Source: a virus. Taken from it: 48,341 nucleotides of DNA. The notes beneath the pieces are model-generated. The model had not been told where the DNA came from. It saw nothing but the letters and a program-made list of their open reading frames with translations, and did no database searches. The stretch covers positions 1 through 48,341 of IMG/VR virus record IMGVR_UViG_3300038410_000025; one strand, written 5' to 3'. Positions 1 through 48,341 of the stretch are shown here, one piece after another. Position numbers and translations under genes: made by a program. Within the stretch, counting starts at the first letter, position 1, and each line of letters begins with the position of its first letter.

Positions 1-127
1 GCTGTCGATATAGACCCAGAAGGCGATAGCGTCTGTGTCCGCGTAATCTCGGGCCGCCAGCAGTCCGGTCGTGAGATCCCAGGCGGTGGCGGGTGTCAGC
101 GTCATGCTGGCCGTCGCGCCCGCCAGG
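1..127. repeat. Terminal direct repeat, left copy
   Basis: Bases 1-127 are identical to bases 48215-48341. The length (127) and exactness fit a de Bruijn assembly overlap of a circular molecule rather than a biological terminal repeat. An open reading frame passes through the join without interruption, which supports true circularity (or circular permutation) of a 48,214-bp unit genome. Confidence 0.95.
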
Positions 128-684
128 GCCGTGAGCTTCCTTGACTGGACGCCTTGCTTGATGTAGGTGCCGGTGGCCTCGGCCGCGCCGCCAGCCCACA
201 CCGCTTCGCCTGCTTCCATATCCGCGATGTGCTTCGCCCCGAGAGGAATCAGGCGGGTGCCGTCGTACTTGTACTGTGTGTTGGTGCCGTTCCCGATCAC
301 CAGGTAGTCGCCCAGTTGAGTGTGTGACCACCATTCAGTGGTGGACAACCCTCGGCGCAGGATTGTCCACGTAGCCCCGCCATCCGTGGAACGGTACGCA
401 ATCCCATTCTGACAGGCCATGAGGTAGGCTGCCGTGCCGGTGGACGGCGTGTACCGAGCCAAGACAAGCGGGTCGTTGCCATCCGGCGCCACGAAACCCG
501 CAATGTGAAGGGTGGCCCCATCCATGCCGGAGGGATACCCGCCATTCGTCGTCATATTCTGGACATCCGGCGAGCACCTGGGGTTGATCCCGGTCGGCTC
601 GGATTGGCTGTCCAAGCCTCCGGCCAGGCCCGTCACCGCAACTGTCACCGTCCCATCCTCACCGATCTGCGACTGTACTGGCAT
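1..684 (-). CDS. Large tail protein, N-terminal part (gene crosses the join)
   Basis: These are the first 228 codons of a 652-aa gene that continues at 48214 and ends at 46940. The start ATG at 684 overlaps the TGA of the upstream adaptor gene (TGATG). Residues 99-106 read STDGGATW, an Asp-box as found in beta-propeller proteins, followed by an aromatic-rich stretch (EWWS, near 117-120) and a GNGTNTQYKYDG segment. Position directly after the adaptor and this composition fit a podoviral tail nozzle or DNA-stabilisation protein in the role of P22 gp10 or T7 gp12. That role is inferred from context; I cannot assign a family. Any annotation of the linear sequence will miss this part or start the gene too late. 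Confidence 0.85.
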   Translation of the reverse strand, partial: MPVQSQIGEDGTVTVAVTGLAGGLDSQSEPTGINPRCSPDVQNMTTNGGYPSGMDGATLHIAGFVAPDGNDPLVLARYTPSTGTAAYLMACQNGIAYRSTDGGATWTILRRGLSTTEWWSHTQLGDYLVIGNGTNTQYKYDGTRLIPLGAKHIADMEAGEAVWAGGAAEATGTYIKQGVQSRKLTALAGATASMTLTPATAWDLTTGLLAARDYADTDAIAFWVYIDS

Positions 685-1676
685 CAGACGTAAGGGTTCC
701 AGGCTTCGACTTTCTCTACATCGTGCTCTTGCCGCTCCTGCACGTCCGGCTTCATATCCTTCAAGGCGTTGGTGAACTCGGCCATCTTCTTGTCCCGTGA
801 TCCCCAGTCCCGTTGCTTGCCGTAGCAGCAGGCTGCGACGTACTTGGTCAGGATGTGGTGTTGCTCACGAGGGAATGGCGGGATGGTCGCCAGCATGTGT
901 CCCACGCCAGCCACGCCCGCCGTCGGCCAGTTGGCCAGGAGCGTACACGCCCCGTCCCCGGTCGGCGTATTGATGGGATAGTAGAAGGTACTCGGGTCCA
1001 CCCATGTTCCTCCGGTCGTCTGACTGACGATCTTGGGAGCATTGGCGTCCGCCGACACGATGAGCTCAAGGTCCGAGTACAGCCGTGAGGCAACCCAGGC
1101 GCTTCCTACGCCGGTGACGCCAGCCGCCCCGTTCAGGATCGTGACAGTCCCCGTGCTGTAAATCTGCATGGGCAGGGACCGGCTGATGAAGGCAAGCTCA
1201 ATGTCCAGGGTGGCGTTGATCATGTTGGCCAGGTAGAGCGTGCGCTCTCCCACGATGGAGCAATAGATCACGTCCCCCAGTGGGAACTCGTTGGTGTATC
1301 CTTCCAGCGACTTGAAATCATCTCGGGCGAGATCCGAGATGACGAATCGCGTGAACTCGTACCCGCTCGTGATGCACCGGATGCGCTTCAGGATGAGGCA
1401 ATCCGGTGGCAGCGTGACGAGCTTGCTCGCCGCCGTAAGTTGGAGCGTGGACGGATCGAAGGTCTCGTGGCCCCAGGTGTAGGCGACATCGTTGCTCTGG
1501 AGGATGACCAAGCCATGGTCCGCGTGCGCCCGTCGGACGACCTTTTCCATCTCCTCCTTGCCGTCGTTTGCCCAGGCCAAGAGGTCCGTCTGGGTAAAGA
1601 ACGGGTCTGTCGTGGAATCCACGTTCACGGCGTCCACGTCGGAAAGGGATTGGCGGAGGATCTGGGCGACGTTCAT
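684..1676 (-). CDS. Head-to-tail adaptor protein
   Basis: 330 aa, start ATG with AAGGTGACACA upstream. The N-terminal half is helical and acidic (ILRQSLSDVDAVN, then LLAWANDGKEEMEKVV), the middle is beta-rich, and the C-terminus returns to charged helices (YGKQRDWGSRDKKMAEFTNALKDM). This pattern is typical of podoviral adaptor proteins that form a ring below the portal and receive the tail nozzle (P22 gp4, T7 gp11 type). It sits between the fibre genes and the 652-aa tail protein and overlaps the latter by TGATG, so the two are probably translationally coupled. Function is inferred from architecture and synteny, with moderate certainty. Confidence 0.7.
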   Translation of the reverse strand: MNVAQILRQSLSDVDAVNVDSTTDPFFTQTDLLAWANDGKEEMEKVVRRAHADHGLVILQSNDVAYTWGHETFDPSTLQLTAASKLVTLPPDCLILKRIRCITSGYEFTRFVISDLARDDFKSLEGYTNEFPLGDVIYCSIVGERTLYLANMINATLDIELAFISRSLPMQIYSTGTVTILNGAAGVTGVGSAWVASRLYSDLELIVSADANAPKIVSQTTGGTWVDPSTFYYPINTPTGDGACTLLANWPTAGVAGVGHMLATIPPFPREQHHILTKYVAACCYGKQRDWGSRDKKMAEFTNALKDMKPDVQERQEHDVEKVEAWNPYV

Positions 1677-1685
1677 TGTGTCACC

Positions 1686-3140
1686 TTAGTATTGACGCCA
1701 CACATCAACCCGGTAGGTGGCAGAACCCAAGTCTACTGGAGCGCCGGTCACGTTTCCGAGGAGCCAAGTCACATTTCCGTCACTGGACACATAGGCCGAG
1801 AGGATCAGCCCTTGCAGGGAAATACTTGCAGACGGCACGCATTTATCACCCAACTGCACTCCCGTAACTGCTGCCGCCGCTCCCGCTTGGGCTCCGTCGC
1901 CAATGGCAGGTGCGTCCCACACCATAGACCCAGACGTACGGAACATGTGGAGACTAGGTGCAGCGCCTCCACCGTCCACCAGGATATCTCCAGCGATAGA
2001 CGTGCCCTCCACGTTGAGCACCATGGCATCGTTGGAGACGGAGATGTCCCCCGCCGTGAACCGGCAGCCTATGAGGTTGAACTGGCTCGTGGAGATCACC
2101 CGCAAGGCCACCGTCTCCCCGGCGTCCAGGGTGGCCGTCGCTGGCGTGTGGTTGACGCCGATGAATGTCGTCGGAATCGTGAAGCTCGTTGCCATCGTCA
2201 TGAATGGCCGTGTCGTCTCGGAATACGCGCCGTATACCTCTAGGAACCCGTTGAAGCCGGCCACATGGATATCCGAAGATCCTACCGCGTTCTTCACCCC
2301 CTCGAAGTTGACGCCGTACAGCCGGAGCCCCCCCGCATCCATCCGAATATTGTGCACGACGGTCGCCCCGGTGTTGGGGCCACTGAACGCACTGTCACCC
2401 ATCCTAGAGTCATAGAAGTTGATGTTGTAGGCGTTACCCGTCCGCTGCCAGTAGTTGAGCACATTGTCGAGCAAGAACACGTTGGTGAACCGCAATTCCG
2501 ACACCTGCGCGTTGTGATCGGCCACACCGTCCACGGTGATGCCTGCCGTCGTGCAGCCAATGATGGCGACGTTCTCGAACGTGTTGTTGTAACTGCCCGG
2601 GGCATTGTCGCTGAGGACCATCAGACCATTAGCGGCTACGCCGTCCCCGTTGATGAAGATGCCGCTGACCTGGATGCCCCTGGCGTCTAGGATCGTCAGC
2701 ACGGACCCACCGGCAGCCCCCGTCCATTTCAGTGTGGCGGTTCCCCCGTAGTAATCGGCCCCGATGAGCTTGCAGCCCTCTCTACCGTCTCCATCGAAGG
2801 TCACGGCCGCGGCGATGGCCATATTGGACGGTAGGTAGATCAGGCTGCCCGGCGTGGCGGCATCGAAGGCGTCCTGGAGGGCCGCTGAATCATCCGTCGC
2901 CCCATCGCAGACGGCGCCGAAGTTCCTGGGGTCGATGAAGGGGGAGATCGGGTAGGCAATGAGGCCGTTGCCGGTCCCGAAGCCGCGTGGCCCGTCGGTG
3001 ATCCGGTAAATTCCCCCAATGTCCGTGGGTGCCGCACCCAAGGCGTATGAGTCCAGCAGGGTAATATCCGCCGGGATGGTCACCGCCGGCGTGCCGGATT
3101 GGTCGGAGGAGATGAGGCCGCGCCCTTTGATGCCGGTCAT
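1686..3140 (-). CDS. Tailspike candidate, pectate-lyase-like beta-helix
   Basis: 484 aa. ATG 3140 is chosen because AAAGGTGAAT precedes it; GTG 3146 is possible. Near residue 75 is the signature FGAVCDGATDDSAALQDAF, the usual opening of the Pectate_lyase_3 / right-handed beta-helix domain in phage tailspikes. Repeated short strands rich in N, G, V and I follow (IQVSGIFINGDG, INFYDSRMGD). A C-terminal section (VTGVQLGDKCVPSASI, WLLGNVTGAP) may be a trimerisation or receptor module. Such proteins bind, and often cleave, capsular or O-antigen polysaccharide. It lies in tandem with a second beta-helix protein, so the particle may carry two glycan specificities. Catalytic residues cannot be assigned by eye. 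Confidence 0.75.
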   Translation of the reverse strand: MTGIKGRGLISSDQSGTPAVTIPADITLLDSYALGAAPTDIGGIYRITDGPRGFGTGNGLIAYPISPFIDPRNFGAVCDGATDDSAALQDAFDAATPGSLIYLPSNMAIAAAVTFDGDGREGCKLIGADYYGGTATLKWTGAAGGSVLTILDARGIQVSGIFINGDGVAANGLMVLSDNAPGSYNNTFENVAIIGCTTAGITVDGVADHNAQVSELRFTNVFLLDNVLNYWQRTGNAYNINFYDSRMGDSAFSGPNTGATVVHNIRMDAGGLRLYGVNFEGVKNAVGSSDIHVAGFNGFLEVYGAYSETTRPFMTMATSFTIPTTFIGVNHTPATATLDAGETVALRVISTSQFNLIGCRFTAGDISVSNDAMVLNVEGTSIAGDILVDGGGAAPSLHMFRTSGSMVWDAPAIGDGAQAGAAAAVTGVQLGDKCVPSASISLQGLILSAYVSSDGNVTWLLGNVTGAPVDLGSATYRVDVWRQY

Positions 3141-3149
3141 ATTCACCTT

Positions 3150-4616
3150 TCAGGAAATGGCGGGCAGTTCCACCCATCCCTTAAGAGTTCCAAGATTTAA
3201 GATATCGCCGTCCCTGTTCCCAGCGAAGTGATTGGCCACAACCCCCACGATTCCGCTGCTCACATACAGGCCGTACGTTTGGGTCTTTACCTCCTGGTCA
3301 TCCGTGGCGGTATTGGCCAGAAGAGTGATATTGGTATTCGCGGAAAGATAGATCCCGCGACCTGCGTGGTTTGTGACGGTATTGCCCCCCAGCGACCCGT
3401 CTGTACAGAGTTGGACTAGGATCCCGTGGCCAGCTCCTCCAGTCAGCGTATTACCCTGCACGCTGTAGTTCTTTACATAGTTCAAGAAAACCTGTTGGCC
3501 ATTAGGCGCGGTCGCGCCCTTGATGACGTTCCCATTCAGGGAGATATCGGAGACCATCACCGTAGGGCCGGCACCGCTCAGCACAACCGCCCCGCCAGCA
3601 CCGTTCCCAGTTGCAGCCGTGATGGTATTCCCGTTGATGGTGATATCCGTAGATCCTGTGACGGTTGGCTGGACCGCAATGCCGTTCCCAGCCAGCGCAT
3701 TGAGGGTGTTTCCCTGAATGGTCAGCCGTGACGCTTTCAAGATGCGGATAGCGGCCCCGGGTGCAGTGCCAGTAAGACCTGAGAAATTATTCCCTTCGAT
3801 TACTCCATCCGTCACGGTCGCATTTGTCGCGGCCGCGCACACGATGCCGTTGGTCCCCCCAGTGACGCGATTCTTGTTGAATCGGAAATCTCGGACTGAA
3901 CCGCTTCCCGGCTCCACGTCGATGCCCGCATTGTTCCCATTCTGGGAATCAATCTCATTCTCCGAGATGTTCACACCGGCCACACTATTGACGACGCTGA
4001 TCCCGTTGCGTCCACAGTTCGCAAACCGATTCCACGTGACGACGGCTCCCGTGGACACTGGGTTGGCTCCGGTTCCACCAAGGTAGATCCCATCCCCACC
4101 CTTTCCCATGCCATCCCCGATGGAAATGTTGCGAAAGATACAGCGGCTTACGGTGGCATTCGTGGTGCCGAGCAGCGAGAGACCGAAATCGCTCGTCTCT
4201 GGTCGATTGATTGCGTTTCCATCGAATGTGAGGTCCTTGATGGTCACGCCAGTTCTGTTGTTGGCGATCAGAATAGAGGATTGATTCCCTGCCTGTGGAG
4301 ATAATCGAAGGATAGTTGCCGGTCCAGCTCCCTCAATGGTCGTGTTGTCCGCATAGATCGTAATGGGATCGACCACATAAACTCCCGGGGGGAATCGAAT
4401 CGTCTTTCCGCCCCCCGACATCACAGCCGCCCGGACGGAGACCGTATCAAGGGAGTTACCGTCTCCAGCCGCATAAAATGGATAGTCCCTCACATTGATA
4501 ACACCAAGATCCCCCTGCATATAGGCAACGATTCCATCCAGGGCCGTAGGAACCGTCGCTGCTACTATCGCTGACTGCATGGGCGAACACAGCCCGGGCC
4601 CGAGGCGTCCAGTCAT
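3150..4616 (-). CDS. Tailspike candidate, parallel beta-helix repeat protein
   Basis: 488 aa; ATG 4580 is an alternative start, and neither start has a strong ribosome site. An N-terminal section (GVINVRDYPFYAAGDG, then TIRFPPGVYVVDPITIYADN) leads into regular coils of about 20-25 residues: ATVSRCIFRNISIGDG, VNISENEIDSQNGNNAG, LTIQGNTLNALAGNGI, ITINGNTITAATGNG, YSVQGNTLTGGAGHGI. These are PbH1-type repeats with Asn at turn positions, diagnostic of a right-handed parallel beta-helix (pectin-lyase fold). Likely a virion-attached tailspike or depolymerase. It precedes the other tailspike gene with a 9-base gap. An active site cannot be judged from the sequence alone. Confidence 0.75.
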   Translation of the reverse strand: MTGRLGPGLCSPMQSAIVAATVPTALDGIVAYMQGDLGVINVRDYPFYAAGDGNSLDTVSVRAAVMSGGGKTIRFPPGVYVVDPITIYADNTTIEGAGPATILRLSPQAGNQSSILIANNRTGVTIKDLTFDGNAINRPETSDFGLSLLGTTNATVSRCIFRNISIGDGMGKGGDGIYLGGTGANPVSTGAVVTWNRFANCGRNGISVVNSVAGVNISENEIDSQNGNNAGIDVEPGSGSVRDFRFNKNRVTGGTNGIVCAAATNATVTDGVIEGNNFSGLTGTAPGAAIRILKASRLTIQGNTLNALAGNGIAVQPTVTGSTDITINGNTITAATGNGAGGAVVLSGAGPTVMVSDISLNGNVIKGATAPNGQQVFLNYVKNYSVQGNTLTGGAGHGILVQLCTDGSLGGNTVTNHAGRGIYLSANTNITLLANTATDDQEVKTQTYGLYVSSGIVGVVANHFAGNRDGDILNLGTLKGWVELPAIS

Positions 4617-4618
4617 CT

Positions 4619-5167
4619 CTAGTCGTTGATCGACATACCGCCAACCGGGGCGGTGTGGGCGAACCGCTCGGGAACGGTCCTGACTCTATTCATGTACCGG
4701 AACGCGGCCTTCGCCCGTTGCCGGACCTCATCCATCCACCGAGCCCGGCTCTCACGGCGACACTCGGCCTGCGCTTGGTCAATCTCGTCATTCACCTTGT
4801 CAGCTCCATCTCGCCGCCAAATGTCGCCCTGGAACAGGGTGAAGAAGACGCGGTTGTCCAGACATTCACGATCCGCCTCAAAGAGGACCACGTACCCGTC
4901 CAGGGCCGCCCGGTACTCTTCGGCCATGAACCGTAACCGGTGGTCGAACTCTGCCCGCCATTCCGGGGATGGTTCTTTCTCCATCTCCTCAGTGAGTGTC
5001 TGAATAACCTCATCATCGGCCAGGAGTTTCGGCTCGATGGGCTTGGCGCGGCTGACCTTGCGCTCAATCAGGTACGAGCCAAGCGCATCGGACCAGCGAC
5101 AACGGAGGGCCGAGTCGAAGGCCCGCAACCGCTCGCTGAATCTTGGTGATACGCTGAAGAGTGGCAT
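4619..5167 (-). CDS. Hypothetical charged helical protein in the virion cluster
   Basis: 182 aa, strongly charged and mostly helical (RLRAFDSALRCRW, TEEMEKEPSPEWRAEFDHRL, DQAQAECRRESRARWMDEV). No signal peptide, membrane segment or known motif seen. It lies between glycan-binding-type genes and the beta-helix proteins and ends 2 bases before the next start. It could be a tail-fibre chaperone or a minor virion protein. Function unknown. Confidence 0.7.
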   Translation of the reverse strand: MPLFSVSPRFSERLRAFDSALRCRWSDALGSYLIERKVSRAKPIEPKLLADDEVIQTLTEEMEKEPSPEWRAEFDHRLRFMAEEYRAALDGYVVLFEADRECLDNRVFFTLFQGDIWRRDGADKVNDEIDQAQAECRRESRARWMDEVRQRAKAAFRYMNRVRTVPERFAHTAPVGGMSIND

Positions 5168-5175
5168 GGCGACTC

Positions 5176-6015
5176 CTACACGTAGAAACTCGATCCGTCG
5201 TGAAACATCTTGCGGTATCGGACAGATCCTGGAATGGAAATGAAAGGTACCGGAAGCCCGTAGACGGCGTAGCTATAGCTGGCCGCGTTCCGATCAAACC
5301 CCGTTGTCTCACTGACGATAGATTGCGTGGCAGACTCTGGCCCGTTCAGGGCAGTGCATCCAGAGGAAGACGGAGAGAGGACTTTCTTGGACGAGATGGT
5401 ATCCCACAGCATCGTACCCGCCGTGGCCGTGTTCTTCTGGAAGACGAAAGAGATTTTCACGGCTTGCGACGTGGTAATGTACGCCGGGCTGTACGCGACC
5501 CACGCACCGGATGTGGTCAGGATGACGACCCGAGTGTTCGTGCTGTTATAGGCCCCATCCTTGAAGACCAACCAGGATTCTTCGTTCCCGGAGGTCCCCG
5601 ATTTCACGTAACCATTCAGGACATATAGGGCTCCGCTCGTAGGCCCGGCCTTTTCCTGATAGAAATATTGATAGGCCGCACCTGTCCTCGTGAGCTGGAG
5701 GCAGTTTCCCGCTTGTCCTCCAGCGACCGCCGCCAAGGTGCAGTTCCCTCCACCGGCAGTCCATCCGGTGGGTGGTGGACCACCAGTCCAATCGGCTCCG
5801 TTGCTGACGATTTCTACGTCATACGTCTCCCCCGTGCCGGGCGTCCCAAGCCACACCACCAGATCCCGTGCGGTCTCGGTCAGGACGAGTTTGTGTCTGC
5901 CGTCGGCCCACTGTGCGACGTTGACCGTCGCCCCGAGATCCACGAAGGCCCCGGCCGCAACGAGGTATAGCTTGATGTTCGGAGCTGCGACCGTGCCGCT
6001 AGCAACCAGGATCAT
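5176..6015 (-). CDS. Virion protein with carbohydrate-binding-like section
   Basis: 279 aa. The N-terminus (IKLYLVAAGAFVDLGATVN) is beta-rich. From about residue 80 (GWTAGGGNCTLAAVAGGQ) to 200 it has the look of a jelly-roll carbohydrate-binding module: QLTRTGAAYQYFYQEK, ALYVLNGYVKSGTSGNEESW, and VKISFVFQKNTATAGTMLWD. The C-terminus ends with IPGSVRYRKMFHDGSSFYV. Likely a tail-fibre or head-decoration component. The assignment rests on pattern only. Confidence 0.65.
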   Translation of the reverse strand: MILVASGTVAAPNIKLYLVAAGAFVDLGATVNVAQWADGRHKLVLTETARDLVVWLGTPGTGETYDVEIVSNGADWTGGPPPTGWTAGGGNCTLAAVAGGQAGNCLQLTRTGAAYQYFYQEKAGPTSGALYVLNGYVKSGTSGNEESWLVFKDGAYNSTNTRVVILTTSGAWVAYSPAYITTSQAVKISFVFQKNTATAGTMLWDTISSKKVLSPSSSGCTALNGPESATQSIVSETTGFDRNAASYSYAVYGLPVPFISIPGSVRYRKMFHDGSSFYV

Positions 6016-6023
6016 GGTCGCCC

Positions 6024-6860
6024 CTACCCAGTGAACGTATCCGCTTCTACGTAGACGGTGTTTCCCGCGTTCGCCGTCGAGAAGTAGGCCACCACGCCGT
6101 CGGCCTCTTCATGCCAATACTCAGTCGCATCACAGGCATAGACGCCATTGTCCGCGTAGCCTTCGACGGCACGGATCACACCGATCTCCAGTCCGGTGAC
6201 GATGGCCGCCACGTCTCCAGCTTCACGATCGGCCGAGGTGAACCGAAGCCAGTACAGGCCGTCCTTCACCCCGCCCAAGCTGGCGCTCACAGTCCAATCG
6301 GAGGGGGGTGGCATCACCCAGTTCTTCGTTTCTGCGGCCCACACTGCGTTGGCCTGGGTCCACGCATCGGTAAACGTTCCGGCAGAAACCGCCGCAGACC
6401 AGGAACCACCCTGCGAATAGCAGACGGTGTGATCGACAACCGTTCCGCCTCCGGCGTTCGTCTCCGCCGTGCCGATGGTGGCCGAGAGCCAGCCGAACGG
6501 ATATCGGCACCCGATGGCAAAGCCTGTCTGGTCGGCGCCCGCAACCTGTACCGTGGCCCCGCTGGTGCTCTGGAGCGTGGAGGTCAGATCCGTGTAGGTC
6601 ACCCCGTCGCCCGAGAGGCGCCCGCCCATCCACGTCCGGTTCGCCAGCCGAAATCCGATTCCCATGTTGGCCACACCGCCGCTTCGGTTCTGCAACTCAA
6701 ACCGCCGGATCACAATGCCGTTGCGGTGAGTGGTCAAGGCCGAATTTGATGCGAATCGGGTCTGGATGCCGGGCGGCACCCAGATCAGCCCGGTGCTTGT
6801 CTGTTGTGTGCTCGCGGCCCGGAGGATCGCCGGATGGGTTTTCGTGATCGAGTTGGCCAT
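6024..6860 (-). CDS. Virion-associated hypothetical protein
   Basis: 278 aa, start ATG directly after the upstream stop. The protein is beta-rich with many T, G, A and W residues (LIWVPPGIQTRF, NMGIGFRLANRTWMGG, WTVSASLGGVKDGLYWLRF, DATEYWHEEADGVVAYF). No signal or membrane segment. The composition is like the neighbouring 206-aa and 279-aa proteins. Probably a decoration or baseplate/fibre part; no family recognised. Confidence 0.65.
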   Translation of the reverse strand: MANSITKTHPAILRAASTQQTSTGLIWVPPGIQTRFASNSALTTHRNGIVIRRFELQNRSGGVANMGIGFRLANRTWMGGRLSGDGVTYTDLTSTLQSTSGATVQVAGADQTGFAIGCRYPFGWLSATIGTAETNAGGGTVVDHTVCYSQGGSWSAAVSAGTFTDAWTQANAVWAAETKNWVMPPPSDWTVSASLGGVKDGLYWLRFTSADREAGDVAAIVTGLEIGVIRAVEGYADNGVYACDATEYWHEEADGVVAYFSTANAGNTVYVEADTFTG

Positions 6861-6862
6861 GG

Positions 6863-7483
6863 TTACGCCTCCAGGACGTACGACAGCAGGATGTCGAAAT
6901 GGGTGGCCGTGATCAAGTCGTAGGCCCCTGCGCTCACCGCACGACAGGTGATGGCGGCCGCGGCATCATTGGCCACGAAGCTCGCCCCCGAGTTCTGCAC
7001 GCTCGTATTCGCCGTGTTGATCTGGCAGACGGCATGTTGGGTCAGGGCCGCGAGCAGGGCGGTGTAGAGGGCGGTGGATACTGTCGCCTGCACCCCGTAC
7101 ACTGCGATGCCCGTCGCGTCCGCCGTGGCCCCTGCGTTTCCACCGATGGTGATCACCTTCACATCCACCAACCGGTACTTGAGACCCGTGACGGCGGCAA
7201 GCAGCGTGTGCCCCGCGTTCATTTCGGCCACGGTGACCCGGTGGCGCTGATGCAGGACCCCCGCATCCCCATTGACGTTGAGGATTTCGGACAGGTAGAG
7301 ATTGGTCCACTTGCGAGAGGAAGTACTCAGCCCCAATGTACCGGTGGCATTCGGAATCATCGGGACATGCCATCCGTTCTCGTCAAAGACCACCGTGCCG
7401 TCCTGTGTCTTGATGAGAAAGGGCGGAAAGAGCACAATGCTGTTCCCGATGAGGGCGCGATCCGGAGAGCCTGTATCCGCCAT
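6863..7483 (-). CDS. Virion-associated protein, fibre-like N-terminus
   Basis: 206 aa, start ATG after GGAGGGAATGAG. It opens with IKTQDGTVVFDENGWHVPMI followed by LGLSTSSRKWTNLYLSEIL, wording common in phage tail-fibre or neck-appendage proteins. The rest is Ala/Thr-rich beta sequence (VYGVQATVSTALYTALLAAL) ending YDLITATHFDILLSYVLEA. Likely structural; the precise role is not visible. Confidence 0.65.
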   Translation of the reverse strand: MADTGSPDRALIGNSIVLFPPFLIKTQDGTVVFDENGWHVPMIPNATGTLGLSTSSRKWTNLYLSEILNVNGDAGVLHQRHRVTVAEMNAGHTLLAAVTGLKYRLVDVKVITIGGNAGATADATGIAVYGVQATVSTALYTALLAALTQHAVCQINTANTSVQNSGASFVANDAAAAITCRAVSAGAYDLITATHFDILLSYVLEA

Positions 7484-7484
7484 C

Positions 7485-7691
7485 TCATTCCCTCCAGTTG
7501 ATTGCAGCGTATCCTGCCCGGTACCGTTCCATAGCCGTACGTGTGCCCTCGCCCACGACGGCGAAATGTGCGCGTTCGTACTTCATGTGATTGTCCTGGG
7601 CGGACAGGTCGAAACCGCGATGCCGCTCGGACAACACCCGATCCTGTGCGCGCCGATTGGCGCGAAGCTCGCTATCGCTGCAGTAACTCAC
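7485..7691 (-). CDS. Small Arg/Tyr-rich hypothetical protein
   Basis: 68 aa, GTG start preceded by GGGGGATGCG. Basic and helical (ELRANRRAQDRVLSERHRGF, MKYERAHFAVVGEGTRTAMERYRAG). It lies downstream of a strong hairpin and one base upstream of the 206-aa virion gene. No family recognised. Confidence 0.55.
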   Translation of the reverse strand: MSYCSDSELRANRRAQDRVLSERHRGFDLSAQDNHMKYERAHFAVVGEGTRTAMERYRAGYAAINWRE

Positions 7692-7703
7692 CGCATCCCC
7701 CGT

Positions 7704-7731
7704 AGGGGCAGGGGCCGATGCCCCCGCCCCT
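7704..7731 (-). terminator. GC-rich hairpin inside the late operon
   Basis: A 12-bp arm at 7704-7715 (AGGGGCAGGGGC) pairs with 7720-7731 (GCCCCCGCCCCT) with one mismatch across a 4-base loop. There is no T-run, so it may act as an attenuator or RNA-processing/stability element rather than a full terminator. Confidence 0.4.
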
Positions 7732-7742
7732 GGATCGTTCCC

Positions 7743-8756
7743 TTACGCAGCTCCGACGTAGGCCGCTCGACCGGCGCCACCTTCCACGGTGGCAATCCAG
7801 CTCGACACAAGGTCCACGTCATTGACCGCACCTGCGGTCGTCACGATGGTCGTGTTCGTGGCATATCCCACGCTGCCCGTGAATTCCTTGATCGTCACGT
7901 TGGTCGCCGTGGCGGTCATGTCCACCATGTCGATGAGGGTCGTCACTGTCCCGCCCCCACCGATTTGGCCGTGACCGGGACCGACCACGATGCCGGTACA
8001 CCCGGCCCCGTCGATGTCCAGGAGGCTGATGGCGAGTGCTCCAGCACCGGCCGCGTTGTGGAAGTGGCGAAAATACTGGAACACCGCGTTGGTCACCGTC
8101 CCATCCAGCTCGAACATGGGTCCCTGCTGAGTGTCGGTCGTGAAATAGAAGTGCTCGAACAGGGAATCATCCATGGTCCCATCTGCAAGCATGAACTGGG
8201 TGGCCGCATTCGCGGCGATGCCGTCGGCGTCGTACTGGAAGTGGTGGAAGTGGAACCGATTCGCCCCGGTCGCCACGGCCCAAATGTGGGACGCGGTGAG
8301 GGGAACGAAGCGAAGGAAGGCCACCTCCAGACGGTCGGACGCCGCGGTTACCCCGATGGACGCTGCAACCGCCGCCGTGATCGTGGCGCGCGCTTGCGAT
8401 GGATGGCCCACCGGAGAGCCGACCCAACGCGCATCCGGCACATTCTGCGCCAACGCCGTGGCGATGGAGTAGTTTCCAGGGGTGTAGTAGAGCGTGTCGC
8501 CCCGGAAGTCCACCATGGCGTCAATGGCGGCTTGAATGGCCAGGTAGTCGGCGGAGTAATCGCCCGTGCGAAACACGTAGCCAGGGTTCCGCTCTCCCCA
8601 GAGATCCAGAGGGCCGGTGTGATCCGACTTGCCCCATCCTTGTGCCTGGGTCCGGTAGTTACTGTCCACGAGGTAGAAGGTCTGCCCGATGTCCGGATAG
8701 GACTTGAGCAGGGCCGCCTGCACGTCGCCGGACAGATTGCTGAATCCTACTGGCAT
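7743..8756 (-). CDS. Beta-rich virion protein, possible beta-helix
   Basis: 337 aa. It begins MPVGFSNLSGDVQAALLKSY and passes through DYSADYLAIQAAIDAMVDF, a start-of-coil arrangement like that of pectate-lyase-type phage proteins (one Ile-Gln-Ala-Ala-Ile-Asp helix, then YYTPGNYSIATAL). Later segments are short strands with many His and Phe (RFHFHHFQYDADGI, FQYFRHFHNAAGAG). Possibly a third appendage protein or a capsid fibre. It follows the free-standing homing endonuclease and is bracketed by two hairpins. Confidence 0.65.
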   Translation of the reverse strand: MPVGFSNLSGDVQAALLKSYPDIGQTFYLVDSNYRTQAQGWGKSDHTGPLDLWGERNPGYVFRTGDYSADYLAIQAAIDAMVDFRGDTLYYTPGNYSIATALAQNVPDARWVGSPVGHPSQARATITAAVAASIGVTAASDRLEVAFLRFVPLTASHIWAVATGANRFHFHHFQYDADGIAANAATQFMLADGTMDDSLFEHFYFTTDTQQGPMFELDGTVTNAVFQYFRHFHNAAGAGALAISLLDIDGAGCTGIVVGPGHGQIGGGGTVTTLIDMVDMTATATNVTIKEFTGSVGYATNTTIVTTAGAVNDVDLVSSWIATVEGGAGRAAYVGAA

Positions 8757-8780
8757 GCTCGTCTCCTTTGCTCGGCATTC

Positions 8781-8807
8781 GGACGGCCCCCTATTCGAGG
8801 GCCGTCC
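8781..8807 (-). terminator. Perfect 9-bp hairpin between endonuclease and virion gene
   Basis: GGACGGCCC (8781-8789) and GGGCCGTCC (8799-8807) form a perfect stem with a 9-base loop in a non-coding gap. There is no run of T on either side, so it may be a weak or factor-dependent terminator, or an mRNA-end protector. Confidence 0.45.
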
Positions 8808-8832
8808 CCGTCCCTACCACGGTCCTACAGGT

Positions 8833-9267
8833 TCACGTTTTATGTTTCTTGTTGCCGCAACACGCGTTTAGCGACTGCAACTCAACACGAAGGGCCTCCC
8901 TCCTGGCGACAATCTCTGGAGGGACGCGCCTCCTTGAGGGGTTGAGAATCGCAGTCCTCCTGAACTCCAGGCCAAGTTCAGCCTGACGCCGCTTGATTCG
9001 AAGGTAGGGAAACACCGCCGCAAGAAATTCTCCAACCGCGTTCGTCTTAATGATCCACTGGTAAACTGCGGTCTGTGCGGGCGGTTTGGAGTTGCGATAT
9101 ACTCCTCCTCCGAACATGGACTGGATCCACTCCAATGTAGTGCGGCTTTGATTCGTGATACCAACCAGCACCACATAGGAGTTCGTACATTTGGCGTTAC
9201 GGCAGATGGACACATGTCCTTCGCCGTCGAATAATCCAGCCACGTAAGCAACGTCAGTCTCTGTCAA
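8833..9267 (-). CDS. Free-standing LAGLIDADG homing endonuclease
   Basis: 144 aa, single motif. Residues 8-17 read YVAGLFDGEG, matching the LAGLIDADG helix with the acidic metal ligand at E16. A beta section (YVVLVGITNQSRTTLEWIQS, VYQWIIKTNAVGEFLAAVFP) and a basic tail (YLRIKRRQAELGLEF, RRRVPPEIVARRE) follow. Single-motif enzymes act as homodimers, cutting a long asymmetric site to spread their own gene. No in-frame ATG or GTG precedes the motif; TTG 9267 with AAGGA upstream is the probable start. It sits between two structural genes and is unrelated in sequence to the terminase intein. Confidence 0.88.
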   Translation of the reverse strand: MTETDVAYVAGLFDGEGHVSICRNAKCTNSYVVLVGITNQSRTTLEWIQSMFGGGVYRNSKPPAQTAVYQWIIKTNAVGEFLAAVFPYLRIKRRQAELGLEFRRTAILNPSRRRVPPEIVARREALRVELQSLNACCGNKKHKT

Positions 9268-9282
9268 GGTGCACTAGATCCT

Positions 9283-9774
9283 TCAATTGCGGTACACGAC
9301 CCAGGCGCGGATATCGCCTACGCTCGGATTCGCGCCGTCCCGCCCGTCGGCCAGCAGATCCAGGCCAGCGGGGAAGTTGATGCCCTTGGGAAAGACGTGG
9401 GGCCAGAACTCCTCGGTGCCCGCCGTGGCACACGCCGGGATCTGGTAGACCCACAGGTCATCGTTGTCGAGGATGGCCGTCTGGTCGAAGTCCCCGGCCG
9501 CGGTGTCTGTCATACAAAAGAAGTCCCGCTCGGCGTCGGCGCTGATGCTGCCGATGAGCAGGCCGTACACGTCAACCGCCGTGGCGGAAATGACGCTGGT
9601 GGCCTCCACCACGCTGGCGTCGTATCCCAACTGCCAGTCGGTCTGGTCCTTGAGGTTGGTGGACAACATCACCTCTTTCATCTGCTTGACCCAGAGGGCC
9701 ACGGACTGGTCGGCCCCCGCGAGACTGCTGGCGATGGCCTCCAGATCCGGGATGATCACATGCGGAGCTGGCAT
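9283..9774 (-). CDS. Putative head decoration or minor capsid protein
   Basis: 163 aa. ATG 9774 is chosen for AAGGAAAACGCA upstream. It opens with APHVIIPDLEAIASSLAGADQ, then LWVKQMKEVMLSTNLKDQ, and ends in a Trp/Phe-rich section (GTEEFWPHVFPKGINFPAGLD) and VGDIRAWVVYRN. It lies two genes downstream of the coat gene, where decoration or head-completion proteins are common. No family recognised. Confidence 0.6.
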   Translation of the reverse strand: MPAPHVIIPDLEAIASSLAGADQSVALWVKQMKEVMLSTNLKDQTDWQLGYDASVVEATSVISATAVDVYGLLIGSISADAERDFFCMTDTAAGDFDQTAILDNDDLWVYQIPACATAGTEEFWPHVFPKGINFPAGLDLLADGRDGANPSVGDIRAWVVYRN

Positions 9775-9840
9775 TGCGTTTTCCTTGCCCTCGCCCACTG
9801 GGGTACTTAGGCGTCGGCCCGGGTCCAGGCACTCATGGGG

Positions 9841-10449
9841 TTAGACTCTGACGTACGCTCGGTGCGTGGCCTGACCCTCTGGGCCAGGCAAGTCCACGTA
9901 GTTGGGAATAGACTCCGTGTCGAACAGTTCCTTGCCGGGCTTCGTGTCCGTGGGCTTCAGGAACTCCGGTTCCGCCTCTGCTTCGACGTACTCCGGAACG
10001 TACACCGCGTTGCCCAACGGATCGGACTCGCTCTCCACCTTGTTGAACCGCACCAGCGCCCACCCCGGCCCCAAGGCCAAGGCGCGCTCGGCGGTCAATT
10101 GGCCTCCTGACATCCGCCGGAGGGTGCCCGGAATGATGCTGTGGGCCCGGATGTGCTCGGCGGTCGCGGTCGGCAAGAGCCGTACCTGATGCGGCTGGAA
10201 GGTGATCGGGCGCCCGTCAAAGAACAGTTCATACGTCTCGTTCGTCCGGTTGTAGACGTACCGTTGCCCTTCGGTTTCCGGGACGGTGTATTTCCCCTCG
10301 GCCTTGCGTTCCTCAGACATGAATTCCTCCTTGGTCGGCAGGACCGAGGCTGCACGGGGAGTGCGGGCCGCCTTCTCACACCGCCGGCACAAGCCGCTTC
10401 GCTTGCCTTGGGCGCTCATGATCGACGTGCCGCACTCCCGACAGTGCAT
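9841..10449 (-). CDS. Head-region protein with N-terminal zinc ribbon and internal start
   Basis: 202 aa from ATG 10449 (GGAGGCGGTGACTG upstream). Residues 3-24 carry CxxC...CxxC (CREC, CRRC), a mini zinc ribbon. A second ATG in the same frame at 10320 (residue 44) is preceded by an ideal AAGGAGG, so a 159-aa form without the ribbon is probably made too. The shorter form contains YELFFDGRPITFQPHQVRLL and an acidic C-terminus (PEYVEAEAEPEFLKPTDTKP). It follows the coat gene directly, which suggests a head-assembly role. Function unknown. Confidence 0.7.
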   Translation of the reverse strand: MHCRECGTSIMSAQGKRSGLCRRCEKAARTPRAASVLPTKEEFMSEERKAEGKYTVPETEGQRYVYNRTNETYELFFDGRPITFQPHQVRLLPTATAEHIRAHSIIPGTLRRMSGGQLTAERALALGPGWALVRFNKVESESDPLGNAVYVPEYVEAEAEPEFLKPTDTKPGKELFDTESIPNYVDLPGPEGQATHRAYVRV

Positions 10450-10465
10450 CAGTCACCGCCTCCGA

Positions 10466-11752
10466 CTAGATCACGTGAAGTGCCACGAGGTCACAGCTGA
10501 TGTTGGTCAACCGCCACAGGCGATTGGGCCGCTCGGCTGCGAACTGCTCGAAGCACCGGAAGTACGCATCCCAGGTATCCACGGCGGTCGTGCTGGCCTT
10601 GAACATGTTGCCGTCGCGGTCGGCCCATCCCATGGGTCCTGGGTAGTGCTTGAGGTCTCGGGTATCCAGGCCGAACATCTGCCCGTACGGGGCGTCCGGA
10701 TCCTGGTAGATCGGGATGGGACCGAACTTCAGGCCGGTCTGAGCGTACGCGCGCGCGCCCGCCGCCTTGGTCCCGAGGTTGGGACTCTGGAGGTCGCCAG
10801 CGGTGTACCGCCGGTCCATCTCCGCGATCCGGAGGTAGGACCGCTTCACCGCTGACTCCACCCAGATTTCGTTCGTGATGGCCCCGCCGACCTTGTGGGC
10901 CGCATCACACGCCCGCTGGATCACGTCGGCAGAGAGCGCCCCACCGACCGAGATGACGTGGGCGTTCAGGACCGGGAACGTGGTCCGCGACAGGCCGAAG
11001 TAGATGTTGACGCTGCCGCCGTTATCCACCATGCCGTCCAACCCCATCGGCGGATGCGCCCATTCGGTGTTGCCTATCGTGAGGGTGCCGGTCGTCTGGA
11101 CGCACTTGACCACAAAGTCGTTGTCGGTCCAGGTCACGGCAGCCGTGGTGGTGAATGTCGAAGCGGTGGGAACGGCATTCACCTCGTACGCCACCGCCTG
11201 CCGGAGGGAACCGCCCGGCGTCACTGCCGACACCCAGTCGCCCACGTTGATGAACCGCGTCCCGTCATCCGCCCCGGCGATGCCGCCCGGAGAATCCACG
11301 GTCACGGTGGTGGTGGTCGCGGCGCCGTTACAGAGCGCCAGGACGCCGCGCCCGTTGCCCCACAGGGCCCGGTTGCGCCGGATCCGCAGACCCTCTTGCA
11401 GGTCGGAAATGTGAATCTCCAGGGCATCCCCGAAGGCCGCCTCGTTGCTGCGCGAGGCGTTGAGCAGTTGCTCGGTGAGTTCCATCGCGTGATGGTAGTA
11501 CCGCTCCGGGATTACCAGATTCTGGATCTCGACCGCCCCGGCTACCGGAGGTGCACCACCTTCTGCGGTGTAGTAGCCGCCCCGGTTGCGGTTGACCTTG
11601 ATCCCCCGGAGCTTGGCCCGCCCGAGAATCGCGGAGGCGGTGCCCTTGCTGAAACTGTCAAAGAGCGGGGTTTCGGCGTTCAGTTGCGGCACGATGCCGG
11701 GTTCCACCTCGTCTCTGAGGAGGTCACCAACTGTGCTGGTATTTGCTGGCAT
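10466..11752 (-). CDS. Major capsid protein (coat)
   Basis: 428 aa, placed right after a scaffold-like gene and downstream of the portal, the canonical order for the coat. It begins with a short N-arm (TVGDLLRDEVEPGIVPQLN), then an E-loop-like basic section (LRGIKVNRNRGGYYTAEGG), VIPERYYHHAMELTEQLL, an inserted beta domain (about residues 130-225), and a C-terminal half with LSADVIQRACDAAHKVGG and a receptor-like RIAEMDRRYTAGDLQ. The order fits the HK97 fold of P22-like coat proteins with an inserted domain. Family membership is inferred from context and layout. Confidence 0.82.
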   Translation of the reverse strand: MPANTSTVGDLLRDEVEPGIVPQLNAETPLFDSFSKGTASAILGRAKLRGIKVNRNRGGYYTAEGGAPPVAGAVEIQNLVIPERYYHHAMELTEQLLNASRSNEAAFGDALEIHISDLQEGLRIRRNRALWGNGRGVLALCNGAATTTTVTVDSPGGIAGADDGTRFINVGDWVSAVTPGGSLRQAVAYEVNAVPTASTFTTTAAVTWTDNDFVVKCVQTTGTLTIGNTEWAHPPMGLDGMVDNGGSVNIYFGLSRTTFPVLNAHVISVGGALSADVIQRACDAAHKVGGAITNEIWVESAVKRSYLRIAEMDRRYTAGDLQSPNLGTKAAGARAYAQTGLKFGPIPIYQDPDAPYGQMFGLDTRDLKHYPGPMGWADRDGNMFKASTTAVDTWDAYFRCFEQFAAERPNRLWRLTNISCDLVALHVI

Positions 11753-11756
11753 CTAC

Positions 11757-12572
11757 TCATCCTCCCTTGGCGTTCACCTCTCGCAACCGGGCCCGGAAGC
11801 GTTGCATGCCTTCCGCGACACTTTGGGCCGGCGCGGGTGGCTTGTTGTCTGCGGTGCCACCTCCAGAGCCGTGTGGCTTCGGCAGGTGACCCAGCTTTTC
11901 TTTGTCACGTTGGACTTGAGCGTCCGCTTTGCGAGCGTTGACGGTGCCGATGTCGTCAAAGTAGGCTTTGGCTGCTTTCCGGATGGCGGCCTCTGGGTTG
12001 CGCCAATATTTGAGATGGAGACGACGATCCCCCTTGATCTCGTTGGCGAATCGCTTGGACCACTTCACCAGCGAGGCGTCATCCGTGGGCAGGCCGTATT
12101 CCTTCAACACCTCCACCGTGGCTTCCAGTGCGTCTTCCTCCAGGCCCTCCTGCATGGCCTGTTGCGTCTCGTATGCCTGCTCGCCCTTGGCGATGCCGTC
12201 GTCAAGATCGCGGATTTCGGCCTTGGCCCTGGCTCGGAGCGATTCGAGCCGCTTCTGCTCCTCAGATTTCGGTTCGCCCGGTTGACGGGCTTCCTCCATC
12301 CGTTCGATCCGGTCGTTGATCTGATCGAGTTTCTGGACCTGAGCGCCGCGCTGGGCCGCGATCTCTTCCGGAGTGCCGAACTTCTCGTACGCCGACAGTC
12401 GCTCCTTCATGGTCCGCCGCTCGTCGAGGAGCTTGTTGAACCGCTCCTTCGTCTCCGCCTTCGCATCGGCGGGAAGCGTCAACTCCTGGTCAACTTGCGG
12501 CTGGACCGTTGTGGTTGTGGACGGGTCAACCGGTGTCACGTCCGTGGTGGTGGTACCGTCTTCTCCTGGCAT
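11757..12572 (-). CDS. Scaffolding protein
   Basis: 271 aa, start ATG with AAGGAGTGAGTC. Thr-rich N-terminus (TTTTDVTPVDPSTTTTVQP), then long charged coiled coils (KERFNKLLDERRTMKERLSA, QKLDQINDRIERMEEARQ, KAEIRDLDDGIAKGEQAY) and a basic C-terminal helix (SVAEGMQRFRARLREVNAKG). Highly charged helical composition with a basic end and position just before the coat gene are the standard marks of a podoviral scaffold that guides procapsid assembly and binds the coat through its C-terminus. Confidence 0.8.
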   Translation of the reverse strand: MPGEDGTTTTDVTPVDPSTTTTVQPQVDQELTLPADAKAETKERFNKLLDERRTMKERLSAYEKFGTPEEIAAQRGAQVQKLDQINDRIERMEEARQPGEPKSEEQKRLESLRARAKAEIRDLDDGIAKGEQAYETQQAMQEGLEEDALEATVEVLKEYGLPTDDASLVKWSKRFANEIKGDRRLHLKYWRNPEAAIRKAAKAYFDDIGTVNARKADAQVQRDKEKLGHLPKPHGSGGGTADNKPPAPAQSVAEGMQRFRARLREVNAKGG

Positions 12573-12638
12573 GACTCACTCCTTCCGGATGGCGAATCCC
12601 GGTACGCCGTGATCCGTGCCGATGGGCGAGGTCGGCGT

Positions 12639-12812
12639 TCAGCCCTTGGGACGGAGGGTGCGATACGGATTCCCCGCACCCTTGGTGCTCGCGTACTTGT
12701 GCAACTCCTCTTTGCCCATCTTCAGCAGGCCGCGATTCCGCTTGTAGAGCTTGCCCGGCTCGTGCTCGGCAATCGCGGCCGCAACGCGCTGTTTTCTGCT
12801 GACTGCTGGCAT
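12639..12812 (-). CDS. Small basic protein beginning MPAVSRKQ (DUF3008-like)
   Basis: 57 aa, ATG after GGGAGG. It opens with MPAVSRKQRVAAAIAEHEPG and continues KLYKRNRGLLKMGKEELHKYA. The opening resembles small phage proteins grouped as DUF3008, whose function is unknown. It is the first gene after a strong terminator and precedes the scaffold gene. Confidence 0.7.
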   Translation of the reverse strand: MPAVSRKQRVAAAIAEHEPGKLYKRNRGLLKMGKEELHKYASTKGAGNPYRTLRPKG

Positions 12813-12826
12813 CGCTGCATTCCTCC

Positions 12827-12872
12827 CGAAAACAAAAAGCCCCAGCCGCCTCGCAATGAGGCAGTTGGGGCT
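12827..12872 (-). terminator. Rho-independent terminator between portal and capsid modules
   Basis: Arms 12838-12852 and 12858-12872 form a 15-bp stem with two mismatches and a 5-base loop. On the minus strand the stem is followed by TTTTTGTTTT. It should stop or reduce read-through from the terminase/portal genes into the scaffold and coat genes. Confidence 0.85.
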
Positions 12873-12904
12873 CGTCTGTACGGTGACCCGTTATTTAGTT
12901 GTGA

Positions 12905-13045
12905 CTACTTCGCCAGCAACTTCTCCTTCACTTCCGCGTTGAGGATGCGTCCCTCAGAGACGTTCAGGGCAATCTGGCCCGTCTTCCGTTGCTCCACCCA
13001 TTCCTTGATCCGCTGATAGATGTTCATGGGAATCGGGTCGCTCAC
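12905..13045 (-). CDS. Small hypothetical protein after the portal gene
   Basis: 46 aa, GTG start at 13045 preceded by GAGGAGCGACTGACA. Sequence includes MNIYQRIKEWVEQRKTGQIA and ends EVKEKLLAK. Amphipathic and charged. It starts just downstream of the 73-aa gene and is the last gene before the terminator. No family recognised. Confidence 0.65.
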   Translation of the reverse strand: MSDPIPMNIYQRIKEWVEQRKTGQIALNVSEGRILNAEVKEKLLAK

Positions 13046-13047
13046 TG

Positions 13048-13269
13048 TCAGTCGCTCCTCGGCAACTGCACCAAGAACACGGAATTATCGTCGTGCGGTT
13101 CAGGCTGTCCATTGGCCAGAGCAACCGCATTCTCAATGATCTGCGATTCGGTCAGGCGCAATTCCGGCCAATCCACCTTGACGGGAACCACGACGTAGGC
13201 CCCCGGGATGTGGGGGCTGCCATTACGGGTGGCCTTGATTGCCTCTGCTGGAATCACAATCACGCGCAT
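13048..13269 (-). CDS. Small hypothetical protein overlapping the portal stop
   Basis: 73 aa, ATG overlapping the portal TGA (ATGA), so translation is probably coupled. Begins MRVIVIPAEAIKATRNGSPH, then a beta stretch YVVVPVKVDWPELRL and a helix TESQIIENAVALANGQ. No family recognised. Confidence 0.65.
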   Translation of the reverse strand: MRVIVIPAEAIKATRNGSPHIPGAYVVVPVKVDWPELRLTESQIIENAVALANGQPEPHDDNSVFLVQLPRSD

Positions 13270-15563
13270 TATGCGTTTCCCGCCGTTACACCGCTCATCA
13301 TGTCCGGAGAGGCGTCCTGTCGCTCCTCATCGAGCACTGACTCCTCATCCGTTGGAGGCCCGCCGTTCTTCCCGCCTCCGCCACCCCCGCCCGGGCCGGC
13401 TCCACCGATACGCGGAGGATTCTGACCGGCGCCCGCCATCTGATTCAGGATGTCTTCGCGCATGGCCTGGTAGTGCAGTTGCGCGCGAAGGACGATGGCT
13501 TGCTGCCTCCACGGTTCCAGGGACTCGAATTCCTCATCCTTGATGTAGTTGGTCAAGACGTTCAAGTGAATCGCATGGTTGTCGAACGGGTATGGAGCTG
13601 GCGGAAGCTGGCCCGGATCTGGCGCCTGGATCATCTGATCCAATACCCGTCCCGCCCGTTCGTAATCCCGATTGTAGTCCGGCATGAGTTCTGGGATCCT
13701 GAGGGCCCGGAGACCCAGGAAGCGTTGCTGGGGATCGAATGGGTTGATGAATCCCATTTGGGTGCCCTGGGCGATCCGAGCCGTCTTCGCCACCATCGTC
13801 ATGGGCCAACCCTGGCCCACGTCCACGTCGATATCGACGCCCCCGATCATCTGCGATTTGTTGAACGTCTTGGTCGCCCACCGCCCGATACCGAGGCTGA
13901 GGGTGCGCTCCTCGTCGGCGTACTCCCGCCAGATGTTGATCCCCTGCCGCGACACCTCGGCCCATCCCGTGGCCCAGTTCGCGAAGGCATTGCTTTGCCC
14001 CTGCGAGGCCCGCTCGTCCAGAAGTTGGAGGGCAGCGTAGGCGCTGACGCCCCGTGGGGCCTCCCCCCGGGAGACCTCGTAACTCCCGAAGACCTCGTCG
14101 ATCTCGGCCTTCCGGATGGCCCGGTACTGGTAGATGTCGGCGGCCACCATCACGCCCTGCGCTCGCTCCGGCTTGTGACCGGTGGCGAGGGGGTTGTAGC
14201 GGATGTAGACGCCTCCCGGGTCTCCGGAGATTCGCTTCGGGTCAGATCCGTGAGGGATCAGCCACACCGCGTTGCTCATGGCGCGGTGGTGGTTCTTGAT
14301 GTAGAAATCGAGTTCATTCAACTCCCGTTGCAGCGGCGTCACGTCGTCACAGCGGGTGCTCGCCAGGGCGCGGCCCGGCACCTGATCGAACTCGATATGG
14401 GCCACGTTGAGCATGGGTTCGCCCCGCTCGTCATGGTAGGGGTATGGGATGCCGCTCGCCACAGGCTGCCCTGCGTCATCGAAGGCAATCGGCGCGATCT
14501 TATCGCCAACGATCTCGGCGTAGATGCCGCCAGGGGCCTTCTCCGGGTGCGGACGGATCCAGAGGCGCTCCACCAGGGCGCGCTGTCCAGATGCCTCCGT
14601 GACACCGGAGAGGCCGCCGGACCCGAAGGCGGAGAAGGCGAGACTGTCGTAGAGGACGGCCAGGTTGTCGTTGTAGCGGGAGTACGTGACGTTCTCCGCG
14701 AACTCCTCTCCGTACCGCTCGGAGATCCACGCCCGATCGCGCGTGCGGGCGATGCGGACGTACGGACTCTTATGGAACCGTTCCGCCTGGGGGTCGAACC
14801 GCACGGTGAAGACGTTTTCCAGTTCAACCGAATGCCGGCCACGTGGATACGCAATCCCCATGGGCTGCCCGGGTCCGAACACGTCTGATCCGATCTGTCC
14901 GGGTCCGACGGCCATCTCGAATCGAGGGCGGGTCACGGTGGTTGGCGTCGGCTGCCCGGTCATCGTGTCGGGTTGGACGGATACCTCCGAGGACTGGCAA
15001 TATGGACACAGACCACCGACCTCTTCGATGTCCTTCGGCATCGCGACCTGACCGCATCCGAGACACCGACGAGCCTGGATGAACCGAGTCCCGGTCTCCG
15101 GGCTGTTGTCATACATGCTGACTACGAAGACATTGCCAGTCGTGGCGAGCCACCGGGCCGCCAGCGGCTTGAGGTCTGCCACTCGCGTTTCCTTCTCGAT
15201 GGCCAGGTTGACCCGATCCGCAACCGAGGCGGCCACGTAGTCGGCATCCTGGTTGCTGCCGGGGGACCACGTGAGCGGCGGCTTGAACCCAACGAGCTTG
15301 CTGGCCAAGTCGTTGATGAGCGGCTTGATCCGGTTCGTCACCGGCCGCGGTGGGGTATCCTTGGAGAGTCCCAGGGGGCGCCAGGCACGGATATTGCTGC
15401 TGTACGTCCACCACTGGAGCTGGCCGCCAATGAACATGAGGATGTTCTCTTGGGCCTGCCGCTCGATGGCGTTCCAGAACGTGAGGTTGGCCTGCCCGAC
15501 ATCCTTGGCGTACCGCAGGATGCCGTCGATGTCCTGGTAGCCGTTCGGGTATTCAAACGCCAT
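13269..15563 (-). CDS. Portal protein, P22-type, with inserted zinc ribbon
   Basis: 764 aa, the size of the large P22-like portals. Typical opening (LTFWNAIERQAQENILMFIGG, then RPVTNRIKPLINDLASKLVG), central GTRFIQARR, then RCDDVTPLQRELNELDFYIK, helical DIYQYRAIRKAEIDEVFGSY, and a Gly/Pro-rich C-terminus (GGAGPGGGGGGGKNGG). It forms the dodecameric DNA gate at one capsid vertex. Between about residues 167 and 190 two CxxC pairs (CLGC, CPYC) make a zinc ribbon within the otherwise ordinary portal. The start ATG lies inside the end of the upstream gene; AGGGGC precedes it. Confidence 0.88.
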   Translation of the reverse strand: MAFEYPNGYQDIDGILRYAKDVGQANLTFWNAIERQAQENILMFIGGQLQWWTYSSNIRAWRPLGLSKDTPPRPVTNRIKPLINDLASKLVGFKPPLTWSPGSNQDADYVAASVADRVNLAIEKETRVADLKPLAARWLATTGNVFVVSMYDNSPETGTRFIQARRCLGCGQVAMPKDIEEVGGLCPYCQSSEVSVQPDTMTGQPTPTTVTRPRFEMAVGPGQIGSDVFGPGQPMGIAYPRGRHSVELENVFTVRFDPQAERFHKSPYVRIARTRDRAWISERYGEEFAENVTYSRYNDNLAVLYDSLAFSAFGSGGLSGVTEASGQRALVERLWIRPHPEKAPGGIYAEIVGDKIAPIAFDDAGQPVASGIPYPYHDERGEPMLNVAHIEFDQVPGRALASTRCDDVTPLQRELNELDFYIKNHHRAMSNAVWLIPHGSDPKRISGDPGGVYIRYNPLATGHKPERAQGVMVAADIYQYRAIRKAEIDEVFGSYEVSRGEAPRGVSAYAALQLLDERASQGQSNAFANWATGWAEVSRQGINIWREYADEERTLSLGIGRWATKTFNKSQMIGGVDIDVDVGQGWPMTMVAKTARIAQGTQMGFINPFDPQQRFLGLRALRIPELMPDYNRDYERAGRVLDQMIQAPDPGQLPPAPYPFDNHAIHLNVLTNYIKDEEFESLEPWRQQAIVLRAQLHYQAMREDILNQMAGAGQNPPRIGGAGPGGGGGGGKNGGPPTDEESVLDEERQDASPDMMSGVTAGNA

Positions 15564-15894
15564 CGGCTGCCCCTGGGAGGACCGCCCCGATGCCGTGCTT
15601 CACCATGTCGGCCTCGATCCTGGCCACTTCCTCCGGGTCCTCCCGCAACGGGTCCTCGTACTCCGGGGGACTCGGCAACGGCGTGATGGGCGGCACCCCT
15701 CGTACTGCCAAGAGTGCGTCCACGGCGTTGTCGGCCCGCTGGCGCTCGTGTACACGCTCCTCGTCCACCCGTTTCAGGGTCGCTTGCAGTTCCTCCAGAC
15801 GGTCGCGGAGTTGTTCTGCTTCGGCGGCATAGGAGGCACACCGTTGCAATGCCAATTCGTATTCCTCACGGTCCTTGCCGGTCAAGAGCCTCAT
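15553..15894 (-). CDS. Small coiled-coil protein between terminase and portal
   Basis: 113 aa, ATG overlapping the terminase stop (ATGA). Residues 1-60 form a charged coiled coil (ALQRCASYAAEAEQLRDRLE, LQATLKRVDEERVHERQRAD). A Pro-rich linker (PPITPLPSPPEYEDPL) and a short C-terminal helix follow. Possible packaging or portal-associated factor; function unknown. Confidence 0.65.
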   Translation of the reverse strand: MRLLTGKDREEYELALQRCASYAAEAEQLRDRLEELQATLKRVDEERVHERQRADNAVDALLAVRGVPPITPLPSPPEYEDPLREDPEEVARIEADMVKHGIGAVLPGAADGV

Positions 15895-18482
15895 GGTGTC
15901 CAGCTCTCCACCATCTCCAGCGGATTCGGGTCGAAGACATCGGACAATCGGTTTCCGTCCTCCCGATCCTCGCGTTCCTTTCGCTCGCGGAGCAGATCCG
16001 CCCAGAGGAAGTCGATCCGTTCCTTCTCGGCCCGTTGCTCCGGCGTCAACTCGGGAGTGGGGTTGGCGCTCTCCTCCGGCAGACCCACCGGGGCGAGGGA
16101 CGCATAGCCAGCCCCTTCCAGACAGTGGTCGTTGCCATCTTTCGGCTTCCCCGGGGCCTTCTCGTCCCACTCATAGTCGAGGATTTCCCGCCTCAAGTTC
16201 GGCACGCGGCCGCGCATGAGTTTCATCTTGCCAGTCTGGAGGAGTTCCGTCATGCGGATGATCCGGGCATTCACACTCCAGTCGTGGGGGGTACCCGCGA
16301 TGAGATCGACGGTCAGGAGTTCCGTGATGACCTGCATCGCATCCCGGCCTGTCATGATGGCCGATGGTTGGCGCCCGTTCAGCTTCAACTTCAGCCACCC
16401 GCCGCGTTGCGCGATAGAGGCGGTTGTCACGTCGTAGATCTCGTTCCACCAGTACAGGGTGCCGTTGGGCGAGTAAGACCCGATGGCGATGGCGGTGGGG
16501 TCGCTTCCCCCGCCGGCACCGTGATCCCACCCCACGATATGTGTCCAGTCCCGGGGAGCCTCAAAGGGGTCGCACTCGTGGAGCATCGGGTCAAATGGGT
16601 AGACCAGGCCGGAGTAGGAGGCCGCCTCCCCGCCGAACTGCTCCGCGAACATCGGCCGCGGGAGTCGCTTCCGCGCCTTCTCGATCACCTCTGGCAGATA
16701 CTCGCCTGCATGGAGGACATCTCCGAACTCGGGCACGTACGACACCTGGCAGGACCAGTAATCTGGGTCATACGCTGGATTGGGATCCCCGTTGATCCGT
16801 TCGCGCCGGCCATCCTTCCACGGCGTCCATTCCCCAGTCTTCGGCTTGAAAGGTGTGCTCGGGACCGCGAAGGAGTCCCAGACCCACCCGTACCCCTTGT
16901 GGGTGGTCGGCACGTAGGTGATACCCTGCCGCTTCTCGATACGGGCGTAGAGGTAGCGGTCTCGGAGATTGGAGGGCAGTTTCGAGGCTTCCGCGAGGAT
17001 GACCCAATCCAGTTGTTCCCGGCGGAGGTTTTCGGGGTTCTCCGCGCTGATTACCTGCACCCAAGAACCATTCTTGAACTCGATGTGCATGTTGCCGCCC
17101 CGGATGTCCCAGTGCCAGCGGCGGGCCCCCTTCCGCATCCCCATAGCGGCGAAGTCCTGCGCGAGATACCCGAACTCCTTGGCCCCGTCCTGGTAGGTGT
17201 TTCCCGTGAAATACACCGTCCCATTCCGACGAGCCAACCACGTGCCGTTTGGCGTCTTGGGGCACCAGACAACCCCTTGGTGCTGTATTCGTTTCACTCC
17301 GGCATACCGATGCTTTTGCGCCCCAGGCCAGATCCGGTTGCGCTCGTAGATGCTGAGACGGTATCCATGTTGAGGGTCAGGGCACATCGTCGTCTGATAT
17401 CCGGCGAGTTGGCAGGCCATCTGAAGGGAACTAAGACGGTCGGAGCGGGACTGCAACACCGCACGCTCGCGCACTTCCCTTCCTCGCGGAGTAGTCCGCT
17501 TTCTTTCGTGGCCGTCAGCCATCACCGAAACCGCGATGAACAATTCCAGTTGCGCCTTCGTGAGGCTCACGAGAAACTGCGGGGACACCACCTTGTCTGG
17601 AGCGACCGACTTGACGGCGTTTCCGGCTGGTCCATTCAACCCGAAGTCACCACACCGCAAACCGGTCGGCCCGGCTGAGCGATAGATCCAATCCCTCCAG
17701 GCCGGCTCGCACCGATCCTTGGCGGAGAGAAGGGAATCTCTGGGCGGGCCCAGCCATCCTCGCAATGACGCGGCAATACGGTCGGCTCCCGGCCCCTCGT
17801 TCTGTGAGATCGCGAGTCCGTCGCCGCAGGTATTTTCATGTCCCTCAGTCCAGTACCATGCGATGAGCTCCACAAACGCGTCCGTGTGCGTCGGCATCAC
17901 CGGGAGATTCACGACGGGAGCCGCGCAGGGAATAAACTCATTCGGCGACCCAAGCGTTTCGGAGGTCACAAATCGGTATCCGCGATCTCGCCGTGGGCCG
18001 TTGCCCTTTTCCCCGCTGCTTCCCGTCCATCCCACCAACCAGCGGTGATGGGGAGTCGTCAAGGAATCGTGGCCGCGGAAATTCATCTCCACCATCTCGC
18101 CGTCCCACGGATAGATGTGGATGGATTCCACAGACTGCCATTCTGCAAAGCCTTCGCCGTTGATCGTCAGCGCAGTATCGCTGGACCGTACCATCTCCAC
18201 CGTGAGCCATCCACGCTGCGTCAGAATCTCCGTCTCCACATCCACGCACGGCGCCACGATCCAGCCATGCACATCTGGAAACAGCATGGTACAGCCGACG
18301 TGTTTGGCCACGTGGTACGATTTCCCGTCCTGGGGCGGCGTGAAGAGGCCGACATTGCGTTTCCCTGCGTCCACGGCCTCGTCCATGAGGCGCTGGCCGA
18401 GTTTGGGCGTGTGGCCCAGGGCGGCATACCAGCGTTGCCTGGACTCGGCCAGGACGGAGCGGGGGATGTCACTCAGCGGCAT
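15891..18482 (-). CDS. terL: Terminase large subunit (packaging ATPase-nuclease), intein-interrupted
   Basis: 863-aa precursor; 513 aa after removal of residues 79-428, a usual size. Walker A is TPPQDGKS (48-55). The intein interrupts the conserved VAP-TYQ strand that follows. Walker B-like LDWVILAE (491-498) has Ala where Asp is common but keeps catalytic Glu498. The RNase-H-like nuclease shows GWDHG (651-655, Asp653) and DHCLEGAGY (785-793). The enzyme drives DNA into the procapsid through the portal and cuts the concatemer. Start ATG follows GGAGTCCCA and overlaps the upstream gene by 10 bases. All motor and nuclease residues seem intact, so splicing should yield an active protein. Confidence 0.95.
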   Translation of the reverse strand: MPLSDIPRSVLAESRQRWYAALGHTPKLGQRLMDEAVDAGKRNVGLFTPPQDGKSYHVAKHVGCTMLFPDVHGWIVAPCVDVETEILTQRGWLTVEMVRSSDTALTINGEGFAEWQSVESIHIYPWDGEMVEMNFRGHDSLTTPHHRWLVGWTGSSGEKGNGPRRDRGYRFVTSETLGSPNEFIPCAAPVVNLPVMPTHTDAFVELIAWYWTEGHENTCGDGLAISQNEGPGADRIAASLRGWLGPPRDSLLSAKDRCEPAWRDWIYRSAGPTGLRCGDFGLNGPAGNAVKSVAPDKVVSPQFLVSLTKAQLELFIAVSVMADGHERKRTTPRGREVRERAVLQSRSDRLSSLQMACQLAGYQTTMCPDPQHGYRLSIYERNRIWPGAQKHRYAGVKRIQHQGVVWCPKTPNGTWLARRNGTVYFTGNTYQDGAKEFGYLAQDFAAMGMRKGARRWHWDIRGGNMHIEFKNGSWVQVISAENPENLRREQLDWVILAEASKLPSNLRDRYLYARIEKRQGITYVPTTHKGYGWVWDSFAVPSTPFKPKTGEWTPWKDGRRERINGDPNPAYDPDYWSCQVSYVPEFGDVLHAGEYLPEVIEKARKRLPRPMFAEQFGGEAASYSGLVYPFDPMLHECDPFEAPRDWTHIVGWDHGAGGGSDPTAIAIGSYSPNGTLYWWNEIYDVTTASIAQRGGWLKLKLNGRQPSAIMTGRDAMQVITELLTVDLIAGTPHDWSVNARIIRMTELLQTGKMKLMRGRVPNLRREILDYEWDEKAPGKPKDGNDHCLEGAGYASLAPVGLPEESANPTPELTPEQRAEKERIDFLWADLLRERKEREDREDGNRLSDVFDPNPLEMVESWTP
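17199..18248 (-). mobile_element. Intein with LAGLIDADG endonuclease in the terminase gene
   Basis: 350 codons in frame. It starts at Cys79 (CVDVETEILTQRGW, block A), has block B TTPHHRW (TxxH at 142-145), and ends VYFTGN followed by extein Thr429. The terminal Asn is present, but the usual preceding His is Gly. Two LAGLIDADG-type helices, LIAWYWTEGH (Glu213) and LFIAVSVMADGH (Asp323), keep both acidic residues, so the homing nuclease could be active. The insertion site lies just after Walker A in a conserved strand, a typical intein location that makes clean loss the only tolerated escape. Confidence 0.93.
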
Positions 18483-18799
18483 TGGGACTCCGATGGATCG
18501 GGAAGATAGTCACCACCAGCATCCGAATAGGCCGGACGTTCGGCTTGTTTCCTCCGTCGTATTTCTTCCGTGCTTACTGCCACCTCCACGGTGTCATGGC
18601 TCCCTACCCATTTCCCGTCGCGCACATACGGCTCCACGGCACCCGTCTCCCAATTCACGCGGTCGGCATCTCGGTCGCTGTACCAGATTTCGGCCACCGA
18701 CCCCCAGTTGCCGCGATGCAGGGCCGGGGGACGGTACGGTTTCCCGGTCAGGTGTCGGCATGTCTCCAGAATCCGCTCAGGGAGTACCTGTTTCGCCAT
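18473..18799 (-). CDS. Hypothetical protein upstream of terminase
   Basis: 108 aa, ATG 18799 without a clear ribosome site and overlapping the upstream gene by 23 bases. Begins MAKQVLPERILETCRHLTGK, then RGNWGSVAEIWYSDRDADRV, VEPYVRDGKWVGSHDTVEVA, and a basic helix EEIRRRKQAERP. No family recognised. Position suggests a packaging-related role. Confidence 0.6.
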   Translation of the reverse strand: MAKQVLPERILETCRHLTGKPYRPPALHRGNWGSVAEIWYSDRDADRVNWETGAVEPYVRDGKWVGSHDTVEVAVSTEEIRRRKQAERPAYSDAGGDYLPDPSESQCR

Positions 18800-19268
18800 C
18801 CGGCGCGTCCTTCTTTTTCAAACTCGGCGCGACGATTTTTTCAAAAACGCTCATCAGGTCCTCGCCCATCTCCACCTTCTGCGTCGGGGAGAGGCCGCCG
18901 ACGCCGAGATACCACTGGAGATTGCTGGTCCGCGTGCGCTTGTCCTCGTTGCTGTCCGCCGCCAACCGCTCCACGCCACCGAGCATCTTGGGGAGGTTCT
19001 TCCTCACCCGCTTCTTGCAATACTCGCCGGGGTCCGCGGCCACCTCCGCGAAGGCTTGCAGAAAGGCCATGGAGCCGATGATCAGCTTCACCGCCTCCAG
19101 GGAGACGGTCTCGAATTGGGGGTCCTGAATCAGCCGCTCGTGAATCTTGTCCGCGCGCTGCCGGCGCTCCGCCATGAGGTCCAAGATGGCAGCGAACACC
19201 GCCGGATCCTCCGCGTCGTTGCGGTCGATGGCGGCCTGGTTCAGGGCGGCGATGTCCTGTTCGTTCAC
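18777..19268 (-). CDS. Candidate terminase small subunit
   Basis: 163 aa, GTG start in GTGA overlap with the upstream stop. Helical throughout: NEQDIAALNQAAIDRNDAED, AILDLMAERRQRADKIHERL, VSLEAVKLIIGSMAFLQAF, and a Lys/Arg-rich CKKRVRKNLPKMLGG. The tail is charged (EKIVAPSLKKKDAPDGE). Small terminases are short helical oligomers encoded just before the large subunit. No HTH is evident, so the call rests on position and composition. The HTH_17 protein at 21650-21904 is a rival candidate. Confidence 0.45.
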   Translation of the reverse strand: MNEQDIAALNQAAIDRNDAEDPAVFAAILDLMAERRQRADKIHERLIQDPQFETVSLEAVKLIIGSMAFLQAFAEVAADPGEYCKKRVRKNLPKMLGGVERLAADSNEDKRTRTSNLQWYLGVGGLSPTQKVEMGEDLMSVFEKIVAPSLKKKDAPDGETGTP

Positions 19269-19435
19269 TTCACCTGCTCCCACGGTCGCCCACATTCGTC
19301 GCATGAGGGACAGGGTACATACGTCCCGTCCCGGATCTGGTGGGTGGATGCTGAGGCACCGCAGGAACAGGCCGGACGCCAGTGGGTCCAGGTGCTCCTG
19401 GTGTTGGATTTTCTCGGGACGCGAGGCTCAGTCAC
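19265..19435 (-). CDS. Mini zinc-ribbon protein
   Basis: 56 aa, GTG start at 19435 overlapping the end of the 222-aa gene, with GGAGAGCATGGACC upstream. Basic N-terminus (EPRVPRKSNTRSTWTHWRP), then CSCG...CPSCDECG, two Cys pairs that can bind one zinc ion. One of many such mini-proteins in this genome. Confidence 0.6.
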   Translation of the reverse strand: MTEPRVPRKSNTRSTWTHWRPACSCGASASTHQIRDGTYVPCPSCDECGRPWEQVK

Positions 19436-20096
19436 GGTCCATGCTCTCCACGGTGAACCGGCCATACCCCCGCGGCCGCGCCGACCCGAGACCCTGCGCC
19501 TCGGCCATCTCCCACAGGTCTCCCCAGACTTCTTTGGTCAGAATGCTGGTATCTGGGAACTTCGCCCCGGCCTGCACAGCCCAGGGCAGCAGGTAATCGT
19601 AGCGACGCAGGATGGAGCGAGTCCCCATCCGGTCCGTGATCGTAGACCCCCATTCCCGCGTCCCCGTCTCTTCCGTGGCAGGCTCGCCGGTCCCGTTCGC
19701 AATCGGGAGGAGGTTTCCCGGGGCGTCCAGCACGATCAGGCCGCGCGTCAGCAGATCCTTCAGGCCCCGGACCTTGCGTGAGAGGCCCAGGGTCGTCGCA
19801 CAGTCGATCAGCAGCGAGGTGATTTGGTGGCCCCCCAGACACAGGACCCCGGCGGGGTTCCGGCGGAAGCCGCAGGACATACTTTTCTCCTCCTCTTCGG
19901 CGGTCTGTCCCGGCTCAATCCCCATGGCCTGCATGTTCTCCGCGATGATCTTCTCCGGGTCGCGACCATGCATCTTCGCCGTGATTCTGACCTCTTTGGA
20001 GGACATCTGTGCCCGAATGAGGTTTTCGGTCTTCGGCATCCCGCCAAGCAGCTCTGTGGTGCCGGTCAGTCGGAAACGGTACGTGATCCAGTTCAT
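19428..20096 (-). CDS. Conserved-looking protein of unknown function
   Basis: 222 aa, ATG with GAGGAGCTACCC. Begins MNWITYRFRLTGTTELLGGM, then a central acidic helix (GIEPGQTAEEEEKSMSCGF), LDAPGNLLPIANGTGEPATE, and ends with a Gly/Arg-rich loop LGSARPRGYGRFTVESM. The FRLTG...LLGG opening and GLGxxRPxGYGRF ending recur in phage proteins of unknown role. The fold recalls ferredoxin-like RAMP proteins only superficially. It is the first gene after the period-5 GG array, so the array forms its leader. Confidence 0.65.
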   Translation of the reverse strand: MNWITYRFRLTGTTELLGGMPKTENLIRAQMSSKEVRITAKMHGRDPEKIIAENMQAMGIEPGQTAEEEEKSMSCGFRRNPAGVLCLGGHQITSLLIDCATTLGLSRKVRGLKDLLTRGLIVLDAPGNLLPIANGTGEPATEETGTREWGSTITDRMGTRSILRRYDYLLPWAVQAGAKFPDTSILTKEVWGDLWEMAEAQGLGSARPRGYGRFTVESMDRD

Positions 20097-20109
20097 GGGT
20101 AGCTCCTCT

Positions 20110-20430
20110 CTGGTTTGGGTTGTCGCATTGGATTGGCGCGGTGGGGTACGGGGTGTCGCAGCGGCGTGGCAGGGATCGGTCCGTCGCAAAGGGGTCGGCA
20201 GGGCCCGGACGGGGGCGGCACGTCGCAATGGGTCGGTCGGTGGAGGAGTGGCAAGGCGCGGCTTGGGCTGTCGCACAGGTGCGGCAAGGGGTGGCGCGGT
20301 TGGTCGCAAGGGCCGGGGATGGCGTAGCTGGTTTGGGCATGTAGCAACGGTTGGGCGGGGAGGGGTCCGTCGCATGGGGTTGGACTGGGTTGGCTCGTCG
20401 CATCGGTACGGAAGGGCTCGGCTCGAATCG
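20110..20430. repeat. Non-coding period-5 GG array with GTCGCA boxes
   Basis: On the plus strand the sequence is built of pentamers of form NNGGN, in blocks of mostly 4, 5 or 6 units plus 2 bases, each block ended by GTCGCA. Perfect GTCGCA starts at 20122, 20155, 20183, 20222, 20270, 20303, 20369 and 20397; GTAGCA is at 20341. All point the same way, with spacings of 33, 28, 39, 48, 33, 38+28 and 28. A five-base period cannot be a codon pattern, and all three minus frames stay open over much of it, so it is non-coding DNA. It could be a packaging or replication site, or a structured leader of the 222-aa gene. Confidence 0.85.
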
Positions 20431-20447
20431 TCCGCATTGTATAGTCA

Positions 20448-20708
20448 TCAGGGTTGCCCCTGCTCATTGTCGAGGCGGCTCTCATCGGTCTCTGGGTGCC
20501 ATCGCGTCCGTTGCCCAGCCTGGACCGTTCCAGGAGGTGTTCCCTGAGCCGCCTGCCCTGCGCCCCGAAGGGTCGCGCTGGGTACGTCCAACAGCCCTTC
20601 CAGCCGAGCCACCTCCGCCTGGAGGACCCGAATCGTAGCCTTGTGGCATTCGATACAGTCATCCGGATACCACTCCCCGTGGGGGCACTTCCCACCGGGG
20701 TGACTCAT
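20448..20708 (-). CDS. Small zinc-ribbon and coiled-coil protein
   Basis: 86 aa, ATG overlapping the upstream TGA (ATGA). MSHPGGKCPHGEWYPDDCIE then CH gives a zinc site (C-x-H...C-x-x-C-H). A helix ATIRVLQAEVARLEGLL and a Pro/Gln-rich tail follow. Last gene before the repeat array. Function unknown. Confidence 0.65.
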   Translation of the reverse strand: MSHPGGKCPHGEWYPDDCIECHKATIRVLQAEVARLEGLLDVPSATLRGAGQAAQGTPPGTVQAGQRTRWHPETDESRLDNEQGQP

Positions 20709-21148
20709 AGCTTGGACTCCTCCATGTCACACCAGAAGCACACCGTCCCCCGGATCGTGGCGCCGCAGTTGGAGCAGGTACGCAGCGACGGCGTGGACTC
20801 GGTGACAGGAGACCAGGAGACACTGGAGGTATCGGTGTGGATGACATCGTACGCATCTGCGGTGTTCGCCAGATGCCGCCAGTCGATGGAGTCGGTGACA
20901 GGGGACCAAGCCAGTGGCCGTACGCGGAATCGTTTGGCCCGCAGCGCCTCTTCCATAATATCGCCCGCCCACGTACGGCACCGGAGGCACGTGTGTTCTG
21001 GTGACTCGGGGAACGGGAACCACGTATCGGCATGCGCGGTGTATGGCGTGTCACAGACGCGACAGGGAGCTCTCTCGGGATGGTGCTTCCCGCATATAAC
21101 CTGTCCGGTGTCCCGCCAGCACTCGCAGATCGGGCAGTCCGAGCTCAC
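20705..21148 (-). CDS. Cysteine-rich multi-zinc protein with internal repeat
   Basis: 147 aa, GTG start in GTGA overlap. Several zinc pairs: CPIC, CGKHH, CRVC, CLRC, CSNC, CFWC. A WSPVT(D/E)S peptide occurs twice (about residues 80-87 and 111-118), with matching DNA repeats near 20800-20830 and 20890-20915. Possibly a nucleic-acid or protein adaptor with two or three small zinc modules. No family recognised. Confidence 0.65.
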   Translation of the reverse strand: MSSDCPICECWRDTGQVICGKHHPERAPCRVCDTPYTAHADTWFPFPESPEHTCLRCRTWAGDIMEEALRAKRFRVRPLAWSPVTDSIDWRHLANTADAYDVIHTDTSSVSWSPVTESTPSLRTCSNCGATIRGTVCFWCDMEESKL

Positions 21149-21345
21149 TCCAGCACCTTCAGAGTCTCATCCCTTCCAAGTTGACCGTCAATCGCTGGAA
21201 CGAAGTAGAACGCCAAGAGAGTGATCCCACACCGCTGGCAATAGGGAACCGCTACCGCTGTTGCACCCACCCACTGATGAGTACACGGTGTGACGGTCGA
21301 GGCGTTCTGGTGTTGCGATGCAAGGGGAACTACGGTTTCAGGCAT
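21145..21345 (-). CDS. Mini zinc-binding protein
   Basis: 66 aa, ATG 21345. CTHQW and CQRCG supply a C-x-H plus CxxC zinc site, followed by ITLLAFYFVPAIDG. Overlaps both neighbours by 4-16 bases. Function unknown. Confidence 0.55.
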   Translation of the reverse strand: MPETVVPLASQHQNASTVTPCTHQWVGATAVAVPYCQRCGITLLAFYFVPAIDGQLGRDETLKVLE

Positions 21346-21587
21346 GTCACACCCGTATCACTGTGGGAGGGGCAGGCGATCACCGGAACACCGAAGAGTG
21401 AAGACTGCTCATGCTTGCCATCAGAGAGAGAACCTAAGCACCACGGACAGACATCCGAGGCGTTTTTCATCGTCGATGCCAGTGTGAACTTGGATACGCA
21501 CACGGGGGGGAGGGGAGGCTGAGGGGGGTGGTCGCCGGGCTCGACGGCTGCCTGGTGGACCTCGGGAGACACGGACAATCCACGCAC
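21330..21587 (-). CDS. Zinc-motif protein with Pro-rich N-terminus
   Basis: 85 aa from GTG 21587, which has AAGGAG ten bases upstream; ATG 21470 (46 aa) is the alternative. The C-terminal part holds DVCPWCLGSLSDGKHEQSS and VIACPSHSD, a CxxC plus C/H set typical of small phage proteins. The N-terminal Pro-rich section (DHPPQPPLPPV) is encoded opposite a G-quadruplex-like tract, so its translation is less certain. Confidence 0.5.
   Translation of the reverse strand: MRGLSVSPEVHQAAVEPGDHPPQPPLPPVCVSKFTLASTMKNASDVCPWCLGSLSDGKHEQSSLFGVPVIACPSHSDTGVTCLKP
21504..21528 (+). other. G-quadruplex-forming tract
   Basis: Plus-strand runs of 7, 4, 2 and 6 G separated by 1-4 bases meet the usual G3+ N1-7 rule if the first run is split in two. 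It lies opposite the Pro-rich codons of the 85-aa gene. Confidence 0.5.
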
Positions 21588-21649
21588 ACCAATTCCTAAC
21601 TCCTTGATTCGATTAGTGCGCTAGCCTGCACAGTCCTAAGCTAGGAACG

Positions 21650-21904
21650 CTACTCATCGGATGCACCCGGATCGCTTGTGGCGTTTTGGGTGCCTGCAAG
21701 AGCCTGTAGACCTATCCCCTTCCCAGTTACACGTGTACTCCTTGACCGTAACCATGCATCCACTTCATAGCTGTGGGCCCACACCCGCTTACCCATGTAG
21801 AACCTCGGCAGTCCCTGGTGGCAATACTGGATATACGTCCACACGCTTGAGACTCCGAGGTACAGCATGATTGCCCGTCGTCCGCGCAGGATACGCGATA
21901 CCAT
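21650..21904 (-). CDS. HTH_17-type DNA-binding protein
   Basis: 84 aa, ATG 21904 with GGAAGCATACC (ATG 21967 with AAGGGG is an alternative, 105 aa). Sequence RRAIMLYLGVSSVWTYIQ, then GLPRFYMGKRVWAHSYEVDA and WLRSRS, matches the winged MerR/excisionase-like HTH_17 pattern (helix-turn-helix, short wing, aromatic-rich end). This fold serves in excisionases, transcription regulators and gpNu1-type small terminases. As first gene of the late operon, on the same strand as terminase, it could be a late regulator or the DNA-recognition subunit for packaging. Confidence 0.7.
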   Translation of the reverse strand: MVSRILRGRRAIMLYLGVSSVWTYIQYCHQGLPRFYMGKRVWAHSYEVDAWLRSRSTRVTGKGIGLQALAGTQNATSDPGASDE

Positions 21905-22178
21905 CGGTATGCTTCCCACGCGATATTGGGTCGTTGACTGTGGAACCACGCCTACCGCCACATGCATCCCCTTACCGCACTTGGCAATCCACGCGGGCGG
22001 ATGAGGCGCCCGCAAGGTACTCTGACATCAAATCCGTATCATGCAGTCGGTTGTAAGACATTGCAGAGGACAAAATGGTTGTCAAGCAAAAAGTTTGCCA
22101 CAATAGAATGCTAACCTTACAAACGGACATCTTGTACAAGCAGATTAGAGAATGCACAAGCACTTGAGTCATCCTGGC
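21905..22178. promoter_or_regulatory. AT-richer intergenic control region
   Basis: No gene is supported here. The region holds a perfect minus-strand TTGACA (22085-22080) with a poor -10 downstream, a plus-strand TTGTCA (22079-22084) and TAGAAT (22104-22109), the palindrome CTTGTACAAG (22131-22140), and GCAAAAAGTTTGC (22086-22098). It probably drives the late leftward operon, but the exact promoter is unclear. Confidence 0.45.
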
Positions 22179-22379
22179 TCAATCCTTATGGATGCCTATG
22201 GGCAGTTCTCCCACAAGACCGCACGTCGGGCAGCCATGGACACGCTTCCCGACCAACTTGCCGTGATACTTGGAGTAGGAGTGCCACTCGGGATCGGTCA
22301 GGGTCTTCGGATGGACGTGAGGAGAGTAGTCGTAGACAGACTGACAGACGCGACAGCGGTAGACACGTACGGTTGCCAT
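22179..22379 (-). CDS. Zinc-ribbon protein, probably leaderless
   Basis: 66 aa. CRVC at 9-12 and CPTC at 50-53 frame a zinc ribbon with HVHPKTLTDPEWHSY between. No Shine-Dalgarno precedes the ATG. A good promoter puts the transcript start about three bases upstream, so translation is likely leaderless. Transcribed away from the rightward early cluster. Function unknown. Confidence 0.7.
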   Translation of the reverse strand: MATVRVYRCRVCQSVYDYSPHVHPKTLTDPEWHSYSKYHGKLVGKRVHGCPTCGLVGELPIGIHKD

Positions 22380-22388
22380 CGCATGGGA

Positions 22389-22418
22389 ATATTACACGAG
22401 ATAATTCGCCGTGGTCAA
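22389..22418 (-). promoter_or_regulatory. Sigma-70-like promoter, leftward
   Basis: TTGACC (22418-22413), an 18-base spacer, and TAATAT (22394-22389) on the minus strand. The predicted start lies near 22382, just before ATG 22379. Confidence 0.65.
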
Positions 22419-22649
22419 GCAATTTCTTTGCCTCAGCAGCAAATCGTTGGTCGTTTTACGACTACACCTAACAATTTACATTCCGCGTGAACATTGCGAT
22501 TGCGGATTCACAAGGGCACTTGTGGTCATTCTACGGCATCTTTGTACCTTTGTGAAATAGGAGAAGCGTGCAATATCCGCTACTTACCACTTGGCAAACT
22601 GTTTGCACTCTTAGGTGGCAGCAATCAACGCAAAACGGAGGATCCGCCC
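22419..22649. promoter_or_regulatory. Leader of the rightward early cluster
   Basis: No gene is supported. A small hairpin GTCG-TTTTA-CGAC occurs near 22451-22463 and a possible TTGGTC...TAACAA promoter pair (16-base spacer) overlaps it on the plus strand. A longer open frame upstream of ATG 22650 lacks a ribosome site and is not called. Confidence 0.35.
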
Positions 22650-22835
22650 ATGAAAACCTGCAAAGCGATGGTAGACGAGGCTCAGAAGGAAGGCTGGTAT
22701 CACGTTAATGGCCTGACCGTCCATGTCCGTGTCTTGGATATCCGCACCGTCTTTTCCCGAACTGACTACCTTGTCTCACCTGTGGATGGCGGAGGCGAAA
22801 CCTGGGTGAGTGCTGACAAGGTCAGTTGGAGCTAA
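22650..22835 (+). CDS. Small early protein
   Basis: 61 aa, ATG after GGAGGATCCGCCC. MKTCKAMVDEAQKEGWYHVN then VHVRVLDIRTVFSRTDYLVS and GGGETWVSADKVSWS: a compact beta fold in which basic and aromatic residues alternate. It resembles small phage proteins with a KOW/SH3-like strand order, but no family is assigned. First gene of the rightward cluster. Confidence 0.7.
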   Translation: MKTCKAMVDEAQKEGWYHVNGLTVHVRVLDIRTVFSRTDYLVSPVDGGGETWVSADKVSWS

Positions 22836-22840
22836 TCACC

Positions 22841-22975
22841 ATGCTTACCATGCGTCACCACCTCAACGCCTTGCACATCTACTGCCGGCTGGTGCAGCTC
22901 GGCCTCTCTCGAGCGCGCGCCAGACGGTGGGCCCGCCGGTGGGAACTGATTGCCCATCGGTGGCTGTACGCCTAA
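22841..22975 (+). CDS. Arg/Trp-rich mini-protein
   Basis: 44 aa; GGAG nine bases before ATG. RLVQLGLSRARARRWARRWE forms a strongly basic amphipathic helix, then LIAHRWLYA. Could bind nucleic acid or membranes. The coding call depends on spacing in the operon. Confidence 0.55.
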   Translation: MLTMRHHLNALHIYCRLVQLGLSRARARRWARRWELIAHRWLYA

Positions 22976-22989
22976 GAGGAGGAAACACC

Positions 22990-23181
22990 ATGAGCGAGCG
23001 ATACACAGATTGGAAATGTGCACGGATCAGGGCGGAAGAGATTGCAAATGAAAACCGGTGCCAAGTAGCAATCAGAAAAACCAAAGAATTTGGAAAGGTT
23101 GGATATTCGATTTCGATGGTTTCTGTCTTAGATGCGGATTTTATGACCGCTGAGATTGTGACTCCAGAGGTAAGCAAATAA
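22990..23181 (+). CDS. Small early protein
   Basis: 63 aa, ATG after GGAGGAAACACC. MSERYTDWKCARIRAEEIAN, then RCQVAIRKTKEFGKVGYSIS and MVSVLDADFMTAEIV. Mixed helix/strand, no motif recognised. Confidence 0.65.
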   Translation: MSERYTDWKCARIRAEEIANENRCQVAIRKTKEFGKVGYSISMVSVLDADFMTAEIVTPEVSK

Positions 23182-23203
23182 GCCGCACACGGAGGATTCC
23201 GCC

Positions 23204-23560
23204 ATGAAACGCAATGGCATAAGCCACACACCTGGACCGTGGAAAGTCGGTGAACAACGAACGGGGGATGACTTACCAGACCCGGAATGCGATATTTTCA
23301 CCGAAATTATGTCTGGAGACGGCTTGATCGCCCTGGTGGACGCAACCCCCGTAGACGATCAGTCTCTCGAGGCCAACGCCCGTCTCATCGCCGCCGCCCC
23401 TGCGATGCTGGAGGCGTGTCGTGTGGCGTCGGACGGGATCAATACGTTGGTTGACTTGCATGGGAAATATCTAAGCGCACTAGCAAAGAAACACGTAACA
23501 GATTTACAGAATCTCTTAGAGCGTGCCATCGCCCAAGCCACAAGGGAACCCCATGCTTAG
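23204..23560 (+). CDS. HTPGPW-type conserved phage protein
   Basis: 118 aa, ATG after GGAGGATTCCGCC. Contains HTPGPWKV near the N-terminus and LEANARLIAAAPAMLEACR in the middle, the two hallmarks of a very widespread phage family of unknown function. The C-terminal helix (YLSALAKKHVTDLQNLLERA) is charged. Family recognition is firm; the role is not known. Confidence 0.85.
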   Translation: MKRNGISHTPGPWKVGEQRTGDDLPDPECDIFTEIMSGDGLIALVDATPVDDQSLEANARLIAAAPAMLEACRVASDGINTLVDLHGKYLSALAKKHVTDLQNLLERAIAQATREPHA

Positions 23561-23590
23561 CTACCGCCCGCGTCGGGCAGGGAGACCGCC

Positions 23591-24169
23591 ATGCGACTCG
23601 ATACGAAAGAAAAGCGTTTAGCGTATCGCTACATTCCCAAAGACTCCACAGAGATCCGCTTTGAGTCGGTCGATGCCGTGGTCTATGCCCAGCAAACAGA
23701 GCGCGGCATTATTGCCATCGCTTACCAAGGCACGGCTGCCCATCCTGTCTGGAATTACTCTTTCAAGACGACAGATCGTTTCCAAGACTACGCTACCGAA
23801 TGGGCCCACCACTTGAGCGAATGGCAGAAGAGGAAAGACGAGCGCAGAGAAGCGCGGAAAGCCCCGCATTGCCTCAAGGTTGGCAATATCCTGCGCGCAA
23901 GATGGGGTTATGATCAGACGAACGTGGATTTCTACGAAGTGATTGCAGTCCGGGGGAAGGTCGTAGACGTGCAAGAGATCGGGCAGCATGCCGTTGATCG
24001 ACGCGGGCCCTCGGGAGATTCTGTCATTCCAATTCGGACCGGCCGAGGGAAGATTTACCGCAGCAAGCGCCCGTCAAGGGATGGATATGTACGGATTGAT
24101 GACGTGATCAGCGCGCATCTGTGGGATGGAACTCCGTGCTATCAGACTGATTCAATGTTCGGTCATTAA
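23591..24169 (+). CDS. Conserved phage protein with WGYDQTNVDFYEV motif
   Basis: 192 aa, ATG after AGGGAGACCGCC. The N-terminal half contains a helical basic section (WQKRKDERREARKAPHCLKV); the C-terminal half has VGNILRARWGYDQTNVDFYE, a signature seen in many phage and plasmid proteins of unknown function, followed by YVRIDDVISAHLWDGTPCYQ. Likely a beta-barrel-like module. No catalytic motif visible. Confidence 0.75.
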   Translation: MRLDTKEKRLAYRYIPKDSTEIRFESVDAVVYAQQTERGIIAIAYQGTAAHPVWNYSFKTTDRFQDYATEWAHHLSEWQKRKDERREARKAPHCLKVGNILRARWGYDQTNVDFYEVIAVRGKVVDVQEIGQHAVDRRGPSGDSVIPIRTGRGKIYRSKRPSRDGYVRIDDVISAHLWDGTPCYQTDSMFGH

Positions 24170-24186
24170 CCAAAGGGGATAAGACG

Positions 24187-24558
24187 ATGACTCAACCGAA
24201 TGACCAACAAGCGAACTCGGACCGGCTGAACAAAGGGGAAGTGGCGCGCCTGAAGGCCATATACACCGCGGATACTGTCCACCATGACCTTTGTACGCTT
24301 GGGGTTATCAGGCTGCTGTTGCGGCACATTGACGCCACGGAAAGAGAATATGAGAAGTGTCAACAGGCAGCTCACAAGCAAGCAAACCTGATCCTCCGGT
24401 ATGAGTCAGAACTGGACAGCATATACTGGCATGCAGATCGGTTCGAGCGCTTTGTGGAAGCTTGCCATACATTCCACAGAACAGATCCAAGAACTGCAAC
24501 GCTTAGTGAGGCGATCCGACTATATCGAGAAGCTAGAGCAAGATGGGAGAAGCAGTAA
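24187..24558 (+). CDS. Helical hypothetical protein
   Basis: 123 aa, ATG after GGGGATAAGACG. All-helical and charged (NKGEVARLKAIYTADTVHHD, REYEKCQQAAHKQANLILRY, SEAIRLYREARARWEKQ). Ends in TAATG shared with the next start. No family recognised. Confidence 0.65.
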   Translation: MTQPNDQQANSDRLNKGEVARLKAIYTADTVHHDLCTLGVIRLLLRHIDATEREYEKCQQAAHKQANLILRYESELDSIYWHADRFERFVEACHTFHRTDPRTATLSEAIRLYREARARWEKQ

Positions 24559-24785
24559 TGTCTAGCTACCTCACGCGGGCCTACATCGTCCACGAGTTGG
24601 AGGCCCAATCCTACGCCCGCGAGCAGCGGGGCCTCGGCCGGCTCGTGGAGGCGGACTACAGCCATATCGAGCAGCGATGGGTAATCACTGTGTACCTCGG
24701 CGCCGTCTGTGGTACACTGGCGCCGGACTGGTTCCGGGACGCGTGGCACAACGGCACCCGCGAGGTGCCAGGAGGACGCAGATGA
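24558..24785 (+). CDS. Small hypothetical protein
   Basis: 75 aa, start overlapping the previous stop. MSSYLTRAYIVHELEAQSYA, then HIEQRWVITVYLGAVCGTLA and DWFRDAWHNGTREV. One moderately hydrophobic strand, no signal peptide. Unknown function. Confidence 0.6.
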   Translation: MSSYLTRAYIVHELEAQSYAREQRGLGRLVEADYSHIEQRWVITVYLGAVCGTLAPDWFRDAWHNGTREVPGGRR

Positions 24786-24985
24786 AAAAGCGACTGATGT
24801 ATGAGGTCCGGGCCACATGTTTCCACACAGGCGAGCCCGACTCGCCGTCCCCGTATGCTGCTTCTATGCTCCGCAGAGCTCTCATCAGCCGGCACTATAC
24901 CCACGAGGCAGCGGAGCGCGCCGCCAAGTGCGCCAGGTTCGAGGGCTGCACGTGCGGTTGCGCGGTCGTGGTCGAGCGGCAGTAG
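24782..24985 (+). CDS. Small Cys-rich hypothetical protein
   Basis: 67 aa, ATG after GGAGGACGCAG, ATGA overlap. MKKRLMYEVRATCFHTGEPD, then SRHYTHEAAERAAKCARFEG and CTCGCAVVVERQ. The late CTCGC cluster and the earlier C-x-H might bind metal. Unknown function. Confidence 0.6.
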   Translation: MKKRLMYEVRATCFHTGEPDSPSPYAASMLRRALISRHYTHEAAERAAKCARFEGCTCGCAVVVERQ

Positions 24986-25015
24986 ATCCGTAAGGGCTTT
25001 CTCAGGAGGACGCCG

Positions 25016-25252
25016 ATGAAGACTACATTTCGGATCTTAGAGCATGGTGCTAAGCTCACGGCCTGCCGCCGTGTCCTTCGGCGTTGGGAAGAGCACCAGG
25101 ACAGCCTCGGCGTCGGCGCGGTGTACTGTGGTGGGGGCCATGCCGAGATCTTCGACCTCCGCGAAGGGGAGGGCTGGGATACGTGGACCCCCTATCGTGC
25201 AGCCAAGAGGCTCTCAATCGCTGTAGGGTTTCCCGTTCGCGTGGAGTTCTAG
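25016..25252 (+). CDS. Small hypothetical protein, end of rightward cluster
   Basis: 78 aa, ATG after GGAGGACGCCG. LEHGAKLTACRRVLRRWEEH, then VYCGGGHAEIFDLREGEGWD and AAKRLSIAVGFPVRVEF. Its TAG shares CTAG with the stop of the convergent leftward gene, leaving no room for a terminator. Function unknown. Confidence 0.65.
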   Translation: MKTTFRILEHGAKLTACRRVLRRWEEHQDSLGVGAVYCGGGHAEIFDLREGEGWDTWTPYRAAKRLSIAVGFPVRVEF

Positions 25253-25551
25253 TGGCCGACCGGACGCCGGATCGTAATCCGGCCTTTTGGAATCGCCCAG
25301 GACGCGGAGGTTACCTTGCCTTCGCGTTCTGTGTATTTCGCAGGGTTCCCGTACCGTTTCTCCAAGCGCCGTGAATACGCCGGCCAGGTGGAGCAGATAT
25401 GCGCCATGCCGTCGGAGCGGTCGATCCGGATGACCACCTCCATTTCGGCTTCGCTGGAGGAGTACGGTAACGACTTAAAACGTCTCCTAGATTCGATTCT
25501 ACGCTCACTGATATGCGAAATTCGCGGTATCTGGGAAATGATTTTGCTCAA
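25249..25551 (-). CDS. Hypothetical protein, end of leftward cluster
   Basis: 100 aa, TTG start with GAAGGAGTACCC and TTGA overlap. Basic N-terminus (ERRIESRRRFKSLPYSS), then EMEVVIRIDRSDGMAHICS, RRLEKRYGNPAKY, and SWAIPKGRITIRRPV. The order acidic-strand, R-x-x-K-R-Y-G, W-x-I-P-K recurs in small phage proteins of unknown role. Confidence 0.65.
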   Translation of the reverse strand: MSKIISQIPRISHISERRIESRRRFKSLPYSSSEAEMEVVIRIDRSDGMAHICSTWPAYSRRLEKRYGNPAKYTEREGKVTSASWAIPKGRITIRRPVGH

Positions 25552-25979
25552 AAGGGTACTCCTTCAGCCTCTCGTTCTCGAATCCACTCCTCAAGGGCTT
25601 TCTTTTGCTCGGCCACTGGTGCCGGCTTTGGGTGCTTGGCGAGCTGCGCCGTCTCGATACCGGCCATGAGATCCCGCAACCGGCGTTGATTTTCCTCACG
25701 CGAGAGCAGTTTGGACACCCTACCGGTGTCGCGCCACTCTCCGTTGCCCGGCTCAAGCCTGGATAGCACATACGCCACACACTCCGGGCAGAATCCGTCC
25801 GGATCCACGCGATGCGCCCGCGGACAGTACCGGATCGGCGTGACGTTGATCGGCCACCGCTGGCAGTTCGAGCACCATCCCGAACGATCCAGCCATTCCT
25901 TGCAATGGCAACACTTTACGTCGCTCGTGCGGTCAGACTCGTTGCCGTTACCGCTGCTCGTGGGCTCTTTGTGCTGCAT
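25548..25979 (-). CDS. Zinc-finger protein with C-terminal charged helix
   Basis: 143 aa, ATG 25979 overlapping the replication gene by 32 bases. Cys sets CCHC (23-26), CSNC (36-39), YCPRAHRVD (52 on) and CPEC (64-67) suggest two zinc sites. The C-terminal half is a charged helix (SKLLSREENQRRLRDLMAGI, KKALEEWIREREAEGVP). Coupling with the replication organiser suggests an accessory replication role, by inference only. Confidence 0.65.
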   Translation of the reverse strand: MQHKEPTSSGNGNESDRTSDVKCCHCKEWLDRSGWCSNCQRWPINVTPIRYCPRAHRVDPDGFCPECVAYVLSRLEPGNGEWRDTGRVSKLLSREENQRRLRDLMAGIETAQLAKHPKPAPVAEQKKALEEWIREREAEGVPF

Positions 25980-26682
25980 CCCGTTCTGCCTTTCGTGCGC
26001 TGAACTCCATGCAGTTCTTTAATTTCAACCGGATGGCCCGTTTCGTTCTCGGCACGTACCCTACACCCTCGCAATACGCCGCAGCCTCTAACACCAAGGC
26101 GTCTAGGTTTTTGGGGCAGCTCGTGAACAGCTTATCCATGGTTTCCCACCATGACAGGTCAGCGAGCCATGCCTTGTAGCGAGACAGGAAGGGAATTGTG
26201 GCCACTGAATTGCGAATCGGTTCCCATTCCGGAGGCCAGGAAGCGAATCCATTTGGGGGGGGAGTACTTAGTACGGGGGGTTTTATATTCTCTTCTCTTC
26301 TCTTCTTATTCTCTTCTCCTCTTAGACCGTTACGGTGTGATGCACGGAAGCGTTTTTGCCGTTCTGCAACTGTTGAATCTTCTTGGTACTTTTGCCAGTG
26401 TTCCCACGTAACGACGAACTCGCCGTTACGTTTTGTGCCCTCCTCAACGTTCACGTGTGGCAACAGTTTTATGCACGGAATCAATTCAGCTTCCGTTACG
26501 CCGAACATCGCCGCCAACACTCGATTGTTCTGTGAGATTGTGACCACACCGCCGGTCCCGTGGATCTTCGTGTATGCCCCGAGCATACACCATCGACCGA
26601 ATCCTATTGGACCAAGGGAGACCAACGCATCATCATCGAGTGCGGAGTGCCACAACTTAAACCACCGCTTTTGATCCGCCAT
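25948..26682 (-). CDS. Replication organiser / initiator-like protein
   Basis: 244 aa. The opening RWFKLWHSALDDDALVSLGP, then GFGRWCMLGAYTKIHGTGG and VTISQNNRVLAAMFGVTEAE, matches the N-terminal winged-helix of phage replisome organisers. WEHWQKYQEDSTVAERQKRF and a Lys/Arg/Glu linker follow. The C-terminal part (FLSRYKAWLADLSWWETMDK, CPKNLDALVLEAAAYCEGVG) is the usual helicase-loading section. It should bind the origin and load the host helicase. The linker codons form an origin-like polypurine tract, as in lambda O. Confidence 0.75.
   Translation of the reverse strand: MADQKRWFKLWHSALDDDALVSLGPIGFGRWCMLGAYTKIHGTGGVVTISQNNRVLAAMFGVTEAELIPCIKLLPHVNVEEGTKRNGEFVVTWEHWQKYQEDSTVAERQKRFRASHRNGLRGEENKKRREENIKPPVLSTPPPNGFASWPPEWEPIRNSVATIPFLSRYKAWLADLSWWETMDKLFTSCPKNLDALVLEAAAYCEGVGYVPRTKRAIRLKLKNCMEFSARKAERDAAQRAHEQR
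26255..26324. other. Candidate replication origin inside the initiator gene
   Basis: A run of eight G (26255-26262), the short palindrome GTACTTAGTAC (26264-26274), six G, TTTTATA, then repeated TTCTC/TCTTC units (26288-26324). The pyrimidine-purine bias and short direct repeats lie in the linker part of the initiator gene, the classic place for a lambda-type origin. Inferred, not proven. Confidence 0.45.
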
Positions 26683-26707
26683 ACAATCTCACGAGACTAT
26701 GAATATA

Positions 26708-26827
26708 TCAGTGCATTCCCCTGCATCCAGAGACCCGGGGCGGTTCATCTTCACGCGGTTGCGGCCGCTCGATCACCTGCTCTCGACTAAAGAGATTCGG
26801 CCACACGTCCCGCACGGGCTCAGCCAT
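26708..26827 (-). CDS. Mini-protein upstream of the replication gene
   Basis: 39 aa, ATG overlapping the upstream TGA (TGATG). MAEPVRDVWPNLFSREQVIE then RPQPREDEPPRV. Acidic and Pro-rich. Unknown function. Confidence 0.5.
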   Translation of the reverse strand: MAEPVRDVWPNLFSREQVIERPQPREDEPPRVSGCRGMH

Positions 26828-27822
26828 CACACCGGCAGGCCAGGCTGGGGGTGGCTCGGTTCTCCCTGCGAGGACAGCCACGCTAGGATCGTCTGTAGCC
26901 GCAAGAGATCCAGGCTCGCTAACGCCTTTTCCAACTCCATGCCGTCCGTGCTCGGCCAATTCTTGTGCAGGTACATATTGAACCTGGCACGGCTGACTGT
27001 CCCGGCCTCCAGATGCTCCCGAATGCGGACGATGCCTTTATCGGTGTCGGAGAGCTCGCCAGCGGGGGCTTCCTGGATCTCCGTTCCCTCAGCTTTCACC
27101 GGCTGGGTCGAAGGTGCCGCTGGCGATTCGACCTTGGCCATCTTCTCCGCGATGGCGTCTTTGATGGCGGCCACGAGGCGTTTGTTAACCTCAGCGTACT
27201 TGTTCTTAGGATCAGCCGCGGACTTCTCAAAGGTCGGCAGATATTTGTTGAGCGTGGCGAGATCGCAGTCGGCTGGCGCCTTGCCCTTCACGTCGTCTGG
27301 GAATGGAAATACGATTGGCCTTCCGTTCTTGCTCCTGACGCCCTCCATTTCCTCGGCTGGCGTACCGGAATAACCAGCAAGAACCGCGACCCAGGCGAAC
27401 GCCATGCGGCCGAGTTTCGATTGTGCCCGGGTCTGCGCCATGGATTTCACGGCGTAGTCGTCATCCCATCGCTTGATCGTTCGGCCATCCCGAGTCTCGA
27501 TCTCTTCATCGAAGAAACAGGACGCCTCGGCTCCAATGACATGCGTTCCGTCGTCGATCCGCACAAGTTCAGCCCGTGCCTCATACCCGACCTTTGTGCC
27601 GCCTTCGATAACCGGACGGGTCCAAACGATGTCCGTAAGGTAACCATTGAACCGACCGATCGTCTGCCATGCCTCAACTTCAAGATGCGGCTTGCTACCT
27701 CCGAGATCCTTAGATAGTCCGGCTTCCTTCACGACCCGCATGAGGGCATTCGCTTGCATCCTGCCCTCGAGGATGAGTTCGTCAGGCGTGCGCTTCTCTC
27801 GCGTTGCCAGTGCTTCTGTCAT
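26827..27822 (-). CDS. Probable phage recombination-associated protein
   Basis: 331 aa. The N-terminal domain reads MQANALMRVVKEAGLSKDLG, HLEVEAWQTIGRFNGYLTDI, LVRIDDGTHVIGAEASCFFD, then YAVKSMAQTRAQSKLGRMAF and AGYSGTPAEEME. The SMAQTRAxSKxxR...LAGYxxTPAEEM signature is common in phage genes next to single-strand annealing or nuclease-inhibitor genes. A linker rich in Pro/Ala and a C-terminal helical part (GIVRIREHLEAGTVSRARF) follow. Neighbouring Gp157-like and RusA-like genes support a recombination role. The biochemical activity is not established. Confidence 0.6.
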   Translation of the reverse strand: MTEALATREKRTPDELILEGRMQANALMRVVKEAGLSKDLGGSKPHLEVEAWQTIGRFNGYLTDIVWTRPVIEGGTKVGYEARAELVRIDDGTHVIGAEASCFFDEEIETRDGRTIKRWDDDYAVKSMAQTRAQSKLGRMAFAWVAVLAGYSGTPAEEMEGVRSKNGRPIVFPFPDDVKGKAPADCDLATLNKYLPTFEKSAADPKNKYAEVNKRLVAAIKDAIAEKMAKVESPAAPSTQPVKAEGTEIQEAPAGELSDTDKGIVRIREHLEAGTVSRARFNMYLHKNWPSTDGMELEKALASLDLLRLQTILAWLSSQGEPSHPQPGLPV

Positions 27823-27825
27823 CGT

Positions 27826-28380
27826 CTACCCCTTCCTGATAGTAACCGAAGGCTCGCCGCCAACCTCCTTCACCAGATCACGGAACCATGATGGGTACGA
27901 ATCGAAGAGGACGCGGAATTCCTTGGCGACAATACTTCGCTTCGTCTTGATGCATGCCGCCACATTCGTTCCGTTCGCCGCAAGGGAATCCAGCGCGTCC
28001 AAGACGGCAGCCTCGTCATATTCCAGTTTCACGGGCCGCTTGCTGAGGAAGGCGGATCCCCACGGCGTTTTGATCTTGTCTCCCGTGGCGATGAGATACG
28101 CCTCGAGGAATCGCCTGAGGGCCTGCTCTCTGGCCTCCTGTGCGGCAATCATTAGGCCCCAGGCCCTCACATCCTCATCCATGGCAGCTTTCAACTTCTC
28201 GACCGTGGTGCGCTGGCGCAAGGCAGCCCTGACGAGCCGGCCAGCGATGATGGGATCGCTCGGGGCCCAGCCAGTCGGAGCGAGAGTTGCCAACGTCTCG
28301 GGATCAGGATCGGGCCTCTGAAGTTCGGCCTGGAATTGATCCATCGCGTCGGCCTGTGCGGTGACAGCGGTTTCATTCAT
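27826..28380 (-). CDS. Gp157-like protein
   Basis: 184 aa, ATG 28380 in ATGA overlap, GGAAAGGGAGGCAACGCC upstream. Helical N-terminus, then KLKAAMDEDVRAWGLMIAAQ, ALRRFLEAYLIATGDKIKTP, and SAFLSKRPVKLEYDE. This helix-helix-beta order (kinked coiled coil, then a sheet with K-T-P and L-x-K) is typical of siphovirus Gp157-type proteins, some of which confer resistance to host defence or inhibit nucleases. Family call moderate; function inferred. Confidence 0.65.
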   Translation of the reverse strand: MNETAVTAQADAMDQFQAELQRPDPDPETLATLAPTGWAPSDPIIAGRLVRAALRQRTTVEKLKAAMDEDVRAWGLMIAAQEAREQALRRFLEAYLIATGDKIKTPWGSAFLSKRPVKLEYDEAAVLDALDSLAANGTNVAACIKTKRSIVAKEFRVLFDSYPSWFRDLVKEVGGEPSVTIRKG

Positions 28381-28619
28381 GGCGTTGCCTCCCTTTCCCA
28401 CTCCCATGGTTTCTCACCTTTTTCGATAGCTGCTTCCCATCGCTTGGCTTCCTCGATACATGCGTCACTTGGGATCTCGTTCCCAAACTCATCCATGTAC
28501 CGGGCAATATCTTGGCAAAGGTCACGCCGCCCAGCCATCACACCATTGACGACGGGAGAAAGCCGATCCCACCAGTTGATAAGCCAACGAGAATTGGCAT
28601 CCACGTCGTAATGACCCAT
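28377..28619 (-). CDS. Hypothetical protein
   Basis: 80 aa, start overlapping the previous stop (TGATG). MGHYDVDANSRWLINWWDRL, then LCQDIARYMDEFGNEIPSDA and KRWEAAIEKGEKPWEWERE. Trp-rich and acidic. No family recognised. Confidence 0.6.
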   Translation of the reverse strand: MGHYDVDANSRWLINWWDRLSPVVNGVMAGRRDLCQDIARYMDEFGNEIPSDACIEEAKRWEAAIEKGEKPWEWEREATP

Positions 28620-28912
28620 CACACCTCGCTCGCCGGCTCCGGCGCCGCGACCGTAACGGAGTGCCACACGCCATTTTTCTTTGCCCAGTGACGCGGACTT
28701 GCCAATTCTCTATGATTCTCGGGTGGGCATCCTGTCTGCTCCCGCCTGCCGCAAACCAAGTATGTCAATGTCCTCGACGAGCAACCTGACCATCCAGCCG
28801 GCGAATGCACTTGCTGTTGGGTATACCAAAAGCACCACAGAGAGGGGCATTCGCCAGCCCTTACATTTACAGGCTTGATTGTTCTGTCTGCGATCCTGAC
28901 TCTAACTAGCAC
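28619..28912 (-). CDS. Cys-containing hypothetical protein
   Basis: 97 aa from GTG 28912, overlapping the upstream gene by 11 bases. Cys at CPSLWC, GCSSRTLTYLVCG and TGCPP could form a zinc site, with ASPRHWAKKNGVWHSVTVAA near the C-terminus. Uncertain start; function unknown. Confidence 0.5.
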   Translation of the reverse strand: MLVRVRIADRTIKPVNVRAGECPSLWCFWYTQQQVHSPAGWSGCSSRTLTYLVCGRREQTGCPPENHRELASPRHWAKKNGVWHSVTVAAPEPASEV

Positions 28913-29060
28913 TTGCCGTCTTCGGCTCCGGTGTCGCGCCCGGCTTTCCGTTCGCCAGCTCTTTCGTCAGCATGGCCAAGATATGTTCCTTGGTCTTGCG
29001 ATCCGCGCTCTTGATCCACCCCCACAGCTCCATCCGCTGTTCGCTCGTCATCTTCGGCAT
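28902..29060 (-). CDS. Small charged helical protein
   Basis: 52 aa, ATG with GGGAGGAATAATC. MPKMTSEQRMELWGWIKSAD, then RKTKEHILAMLTKELANGKP. A single charged helix hairpin. Unknown function. Confidence 0.6.
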   Translation of the reverse strand: MPKMTSEQRMELWGWIKSADRKTKEHILAMLTKELANGKPGATPEPKTASAS

Positions 29061-29062
29061 GA

Positions 29063-29361
29063 TTATTCCTCCCACTCCAACGTGATCACCGTTTCGTCGT
29101 GGTCAGACTTTTCCTGCGTATAGCGTACTTCCGAGATGCACTTGGCCGAATCATCTTCAAGTATTCTTGTAGCGACCAATCCATCCAGGATAGCCTTAAT
29201 GGAGATTCCGTCCGGATCGCATAGTCGCGTACGTCTGGAGTGGCAGAGGACACGGCATTTTTGAGGCAATCGCGTACTCTCTTTCTTTCCCAGCGATTCA
29301 TCGCCAGGAGGTTATTCCAGGTAGGAAGTGGGAAAGGGAGGATGATGGTCAGGCGCCTCAC
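29063..29361 (-). pseudogene. RusA-like Holliday-junction resolvase split over two frames
   Basis: The N-terminal part lies in the frame starting at GTG 29361 (PLPTWNNLLAMNRWERKRVR). The C-terminal part lies one base back, from about 29269: DPDGISIKAILDGLVATRIL, then EDDSAKCISEVRYTQEKS and ETVITLEWEE. The latter is the RusA core, with conserved acidic DPD and DD that bind magnesium. A -1 shift at the run of five A (29262-29258, codons CTC AAA AAT) would join both into about 100 aa. It is either a decayed gene, a sequencing error or recoding. The unshifted frame ends at 29086. Confidence 0.7.
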
Positions 29362-29549
29362 TTCTTCGCCTCCAGCAGGAGTGCCTGAAACTCCGATTCC
29401 TTGATGATTCGCACCCGCACAGGCTGCGCCTCGGGGGATGGTCGTCCGCCCTTTTTGAGCCTTGCCGCACTGGGCTCGGCCCACGCGCACAAGCCAAAAT
29501 CACATTCCCACGCCCACGCAAGTATGCCGGGAATTTTCTTCTTGATCAC
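29358..29549 (-). CDS. Small Trp/Cys-rich hypothetical protein
   Basis: 63 aa, GTG start in GTGA overlap with GGAGGCGAAGAA upstream. KKIPGILAWAWECDFGLCAW, then basic RLKKGGRPSPEAQPVRVRII and KESEFQALLLEAKK. Unknown function; coupled to the RusA-like gene. Confidence 0.6.
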   Translation of the reverse strand: MIKKKIPGILAWAWECDFGLCAWAEPSAARLKKGGRPSPEAQPVRVRIIKESEFQALLLEAKK

Positions 29550-29692
29550 TTCTTCGCCTCCTCCTGCCGGATCGGTTCAACCTCCATGGCGTGGTCATGG
29601 CAGTCCTCACAAAGCCGGCACAGCTGACAGATCTCTACGCCGTCCTCTGCGGTCGCGTGGCAGAGAATGCATGCCAGAGGTTCGTCACTCAT
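29546..29692 (-). CDS. Mini zinc-ribbon protein
   Basis: 48 aa, ATG with GAGAGGTACACGGCG. Sequence CILCHATAEDGVEICQLCRL followed by CEDCHDHAMEVE gives CxxC-H, CxxC and CxxC-H sets, a compact double-zinc fold. Many phages encode such proteins; the role is unknown. Confidence 0.65.
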   Translation of the reverse strand: MSDEPLACILCHATAEDGVEICQLCRLCEDCHDHAMEVEPIRQEEAKK

Positions 29693-29831
29693 CGCCGTGT
29701 ACCTCTCGCAGGATCTTCTCGTAGGCTTCCCGATAGCACAGCTGCCACAGGAAGCCAGCACCGAACTTCTCCTTGGCCATCTGCTTGGCGAGGGCCTCGG
29801 CGCGTTGAGCGAGAGGATCAGGCGCGGTCAT
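29685..29831 (-). CDS. Small helical protein
   Basis: 48 aa, ATGA overlap with the upstream zinc-finger gene. MTAPDPLAQRAEALAKQMAK, then EKFGAGFLWQLCYREAYEKI. Charged helix. Unknown function. Confidence 0.6.
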   Translation of the reverse strand: MTAPDPLAQRAEALAKQMAKEKFGAGFLWQLCYREAYEKILREVHGDE

Positions 29832-30190
29832 TCTTCCGCCTTACCATGCTTTGTTTCCATGTGCCGACGTAGATTTTGGAAACTGCGGTGACATTGGGGA
29901 CAAACGCCGCACATTACGCGGTGTTTTAATTTCTTCAGAGCGGTTCGCTCTCTGTCTAAATTTCTCTCCGCCAAGTCCCGTTGCGCTCGCAGACTGACAG
30001 CATCTCGTTTCGCCTCCTCCAATTCTCGCTTGAGGCGGGTGGTTTCCGTTTCTGAGAAAATCCGACAGTGGCCGTTAGGACAGTACCAACTCAATTTCCG
30101 TTCCTTACGCTCTCGCTTAAAGGATTCTGGAACGGCGAAAGATATTCCGCATTCTCCGCAAAGCATGTCAACTAAAGTTATTGCAGTCAT
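29828..30190 (-). CDS. Two zinc fingers joined by a coiled coil
   Basis: 120 aa, ATGA overlap. N-terminal zinc site MLCGECGISFAVPESF...WYCPNGHC, a long coiled coil (ETETTRLKRELEEAKRDAVS, LRAQRDLAERNLDRERTALK), and a C-terminal C2H2 finger CPQCHRSFQNLRRHMETKH. This arrangement recurs across phages of GC-rich hosts; the function is unknown but nucleic-acid binding is likely. Confidence 0.75.
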   Translation of the reverse strand: MTAITLVDMLCGECGISFAVPESFKRERKERKLSWYCPNGHCRIFSETETTRLKRELEEAKRDAVSLRAQRDLAERNLDRERTALKKLKHRVMCGVCPQCHRSFQNLRRHMETKHGKAEE

Positions 30191-30549
30191 TCCTTTTTGT
30201 CCTCCAGTCGCGGAGCTTGAACTCGCCCGACTCTCCCGTTCCTCGGTGACATCAGGTGAAAGCAGTTCGGCATCACATTCACCCATTCCGTGTCATCGGG
30301 CACCTGCACCCACTGGATCACGTCCCTGCCCGGGAGAAGCAGCCGGCAGACTTCTTTCATCTCCTCCCAACTCGGGTAGCGATCCGCGCACGAAACCGAG
30401 ACGTGGTGCCATGGACCGTCTTCCTGCTCTTCTTGGGTATAGATTATTCGCACTTCGCCCAACACATAGCACTTCGGACCGAAAAGTAAGCCTTCCATGT
30501 CATGCACAGGAAGATGGCCGAAATCTACCTCTTGCAATGTGGGGTGCAT
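30187..30549 (-). CDS. DUF7694-like conserved phage protein
   Basis: 120 aa. Core reads WHHVSVSCADRYPSWEEMKE, then LLPGRDVIQWVQVPDDTEWV and NVMPNCFHLMSPRNG. The HHVSVS...RYPSWEEM...P...WVN..PNCFHL pattern marks a very common phage family of unknown function. An N-terminal beta section precedes it. Confidence 0.75.
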   Translation of the reverse strand: MHPTLQEVDFGHLPVHDMEGLLFGPKCYVLGEVRIIYTQEEQEDGPWHHVSVSCADRYPSWEEMKEVCRLLLPGRDVIQWVQVPDDTEWVNVMPNCFHLMSPRNGRVGRVQAPRLEDKKE

Positions 30550-30725
30550 GCTTTCTTATCTTTCCTGGAGAGGGCGCGCCGTAGCCGGTCCCAAGGAATG
30601 ACGACCGAGAGCAAGCCAGAGTTGGTAACCCGGTGTTGGATGGAAATTCCCCCTGGTGTCTCATACCACCACCAATAGGGTCCTACCTGATGTGGCTGGG
30701 TCCTCAAATCTTTATTGCTCATCAT
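30525..30725 (-). CDS. Small hypothetical protein
   Basis: 66 aa, tandem ATGATG start at 30725 in ATGA overlap, GGACGC upstream. QPHQVGPYWWWYETPGGISI, then SVVIPWDRLRRALSRKDKKA. Aromatic strand followed by a basic helix. Unknown function. Confidence 0.6.
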   Translation of the reverse strand: MMSNKDLRTQPHQVGPYWWWYETPGGISIQHRVTNSGLLSVVIPWDRLRRALSRKDKKACTPHCKR

Positions 30726-30888
30726 GCGTCCTTTTCTGCTCCTGCCGCGCATACCCGAGCGCCAGAGCCAACAGGATGAAAGATTTAGAGCCACAACAGG
30801 GGCAGGCGAGCGCCTCTATCCGGAACACCACCTCGCAATCAACACACAGCACCGCTCGAGAGAGCGGAAGGGCCCACGTCGTTGGCAC
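30712..30888 (-). CDS. Small zinc-motif protein
   Basis: 58 aa from GTG 30888 (ATG 30894 possible); preceded by AAGGAATGAGC. SRAVLCVDCEVVFRIEALAC followed by PCCGSKSF gives CxxC...CxxC-like zinc binding, then a hydrophobic helix ILLALALGYARQEQK. Unknown function. Confidence 0.6.
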   Translation of the reverse strand: MPTTWALPLSRAVLCVDCEVVFRIEALACPCCGSKSFILLALALGYARQEQKRTHDEQ

Positions 30889-30890
30889 GC

Positions 30891-31127
30891 TCATTCCTTC
30901 GCAGCGAGTGGAAACCATTCTGGCGTGCTCCGAGTAATGTGCTCGCGCCCTGGCATCGGATGAGCCTCACACCACTCTGGACGAGAGAGACACACGGGAA
31001 AACGTCCCTCTCCCATGCAGTCCTCGAATTCCAAGGAGGATCCACAGCGGCCACACTGACAACCCCACTGCCTGCCATCATGGGGAGGGTGGGGACCGAT
31101 TATCCTCTCCTGTACCCAATCATGCAT
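30891..31127 (-). CDS. Small zinc-motif protein
   Basis: 78 aa, ATG 31127 after GGAGAGGAATGAGC. MHDWVQERIIGPHPPHDGRQ, then WGCQCGRCGSSLEFEDCMGE with CxCxxC zinc-type residues, and CLSRPEWCEAHPMPGREH. Unknown function. Confidence 0.6.
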   Translation of the reverse strand: MHDWVQERIIGPHPPHDGRQWGCQCGRCGSSLEFEDCMGEGRFPVCLSRPEWCEAHPMPGREHITRSTPEWFPLAAKE

Positions 31128-31129
31128 GC

Positions 31130-31327
31130 TCATTCCTCTCCGCTGTCGGTCGGGTCTGAATCACCGCAATAAGTACACCGCATTCCCCCATCGTACCGCA
31201 TGCCGCAGGAGCCACATTCGGGAGCATCTTCCGATGCGAGAATGGCCTGCGCCTCATGATCCTTGCACTCCTCACAGACGCGCGGCCAGCCCACCTCATG
31301 CTTGCCGCAGGAAATGCAAAGGTCCAT
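31130..31327 (-). CDS. Double zinc-ribbon mini-protein
   Basis: 65 aa, ATG after AAGGAGTGAGC. CISCGKHEVGWPRVCEECKD followed by ECGSCGMRYDGGMRCTYCGD: four CxxC pairs, enough for two zinc ribbons with almost nothing else. Acidic tail. Could be an adaptor or a zinc store; unknown. Confidence 0.7.
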   Translation of the reverse strand: MDLCISCGKHEVGWPRVCEECKDHEAQAILASEDAPECGSCGMRYDGGMRCTYCGDSDPTDSGEE

Positions 31328-31329
31328 GC

Positions 31330-31821
31330 TCACTCCTTCGCGGCTAGGAGGCGGGCGAAGTGGGGGAGGGCGATGACTGCATTATTTATTTCCACTTGGT
31401 CATCTATGGCACCACACTCGTTCGCTATCCCGTCACGCAAGGAATGTAACAGACCGGAAGAATCAGACAGCGCCTCCCCAGCAGCGAGCAGTTCCGCCTC
31501 CATCGCGGCGACCTGCACCTGAAGATTTGTGATCTTGTCTATAGCTTCTTGATAGGTATAGGCTCCTTGCTGCCATGGACCTGTCCAATCCGCCTTCGCC
31601 CTAGCGTCGTCCCGTTCCACCTCCAGCGCGGCGATACGCTCTGCCGCCAACCGCGGGGCCTCTTCTAACGCATCATCGCTCGTAGCGTCCTTGGCGATAT
31701 GCTCCGCGATGGCATTCCGCAGGCGTTGGCCATGCTGTTGCCACCATTCCAGCGCGGCGGCACGCTCTTCTGCCCGCACCCAGCGGTCATGATCCGGGTC
31801 CCCGGTCAGCAAATGCTTCAT
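31330..31821 (-). CDS. Coiled-coil hypothetical protein
   Basis: 163 aa, ATG after GGAGGATCTGGC-type leader. RWVRAEERAAALEWWQQHGQ, LAAERIAALEVERDDARAKA, NLQVQVAAMEAELLAAGEAL: alternating coiled coils, then IDDQVEINNAVIALPHFARL. Resembles general phage Ea8.5-like or coiled-coil early proteins, not assigned. Confidence 0.65.
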   Translation of the reverse strand: MKHLLTGDPDHDRWVRAEERAAALEWWQQHGQRLRNAIAEHIAKDATSDDALEEAPRLAAERIAALEVERDDARAKADWTGPWQQGAYTYQEAIDKITNLQVQVAAMEAELLAAGEALSDSSGLLHSLRDGIANECGAIDDQVEINNAVIALPHFARLLAAKE

Positions 31822-31835
31822 GCCAGATCCTCCAA

Positions 31836-32036
31836 TCACACGCACACTTCTTGCCGCTCGCTGCCCGAAGTGCGACTCGACTTGGCAATGCTCCGGCTGC
31901 ATCCCTTATCCGTTCGTGCGTCTAATCGGCACTTGACCAGGTGCTCCAACCAGCACCACGCATGCACCTGCTCGCCGCAGTCCGCACATGTGATGGTATC
32001 CTCCTGACCGTTACAGACGGCACAGTGAGGAGTCAT
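31836..32036 (-). CDS. Small zinc-finger protein
   Basis: 66 aa, ATGA overlap. MTPHCAVCNGQEDTITCADC then GEQVHAWCWLEHLVKC: a CxxC, CxxC, H-x-x-C, H-x-x-x-C order like a RING/PHD-type or B-box cross-brace, very rare outside eukaryotes but easily reached in Cys-rich mini-proteins. Tail basic. Unknown function. Confidence 0.65.
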   Translation of the reverse strand: MTPHCAVCNGQEDTITCADCGEQVHAWCWLEHLVKCRLDARTDKGCSRSIAKSSRTSGSERQEVCV

Positions 32037-32185
32037 GGCCCACTCTTGTTTCGCCAAAGTTTAATCCAACAGACGGCACCAACATTGGGGAGTGACTGCC
32101 CGGGATACTTACTGGCAGCCCATGCGATGGCCTGTTCTGCCTCTTGCTTTGTGTGGGCCGTGCCGTGCTTGCAAATGTAGGTCAT
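32033..32185 (-). CDS. Small hypothetical protein
   Basis: 50 aa, ATGA overlap on both sides. MTYICKHGTAHTKQEAEQAI, AWAASKYPGQSLPN, VGAVCWIKLWRNKSG. Unknown function; clearly part of the overlapping gene string. Confidence 0.6.
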   Translation of the reverse strand: MTYICKHGTAHTKQEAEQAIAWAASKYPGQSLPNVGAVCWIKLWRNKSGP

Positions 32186-32316
32186 CGCTCACGCCTCGGC
32201 TCTTCCCGACTACCGATCCGGAGGAGCGAGAGATACAGCACGCCCAGGAGGAAGCCGAGGAGTATGCCTCCAGCCCCTGAGATAAACACATGGTAGAAGT
32301 GATAGACGCCGAACAT
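32182..32316 (-). CDS. Mini membrane protein
   Basis: 44 aa, ATG after GGGAGGTAACC. VFISGAGGILLGFLLGVLYL forms one transmembrane helix with a GxxxGxxxG face, followed by basic residues (RIGSREEPRRER), so N-out/C-in topology is expected. It follows a metalloprotease-like lipoprotein. Possibly a membrane-associated lysis or exclusion factor. Confidence 0.65.
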   Translation of the reverse strand: MFGVYHFYHVFISGAGGILLGFLLGVLYLSLLRIGSREEPRRER

Positions 32317-32318
32317 GG

Positions 32319-32591
32319 TTACCTCCCGCAGGTGGTGTGGCCTGCGTCTCCCCGCGTCCAGTGGCAAACCTCGTGTGCGATGATCTTGGGATCCTTCACG
32401 CTGACAATCGTACTGGTGAGAAAATCCGTGCAGCCGAGGATCGGGCGCCCTATCCAGGTGGTCCCCCGACGCACACACTCGGCTTGCACGGATTGCTGAT
32501 CCCCGATCCAGAGTTCCACCGTGCCCGCGTTGTAACGCGAGAAGTGGGAGCAGGCCGCGAAAAAGATGCAGGCGAGCATGAGCAGTTTCAT
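32319..32591 (-). CDS. HExxH lipoprotein
   Basis: 90 aa, TGATG overlap. MKLLMLACIFFAACSHFSR is a lipoprotein signal with cleavage before Cys (AAC). The mature part has two further Cys and ends IIAHEVCHWTRGDAGH, with HEVCH fitting the zincin metallopeptidase motif HExxH and His further on as a third ligand. It would be anchored in the periplasm. Small phage lipoproteins with this motif are known but uncharacterised. Confidence 0.7.
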   Translation of the reverse strand: MKLLMLACIFFAACSHFSRYNAGTVELWIGDQQSVQAECVRRGTTWIGRPILGCTDFLTSTIVSVKDPKIIAHEVCHWTRGDAGHTTCGR

Positions 32592-32842
32592 CACTCCACC
32601 TCGAGGGCGCGGATGGCGTCCCTACATTCTTCCGCCAACCCGCCAAGATCCATGGGATAACTCTCCAGGCGCCGGTGCCTGTCGTATATCCGTTGGCACA
32701 TGAGCGCACAATGATCTCGCACCGCCTCGGCGTGGGCGCGGATGGCGGCCTCGATTTTTCCTGCCAAGTCGGTATCGCAGCGCCCAGAATGTATCAATAC
32801 CCATCCGAGGATCTTTTCCGCTCGTTCTTTCGCCGTCATCAT
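32591..32842 (-). CDS. Helical hypothetical protein
   Basis: 83 aa; ATG 32842 chosen for AGGTAATGCC, ATG 32875 is an alternative (94 aa). MMTAKERAEKILGWVLIHSG, DLAGKIEAAIRAHAEAVRDH, LAEECRDAIRALEVE. All-helical and common-looking in phage early regions; unknown function. Confidence 0.6.
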   Translation of the reverse strand: MMTAKERAEKILGWVLIHSGRCDTDLAGKIEAAIRAHAEAVRDHCALMCQRIYDRHRRLESYPMDLGGLAEECRDAIRALEVE

Positions 32843-33057
32843 GGCATTACCTGTGTGCGTTTTGTCCGCGGCCATAACTCACAGCCCCCATTCAACCGGA
32901 GTAGTCCTAGTTATCCTTGTCCCTAAGTGCTTAACTCTGCACTATCGTTGCTTTCATCTTGAGATAGAGCGTGCTAGTGTTGTCCTAACGGGTGACATCC
33001 TCCATACTGTAGAATCAGGCATTTAGGTAGAAATGTACCCGGAAATGTGCGCATTCT
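32843..33057. other. Gene-free stretch downstream of the integrase/HNH pair
   Basis: About 215 bases without a supported gene, AT-richer than the surroundings. It is one of two non-coding stretches next to the integrase that could hold attP; no tRNA 3' end or clear core is visible. Confidence 0.4.
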
Positions 33058-33510
33058 CTATATGTGCGTCCAAGACTCACCATGCAGGACACGATGAATA
33101 GTAGCATGAGTTACATTGTATTTACGGGCTAGCGTTGCTCCTGTGCAGTGGTGCCCTTCTTGCCGAATCATCAAGACTTGTTCGGCGGTGAGTTTTGCTC
33201 CGCCGTGTTTCTCACCTTGTTGAGGACGGCGTCGACCTTTCCGGTCCATGTCAAAAGTATTCTCTGCTCGCGTTCCGAGGAAAAGGTGCGATGGATTGCA
33301 ACACGGGCGAACGTCACAGTGATGCAGGCAAGACATTCCAGGTGGAATGGGGCCATTGGTGAGCATCCAAGCAATTCGGTGAGCCCGTTCCCTGTGTCCC
33401 TCCCACCATGACCGACCGTATCCATCAGAACTGATGGCTCGCTTCCAGAGCCAGCACTTTTCCGGCCCAGGCGAACGATCAACCTTGTCCCAGAAACCCT
33501 CTCTCGTCAT
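33058..33510 (-). CDS. HNH homing endonuclease
   Basis: 150 aa. The N-terminal core reads CLHHCDVRPCCNPSHLFLGT (61-80) preceded by RAHRIAWMLTNGPIPPG and followed by ENTFDMDRKGR, the HNH_3 pattern. The C-terminal HTH/NUMOD-like part (GGAKLTAEQVLMIRQEG, ATLARKYNVTHATIHRVLHG, ESW) gives target recognition. Such free-standing enzymes cut DNA and promote gene spread. It starts 3 bases after the integrase stop. Confidence 0.88.
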   Translation of the reverse strand: MTREGFWDKVDRSPGPEKCWLWKRAISSDGYGRSWWEGHRERAHRIAWMLTNGPIPPGMSCLHHCDVRPCCNPSHLFLGTRAENTFDMDRKGRRRPQQGEKHGGAKLTAEQVLMIRQEGHHCTGATLARKYNVTHATIHRVLHGESWTHI

Positions 33511-33513
33511 AGA

Positions 33514-34632
33514 TCACCCCGCACGGTCGATCCGTATTACCTTCGGCGGTTGCTTTTCGAGTTTGGAGCGCATTTCGGCTAGACGGTCTTGGGCTCTCCT
33601 CATGTCCTGAGTCGACCTTATGCCATAGCGATCTAGCATCGCTCGTGTCTTATGCCCAAGCATTCTCATAACGGTTGTTTCGTCAACGCCTGCGTTGAGA
33701 AGATCACGAGCCACGGTTCTCCTGCAATCGTAGAAGATCCTATCCGGATATCCTGCCGCGACCTTCGCCCGCTTGAAAGCTTTGTTCCGGATGTTGTTGT
33801 CAAGCCTCCGCCCGCCACGATGAAATACCCATGGAATGATTTGGTCATCGAGGATCCGAAGCGTCAGGCGCCGCTGGATAACTTCCCACATTGGACCCCC
33901 GAGAGGGATGGGCCACGCCTGTTCATTCTTCGACTCTTCGACGACAAAACTCTTGGTGTCGATCGACACTGATTTCCATTGAAGGTTCGCCAACTCCGAG
34001 GGTCGGCGCCCGCAGTAGTAGGAGAACTCCCACATGTCGGCCACGTCTGCGTCGATCTTCCGCAGTTCCTCGTGGATGGCGTTGAACTCTCCCACCTCCA
34101 TGAAGCCAGACCGTGCGTCGTGGGGGTTGAAGCAGGTGATCCTGGGGACGAACGCGATCTTGCGATCTCGGAAGGCGAGGTTGAGGACGGCCCGGAAGAT
34201 CCGCGCGTATCGGTCCACGCTGCCTGGCGCGTACCCTACACCAATCATCTTCGTACGCCATTCGTCCACCCGCTCCGGGGTGAGAGCGTTCGCGCGGATC
34301 GGGCCGAACTCCTCCAGGAGGTGGTTCAGATTGTATCGGAGAGACGCCGGATTCTTGGAGAGTGGCAGGCGCAAGGTCCGATATGCCTCGATCAGGTCGG
34401 CCACCGTCAACTTCTCGTTGTACGGCCCGACCCACTCAGGCCTGTTGATTTGCTTCAGCCGCGCCTTGAAGACTCCCCAGGCGGCACGTTCGGCATTCTT
34501 CTCTGCTACCTGGACACCCGTGGACTCTCTCTTCTCTACCCGGCAGACCTTACCATTTCGCATCGCTGACACCCTGAAGGCCATCCACCAGACATTTCCG
34601 CGCTTGAAAATTCTCCCATCGCCTCTTGACAT
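33514..34632 (-). CDS. int: Tyrosine integrase
   Basis: 372 aa. N-terminal arm-type part, core-binding domain (LTVADLIEAYRTLRLPLSKN, RVDEWRTKMIGVGYAPGSVD), and catalytic domain with YYCGRRPSEL (Arg210, Glu213), Lys235, YDCRRT (Arg304), LGHK (His327) and nucleophile Tyr336 in LDRYGI. The usual His of the HxxR box is Tyr301. It integrates the phage into the host chromosome and marks the phage as temperate. No excisionase is next to it. Confidence 0.93.
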   Translation of the reverse strand: MSRGDGRIFKRGNVWWMAFRVSAMRNGKVCRVEKRESTGVQVAEKNAERAAWGVFKARLKQINRPEWVGPYNEKLTVADLIEAYRTLRLPLSKNPASLRYNLNHLLEEFGPIRANALTPERVDEWRTKMIGVGYAPGSVDRYARIFRAVLNLAFRDRKIAFVPRITCFNPHDARSGFMEVGEFNAIHEELRKIDADVADMWEFSYYCGRRPSELANLQWKSVSIDTKSFVVEESKNEQAWPIPLGGPMWEVIQRRLTLRILDDQIIPWVFHRGGRRLDNNIRNKAFKRAKVAAGYPDRIFYDCRRTVARDLLNAGVDETTVMRMLGHKTRAMLDRYGIRSTQDMRRAQDRLAEMRSKLEKQPPKVIRIDRAG

Positions 34633-34868
34633 CGCAGTCCCTCCTGACTGCCCTCCGGATGTTGGGGAAGCGGCTGGCCGGTCTCACTCGCGGATAACCG
34701 CATCTCCAGACCAAGCCAGCCGCCGTGCGCGTGGCTACACCCGAATGTGCATAACAACGGGTCGGCTATGCTACCGTCCACGTGCATTTTCACTCGGGCC
34801 GGCCCGGAGGGTGACCGCTTGCGCCCCCCGCCGCCCGCCAGCGCCAGGGAGACCCGAGATGCTATTTT
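34633..34868. other. Gene-free leader of the integrase, possible attP
   Basis: A weak minus-strand frame occurs here (ATG 34787) but lacks ribosome site and plausible protein; it is not called. The stretch carries the nested hairpin 34670-34723 and lies just upstream of int, so it may hold attP, arm sites or an int leader. Confidence 0.45.
34670..34723. promoter_or_regulatory. Nested inverted repeat upstream of int
   Basis: Outer arms GCGGCTGGC (34670-34678) and GCCAGCCGC (34715-34723), middle arms GGTCT (34680-34684) and AGACC (34708-34712), inner arms GCGG/CCGC (34690-34693, 34698-34701) round a 4-base loop. The three levels make a 54-base cruciform or RNA hairpin. Not a tRNA. Confidence 0.7.
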
Positions 34869-35033
34869 CTACGTTGTGGGAACAGAAGAAAGATCGTTCA
34901 CTGTCTGTTCCAGGTCAGCGATACGGTCTTCGAGTACTTGTATCTCTGCCGACTTCTCTTGCTCTAGGGCACACATAGGGCATTGCCTAGTCTCATAACA
35001 CACGGCATCGTGCCCATATTCGCATAGGTTCAT
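34869..35033 (-). CDS. Small zinc-site and coiled-coil protein
   Basis: 54 aa, ATG after GGAGAAGAACTA. MNLCEYGHDAVCYETRQCPM then CALEQEKS: C-x-x-x-H...C...CxxC zinc site, followed by helix AEIQVLEDRIADLEQTVNDL. Unknown function; last gene before int. Confidence 0.65.
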   Translation of the reverse strand: MNLCEYGHDAVCYETRQCPMCALEQEKSAEIQVLEDRIADLEQTVNDLSSVPTT

Positions 35034-35197
35034 TAGTTCTTCTCCTGCTCTCGCCACACTTTCTCCAGCCGCGTCGTACTCGCCGCCCGCTGCCCGCCTC
35101 GGTTGCTGTGGACCTTTTCATGCCGATCTTGCAGTTTGACACGCTTCAGTGACCCGTAGAACGCGACCCACCCAGTGTCCGGACGGCCGCGGGTCAT
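35033..35197 (-). CDS. Small basic protein
   Basis: 54 aa, ATGA overlap upstream and TAATG overlap downstream. MTRGRPDTGWVAFYGSLKRV, KLQDRHEKVHSNRGGQRAAS, TRLEKVWREQEKN. Strongly basic, likely nucleic-acid binding. Unknown. Confidence 0.6.
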   Translation of the reverse strand: MTRGRPDTGWVAFYGSLKRVKLQDRHEKVHSNRGGQRAASTTRLEKVWREQEKN

Positions 35198-35346
35198 CTC
35201 GGTGCACCTGGTTTGATATCAATGCGGAGAACGGCGCCAGCCCAATACGCGGTGACACGACCCTCTTCCAGATCCTTTTCGATCTTGTCGACTTGATGCC
35301 CCAAGAGTAACGGAAGAAATTTTGACAGCCAATCTCTGAGTGTCAT
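35194..35346 (-). CDS. Small hypothetical protein
   Basis: 50 aa, ATGA overlap. MTLRDWLSKFLPLLLGHQVD, KIEKDLEEGRVTAYWAGAVL, RIDIKPGAPR. An amphipathic N-terminal helix and a beta section. Unknown function. Confidence 0.6.
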   Translation of the reverse strand: MTLRDWLSKFLPLLLGHQVDKIEKDLEEGRVTAYWAGAVLRIDIKPGAPR

Positions 35347-35597
35347 CGCTTCGCCCCTACCAGTTCGCCTTCGACAATGAGTGGCTTGCCCTGTTTGATC
35401 CAAGTCCGTAAGCCATACCCATCGCGTAGGTCGGCTAAGGCTTCCTCGTCTCCCGCTTCAGCCTTTGCCATGATCTGGCGCCGGAGAGTCATAAAGTCCT
35501 CATCCCAATCGACACCCTTCACGAAGTCCTCGTAGTTGAGCAGTGGGACGCTGCGCGCGCCACCTTCGCGGATGCCTTCGGTCATCGGACGCTTCAT
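35343..35597 (-). CDS. Small hypothetical protein
   Basis: 84 aa, ATG after GGAAGGGTGACC. GARSVPLLNYEDFVKGVDWD, TLRRQIMAKAEAGDEEALAD, LRTWIKQGKPLIVEGELVGA. Acidic, no motif. Unknown function. Confidence 0.65.
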   Translation of the reverse strand: MKRPMTEGIREGGARSVPLLNYEDFVKGVDWDEDFMTLRRQIMAKAEAGDEEALADLRDGYGLRTWIKQGKPLIVEGELVGAKR

Positions 35598-35628
35598 GGT
35601 CACCCTTCCTGACGAACGGACACCAGGG

Positions 35629-35952
35629 CTACTCCGATTGCCACTTTCGCCGTCGTTCCACGCCGTTCCAGCCGTGGTCGTTCCAGGTTCGTCCCGTCAC
35701 TTTGTCAGAGATGTACCCGGCCAACTGTCCTGATCGCCAGTGGACAGTTTCCACGTCAAAAGCGAAACTAGGTTCAGCAAGGTAACACTTGAGGGCAAGG
35801 TGAATGAAAAAGGCAGGCCACGCTTCGTCAATACGCTTCATGCGAGAGAGCAGTTCCCAGAGCTTCGGTTGCAGGCGAACCTGTTTCGGACCATCGGGGG
35901 TAAGAATGTCAATGCGGACTGTCTTGGACTCCTCAAGCAGGCATGTACCCAT
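35629..35952 (-). CDS. Hypothetical protein
   Basis: 107 aa, ATG after GGAGGAACGGCC. KTVRIDILTPDGPKQVRLQP, then LWELLSRMKRIDEAWPAFFI and FDVETVHWRSGQLAGYISDK. Beta hairpin then helix. Unknown function. Confidence 0.65.
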   Translation of the reverse strand: MGTCLLEESKTVRIDILTPDGPKQVRLQPKLWELLSRMKRIDEAWPAFFIHLALKCYLAEPSFAFDVETVHWRSGQLAGYISDKVTGRTWNDHGWNGVERRRKWQSE

Positions 35953-35977
35953 GGCCGTTCCTCCTACGGTCAATGAG

Positions 35978-36133
35978 CTACTTATTAAAGAATGCCCGAA
36001 TCACAGCCGATGTTACGATTGCGGCAGCCACGAAACTCAACCCGCGTTCGGTTGGGTCGGTAGCATCTGTAAAGCTATCCACGCCCTTACAACCAGTCAG
36101 AAATATCGTCAGAAGAATGGCCCAATTTCTCAT
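35978..36133 (-). CDS. Mini lipoprotein
   Basis: 51 aa, TGATG overlap with the Cro-like gene. MRNWAILLTIFLTGCKGVDS is a lipoprotein signal (FLTGC). A second hydrophobic segment LSFVAAAIVTSAVIRAFFN lies at the C-terminus. It would be expressed as the first gene after Cro. Could be an exclusion, lysis-related or envelope factor; unknown. Confidence 0.65.
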   Translation of the reverse strand: MRNWAILLTIFLTGCKGVDSFTDATDPTERGLSFVAAAIVTSAVIRAFFNK

Positions 36134-36327
36134 CAGCGTGCTCCACCATTGCGAAACACGAGCTCATCAAAGGCTCGCTGGACCTTGGCACTGGTTCGTT
36201 GGCCATGCATCCACCGCCAAACCATATTCCAGGAGACATCGGCCTTTGACGCGACCATGCCATACGTCACCTTGGACTGGTCCAGTAGCCCTTTGCGAAA
36301 TTGGAATTGCTTTTGCGCTTTGGTCAT
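36133..36327 (-). CDS. Cro-like DNA-binding protein
   Basis: 64 aa, ATG after GGAGAG. The section VTYGMVASKADVSWNMVWRW followed by MHGQRTSAKVQRAFDEL is a helix-turn-helix of Cro/CI type. It is encoded divergently from the repressor-like gene across 134 bases that contain a palindromic operator. As first gene of the leftward early operon it is the likely lytic-side regulator (Cro role), although the roles could be reversed. Confidence 0.75.
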   Translation of the reverse strand: MTKAQKQFQFRKGLLDQSKVTYGMVASKADVSWNMVWRWMHGQRTSAKVQRAFDELVFRNGGAR

Positions 36328-36347
36328 GCTATCTCTCCGTCAAGGTC

Positions 36348-36365
36348 AAGGTCTACCGAGACCTT
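36348..36365. promoter_or_regulatory. Palindromic operator between divergent regulators
   Basis: AAGGTCT (36348-36354), 4 bases, AGACCTT (36359-36365): perfect 7-bp arms. Extra AAGGTC half-site at 36342-36347. It overlaps the -10 of the leftward promoter, ideal for repression by either HTH protein. Confidence 0.75.
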
Positions 36366-36389
36366 ACCACGAACAGTTTGCTATGTCCA
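36361..36389 (-). promoter_or_regulatory. Leftward early promoter candidate
   Basis: TGGACA (36389-36384), 17-base spacer, TAAGGT (36366-36361) on the minus strand. The -10 is weak but overlaps the operator palindrome, and the start would lie about 27 bases before the cro-like ATG. Confidence 0.5.
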
Positions 36390-36461
36390 GCGAAAAACGC
36401 AGATTCCGGAAAAAAAAGTGAACCACGTCGTAAGTGTTTGCAAATGCGAGGGTCCGCCGTG

Positions 36462-36902
36462 ATGTGCCCCATTTGGGAGAAGTTCAGAGATCGGACACCC
36501 TGGGAAAAAGCCGTGAGAGAACTAGGCTTGTCGGTCCTCCTTAGCTTTGGCAGGAGTAATAGGACCATCTCAGATTGGAGGCGTCCACTCCCCAAGGGCG
36601 GGGTCCCAGCGCACATCATGGAGCGGGCCCGGGAGAAAAAACGGCTGGAAGATATCTCGTGGGAGCGGGAAATCACTGTCTCATCGAACCAGGCCCACCT
36701 TCGCCTTGTGAAGACCAAGGTGGAGGATAAAGAGATGATTTGGACCAATGCACACCAGCTCATTGATGAGATGAAAATCCATGGCCTCGACGATGTGATG
36801 GAGGCCATAAACGCTGTGATGAGACGATTATTGGACCTCGTGCACAGAAAAAACCTTGACATCGAGCGAGCGAGAACCCAGGATAAACTACAGGAGCCGT
36901 GA
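36462..36902 (+). CDS. Phage repressor-like HTH protein
   Basis: 146 aa, ATG after GAGGGTCCGCCGTG. The N-terminal part reads WEKAVRELGLSVLLSFGRSN, RTISDWRRPLPKGGVPAHIM, an HTH of the phage CI/BetR kind (helices spaced by R-S-N-R-T-I-S-D-W). The C-terminal half is helical (NAHQLIDEMKIHGLDDVMEA, INAVMRRLLDLVHRKN) and could oligomerise. No peptidase S24 domain is seen, so it would not be RecA-cleavable. Divergent from cro, it is the best candidate for the prophage-maintenance repressor. Confidence 0.7.
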   Translation: MCPIWEKFRDRTPWEKAVRELGLSVLLSFGRSNRTISDWRRPLPKGGVPAHIMERAREKKRLEDISWEREITVSSNQAHLRLVKTKVEDKEMIWTNAHQLIDEMKIHGLDDVMEAINAVMRRLLDLVHRKNLDIERARTQDKLQEP

Positions 36903-36924
36903 CGGAGGGGGAGAAGGGGTTGTG

Positions 36925-37173
36925 ATGCGAATAGCACTCATGGTGATTCTGGCACTCGTGCTCGTCTCCTGCGCGCACACGGAGCAGATGGGACCCCAGC
37001 GGGCTGAGGCCTGTCGGACGGCAAATTGGTCATGGGTCGGGGCGAACGTTGTGGACATCGGCCTAAGCCTGGCTGGTGTTCCTCCAGTTGCGTCTCTGGC
37101 ACACACGGCAGCAGAAGTGACAGTATGCCCGCCTTCGTCCCCAGGGCAAGTCCCAACGGGAGTAGAACCGTGA
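36925..37173 (+). CDS. Lipoprotein downstream of the repressor
   Basis: 82 aa, ATG after GGAGGGGGAGAAGG. MRIALMVILALVLVSCAHTE is a lipoprotein signal (LVSC). The mature part has a hydrophobic section (VVDIGLSLAGVPPVASLAH) and two further Cys. Expressed with the repressor, it is probably made in the lysogen. Superinfection exclusion or other lysogenic conversion is likely, by analogy with lipoprotein genes in this position. Confidence 0.7.
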   Translation: MRIALMVILALVLVSCAHTEQMGPQRAEACRTANWSWVGANVVDIGLSLAGVPPVASLAHTAAEVTVCPPSSPGQVPTGVEP

Positions 37174-37289
37174 AGGACCTTATCGCCTTGATGATCGCGT
37201 TTGCCTTCCTGCTCTGGATTGGAGTGCCAGTAACCATATTGGTTGTCGTGATGATCTGTATGGCACTGGCTGTGCCAGCGTTGTGGTAG
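37170..37289 (+). CDS. Mini membrane protein coupled to the lipoprotein
   Basis: 39 aa, GTG start in GTGA overlap, GGGAG upstream. KDLIALMIAFAFLLWIGVPV, then TILVVVMICMALAVPALW: almost wholly hydrophobic, one or two transmembrane passes. Ends just before the terminator. Probable partner of the lipoprotein in exclusion or membrane function. Confidence 0.65.
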   Translation: MKDLIALMIAFAFLLWIGVPVTILVVVMICMALAVPALW

Positions 37290-37304
37290 GGATGCACGAA
37301 ATAA

Positions 37305-37339
37305 GCATGCCCCGGGACAGGTAGTATCCTGGGGCATGC
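37305..37339. terminator. Bidirectional terminator
   Basis: Arms 37305-37317 (GCATGCCCCGGGA) and 37327-37339 (TCCTGGGGCATGC) pair over 13 positions (one G-U) round a 9-base loop, between convergent genes. The minus side is followed by TTATTTC. Confidence 0.75.
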
Positions 37340-37360
37340 CGTTCGATTAGGACCACCTCC

Positions 37361-37822
37361 TTACGGAGTGTTTTCTTTTGGGGTCGTCTTCAACACGCAT
37401 TGCTCATCAGTCACCACGACCTGGGAGTCTGGCGCGTTCGCCCGGCCCACGTTCACGATCGCATTCCCCCCCCACAGATTTTGCAGCTTGACGCTGGCGC
37501 AATAGGAGGATTTGTCCTTGGCCAGGGCCTCGATCACGGCCGCGTTGCCGCTACATCCGGCAAGACCGATCAGTAACGCGAAGGGTAGGAGAATCCTCAC
37601 CGATGGCCCCACCTTGGCTACCACGCCTTTCGTGTAGGGGATCTCCGCCGGCGTCCCGTCCGGGTTAGAATAGTGCGCCAACGTCGCCACGATGAGCTGC
37701 AAGCCGGCCAGCAGGCCGGCGCCGAGGGCCTGATACTTCGGCGGCAGGACTTCCCCCATGCCGTTAAGCACCTGAATTGCGGTGGCAATCAATTGTAGAA
37801 TGACGTTCCATGAGAGCTTCAC
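37361..37822 (-). CDS. Holin-like domain fused to a lipoprotein-like domain
   Basis: 153 aa, GTG start in GTGA overlap, GGAGATAACAG upstream. Residues 1-60 (LQLIATAIQVLNGMGEVLPP, LGAGLLAGLQLIVATLAHYS, NPDGTP) resemble small holin-like or tail-proximal membrane proteins. Residues 76-90 (RILLPFALLIGLAGC) are a lipoprotein signal with lipobox, and the remainder (NAAVIEALAKDKSSYCASV) looks like a stand-alone phage lipoprotein. An internal GTG at 37600 has AAGGTGGGG eight bases upstream, so a separate 79-aa lipoprotein is probably made as well. Function in lysis is inferred. Confidence 0.65.
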   Translation of the reverse strand: MKLSWNVILQLIATAIQVLNGMGEVLPPKYQALGAGLLAGLQLIVATLAHYSNPDGTPAEIPYTKGVVAKVGPSVRILLPFALLIGLAGCSGNAAVIEALAKDKSSYCASVKLQNLWGGNAIVNVGRANAPDSQVVVTDEQCVLKTTPKENTP

Positions 37823-37962
37823 CTGTTATCTCCTTTCCCCCCGTCCCTCGGGCCGTATCCCTCACATTTCCATCCCCCCTCGTATCGGCACACACAGGCG
37901 TGAAACCGATCGGCGCACTCCTGCGGCGTTAAGGTGAGCAAATAGAGCATCAGGATCCACAT
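37819..37962 (-). CDS. Mini membrane/Cys protein
   Basis: 47 aa, ATG within the end of the upstream gene. MWILMLYLLTLTPQECADRF, HACVCRYEGGWKCEGYG. Short hydrophobic N-terminus, then four Cys. Overlaps the start of the next gene (GTGA). Possibly a small lysis or envelope factor; unknown. Confidence 0.55.
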   Translation of the reverse strand: MWILMLYLLTLTPQECADRFHACVCRYEGGWKCEGYGPRDGGKGDNR

Positions 37963-38336
37963 GTGCCATTTCCATCAGCAATCTGCGGGCGCGGCTCAAG
38001 CCTGCCCCACCAGCGCAGATAATGCGAGTGATTGACGAATCGCCTGGCCCGGCCTCGAGTGCCTTTGGGCTTCGGCTCCACCATTTCACCGCACCCACAG
38101 CCACAGGGGACCGACCCCGGTTGTGGTCCAGGCGACAGGACGGGGGGCGGCGCAACGTTCAACGTTGAACGCGGAATGTTCAACGTTCCTGGTGCCATCG
38201 GCGCCATGACTTCGATGGCCCCCTTCCCGACGATGCTCTGGAGCTGTCGGAGCATCGCCGTCACGTCCTCGGGGCCAGCGTCCCGGGCCCGAACGGTGAA
38301 CTCGTACTCAAATCTGGGGCGAAATCCGGCTGGCAT
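37950..38336 (-). CDS. Protein with C-terminal CGCGCG zinc motif
   Basis: 128 aa, ATG after GCAGGTGAATTG. N-terminal FRPRFEYEFTVRARDAGPED, helix VTAMLRQLQSIVGKGAIEVM, a Pro-rich linker, and CGCGCGEMVEPKPKG followed by RARRFVNHSHYLRWW. The CxCGCG...RRFxxxH pattern is a small zinc-binding module frequent at the ends of phage proteins. Unknown function. Confidence 0.65.
   Translation of the reverse strand: MPAGFRPRFEYEFTVRARDAGPEDVTAMLRQLQSIVGKGAIEVMAPMAPGTLNIPRSTLNVAPPPVLSPGPQPGSVPCGCGCGEMVEPKPKGTRGRARRFVNHSHYLRWWGRLEPRPQIADGNGTCGS
38156..38171. repeat. 16-bp perfect palindrome with adjacent partial copy
   Basis: CGTTCAACGTTGAACG is a perfect palindrome, and GTTCAACGTT recurs at 38178-38187. 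They lie within the Pro-rich linker codons of the 128-aa gene. Operator-like in appearance; may be a coincidence of repeated Thr-Leu-Asn codons. Confidence 0.5.
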
Positions 38337-38385
38337 ACAATTCACCTGCGGTCCAGGTACCGCCAGAAGCACTCCACCCAGCGCC

Positions 38386-38763
38386 TTATGGCGACACCGT
38401 TACTCCGAGCTGGGAAGGCACCGCAGGTATCCCAAAAGGGACGGTAAGCCCTGCCGTGTTGCTGTAGGCCGAGTATTGCTTGGTCCCCCCAGGTGTCCCG
38501 TCCACCGTGTTCCACGCATTCAGGCGGTAGCAGTAGGACGACCCACTCACAATCGTGGCATCGGCGTACGTCTCGACGTTGGCACCGGGTGTGGCGATAA
38601 TCGCCCATGTCGCGGAGGTGGCTGGGCATGCGGCCGGCGCGCGTTCGACGTTGAATCCCATCTCGTTGTTGGCGGTGTCCGTCCAAGTGAGCGTGGCCGT
38701 CGCTGCGAAGGCCGGGAGTGCCAGGAACAGAACCGCCAGAACTACCAGCACGTATCGCATCAT
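38386..38763 (-). CDS. Secreted fibronectin-type III protein
   Basis: 125 aa, ATG after AAAAGGAGACG. MMRYVLVVLAVLFLALPAFA is a Sec signal peptide (cleavage after AFA). The rest, ATLTWTDTANNEMGFNVERA...YADATIVSGSSYCYRLNAWN...SAYSNTAGLTV, is a fibronectin type III domain (TWTD...NE.GF.VER, YCYRL.A.N). It would be exported; binding to polysaccharide or host envelope is possible. Confidence 0.75.
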   Translation of the reverse strand: MMRYVLVVLAVLFLALPAFAATATLTWTDTANNEMGFNVERAPAACPATSATWAIIATPGANVETYADATIVSGSSYCYRLNAWNTVDGTPGGTKQYSAYSNTAGLTVPFGIPAVPSQLGVTVSP

Positions 38764-38788
38764 CGTCTCCTTTTCTCGATTCTCCCGT

Positions 38789-39172
38789 TCATCCAGTCGT
38801 GGCGCCAGTAGGCGATCTCGGACCAAGTGGCACTTTTTTTGGGTCGCGCTCCACATGGAGATGATCTCCTTCGACCACGACATCAAAGGGCTTCCCAAGC
38901 CGTTCTTCCAGGAGGCCGGCCCATACCTCCGCATAATCCTTGTCGCGAAGGTCCACGGCGAGGCCCAAGCCGCTCGGGGAATTCTGCTGGTAATGCAGGC
39001 TATTCCGGGCATGCACGCCGTCTCTGGGGTGTCCCTCGCAGCCCGACGTGATAACCATGTCGGCGTCGATCAGCCTCCGCAAGGCCTCCTGGCGGCACTC
39101 GTCAATGACGGTCAGGACCTCCCGCATCTCGGGATCGAGGTGCTCGATGTCCACGCCCCCATTCAATTTCAT
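38789..39172 (-). CDS. M15-type peptidase, candidate endolysin
   Basis: 127 aa, ATG 39172 (MKLNGGVDIEHLDPEMREVL). Zinc-peptidase motifs: NSLHYQQNSPSGLGLAVDLR (S-x-H...G-x-A-x-D) and EGDHLHVERD (D-H-L-H), with VITSGCEGH before. This is the D-Ala-D-Ala carboxypeptidase / L-Ala-D-Glu endopeptidase fold (peptidase M15). No signal peptide, so a holin would be needed for release, or the enzyme could be part of the virion. The neighbours support lysis. Confidence 0.82.
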   Translation of the reverse strand: MKLNGGVDIEHLDPEMREVLTVIDECRQEALRRLIDADMVITSGCEGHPRDGVHARNSLHYQQNSPSGLGLAVDLRDKDYAEVWAGLLEERLGKPFDVVVEGDHLHVERDPKKVPLGPRSPTGATTG

Positions 39173-39204
39173 GCCTTGATGCCTTCCTCCCCCCTCCTCC
39201 GGTT

Positions 39205-39444
39205 TTACGGTCCATGCCGCTGCTGGCCCCTCAGTAACTCGATGAACTGCGCCCGGCATTGCTCGTGGAGTTCATGAGAAGCTGCATCGTGTGCCTCTTT
39301 CCAAGCATCCAATCGCAGGACACTTCCATTGAGACGGGCCAGGTGGTCACGAATGGCGCTGAGGCGTCTCACGCCGTACCAGATGCCTGGTGCGATGACG
39401 GCTTCTAGGATGGTGTTGACGTTGAAGTCCCAGACGAACTGCAT
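39205..39444 (-). CDS. Small membrane protein, holin or spanin candidate
   Basis: 79 aa, ATG after GGAGGTGAT. WDFNVNTILEAVIAPGIWYG is a hydrophobic N-terminal helix; a charged helical tail (AIRDHLARLNGSVLRLDAWK, AASHELHEQCRAQFIELLRG) follows. One transmembrane helix plus cytosolic or periplasmic coiled coil, next to the endolysin candidate. Lysis function is inferred. Confidence 0.65.
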   Translation of the reverse strand: MQFVWDFNVNTILEAVIAPGIWYGVRRLSAIRDHLARLNGSVLRLDAWKEAHDAASHELHEQCRAQFIELLRGQQRHGP

Positions 39445-39453
39445 ATCACCTCC

Positions 39454-40956
39454 CTATTCTTCCGATTTACGGATATACCTGGAAAATGGCGCAAGGCCAC
39501 GTTGCAAGAGGTAGTCTGCCAAGGCGCGGAGTCCCTGCGGCGGAGTGAATGGGGCACGGCCAGCGTACTGAGCCCCGAGGCTTGGCAGGAGTGACCGAAG
39601 CGGTGCTGTGATGAGCCTCGGTGATCCGCCAAACCCTCTGGCCGTTTCCATCGGGACATCTACGGCACCACCGGCGGTGGTTGCTGGGATATCGCGCGTT
39701 CCCATCTTGCCACCGCCAGGCCATAGAATCTCTCGAAGCCGTCCGAAGGCGTCCGGGCCGATCTTCTTCTCAATCTCGGACTGGTTCCGGTTCACGTAAT
39801 CCTGGAGGAAGGAGATATTGAGCTGCACATCCTTGGGATACCGGTTGAAGGCGTGCCGCTCCTGAAGCATTTTTAGAAAGGTGAAGCCAGCCGCGGCCGT
39901 CTTGCGGTCTGCCTCGAACTGCGCGGACAACGCACCCGATGGGTCGATCCGGTTAAGTTCGGATTTCGTCTTGTTGATGAGGTCGCCATACTCAATCCTG
40001 GATGGCTGCCCCACGATGGTTCGTGTATTCGGGTCGGCCTTCGCGCCTCCATACCCGGTGTGCCCGAGGCCCTTCAGTTCGTCCCACACGGATGAGATAG
40101 GCACGGATTCCAGTTGGTCAGCCCTCGCCTGCATTGCCGCGATATTCTGTGGAGTGAATTGTCCCTGATTCGAGGCAATCTGTTGTCGGATGGCGCGCGC
40201 CTTCGCCAAATCCTCCGGAGCGATTAGTTCTGGGATCCTCAATCGTTGACCACCAAGCGCCTGTTCAAACCGGTTCTTCAGTCCGGCGTAGTAATCGAAG
40301 AGCGCACCCTTCCCCAATTCGAAGTTCCTCGCCATCTGGTCCAGGGCGTGAGGATCACGGGCCCCCGCGAGGGCCGGGACGCGGGATTCAATAACCTTCC
40401 CGATCTCGCCGGAACGTTTCGCGTTGATGTACTGCTTCATCCCGGGCAAACTCCGGATGACCCAACCGGCAGCCGGGACAATGGTCTCACCGGTTGCCGC
40501 TCCAAGGCCGCCAGTAGCCGCACCCTTGCCGGTCGGTTCCCCGCTGACTTGGCCGCCGAGTTCGCCGCCCACCGCCCCGCCCGCTATTCTGGCGGCTGCG
40601 GACTTGACGGGGGTTAGGCCAAGTTTCGTCGAGAGCGCGTGCATACCGAGCGTTCCGAGTGCCATGCCCAATTCAGCTTCGTTCTGGGGCAGTACAAACT
40701 CAGATATCGTCTGCGCGGCGGGACCACCTGTTTTTCCAATCTCCCGCATAGCGGTACCGACTGCTGACTGGTATGGGGTCTGAACCTTCGGGGTCTTGGG
40801 GGACATGCCGAGGATATCAGCGGCCTCCTTGACACCTTCCGGAGAGACCTGGATGTTCTCCTGGGCGTACTTCAGGATTTCGGCGTCCGATGCCCCTTCT
40901 GGATGGGTAACCTCGTAATCCTTCCCATCTGGGCCGGTAACAGTCGTTGTCGGCAT
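39454..40956 (-). CDS. Ejection / internal virion protein (500 aa)
   Basis: 500 aa. N-terminal strand module TVTGPDGKDYEVTHPEGASD with AEILKYAQENI, typical of internal virion proteins. A Gly/Ala-rich amphipathic part follows (SAAARIAGGAVGGELGGQVS, GLGAATGETIVPAAGWVI), then long charged helices (FELGKGALFDYYAGLKNRFE, PEDLAKARAIRQQIASNQGQ). In P22-like phages three such proteins are ejected with DNA and form a channel through the envelope. This is the last ejection gene. Confidence 0.75.
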   Translation of the reverse strand: MPTTTVTGPDGKDYEVTHPEGASDAEILKYAQENIQVSPEGVKEAADILGMSPKTPKVQTPYQSAVGTAMREIGKTGGPAAQTISEFVLPQNEAELGMALGTLGMHALSTKLGLTPVKSAAARIAGGAVGGELGGQVSGEPTGKGAATGGLGAATGETIVPAAGWVIRSLPGMKQYINAKRSGEIGKVIESRVPALAGARDPHALDQMARNFELGKGALFDYYAGLKNRFEQALGGQRLRIPELIAPEDLAKARAIRQQIASNQGQFTPQNIAAMQARADQLESVPISSVWDELKGLGHTGYGGAKADPNTRTIVGQPSRIEYGDLINKTKSELNRIDPSGALSAQFEADRKTAAAGFTFLKMLQERHAFNRYPKDVQLNISFLQDYVNRNQSEIEKKIGPDAFGRLREILWPGGGKMGTRDIPATTAGGAVDVPMETARGFGGSPRLITAPLRSLLPSLGAQYAGRAPFTPPQGLRALADYLLQRGLAPFSRYIRKSEE

Positions 40957-40957
40957 C

Positions 40958-42439
40958 TTATTTCCCCGGGCGTTTTATGGACCAACCGGGAGCACCGCCT
41001 GTTGCCTGCGTACCTGGTGTGTTCCGCAGTGGCACCTTCGGGATACCGCGTGAGAGTCGATTCAACACCGCCTCGAAAGCATCCAGTTGCTTTGCGGCAT
41101 ACCCGCGTGTGGGCGTGGCTGGGTTCGGAATTGTCTGGAGGATGGCCGCCCGCAACTCATCACTCCCTTGGCCGGCACCCAGCACCGAACGCATGGCCAT
41201 AGCCTGCTCACGAAGTTGGAACAATTGAATGAGGTAATCCTGCTGATCCGGCGTGAGGGTTTGCCCAACCGCACTCTGGAAGAAGGCCGAAATTGCCCCC
41301 GGATCTCCCTTCCGCATGACAATAGCAATTTGCGATGCCTGCGCCGGGCTGAAATCTGTCTGCAAGTTCTTCAGTGCTCCCCTGGTTTGCTGGATACCCC
41401 CTCGGATGTCCTCCAGGAGTACGGTTTTGTTGAGAGCAGGGACGCCAGCGGCCGTCGGGATATACCTCCCAGGTTCCGACTTATTCGCGTCCAGGGCGTC
41501 CTGGAGGCTGATCACGGTAGGCCGGTTCTCGTTCTGGGTGTCCAGCATGGTCACGGGGCGGCTCTTGGCGAATGCGGCTCCTCGCGCCTCTCCCTGTGCG
41601 CCCTGTATTGCCTGCTTTTTTGCGAGGATCTTCTGTGCTCCGGCTTGATCGAGCATGGTGCCATCTTGCAACTTGATGGCTGGCCGCACCCCCTCGGCTA
41701 CGGCGATAATCACGTTGTCGGGCACGTTCCCAAGGTTCGGTTCTGGCTTTGGCCTCAACCCTCGCGCGTCCACAATCTTTTGAGCGGTCGCTTGGTCCAG
41801 CATGGTGCCGTCTTGGAGTTTCTGAGCGGGAACCGCTCCAGCGGCCACGTCTAGGGCGAGGCTGTCAGGAACTGACTGGGGAGCCTTCTGCGTCGGTTCG
41901 GCAACCCGAACCCCCGTCTTCGGGATGCTGAGGCTGACTTGCGATTCCTCCGGAAGACCCATCCCCTGCCTGATCCTTCCAAACAGGTCGGGGGCCGTCT
42001 CCTTCACGGATGGAATCATGCCCGACATAGCCTGCTCACCGGCCCCATAGTCGAATCTGCCAGGAGAGACTGGCTGAGTGCCTTCAGGAGCAACTCCGCC
42101 CGTTACACCCTTCCCACTGAGAATGCGGTCCAACACGGACTCCGGCATGGGGACGGTCCCGATGACGTTGCCACCCTTGATGATCGCGCTCCCGGCAGGT
42201 GCATGAGTAACCGGTTCTGGCTTCTGGCCTTGAAGGATCAGGGCATTCCGTAACGCCAGGTCTGACTTACTCTGCATGAGCTTGGTCGCTGCTTCCTGCT
42301 GCAACGGATTGAGTGCCTTGAACTGGTCCACTGCGGCTTTCAGTTTCATCTCGTCATCCAGGGACCGCGAATACCCCTGGTTGACACCTCGGCTCCAGGC
42401 GCCCCCGAGGTCCCCAAGGACATCAGCGAAGACACCCAT
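40958..42439 (-). CDS. Ejection-type virion protein with internal duplication
   Basis: 493 aa, ATG 42439 after GAGGAGGTAGCC. MGVFADVLGDLGGAWSRGVN, QGYSRSLDDEMKLKAAVDQF. Residues 130-140 read DYGAGEQAMSG, nearly the same as in the 216-aa protein. A block with KLQDGTMLDQ occurs at 207-216 and again at 256-265, embedded in about 33 similar residues. The C-terminus is helical (QLFQLREQAMAMRSVLGAGQ). Position and composition suggest an ejection protein analogous to P22 gp20 or gp16. Confidence 0.7.
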   Translation of the reverse strand: MGVFADVLGDLGGAWSRGVNQGYSRSLDDEMKLKAAVDQFKALNPLQQEAATKLMQSKSDLALRNALILQGQKPEPVTHAPAGSAIIKGGNVIGTVPMPESVLDRILSGKGVTGGVAPEGTQPVSPGRFDYGAGEQAMSGMIPSVKETAPDLFGRIRQGMGLPEESQVSLSIPKTGVRVAEPTQKAPQSVPDSLALDVAAGAVPAQKLQDGTMLDQATAQKIVDARGLRPKPEPNLGNVPDNVIIAVAEGVRPAIKLQDGTMLDQAGAQKILAKKQAIQGAQGEARGAAFAKSRPVTMLDTQNENRPTVISLQDALDANKSEPGRYIPTAAGVPALNKTVLLEDIRGGIQQTRGALKNLQTDFSPAQASQIAIVMRKGDPGAISAFFQSAVGQTLTPDQQDYLIQLFQLREQAMAMRSVLGAGQGSDELRAAILQTIPNPATPTRGYAAKQLDAFEAVLNRLSRGIPKVPLRNTPGTQATGGAPGWSIKRPGK

Positions 42440-42441
42440 GG

Positions 42442-43404
42442 CTACCTCCTCAACTGCCCGAGCGTTTCCAGTAAGGCGCGGACAACTGATTCCTCCCGGC
42501 CCTGATTGCCAGGCCGTTCCATCATTTTCGGGACGAAGATGGCTTTCTCGGGGCCGGCCTCGCCGTAGACGGCTCGCCTTGGACCGCGACTTGCCGTGGA
42601 GACGCCGCCTCTGGCCCAATATCCGCCATCGGCTCCGGAAGCACTACTGTCCATCCCGCCGCCGCCAGTGTTACCGCCGCCACCGCCCGGTTCCCCTGTG
42701 CTGCCGGGGGCCGCTCCTTCAGGTGTGCCCTGTTCAGCGCTTGGGGTAGATGCATCAGGGGCACCTCCCGGCCCGAGTTCAGACCCCGGCCCAAGTCCAG
42801 CGGACAGTGACTTCGCCGTCTCCTCTGGACTAGGTTCTGAGGGCGCACCAGGGCCGGTCTGTCCCATGATTCCGCCCCGCCTGGCTTCGGCCATGGCCGC
42901 TTCCTTCGCATTTCTGGCTGCGTCCCTCGCCGCCTCTGCTTCCCGTGCCGCGAATTCCCCGTAGGTGTTGCGGATGTCATTGATGTCTACGTCGGTCAGA
43001 CTGCGTGCTTGGGCCATGCGTGGGGCAGATCCGAAGACCTTTCCGAGCACAGTGCTGACAGCCTTCACCGGACCAAACGCTCCGATCGGGCCAGGCACCG
43101 CTCCCATGGCGAGGCCATATCCGAGGTTTCCTAACGTTGTTGCAAGGCTGGCGTAATCTGATACCCCAAGGCTTCCCCAACCACCAGGAGGGGCCCCTGT
43201 CAGTCCGGTATAGCCCTCTTTGGTCTGGCCCCAGCCACCGCTCGCCGGACTGGGGCCCTCGCGCCCTCCGCCTTCTCCTGGTGTCTGATTCAAGACTGAG
43301 TACACGCTGCGCGTCGGACTGGCCGACTCACCCACTTGGGGGGTGGGGGCGGATTGTGTCAGGGAGCGCCAGGGACCGTACAGCCATCGAGTGGGGGTTC
43401 CCAT
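42442..43404 (-). CDS. Gly/Pro-rich virion protein
   Basis: 320 aa. Hydrophobic Gly/Ala section LATTLGNLGYGLAMGAVPGP, helix AREAEAARDAARNAKEAAMA, Ser/Gly/Pro-rich linker (GEPGGGGGNTGGGGMDSSAS), and C-terminal AVYGEAGPEKAIFVPKM, a motif often found near the end of phage tail-tape or internal proteins. Probably an ejection protein or tail component. Confidence 0.65.
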   Translation of the reverse strand: MGTPTRWLYGPWRSLTQSAPTPQVGESASPTRSVYSVLNQTPGEGGGREGPSPASGGWGQTKEGYTGLTGAPPGGWGSLGVSDYASLATTLGNLGYGLAMGAVPGPIGAFGPVKAVSTVLGKVFGSAPRMAQARSLTDVDINDIRNTYGEFAAREAEAARDAARNAKEAAMAEARRGGIMGQTGPGAPSEPSPEETAKSLSAGLGPGSELGPGGAPDASTPSAEQGTPEGAAPGSTGEPGGGGGNTGGGGMDSSASGADGGYWARGGVSTASRGPRRAVYGEAGPEKAIFVPKMMERPGNQGREESVVRALLETLGQLRR

Positions 43405-43413
43405 GTGATCCTC

Positions 43414-44064
43414 CTACCAACCGAAGATACTGCTGACACCACCCCAAGCGTTCTTGAGCCAATCCCCGAGGGCTGAGCCGCTCTCTGCCGCTCCGCCCCC
43501 AGATCCGAGTATCCCTGACATCGCCTCTTCGCCAGCTCCGTAATCCATCGAGCCAGCAGGAGCGGCATCGTAGCCGGAGAAGTCGAAGGTTGGCACGTCC
43601 GTGTAGGATGCGTAGCCGCTCACATCTTCAGCGGACGGACCACCCCGCAGGCTCTCATATGCATTGGTCAGGGCGCCAGTACCGGACCCCCACAGTTTTG
43701 CCAGACCGCCGACGAGTCCCTTTCCGACTGCGGGCCCCATGCCTTTGCCGATGCCCTCCATGAGCGGAGAGCCAATCTGCGAGATGGCACTTGGCTGCAT
43801 GGGCAGACTGGCCATGGTCTTGGTGTAGTTCAGCCGGTTCTCACGCTCCCGTTGCGCACGACTGGTGAGGATATCGCTGGCCAGGCGGTTGTACGTGTTC
43901 AGCGCCGTGCCACGCGGAGACGACATCCCGCCGCGCGCCGCCTGTTGTGCCCCGATCTGGCGCGCCTGGTTCAGGGCGTCATTCAGGACCCGCTCATCTT
44001 CTCCCTGGTAGTCGAATTTAAGATCTCTGTAGGGAGCAGCGATTTCCGGCGTGAAGAAGGCCAT
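43414..44064 (-). CDS. Ejection-type virion protein, first of the set
   Basis: 216 aa. Helical N-terminus (EDERVLNDALNQARQIGAQQ, ALNTYNRLASDILTSRAQRE), Gly-rich centre (GIGKGMGPAVGKGLVGGLAK), DYGAGEEAMSG at 174-184, and C-terminal ALGDWLKNAWGGVSSIFGW. Alanine/glycine-rich helices fit P22 gp7-like ejected proteins. The shared DYGAGE(Q/E)AMSG with the 493-aa protein suggests a common docking or processing signal. Confidence 0.65.
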   Translation of the reverse strand: MAFFTPEIAAPYRDLKFDYQGEDERVLNDALNQARQIGAQQAARGGMSSPRGTALNTYNRLASDILTSRAQRERENRLNYTKTMASLPMQPSAISQIGSPLMEGIGKGMGPAVGKGLVGGLAKLWGSGTGALTNAYESLRGGPSAEDVSGYASYTDVPTFDFSGYDAAPAGSMDYGAGEEAMSGILGSGGGAAESGSALGDWLKNAWGGVSSIFGW

Positions 44065-44083
44065 CTCTGGGTCCTCCTAGACC

Positions 44084-45508
44084 CTATCCCACCATCACAA
44101 ACGAATGCTCGCGGGGCGGCCCCAACTCCATCGTCCACACGAGCGGATGATCTACCGTAACTCCCGGAATCACGAGCGTTTGATAACCAGTTTTTGAAAT
44201 GGTAAATACGTGTGGAGAGTAATCCGTCTCAGTCTTCACCTGATTAAGCCACTTCTTATATGGGACGACTTGTTGAACAATATTCCCGCCCGCATTTGTC
44301 GCCACATTAAATATCGTATTTGCTCCTGCGTCTTGACAAAGGACCGTCGCACCTGAAATTGCTGCCCCATTGTCATCTATAACATGAATGTCACATGTAA
44401 ACTGAGCGAGAACGTACCCGCCATTAGTATCAATGGTGACAAGCGCCGCAGTTGCAAGTGGAGATACACAGTTCTGCAATATAAGTGCAGCCGTTGACCC
44501 ATTTGTACGATACGTTCGCGTTGTAGACGTGGAATTTGTAATAGAAACGCCAGTGCAGGTAACAGCAAAATCTCCAGAGTATATACCGCCAAACGGAAAG
44601 GAGATTTGTACCGTATCAATAAGATTAAGTGATTGGCCGAGATTCAAATAAGCGTTCATGATCATCGTTCGTATAAGTTGACTTGATGTTCCATAGATCA
44701 GAAAATTTTGCGAACTAGATCCTCCAGATGAGACAAGGAAGCTATCTATACAAATGAGAACGCCGCCATTTCCCAGACGCGTAATCACTCCAGTATTAAA
44801 AGTTAAAGTAGAAGCATAGACTTTAAGCGTGTGCGCTTCCCCATACTCACCAACCCAGCTATAGGCAGTATCTGTTGTCCAATCAGAATGTCCCCCAGTG
44901 TCACCACTTGTTAGTGTACCAAGTTGTACGGTTGCAGCACCGCGAAGTCGATAATACGCGCCAGTCCATACGACGCTTTCTGAGATGCTAGTAAAGTACG
45001 TCGAAGTCGAGGCGTCACCAAAATCCACTTTTGCAGTAATCCTGTACTGTCCATTTCCGAGATCCCAGATCACGCCCCACTGTGGCTGTGTAACCGCCAC
45101 GGTCCCATCCGCCCACACGGTCCCGCCGCCTGCCGCGTTGTCAGAGCAATCAATGTTCGTGATGGTCCGAAATCGCTGGGTGGTAACATAAGTGCCATTC
45201 CCGGCGGTCACGTCGATGGATTCGGTCTGCGCCGCACCCCAGGCGTCCGTCCCGGTGATGAAAATGAAATCGGCCTCCGCCGTCTTCGATGCTACGGTGA
45301 AGCTGATCAGGAGGGCACGCAATTCCACTGGGGTAATCTGATAGGTCAACGCCTTTGTATTGTTGTTCGGCGCCCACGCCGCCAGCAGCGTGACGCTGCC
45401 AGCCCGATCCGCCGTGACGAATATGGCGAACGTCGCAGGCGTCCCGCTCGTCCCCCCGGTCACAACGGCGGTGTTCGTCGATTTGGTGTAGGTCCAAACA
45501 ATGGCCAT
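44084..45508 (-). CDS. Tail-fibre-like protein of mosaic composition
   Basis: 474 aa. The N-terminal 150 residues (IVWTYTKSTNTAVVTGGTSG, TFAIFVTADRAGSVTLLAAW) are GC-rich like the genome; the middle and C-terminal part use clearly more AT-rich codons. The middle is beta-strand-rich with Ser/Thr/Asn, possibly a beta-helix. The end (HVIDDNGAAISGATVLCQDA ... SPHVFTISKTGYQTLVIPGV) is a carboxypeptidase-regulatory-like beta-sandwich, common in surface-binding proteins. Likely a receptor-binding module recently exchanged. There is no Shine-Dalgarno at ATG 45508. Confidence 0.65.
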   Translation of the reverse strand: MAIVWTYTKSTNTAVVTGGTSGTPATFAIFVTADRAGSVTLLAAWAPNNNTKALTYQITPVELRALLISFTVASKTAEADFIFITGTDAWGAAQTESIDVTAGNGTYVTTQRFRTITNIDCSDNAAGGGTVWADGTVAVTQPQWGVIWDLGNGQYRITAKVDFGDASTSTYFTSISESVVWTGAYYRLRGAATVQLGTLTSGDTGGHSDWTTDTAYSWVGEYGEAHTLKVYASTLTFNTGVITRLGNGGVLICIDSFLVSSGGSSSQNFLIYGTSSQLIRTMIMNAYLNLGQSLNLIDTVQISFPFGGIYSGDFAVTCTGVSITNSTSTTRTYRTNGSTAALILQNCVSPLATAALVTIDTNGGYVLAQFTCDIHVIDDNGAAISGATVLCQDAGANTIFNVATNAGGNIVQQVVPYKKWLNQVKTETDYSPHVFTISKTGYQTLVIPGVTVDHPLVWTMELGPPREHSFVMVG

Positions 45509-45518
45509 GTGCTATACT
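45509..45518 (+). promoter_or_regulatory. Extended -10 promoter candidate
   Basis: TGCTATACT (TG at 45510-45511, TATACT at 45513-45518) on the plus strand, 6 bases before ATG 45525. No good -35 is seen; an extended -10 may suffice. Confidence 0.4.
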
Positions 45519-45524
45519 CTGTAC

Positions 45525-45632
45525 ATGCGGCTAGTGTACCTTCTCGTCATCTGGTTTACCTTCGGGTGCATCTTAGCGCCTTCAATTGGGCGGTGGCTCA
45601 AATCCCGCCAACCTCCGCAGGACGAGGATTAA
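45525..45632 (+). CDS. Mini membrane protein on the opposite strand, leaderless
   Basis: 35 aa: MRLVYLLVIWFTFGCILAPS, IGRWLKSRQPPQDED. One hydrophobic helix with a Cys, then a basic/acidic tail. It is encoded against the surrounding late genes, in the only gap there, with an extended -10 motif just upstream and no ribosome site, so a leaderless transcript is possible. Small inserted genes of this sort (morons) often change the lysogen. Could also be chance. Confidence 0.4.
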   Translation: MRLVYLLVIWFTFGCILAPSIGRWLKSRQPPQDED

Positions 45633-45892
45633 GGCTGCCGCCAATTCAAGAAGACGGTATGGCCGTCAAGAGCCGTCTTACACGCATTGATGATAGTGCG
45701 GATGGCTTGGCCTTCTGTTTTCAACTCGCTGTCGGCACCCGCGAAGGAGGCCCCAGTCACAATCACGTCGATCTGATCTACGGTCTCCATGGCCGCGTTA
45801 TAGAAGTTCTGCATGATGGCTCGAATCTGGAAGGTGGCATCCTCCATCTGCTTCGTGGACCATGCAGTGTTGAGTTTATCGAGAACGGCCAT
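45629..45892 (-). CDS. Hypothetical virion-region protein
   Basis: 87 aa, ATG 45892 after GGGGGGGATTCA. MAVLDKLNTAWSTKQMEDAT, FQIRAIMQNFYNAAMETVDQ, TEGQAIRTIINACKTALDGH. Helical. Perhaps a tail-assembly or fibre chaperone; unknown. Confidence 0.65.
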   Translation of the reverse strand: MAVLDKLNTAWSTKQMEDATFQIRAIMQNFYNAAMETVDQIDVIVTGASFAGADSELKTEGQAIRTIINACKTALDGHTVFLNWRQP

Positions 45893-45903
45893 TGAATCCC
45901 CCC

Positions 45904-46572
45904 CTATGTCGGACTGATAAAGATTAGTAGAGTCGCCCGGGTGATGCCAGCGCACGAGTCCACGTTGAATCCGAACACATCATTGGCAGCCACGGCGGTG
46001 GTCCATGTTCCGACTGCGCTCGATTGGGTGAAGTCGTCGGCGGCCAAGGTCGGTTTGGCAGCAGCGGTGATGGTGTTGGCCACCGTGGGAGGATACCCAG
46101 CCGGGGTGGTCTTCCACACGTCCCATACGATGTCCCCAGCAACATCCGCCAAGATCGACCATCCCGTAATTGTGCCAGCTACCGGGAACTGCCCGTAGCC
46201 TTTCAGCCCATCTGCGATCTCCACCCCGGCCCCGTCTGCGGTAATCCCGATAAGTCGGGCACTAGTGCCGGGAATTGGCAGGCTCACCAGTTGCTTCCCA
46301 GCGTTCGTAGCCACCAGTTCGGAAGCATTCAAACCTGTGACCGTCGCCCCTGTAATAGTGGGGCTGGCATCCCACTCCGGCGCATTCCCGATACCCTTCG
46401 AGGCGATGACCTGCCCAGCGGCAGCGCCCTCGATCCAGGCCAAGGCGAAACTGTTCTGGTCGAAACTGTTGTAGACGGCCAAGAGTTGAGATAGCACATC
46501 GTTCAGGCGCCCCAGTTGGCGCTGATCGGTCAGGTCCGTAAGCTTGCCGGCCAAAAATAGCCGCTCGGCCAT
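45904..46572 (-). CDS. Tail-fibre-like protein
   Basis: 222 aa, ATG in TGATG overlap. N-terminal helix (LTDQRQLGRLNDVLSQLLAV), linker with TGLNASELVATNAGKQLVSL (fibre-shaft wording), then a beta-sandwich: GWSILADVAGDIVWDVWKT, TPAGYPPTVANTITAAAKPT, VFGFNVDSCAGITRATLLIF. The last part is a module often seen at the C-terminus of phage tail proteins and probably binds glycan. Confidence 0.65.
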   Translation of the reverse strand: MAERLFLAGKLTDLTDQRQLGRLNDVLSQLLAVYNSFDQNSFALAWIEGAAAGQVIASKGIGNAPEWDASPTITGATVTGLNASELVATNAGKQLVSLPIPGTSARLIGITADGAGVEIADGLKGYGQFPVAGTITGWSILADVAGDIVWDVWKTTPAGYPPTVANTITAAAKPTLAADDFTQSSAVGTWTTAVAANDVFGFNVDSCAGITRATLLIFISPT

Positions 46573-46940
46573 CAGTCCATCCCGAGAAGCCGGAAGAGTG
46601 CTTGTCGTTCCTCATCGGAGACCGGAGCCATCTCATATTCGTTCGGGTTGAGCCAGGATTTCGGAGTGTACTTCTTTTTGTTCGTTCCCCAGATATCGTA
46701 AATCTCCGTCCAGGGGCGGGTGACGTTCTTGGGATCCAACCCGCCGCCTCCTGGCCTGAGACGGCGAAACGGCCCTGAAGTAAGCCCCATCGCGGCTTCG
46801 CTCAAGGGCACTCTCGGTGCCTCGGTTCCCCGGAGATAGTGGTACAGTTGGGAGAGCAGGGGAGCCGGTACGGTCATCTCCCGTTCGGGACCTATCGTCC
46901 GGATGTCACTCAAGGCGTTCCAGGGGTTCTCGTTTGGCAT
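46572..46940 (-). CDS. Hypothetical tail-region protein
   Basis: 122 aa, ATG in TGATG overlap with the 652-aa tail gene. MPNENPWNALSDIRTIGPER, LLSQLYHYLRGTEAPRVPLS, WTEIYDIWGTNKKKYTPKSW, DEERQALFRLLGMD. Likely a small tail or internal component; no family recognised. Confidence 0.65.
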   Translation of the reverse strand: MPNENPWNALSDIRTIGPEREMTVPAPLLSQLYHYLRGTEAPRVPLSEAAMGLTSGPFRRLRPGGGGLDPKNVTRPWTEIYDIWGTNKKKYTPKSWLNPNEYEMAPVSDEERQALFRLLGMD

Positions 46941-48341
46941 CAGTACCGTCTCCCAGGCTGCACCGTGCCCTCAATCGTGATCGGCCAATACAGAGCCATC
47001 TGCGCCCCCACGGTGCGAAATCGCACTTGAAACCAAGGGGCACGTCCTGCCAATTTGATCCACCCGTACTCCGCCGCGGCCGCCATGTTGATACTGGCCG
47101 CCGTCGCGTAGGTCGCGGTGGTGAACTCACGCGGATGCCGCGCTGTCCGATACTCCACGATGAGTGTCCCGGCCACTTGGGTCTCGTAATTGAGCTTGAC
47201 CCGGCGCCAAGTGACCACCGGATGTGGAGGACCCGCCGAGACCCAGGGAAGGGCGAAGTGGCGCGTGATGGCCGTGCCGTCCCAGGTCGCCCCATCGTTT
47301 TGGTGCGAGACCCGCCCCGTGTACCCGGCGGTGAGCAGGTATTCCACATCACCCTCGTACACGGTCTCAGCCAGGGCCACGCTCTGACCGACGATCGGCA
47401 GCCATGCCTGTTGCGTTGTGTTGATGGCAATCCCGCTCGTGTTCTCCGTTCCGCCATTTGGCGTCCAGAACCAATAGAGCTGATTCTCACCGTGGAGGCG
47501 CCCAGCCACGATGGAACCCAATCGAGTCGGTTCCACGTCACCCAGGGTGGGCGTCACGATCTCCGACGCCTTCTGAGTTCCGATGCCGGCGAATCCATGA
47601 ATGCTGTCCCGCCACCACATGTACACGCGGCCCGCTGACTCCAGCATGCCCCGATGCGAGGAAGAGCCGTGCTCGGTGGTCACCCGTTGGACGCTGAAGT
47701 CATAATCCGGGTAGAGCAGGTTGCGGAACTGCACGGAGACCGCGTGCACACTGTTGTCCTTGGTGGCAAGCATGTAATCGGCGTAGGGATGCGCCCCAGT
47801 GATCTCCGTCCCGTCGTTCGCGTCGATGGAGTTGACAGAAGTATCCACCGTATCAAACTCGTCCGGGGCACCAGCCGGCGAGAAATACTGATCAGAGCCG
47901 GTGTGCCCCAGGAGCATGTTCTTCCACGAGGTGAGGATCTGGCAGGGCGGCATCACCGTGGCGTAGATCATGTAACAGTCATCAAACCAGCAGTTCACGT
48001 CCACGCCGACCGCCGCGTCGATGAGGAACGTCAACTTGGCAATGTTGTTCCAGTTTGGAGCCCCGGCACCGACGGCGAACGCGCTCTTGAGCACCTGGAC
48101 GAGGTTGAATCCATCGCCCAACGTCCCCCAGGAAGAGGCGACAAGCTGATAGTAATTCGCATCCGCCGCATCCCCGAATCGGATGTAAGACGAGGCGGCC
48201 GTCAGATTCGCCACGCTGTCGATATAGACCCAGAAGGCGATAGCGTCTGTGTCCGCGTAATCTCGGGCCGCCAGCAGTCCGGTCGTGAGATCCCAGGCGG
48301 TGGCGGGTGTCAGCGTCATGCTGGCCGTCGCGCCCGCCAGG
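46940..48341 (-). CDS. Large tail protein, C-terminal part (gene crosses the join)
   Basis: Continuation of the gene that starts at 684: codons 229-653 lie at 48214-46940, and 48215-48341 duplicates the start of the window. This part is rich in Trp, Tyr and His (ATSYIRFGDAADANYYQLVA-like section, MWWRDSIHGFAGIGTQKASE, QLYWFWTPNGGTENTSGIA, HFALPWVSAGPPHPVVTWRR, YGWIKLAGRAPWFQVRFRTV). It fits a beta-propeller or beta-rich nozzle. A linear caller would start it at 48319 and report 459 aa, which is wrong. Confidence 0.85.
   Translation of the reverse strand, partial: LAGATASMTLTPATAWDLTTGLLAARDYADTDAIAFWVYIDSVANLTAASSYIRFGDAADANYYQLVASSWGTLGDGFNLVQVLKSAFAVGAGAPNWNNIAKLTFLIDAAVGVDVNCWFDDCYMIYATVMPPCQILTSWKNMLLGHTGSDQYFSPAGAPDEFDTVDTSVNSIDANDGTEITGAHPYADYMLATKDNSVHAVSVQFRNLLYPDYDFSVQRVTTEHGSSSHRGMLESAGRVYMWWRDSIHGFAGIGTQKASEIVTPTLGDVEPTRLGSIVAGRLHGENQLYWFWTPNGGTENTSGIAINTTQQAWLPIVGQSVALAETVYEGDVEYLLTAGYTGRVSHQNDGATWDGTAITRHFALPWVSAGPPHPVVTWRRVKLNYETQVAGTLIVEYRTARHPREFTTATYATAASINMAAAAEYGWIKLAGRAPWFQVRFRTVGAQMALYWPITIEGTVQPGRRY
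48215..48341. repeat. Terminal direct repeat, right copy
   Basis: Identical to bases 1-127; the circular unit genome should be trimmed by this length. It lies inside the coding sequence of the large tail protein. Confidence 0.95.

Follow-up and report, generated by a model that had tools for sequence, protein, structure and literature searches.

What does a noncoding array of five-base repeats, punctuated by a recurring hexamer, do in a phage genome? The question is raised by IMG/VR virus record IMGVR_UViG_3300038410_000025 (48,341 nucleotides, analyzed at full length and called the window here), in which such an array occupies the gap between a minus-strand gene for an 86-aa protein and the Shine-Dalgarno sequence of a minus-strand gene for a 222-aa protein. 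An initial annotation proposed that it is a packaging site, a replication or partition site, or an RNA leader of the 222-aa gene. Our analysis shows that the array is real and suggests that it is probably a functional guide RNA array of a boxed system of the VIPR (Viral Interference Programmable Repeat) type.

Layout of the array

The initial annotation described a period-5 NNGGN array with nine boxes in one direction, spaced in five-base steps, and this description holds. An HMM parse resolved 315 bases into 48 GG units, the remaining bases being variable, with eight GTCGCA boxes and one GTAGCA box, every one on the plus strand (Table 1). Start-to-start distances between boxes are 33, 28, 39, 48, 33, 38, 28, and 28; seven of these eight are 3 mod 5, and the spacing of 39 reflects a one-base slip. 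GG periodicity also exceeds that of shuffled sequence: the lag-5 GG autocorrelation is 38, versus a mean of 18.5 (standard deviation, 3.6) and a maximum of 30 in 2,000 dinucleotide-preserving shuffles, and no other stretch of the 48 kb comes near its GG period-5 score. Variable NN steps continue through the boxes (NN-GTCGCA-NN), so a box replaces one GGN step; the replacement adds three bases, and the resulting spacings are 8 + 5n.

Table 1. Features of the array locus in the window
Feature	Position	Strand	Basis
Putative guide RNA (vrRNA-like) array, NN-GGN steps plus GTCGCR boxes	20110..20424	+ (strand bearing GG)	HMM parse, autocorrelation, box spacing, same grammar in 13 other contigs
Box 1, GTCGCA	20122..20127	+	Sequence
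Box 2, GTCGCA	20155..20160	+	Sequence
Box 3, GTCGCA	20183..20188	+	Sequence
Box 4, GTCGCA	20222..20227	+	Sequence
Box 5, GTCGCA	20270..20275	+	Sequence
Box 6, GTCGCA	20303..20308	+	Sequence
Box 7, GTAGCA (one mismatch)	20341..20346	+	Sequence
Box 8, GTCGCA	20369..20374	+	Sequence
Box 9, GTCGCA	20397..20402	+	Sequence
Shine-Dalgarno-like AGAGGAG of the 222-aa gene, abutting the array	20103..20109	-	Sequence
vipr-like gene, 222 aa, predicted Cas7-family RAMP with C-terminal Gly-rich loop GLGSARPRGYGRF	19428..20096	-	Homologues beside other arrays, AlphaFold2 model plus Foldseek, BLASTP to SUSP1 Vipr

A coding origin, which the initial annotation already excluded, can be rejected: the 5n + 8 spacing disrupts every reading frame, and near-identical genes elsewhere flank almost wholly different arrays. 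The window contains no long identical repeats, and apart from two tRNAs no Rfam family, hammerhead ribozymes included, was detected in it or around 11 other loci. A TTCTC-rich tract at 26288 to 26324 also has a five-base period; it is plain low-complexity sequence with neither GG phasing nor boxes, and not a second array.

Elsewhere in the window, a minus-strand gene (15891 to 18482) encodes an 863-aa terminase large subunit, seemingly with an intein-like insert: its terminase match begins at residue 421, and residues 79 to 176 match a phrog named thymidylate synthase, perhaps via its intein. A tyrosine recombinase gene (33514 to 34632, minus strand; Pfam Phage_integrase, E = 3e-21) suggests that the phage is probably temperate.

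Related arrays and the gene that accompanies them

The 222-aa protein is, by structure prediction, a Cas7-like RAMP. Its AlphaFold2 model (mean pLDDT, 81) gave best Foldseek matches to type VII Cas7, Csm3, and Cmr proteins (E = 3e-7 to 1e-6), and among viral structures it matched, among others, one named "Cas system-associated RAMP superfamily protein"; relatives matched PADLOC Csm4 (best E, 2e-6), and the window protein itself had no match there. In a single pairwise BLASTP comparison it aligned with Vipr of phage SUSP1 (E = 7e-8), to which it is homologous; the probable Vipr in the SUSP1 genome is the product of a 195-aa gene flanked on both sides by GG-phased tracts. We therefore call the window gene and its homologues vipr-like, or simply vipr. 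The family is diverse, with too few conserved stretches for a diverse alignment, and the window protein as sole query retrieved no relatives from viral contigs or named phages.

When viral contigs were scanned for phased GG together with GTCGCA, and for the GTCGCG form, true arrays emerged in 13 other contigs, several with 20 to 65 boxes. All array contigs share one grammar on the GG strand, NN GGN NN GGN ... NN GTCGCR NN GGN, with blocks of 4 to 8 repeats between boxes. In 12 parsed arrays, the spacing of neighboring GTCGCR boxes is 3 mod 5 in 111 of 154 cases (binomial P of ~6e-44 for 0.2), and G makes up 98% and 82% of the two G columns; the NN columns are near random, at 0.03 and 0.09 bits. 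Across 255 boxes, GTC is almost invariant. No common flank of the boxed arrays stood out. Seven single matches to the array pattern in bacterial genomes were judged to be due to chance, with no array around any of them, and a plasmid search with one family member gave no match.

The initial annotation had suggested looking for such arrays before the terminase genes of related phages; the arrays exist, but they are linked to the RAMP gene rather than to packaging genes. A homologue of the 222-aa protein is present in 12 of the 13 other array contigs, and the 13th stops inside its array. (The 12 comprise nine of 11 records from a whole-record alignment search, one further array contig, and two array records found later; the two of the 11 without the protein are one contig ending inside its array and one with just a doubtful two-box match.) Among 42 control contigs caught by chance pattern matches, none has a homologue. 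Bar one weak match in another gene, vipr is the only gene common to the window and the other array loci, which come from otherwise unrelated phages; no neighboring or accessory gene is shared. In the 13 loci where both array and gene are visible, the GG strand is always opposite to vipr, and the array lies 5' of vipr in six (window included), 3' in six, and 5 kb away in one.

Array content turns over while the vipr-like gene stays. Two contigs (G009 and G010) encode nearly identical proteins, but their arrays have essentially one 48-base block in common, with two NN positions differing; the arrays of another pair (G004 and G006) differ by an internal deletion. The distant array, that of G005 (L093, 8800 to 11720), spans ~2.9 kb with 65 parsed boxes; two of its blocks are near duplicates, with few NN positions distinguishing them.

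With diverged family members as queries, homologues were also found in two named phages, Microcystis phage Mae-JY09 and Hydrogenobaculum phage 1, each with a noncoding stretch of five-base period directly 3' of the gene. In the Mae-JY09 stretch a related GTC box recurs at spacings that include several of 33 and one of 48; that of Hydrogenobaculum phage 1 is G-phased, not GG-phased, and its kinship to the boxed arrays is uncertain. Just past the Mae-JY09 array (L101, ~38870 to 38900, in the stretch from the array to the record end) lies a perfect long hairpin, GAACTTCCCCCTGCGCAGGGGGAAGTTC, with no T run.

Comparison with known repeat-guided systems

VIPR systems, whose mechanism has been published for SUSP1 and Pseudomonas fulva VIPRs, pair a phage RAMP, which has an RRM core, a G-loop, and a thumb, with guide RNAs in which conserved GGY alternates with variable NN; the guides skip single bases as they read DNA, and phages are thought to use these systems to silence rival phages (PMC13142463). 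The consensus is GGY, with related consensus sequences also allowed, and SUSP1 Vipr works with RNA of the GG strand; the main text of the preprint names staggered arrays and seven types and does not mention GTC boxes (PMC13142463). One of the seven types may already include the boxed variant.

The window locus and its relatives share the general traits of this class: a small phage-encoded RAMP related to Vipr (by Foldseek, Gly-rich loop, and BLASTP) and, in 12 arrays, noncoding five-base repeats in tandem, conserved at GG and variable at NN, that occupy long intergenic stretches near vipr. They differ from the SUSP1-like systems (type II) in several respects. Type II arrays have 9 to 16 uninterrupted repeats, whereas GTC(GCR) boxes shift the phase of boxed arrays by three bases every 4 to 8 repeats; type II arrays end in an invariable structured 3' tail, whereas the last GG of the window array lies ~20 bases from the next gene, with no space for a long tail; and type II vipr has the vap accessory gene beside it, whereas loci of the boxed lineage have no neighbor in common apart from vipr. 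The base after GG is only weakly pyrimidine in boxed arrays (~60%, hardly above neighboring bases), compared with 96% in canonical tracts. In the protein tree, the SUSP1-like and boxed groups separate at 100/100, placing the window protein outside the SUSP1 clade.

Strand also distinguishes the two groups: GGY tracts accompany the Vipr relatives in Medea1, LESphi2, LittleE, Trine, and UmaThurman on the same strand as vipr and are mostly uninterrupted. In Gordonia phage UmaThurman (L172, 4587 to 4897), ~310 bases of GGYNN directly follow the vipr homologue, with several phase slips and no GTCGCR boxes; this is possibly the staggered type named in the preprint (PMC13142463). The boxed lineage is a separate Vipr lineage with features unseen in the SUSP1-like loci examined, and, judged by the preprint's main text, the window locus is a VIPR-type variant not described before (PMC13142463).

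With the backbone of type III and VII CRISPR-Cas systems (Csm3, Cmr, and Cas7), the boxed loci share the predicted RAMP fold and Gly-rich loop and an array of RNA units beside the gene, and their eight-base element of invariant bases plus NN recalls the eight-base 5' handle of crRNAs. The window differs in having a single RAMP and a five-base rather than six-base step; CRISPR-Cas combines identical repeats and unique spacers with cas adaptation and effector genes, but the window has no long identical repeats, no cas genes were seen near the locus, and no cas families were found among the window proteins scanned. TRAP-bound leader RNAs also carry a regular, roughly five-base repeat, and part of the boxed loci share their leader position. 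The boxed-array protein, however, has an unrelated fold, TRAP leaders have no boxes, and boxed arrays are much longer and also occur 3' of the gene or far from it.

A guide RNA reading and its rivals

Because the adjacent gene encodes a predicted Cas7-like RAMP homologous to Vipr, the array is best read as a template for guide RNA. We put at roughly three in four the probability that the locus is an RNA-guided system of the VIPR type, in a separate boxed lineage, with the array serving as the source of a guide transcript. The 222-aa RAMP would line this RNA, one copy per five-base step, gripping the conserved GG while the variable bases stay available for gapped pairing with the DNA of a rival phage or another mobile element, and such pairing would block expression of the target. 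For its own systems, the preprint shows RAMP coating of RNA and gapped target pairing (PMC13142463); by homology, RAMP should coat boxed-array RNA, one subunit per five bases, and expose the variable bases. The GTCGCR box, in effect a GTC insertion with a three-base phase shift, would probably mark off each short guide, as its border or handle, which would give the window array about nine guides. A more novel proposal, to which we give somewhat less than even odds, is an undescribed VIPR branch with two peculiarities: the three-base GTC insertion splits one array into many short guides, each with its own handle, and reading either proceeds from the strand opposite to vipr or has changed to a CC code.

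Several observations count against a VIPR-type reading: the weak GGY signal, the absence of a 9- to 16-repeat tract with a structured tail and of an accessory gene, the reversed strand relative to canonical relatives, promoter and terminator scans that gave no evidence for a GG-strand RNA, and the failure of local tests and four collection scans to find a convincing natural target. Local target tests with skips of 0 to 3 showed no excess, that at skip 3 coming from arrays matching themselves. Decoded guides had 3, 12, 35, and 0 matches in the four collection scans. The skipped base falls at the codon wobble position in 12 of 12 window-guide matches and 34 of 35 G005-guide matches; this pattern was not counted as a target, since the 35 come from many unrelated proteins with a common turn motif resembling AKDENGKP, no match drew in further guides from its own array, and for pooled guides phase bias was hardly above column-shuffled controls, in a set that included loci retrieved with those guides. 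On the GG strand, NN composition best fits the reverse complement of codon positions 1 and 2, as expected for a wobble-skipping antisense guide, a fit that is compositional and weak; TAA and TAG triplets are depleted on the CC strand, an effect confounded with general CTAG avoidance.

Could the working RNA instead be the CC strand, cotranscribed with the RAMP gene, with units of NN-YGCGAC-NN-(NCC-NN)n and recognition of CC rather than GG? CC is the vipr-sense strand in all 13 loci, with arrays on either side of the gene, so CC RNA would arise from ordinary operon transcription, and its use would explain the constant orientation of the arrays. In the window and in G009 and G010, moreover, the last unit leads directly into the ribosome-binding site of vipr. 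The G005 array is followed on its CC strand by a terminator-like hairpin with a T run, and another array (G013) is followed on its GG strand by a terminator-like site, both within chance expectation; promoter and terminator scans left the choice of strand undecided. We favor the GG strand by about two to one because of the homology to SUSP1 Vipr, which uses GG-strand RNA (PMC13142463), and regard this inverted polarity as the less likely reading.

The remaining rivals bring back the proposals of the initial annotation. Its link between array and 222-aa gene is upheld by the homologues beside other arrays, but its leader RNA is harder to sustain. As a platform in the vipr mRNA leader, the array would bind RAMP for autorepression, as TRAP does on trinucleotide repeats, with no external target. 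Its location between an upstream gene and the vipr start in six loci fits this idea; the seven loci with the array 3' of vipr or 5 kb away, the length of the G005 array, and the fast turnover of NN content make it improbable. A packaging (pac), replication, or partition site acting as DNA is more improbable still: the window array does lie ~1.6 kb upstream of the terminase large-subunit gene in operon order, but arrays travel with the vipr family on either side of the gene or at a distance, their inner sequence is not conserved, and no packaging gene is shared.

The locus also has a practical use: its DNA signature, GTCGCR plus NNGGN with spacings of 8 + 5n, detects such systems even where protein similarity is lacking. 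VIPR was not reported until 2026, when it was put forward as a possible forerunner of CRISPR (PMC13142463). The boxed branch may show how a continuous repeat code is split into guide units with a fixed element; such division of guide arrays would be a step toward CRISPR-like arrays.
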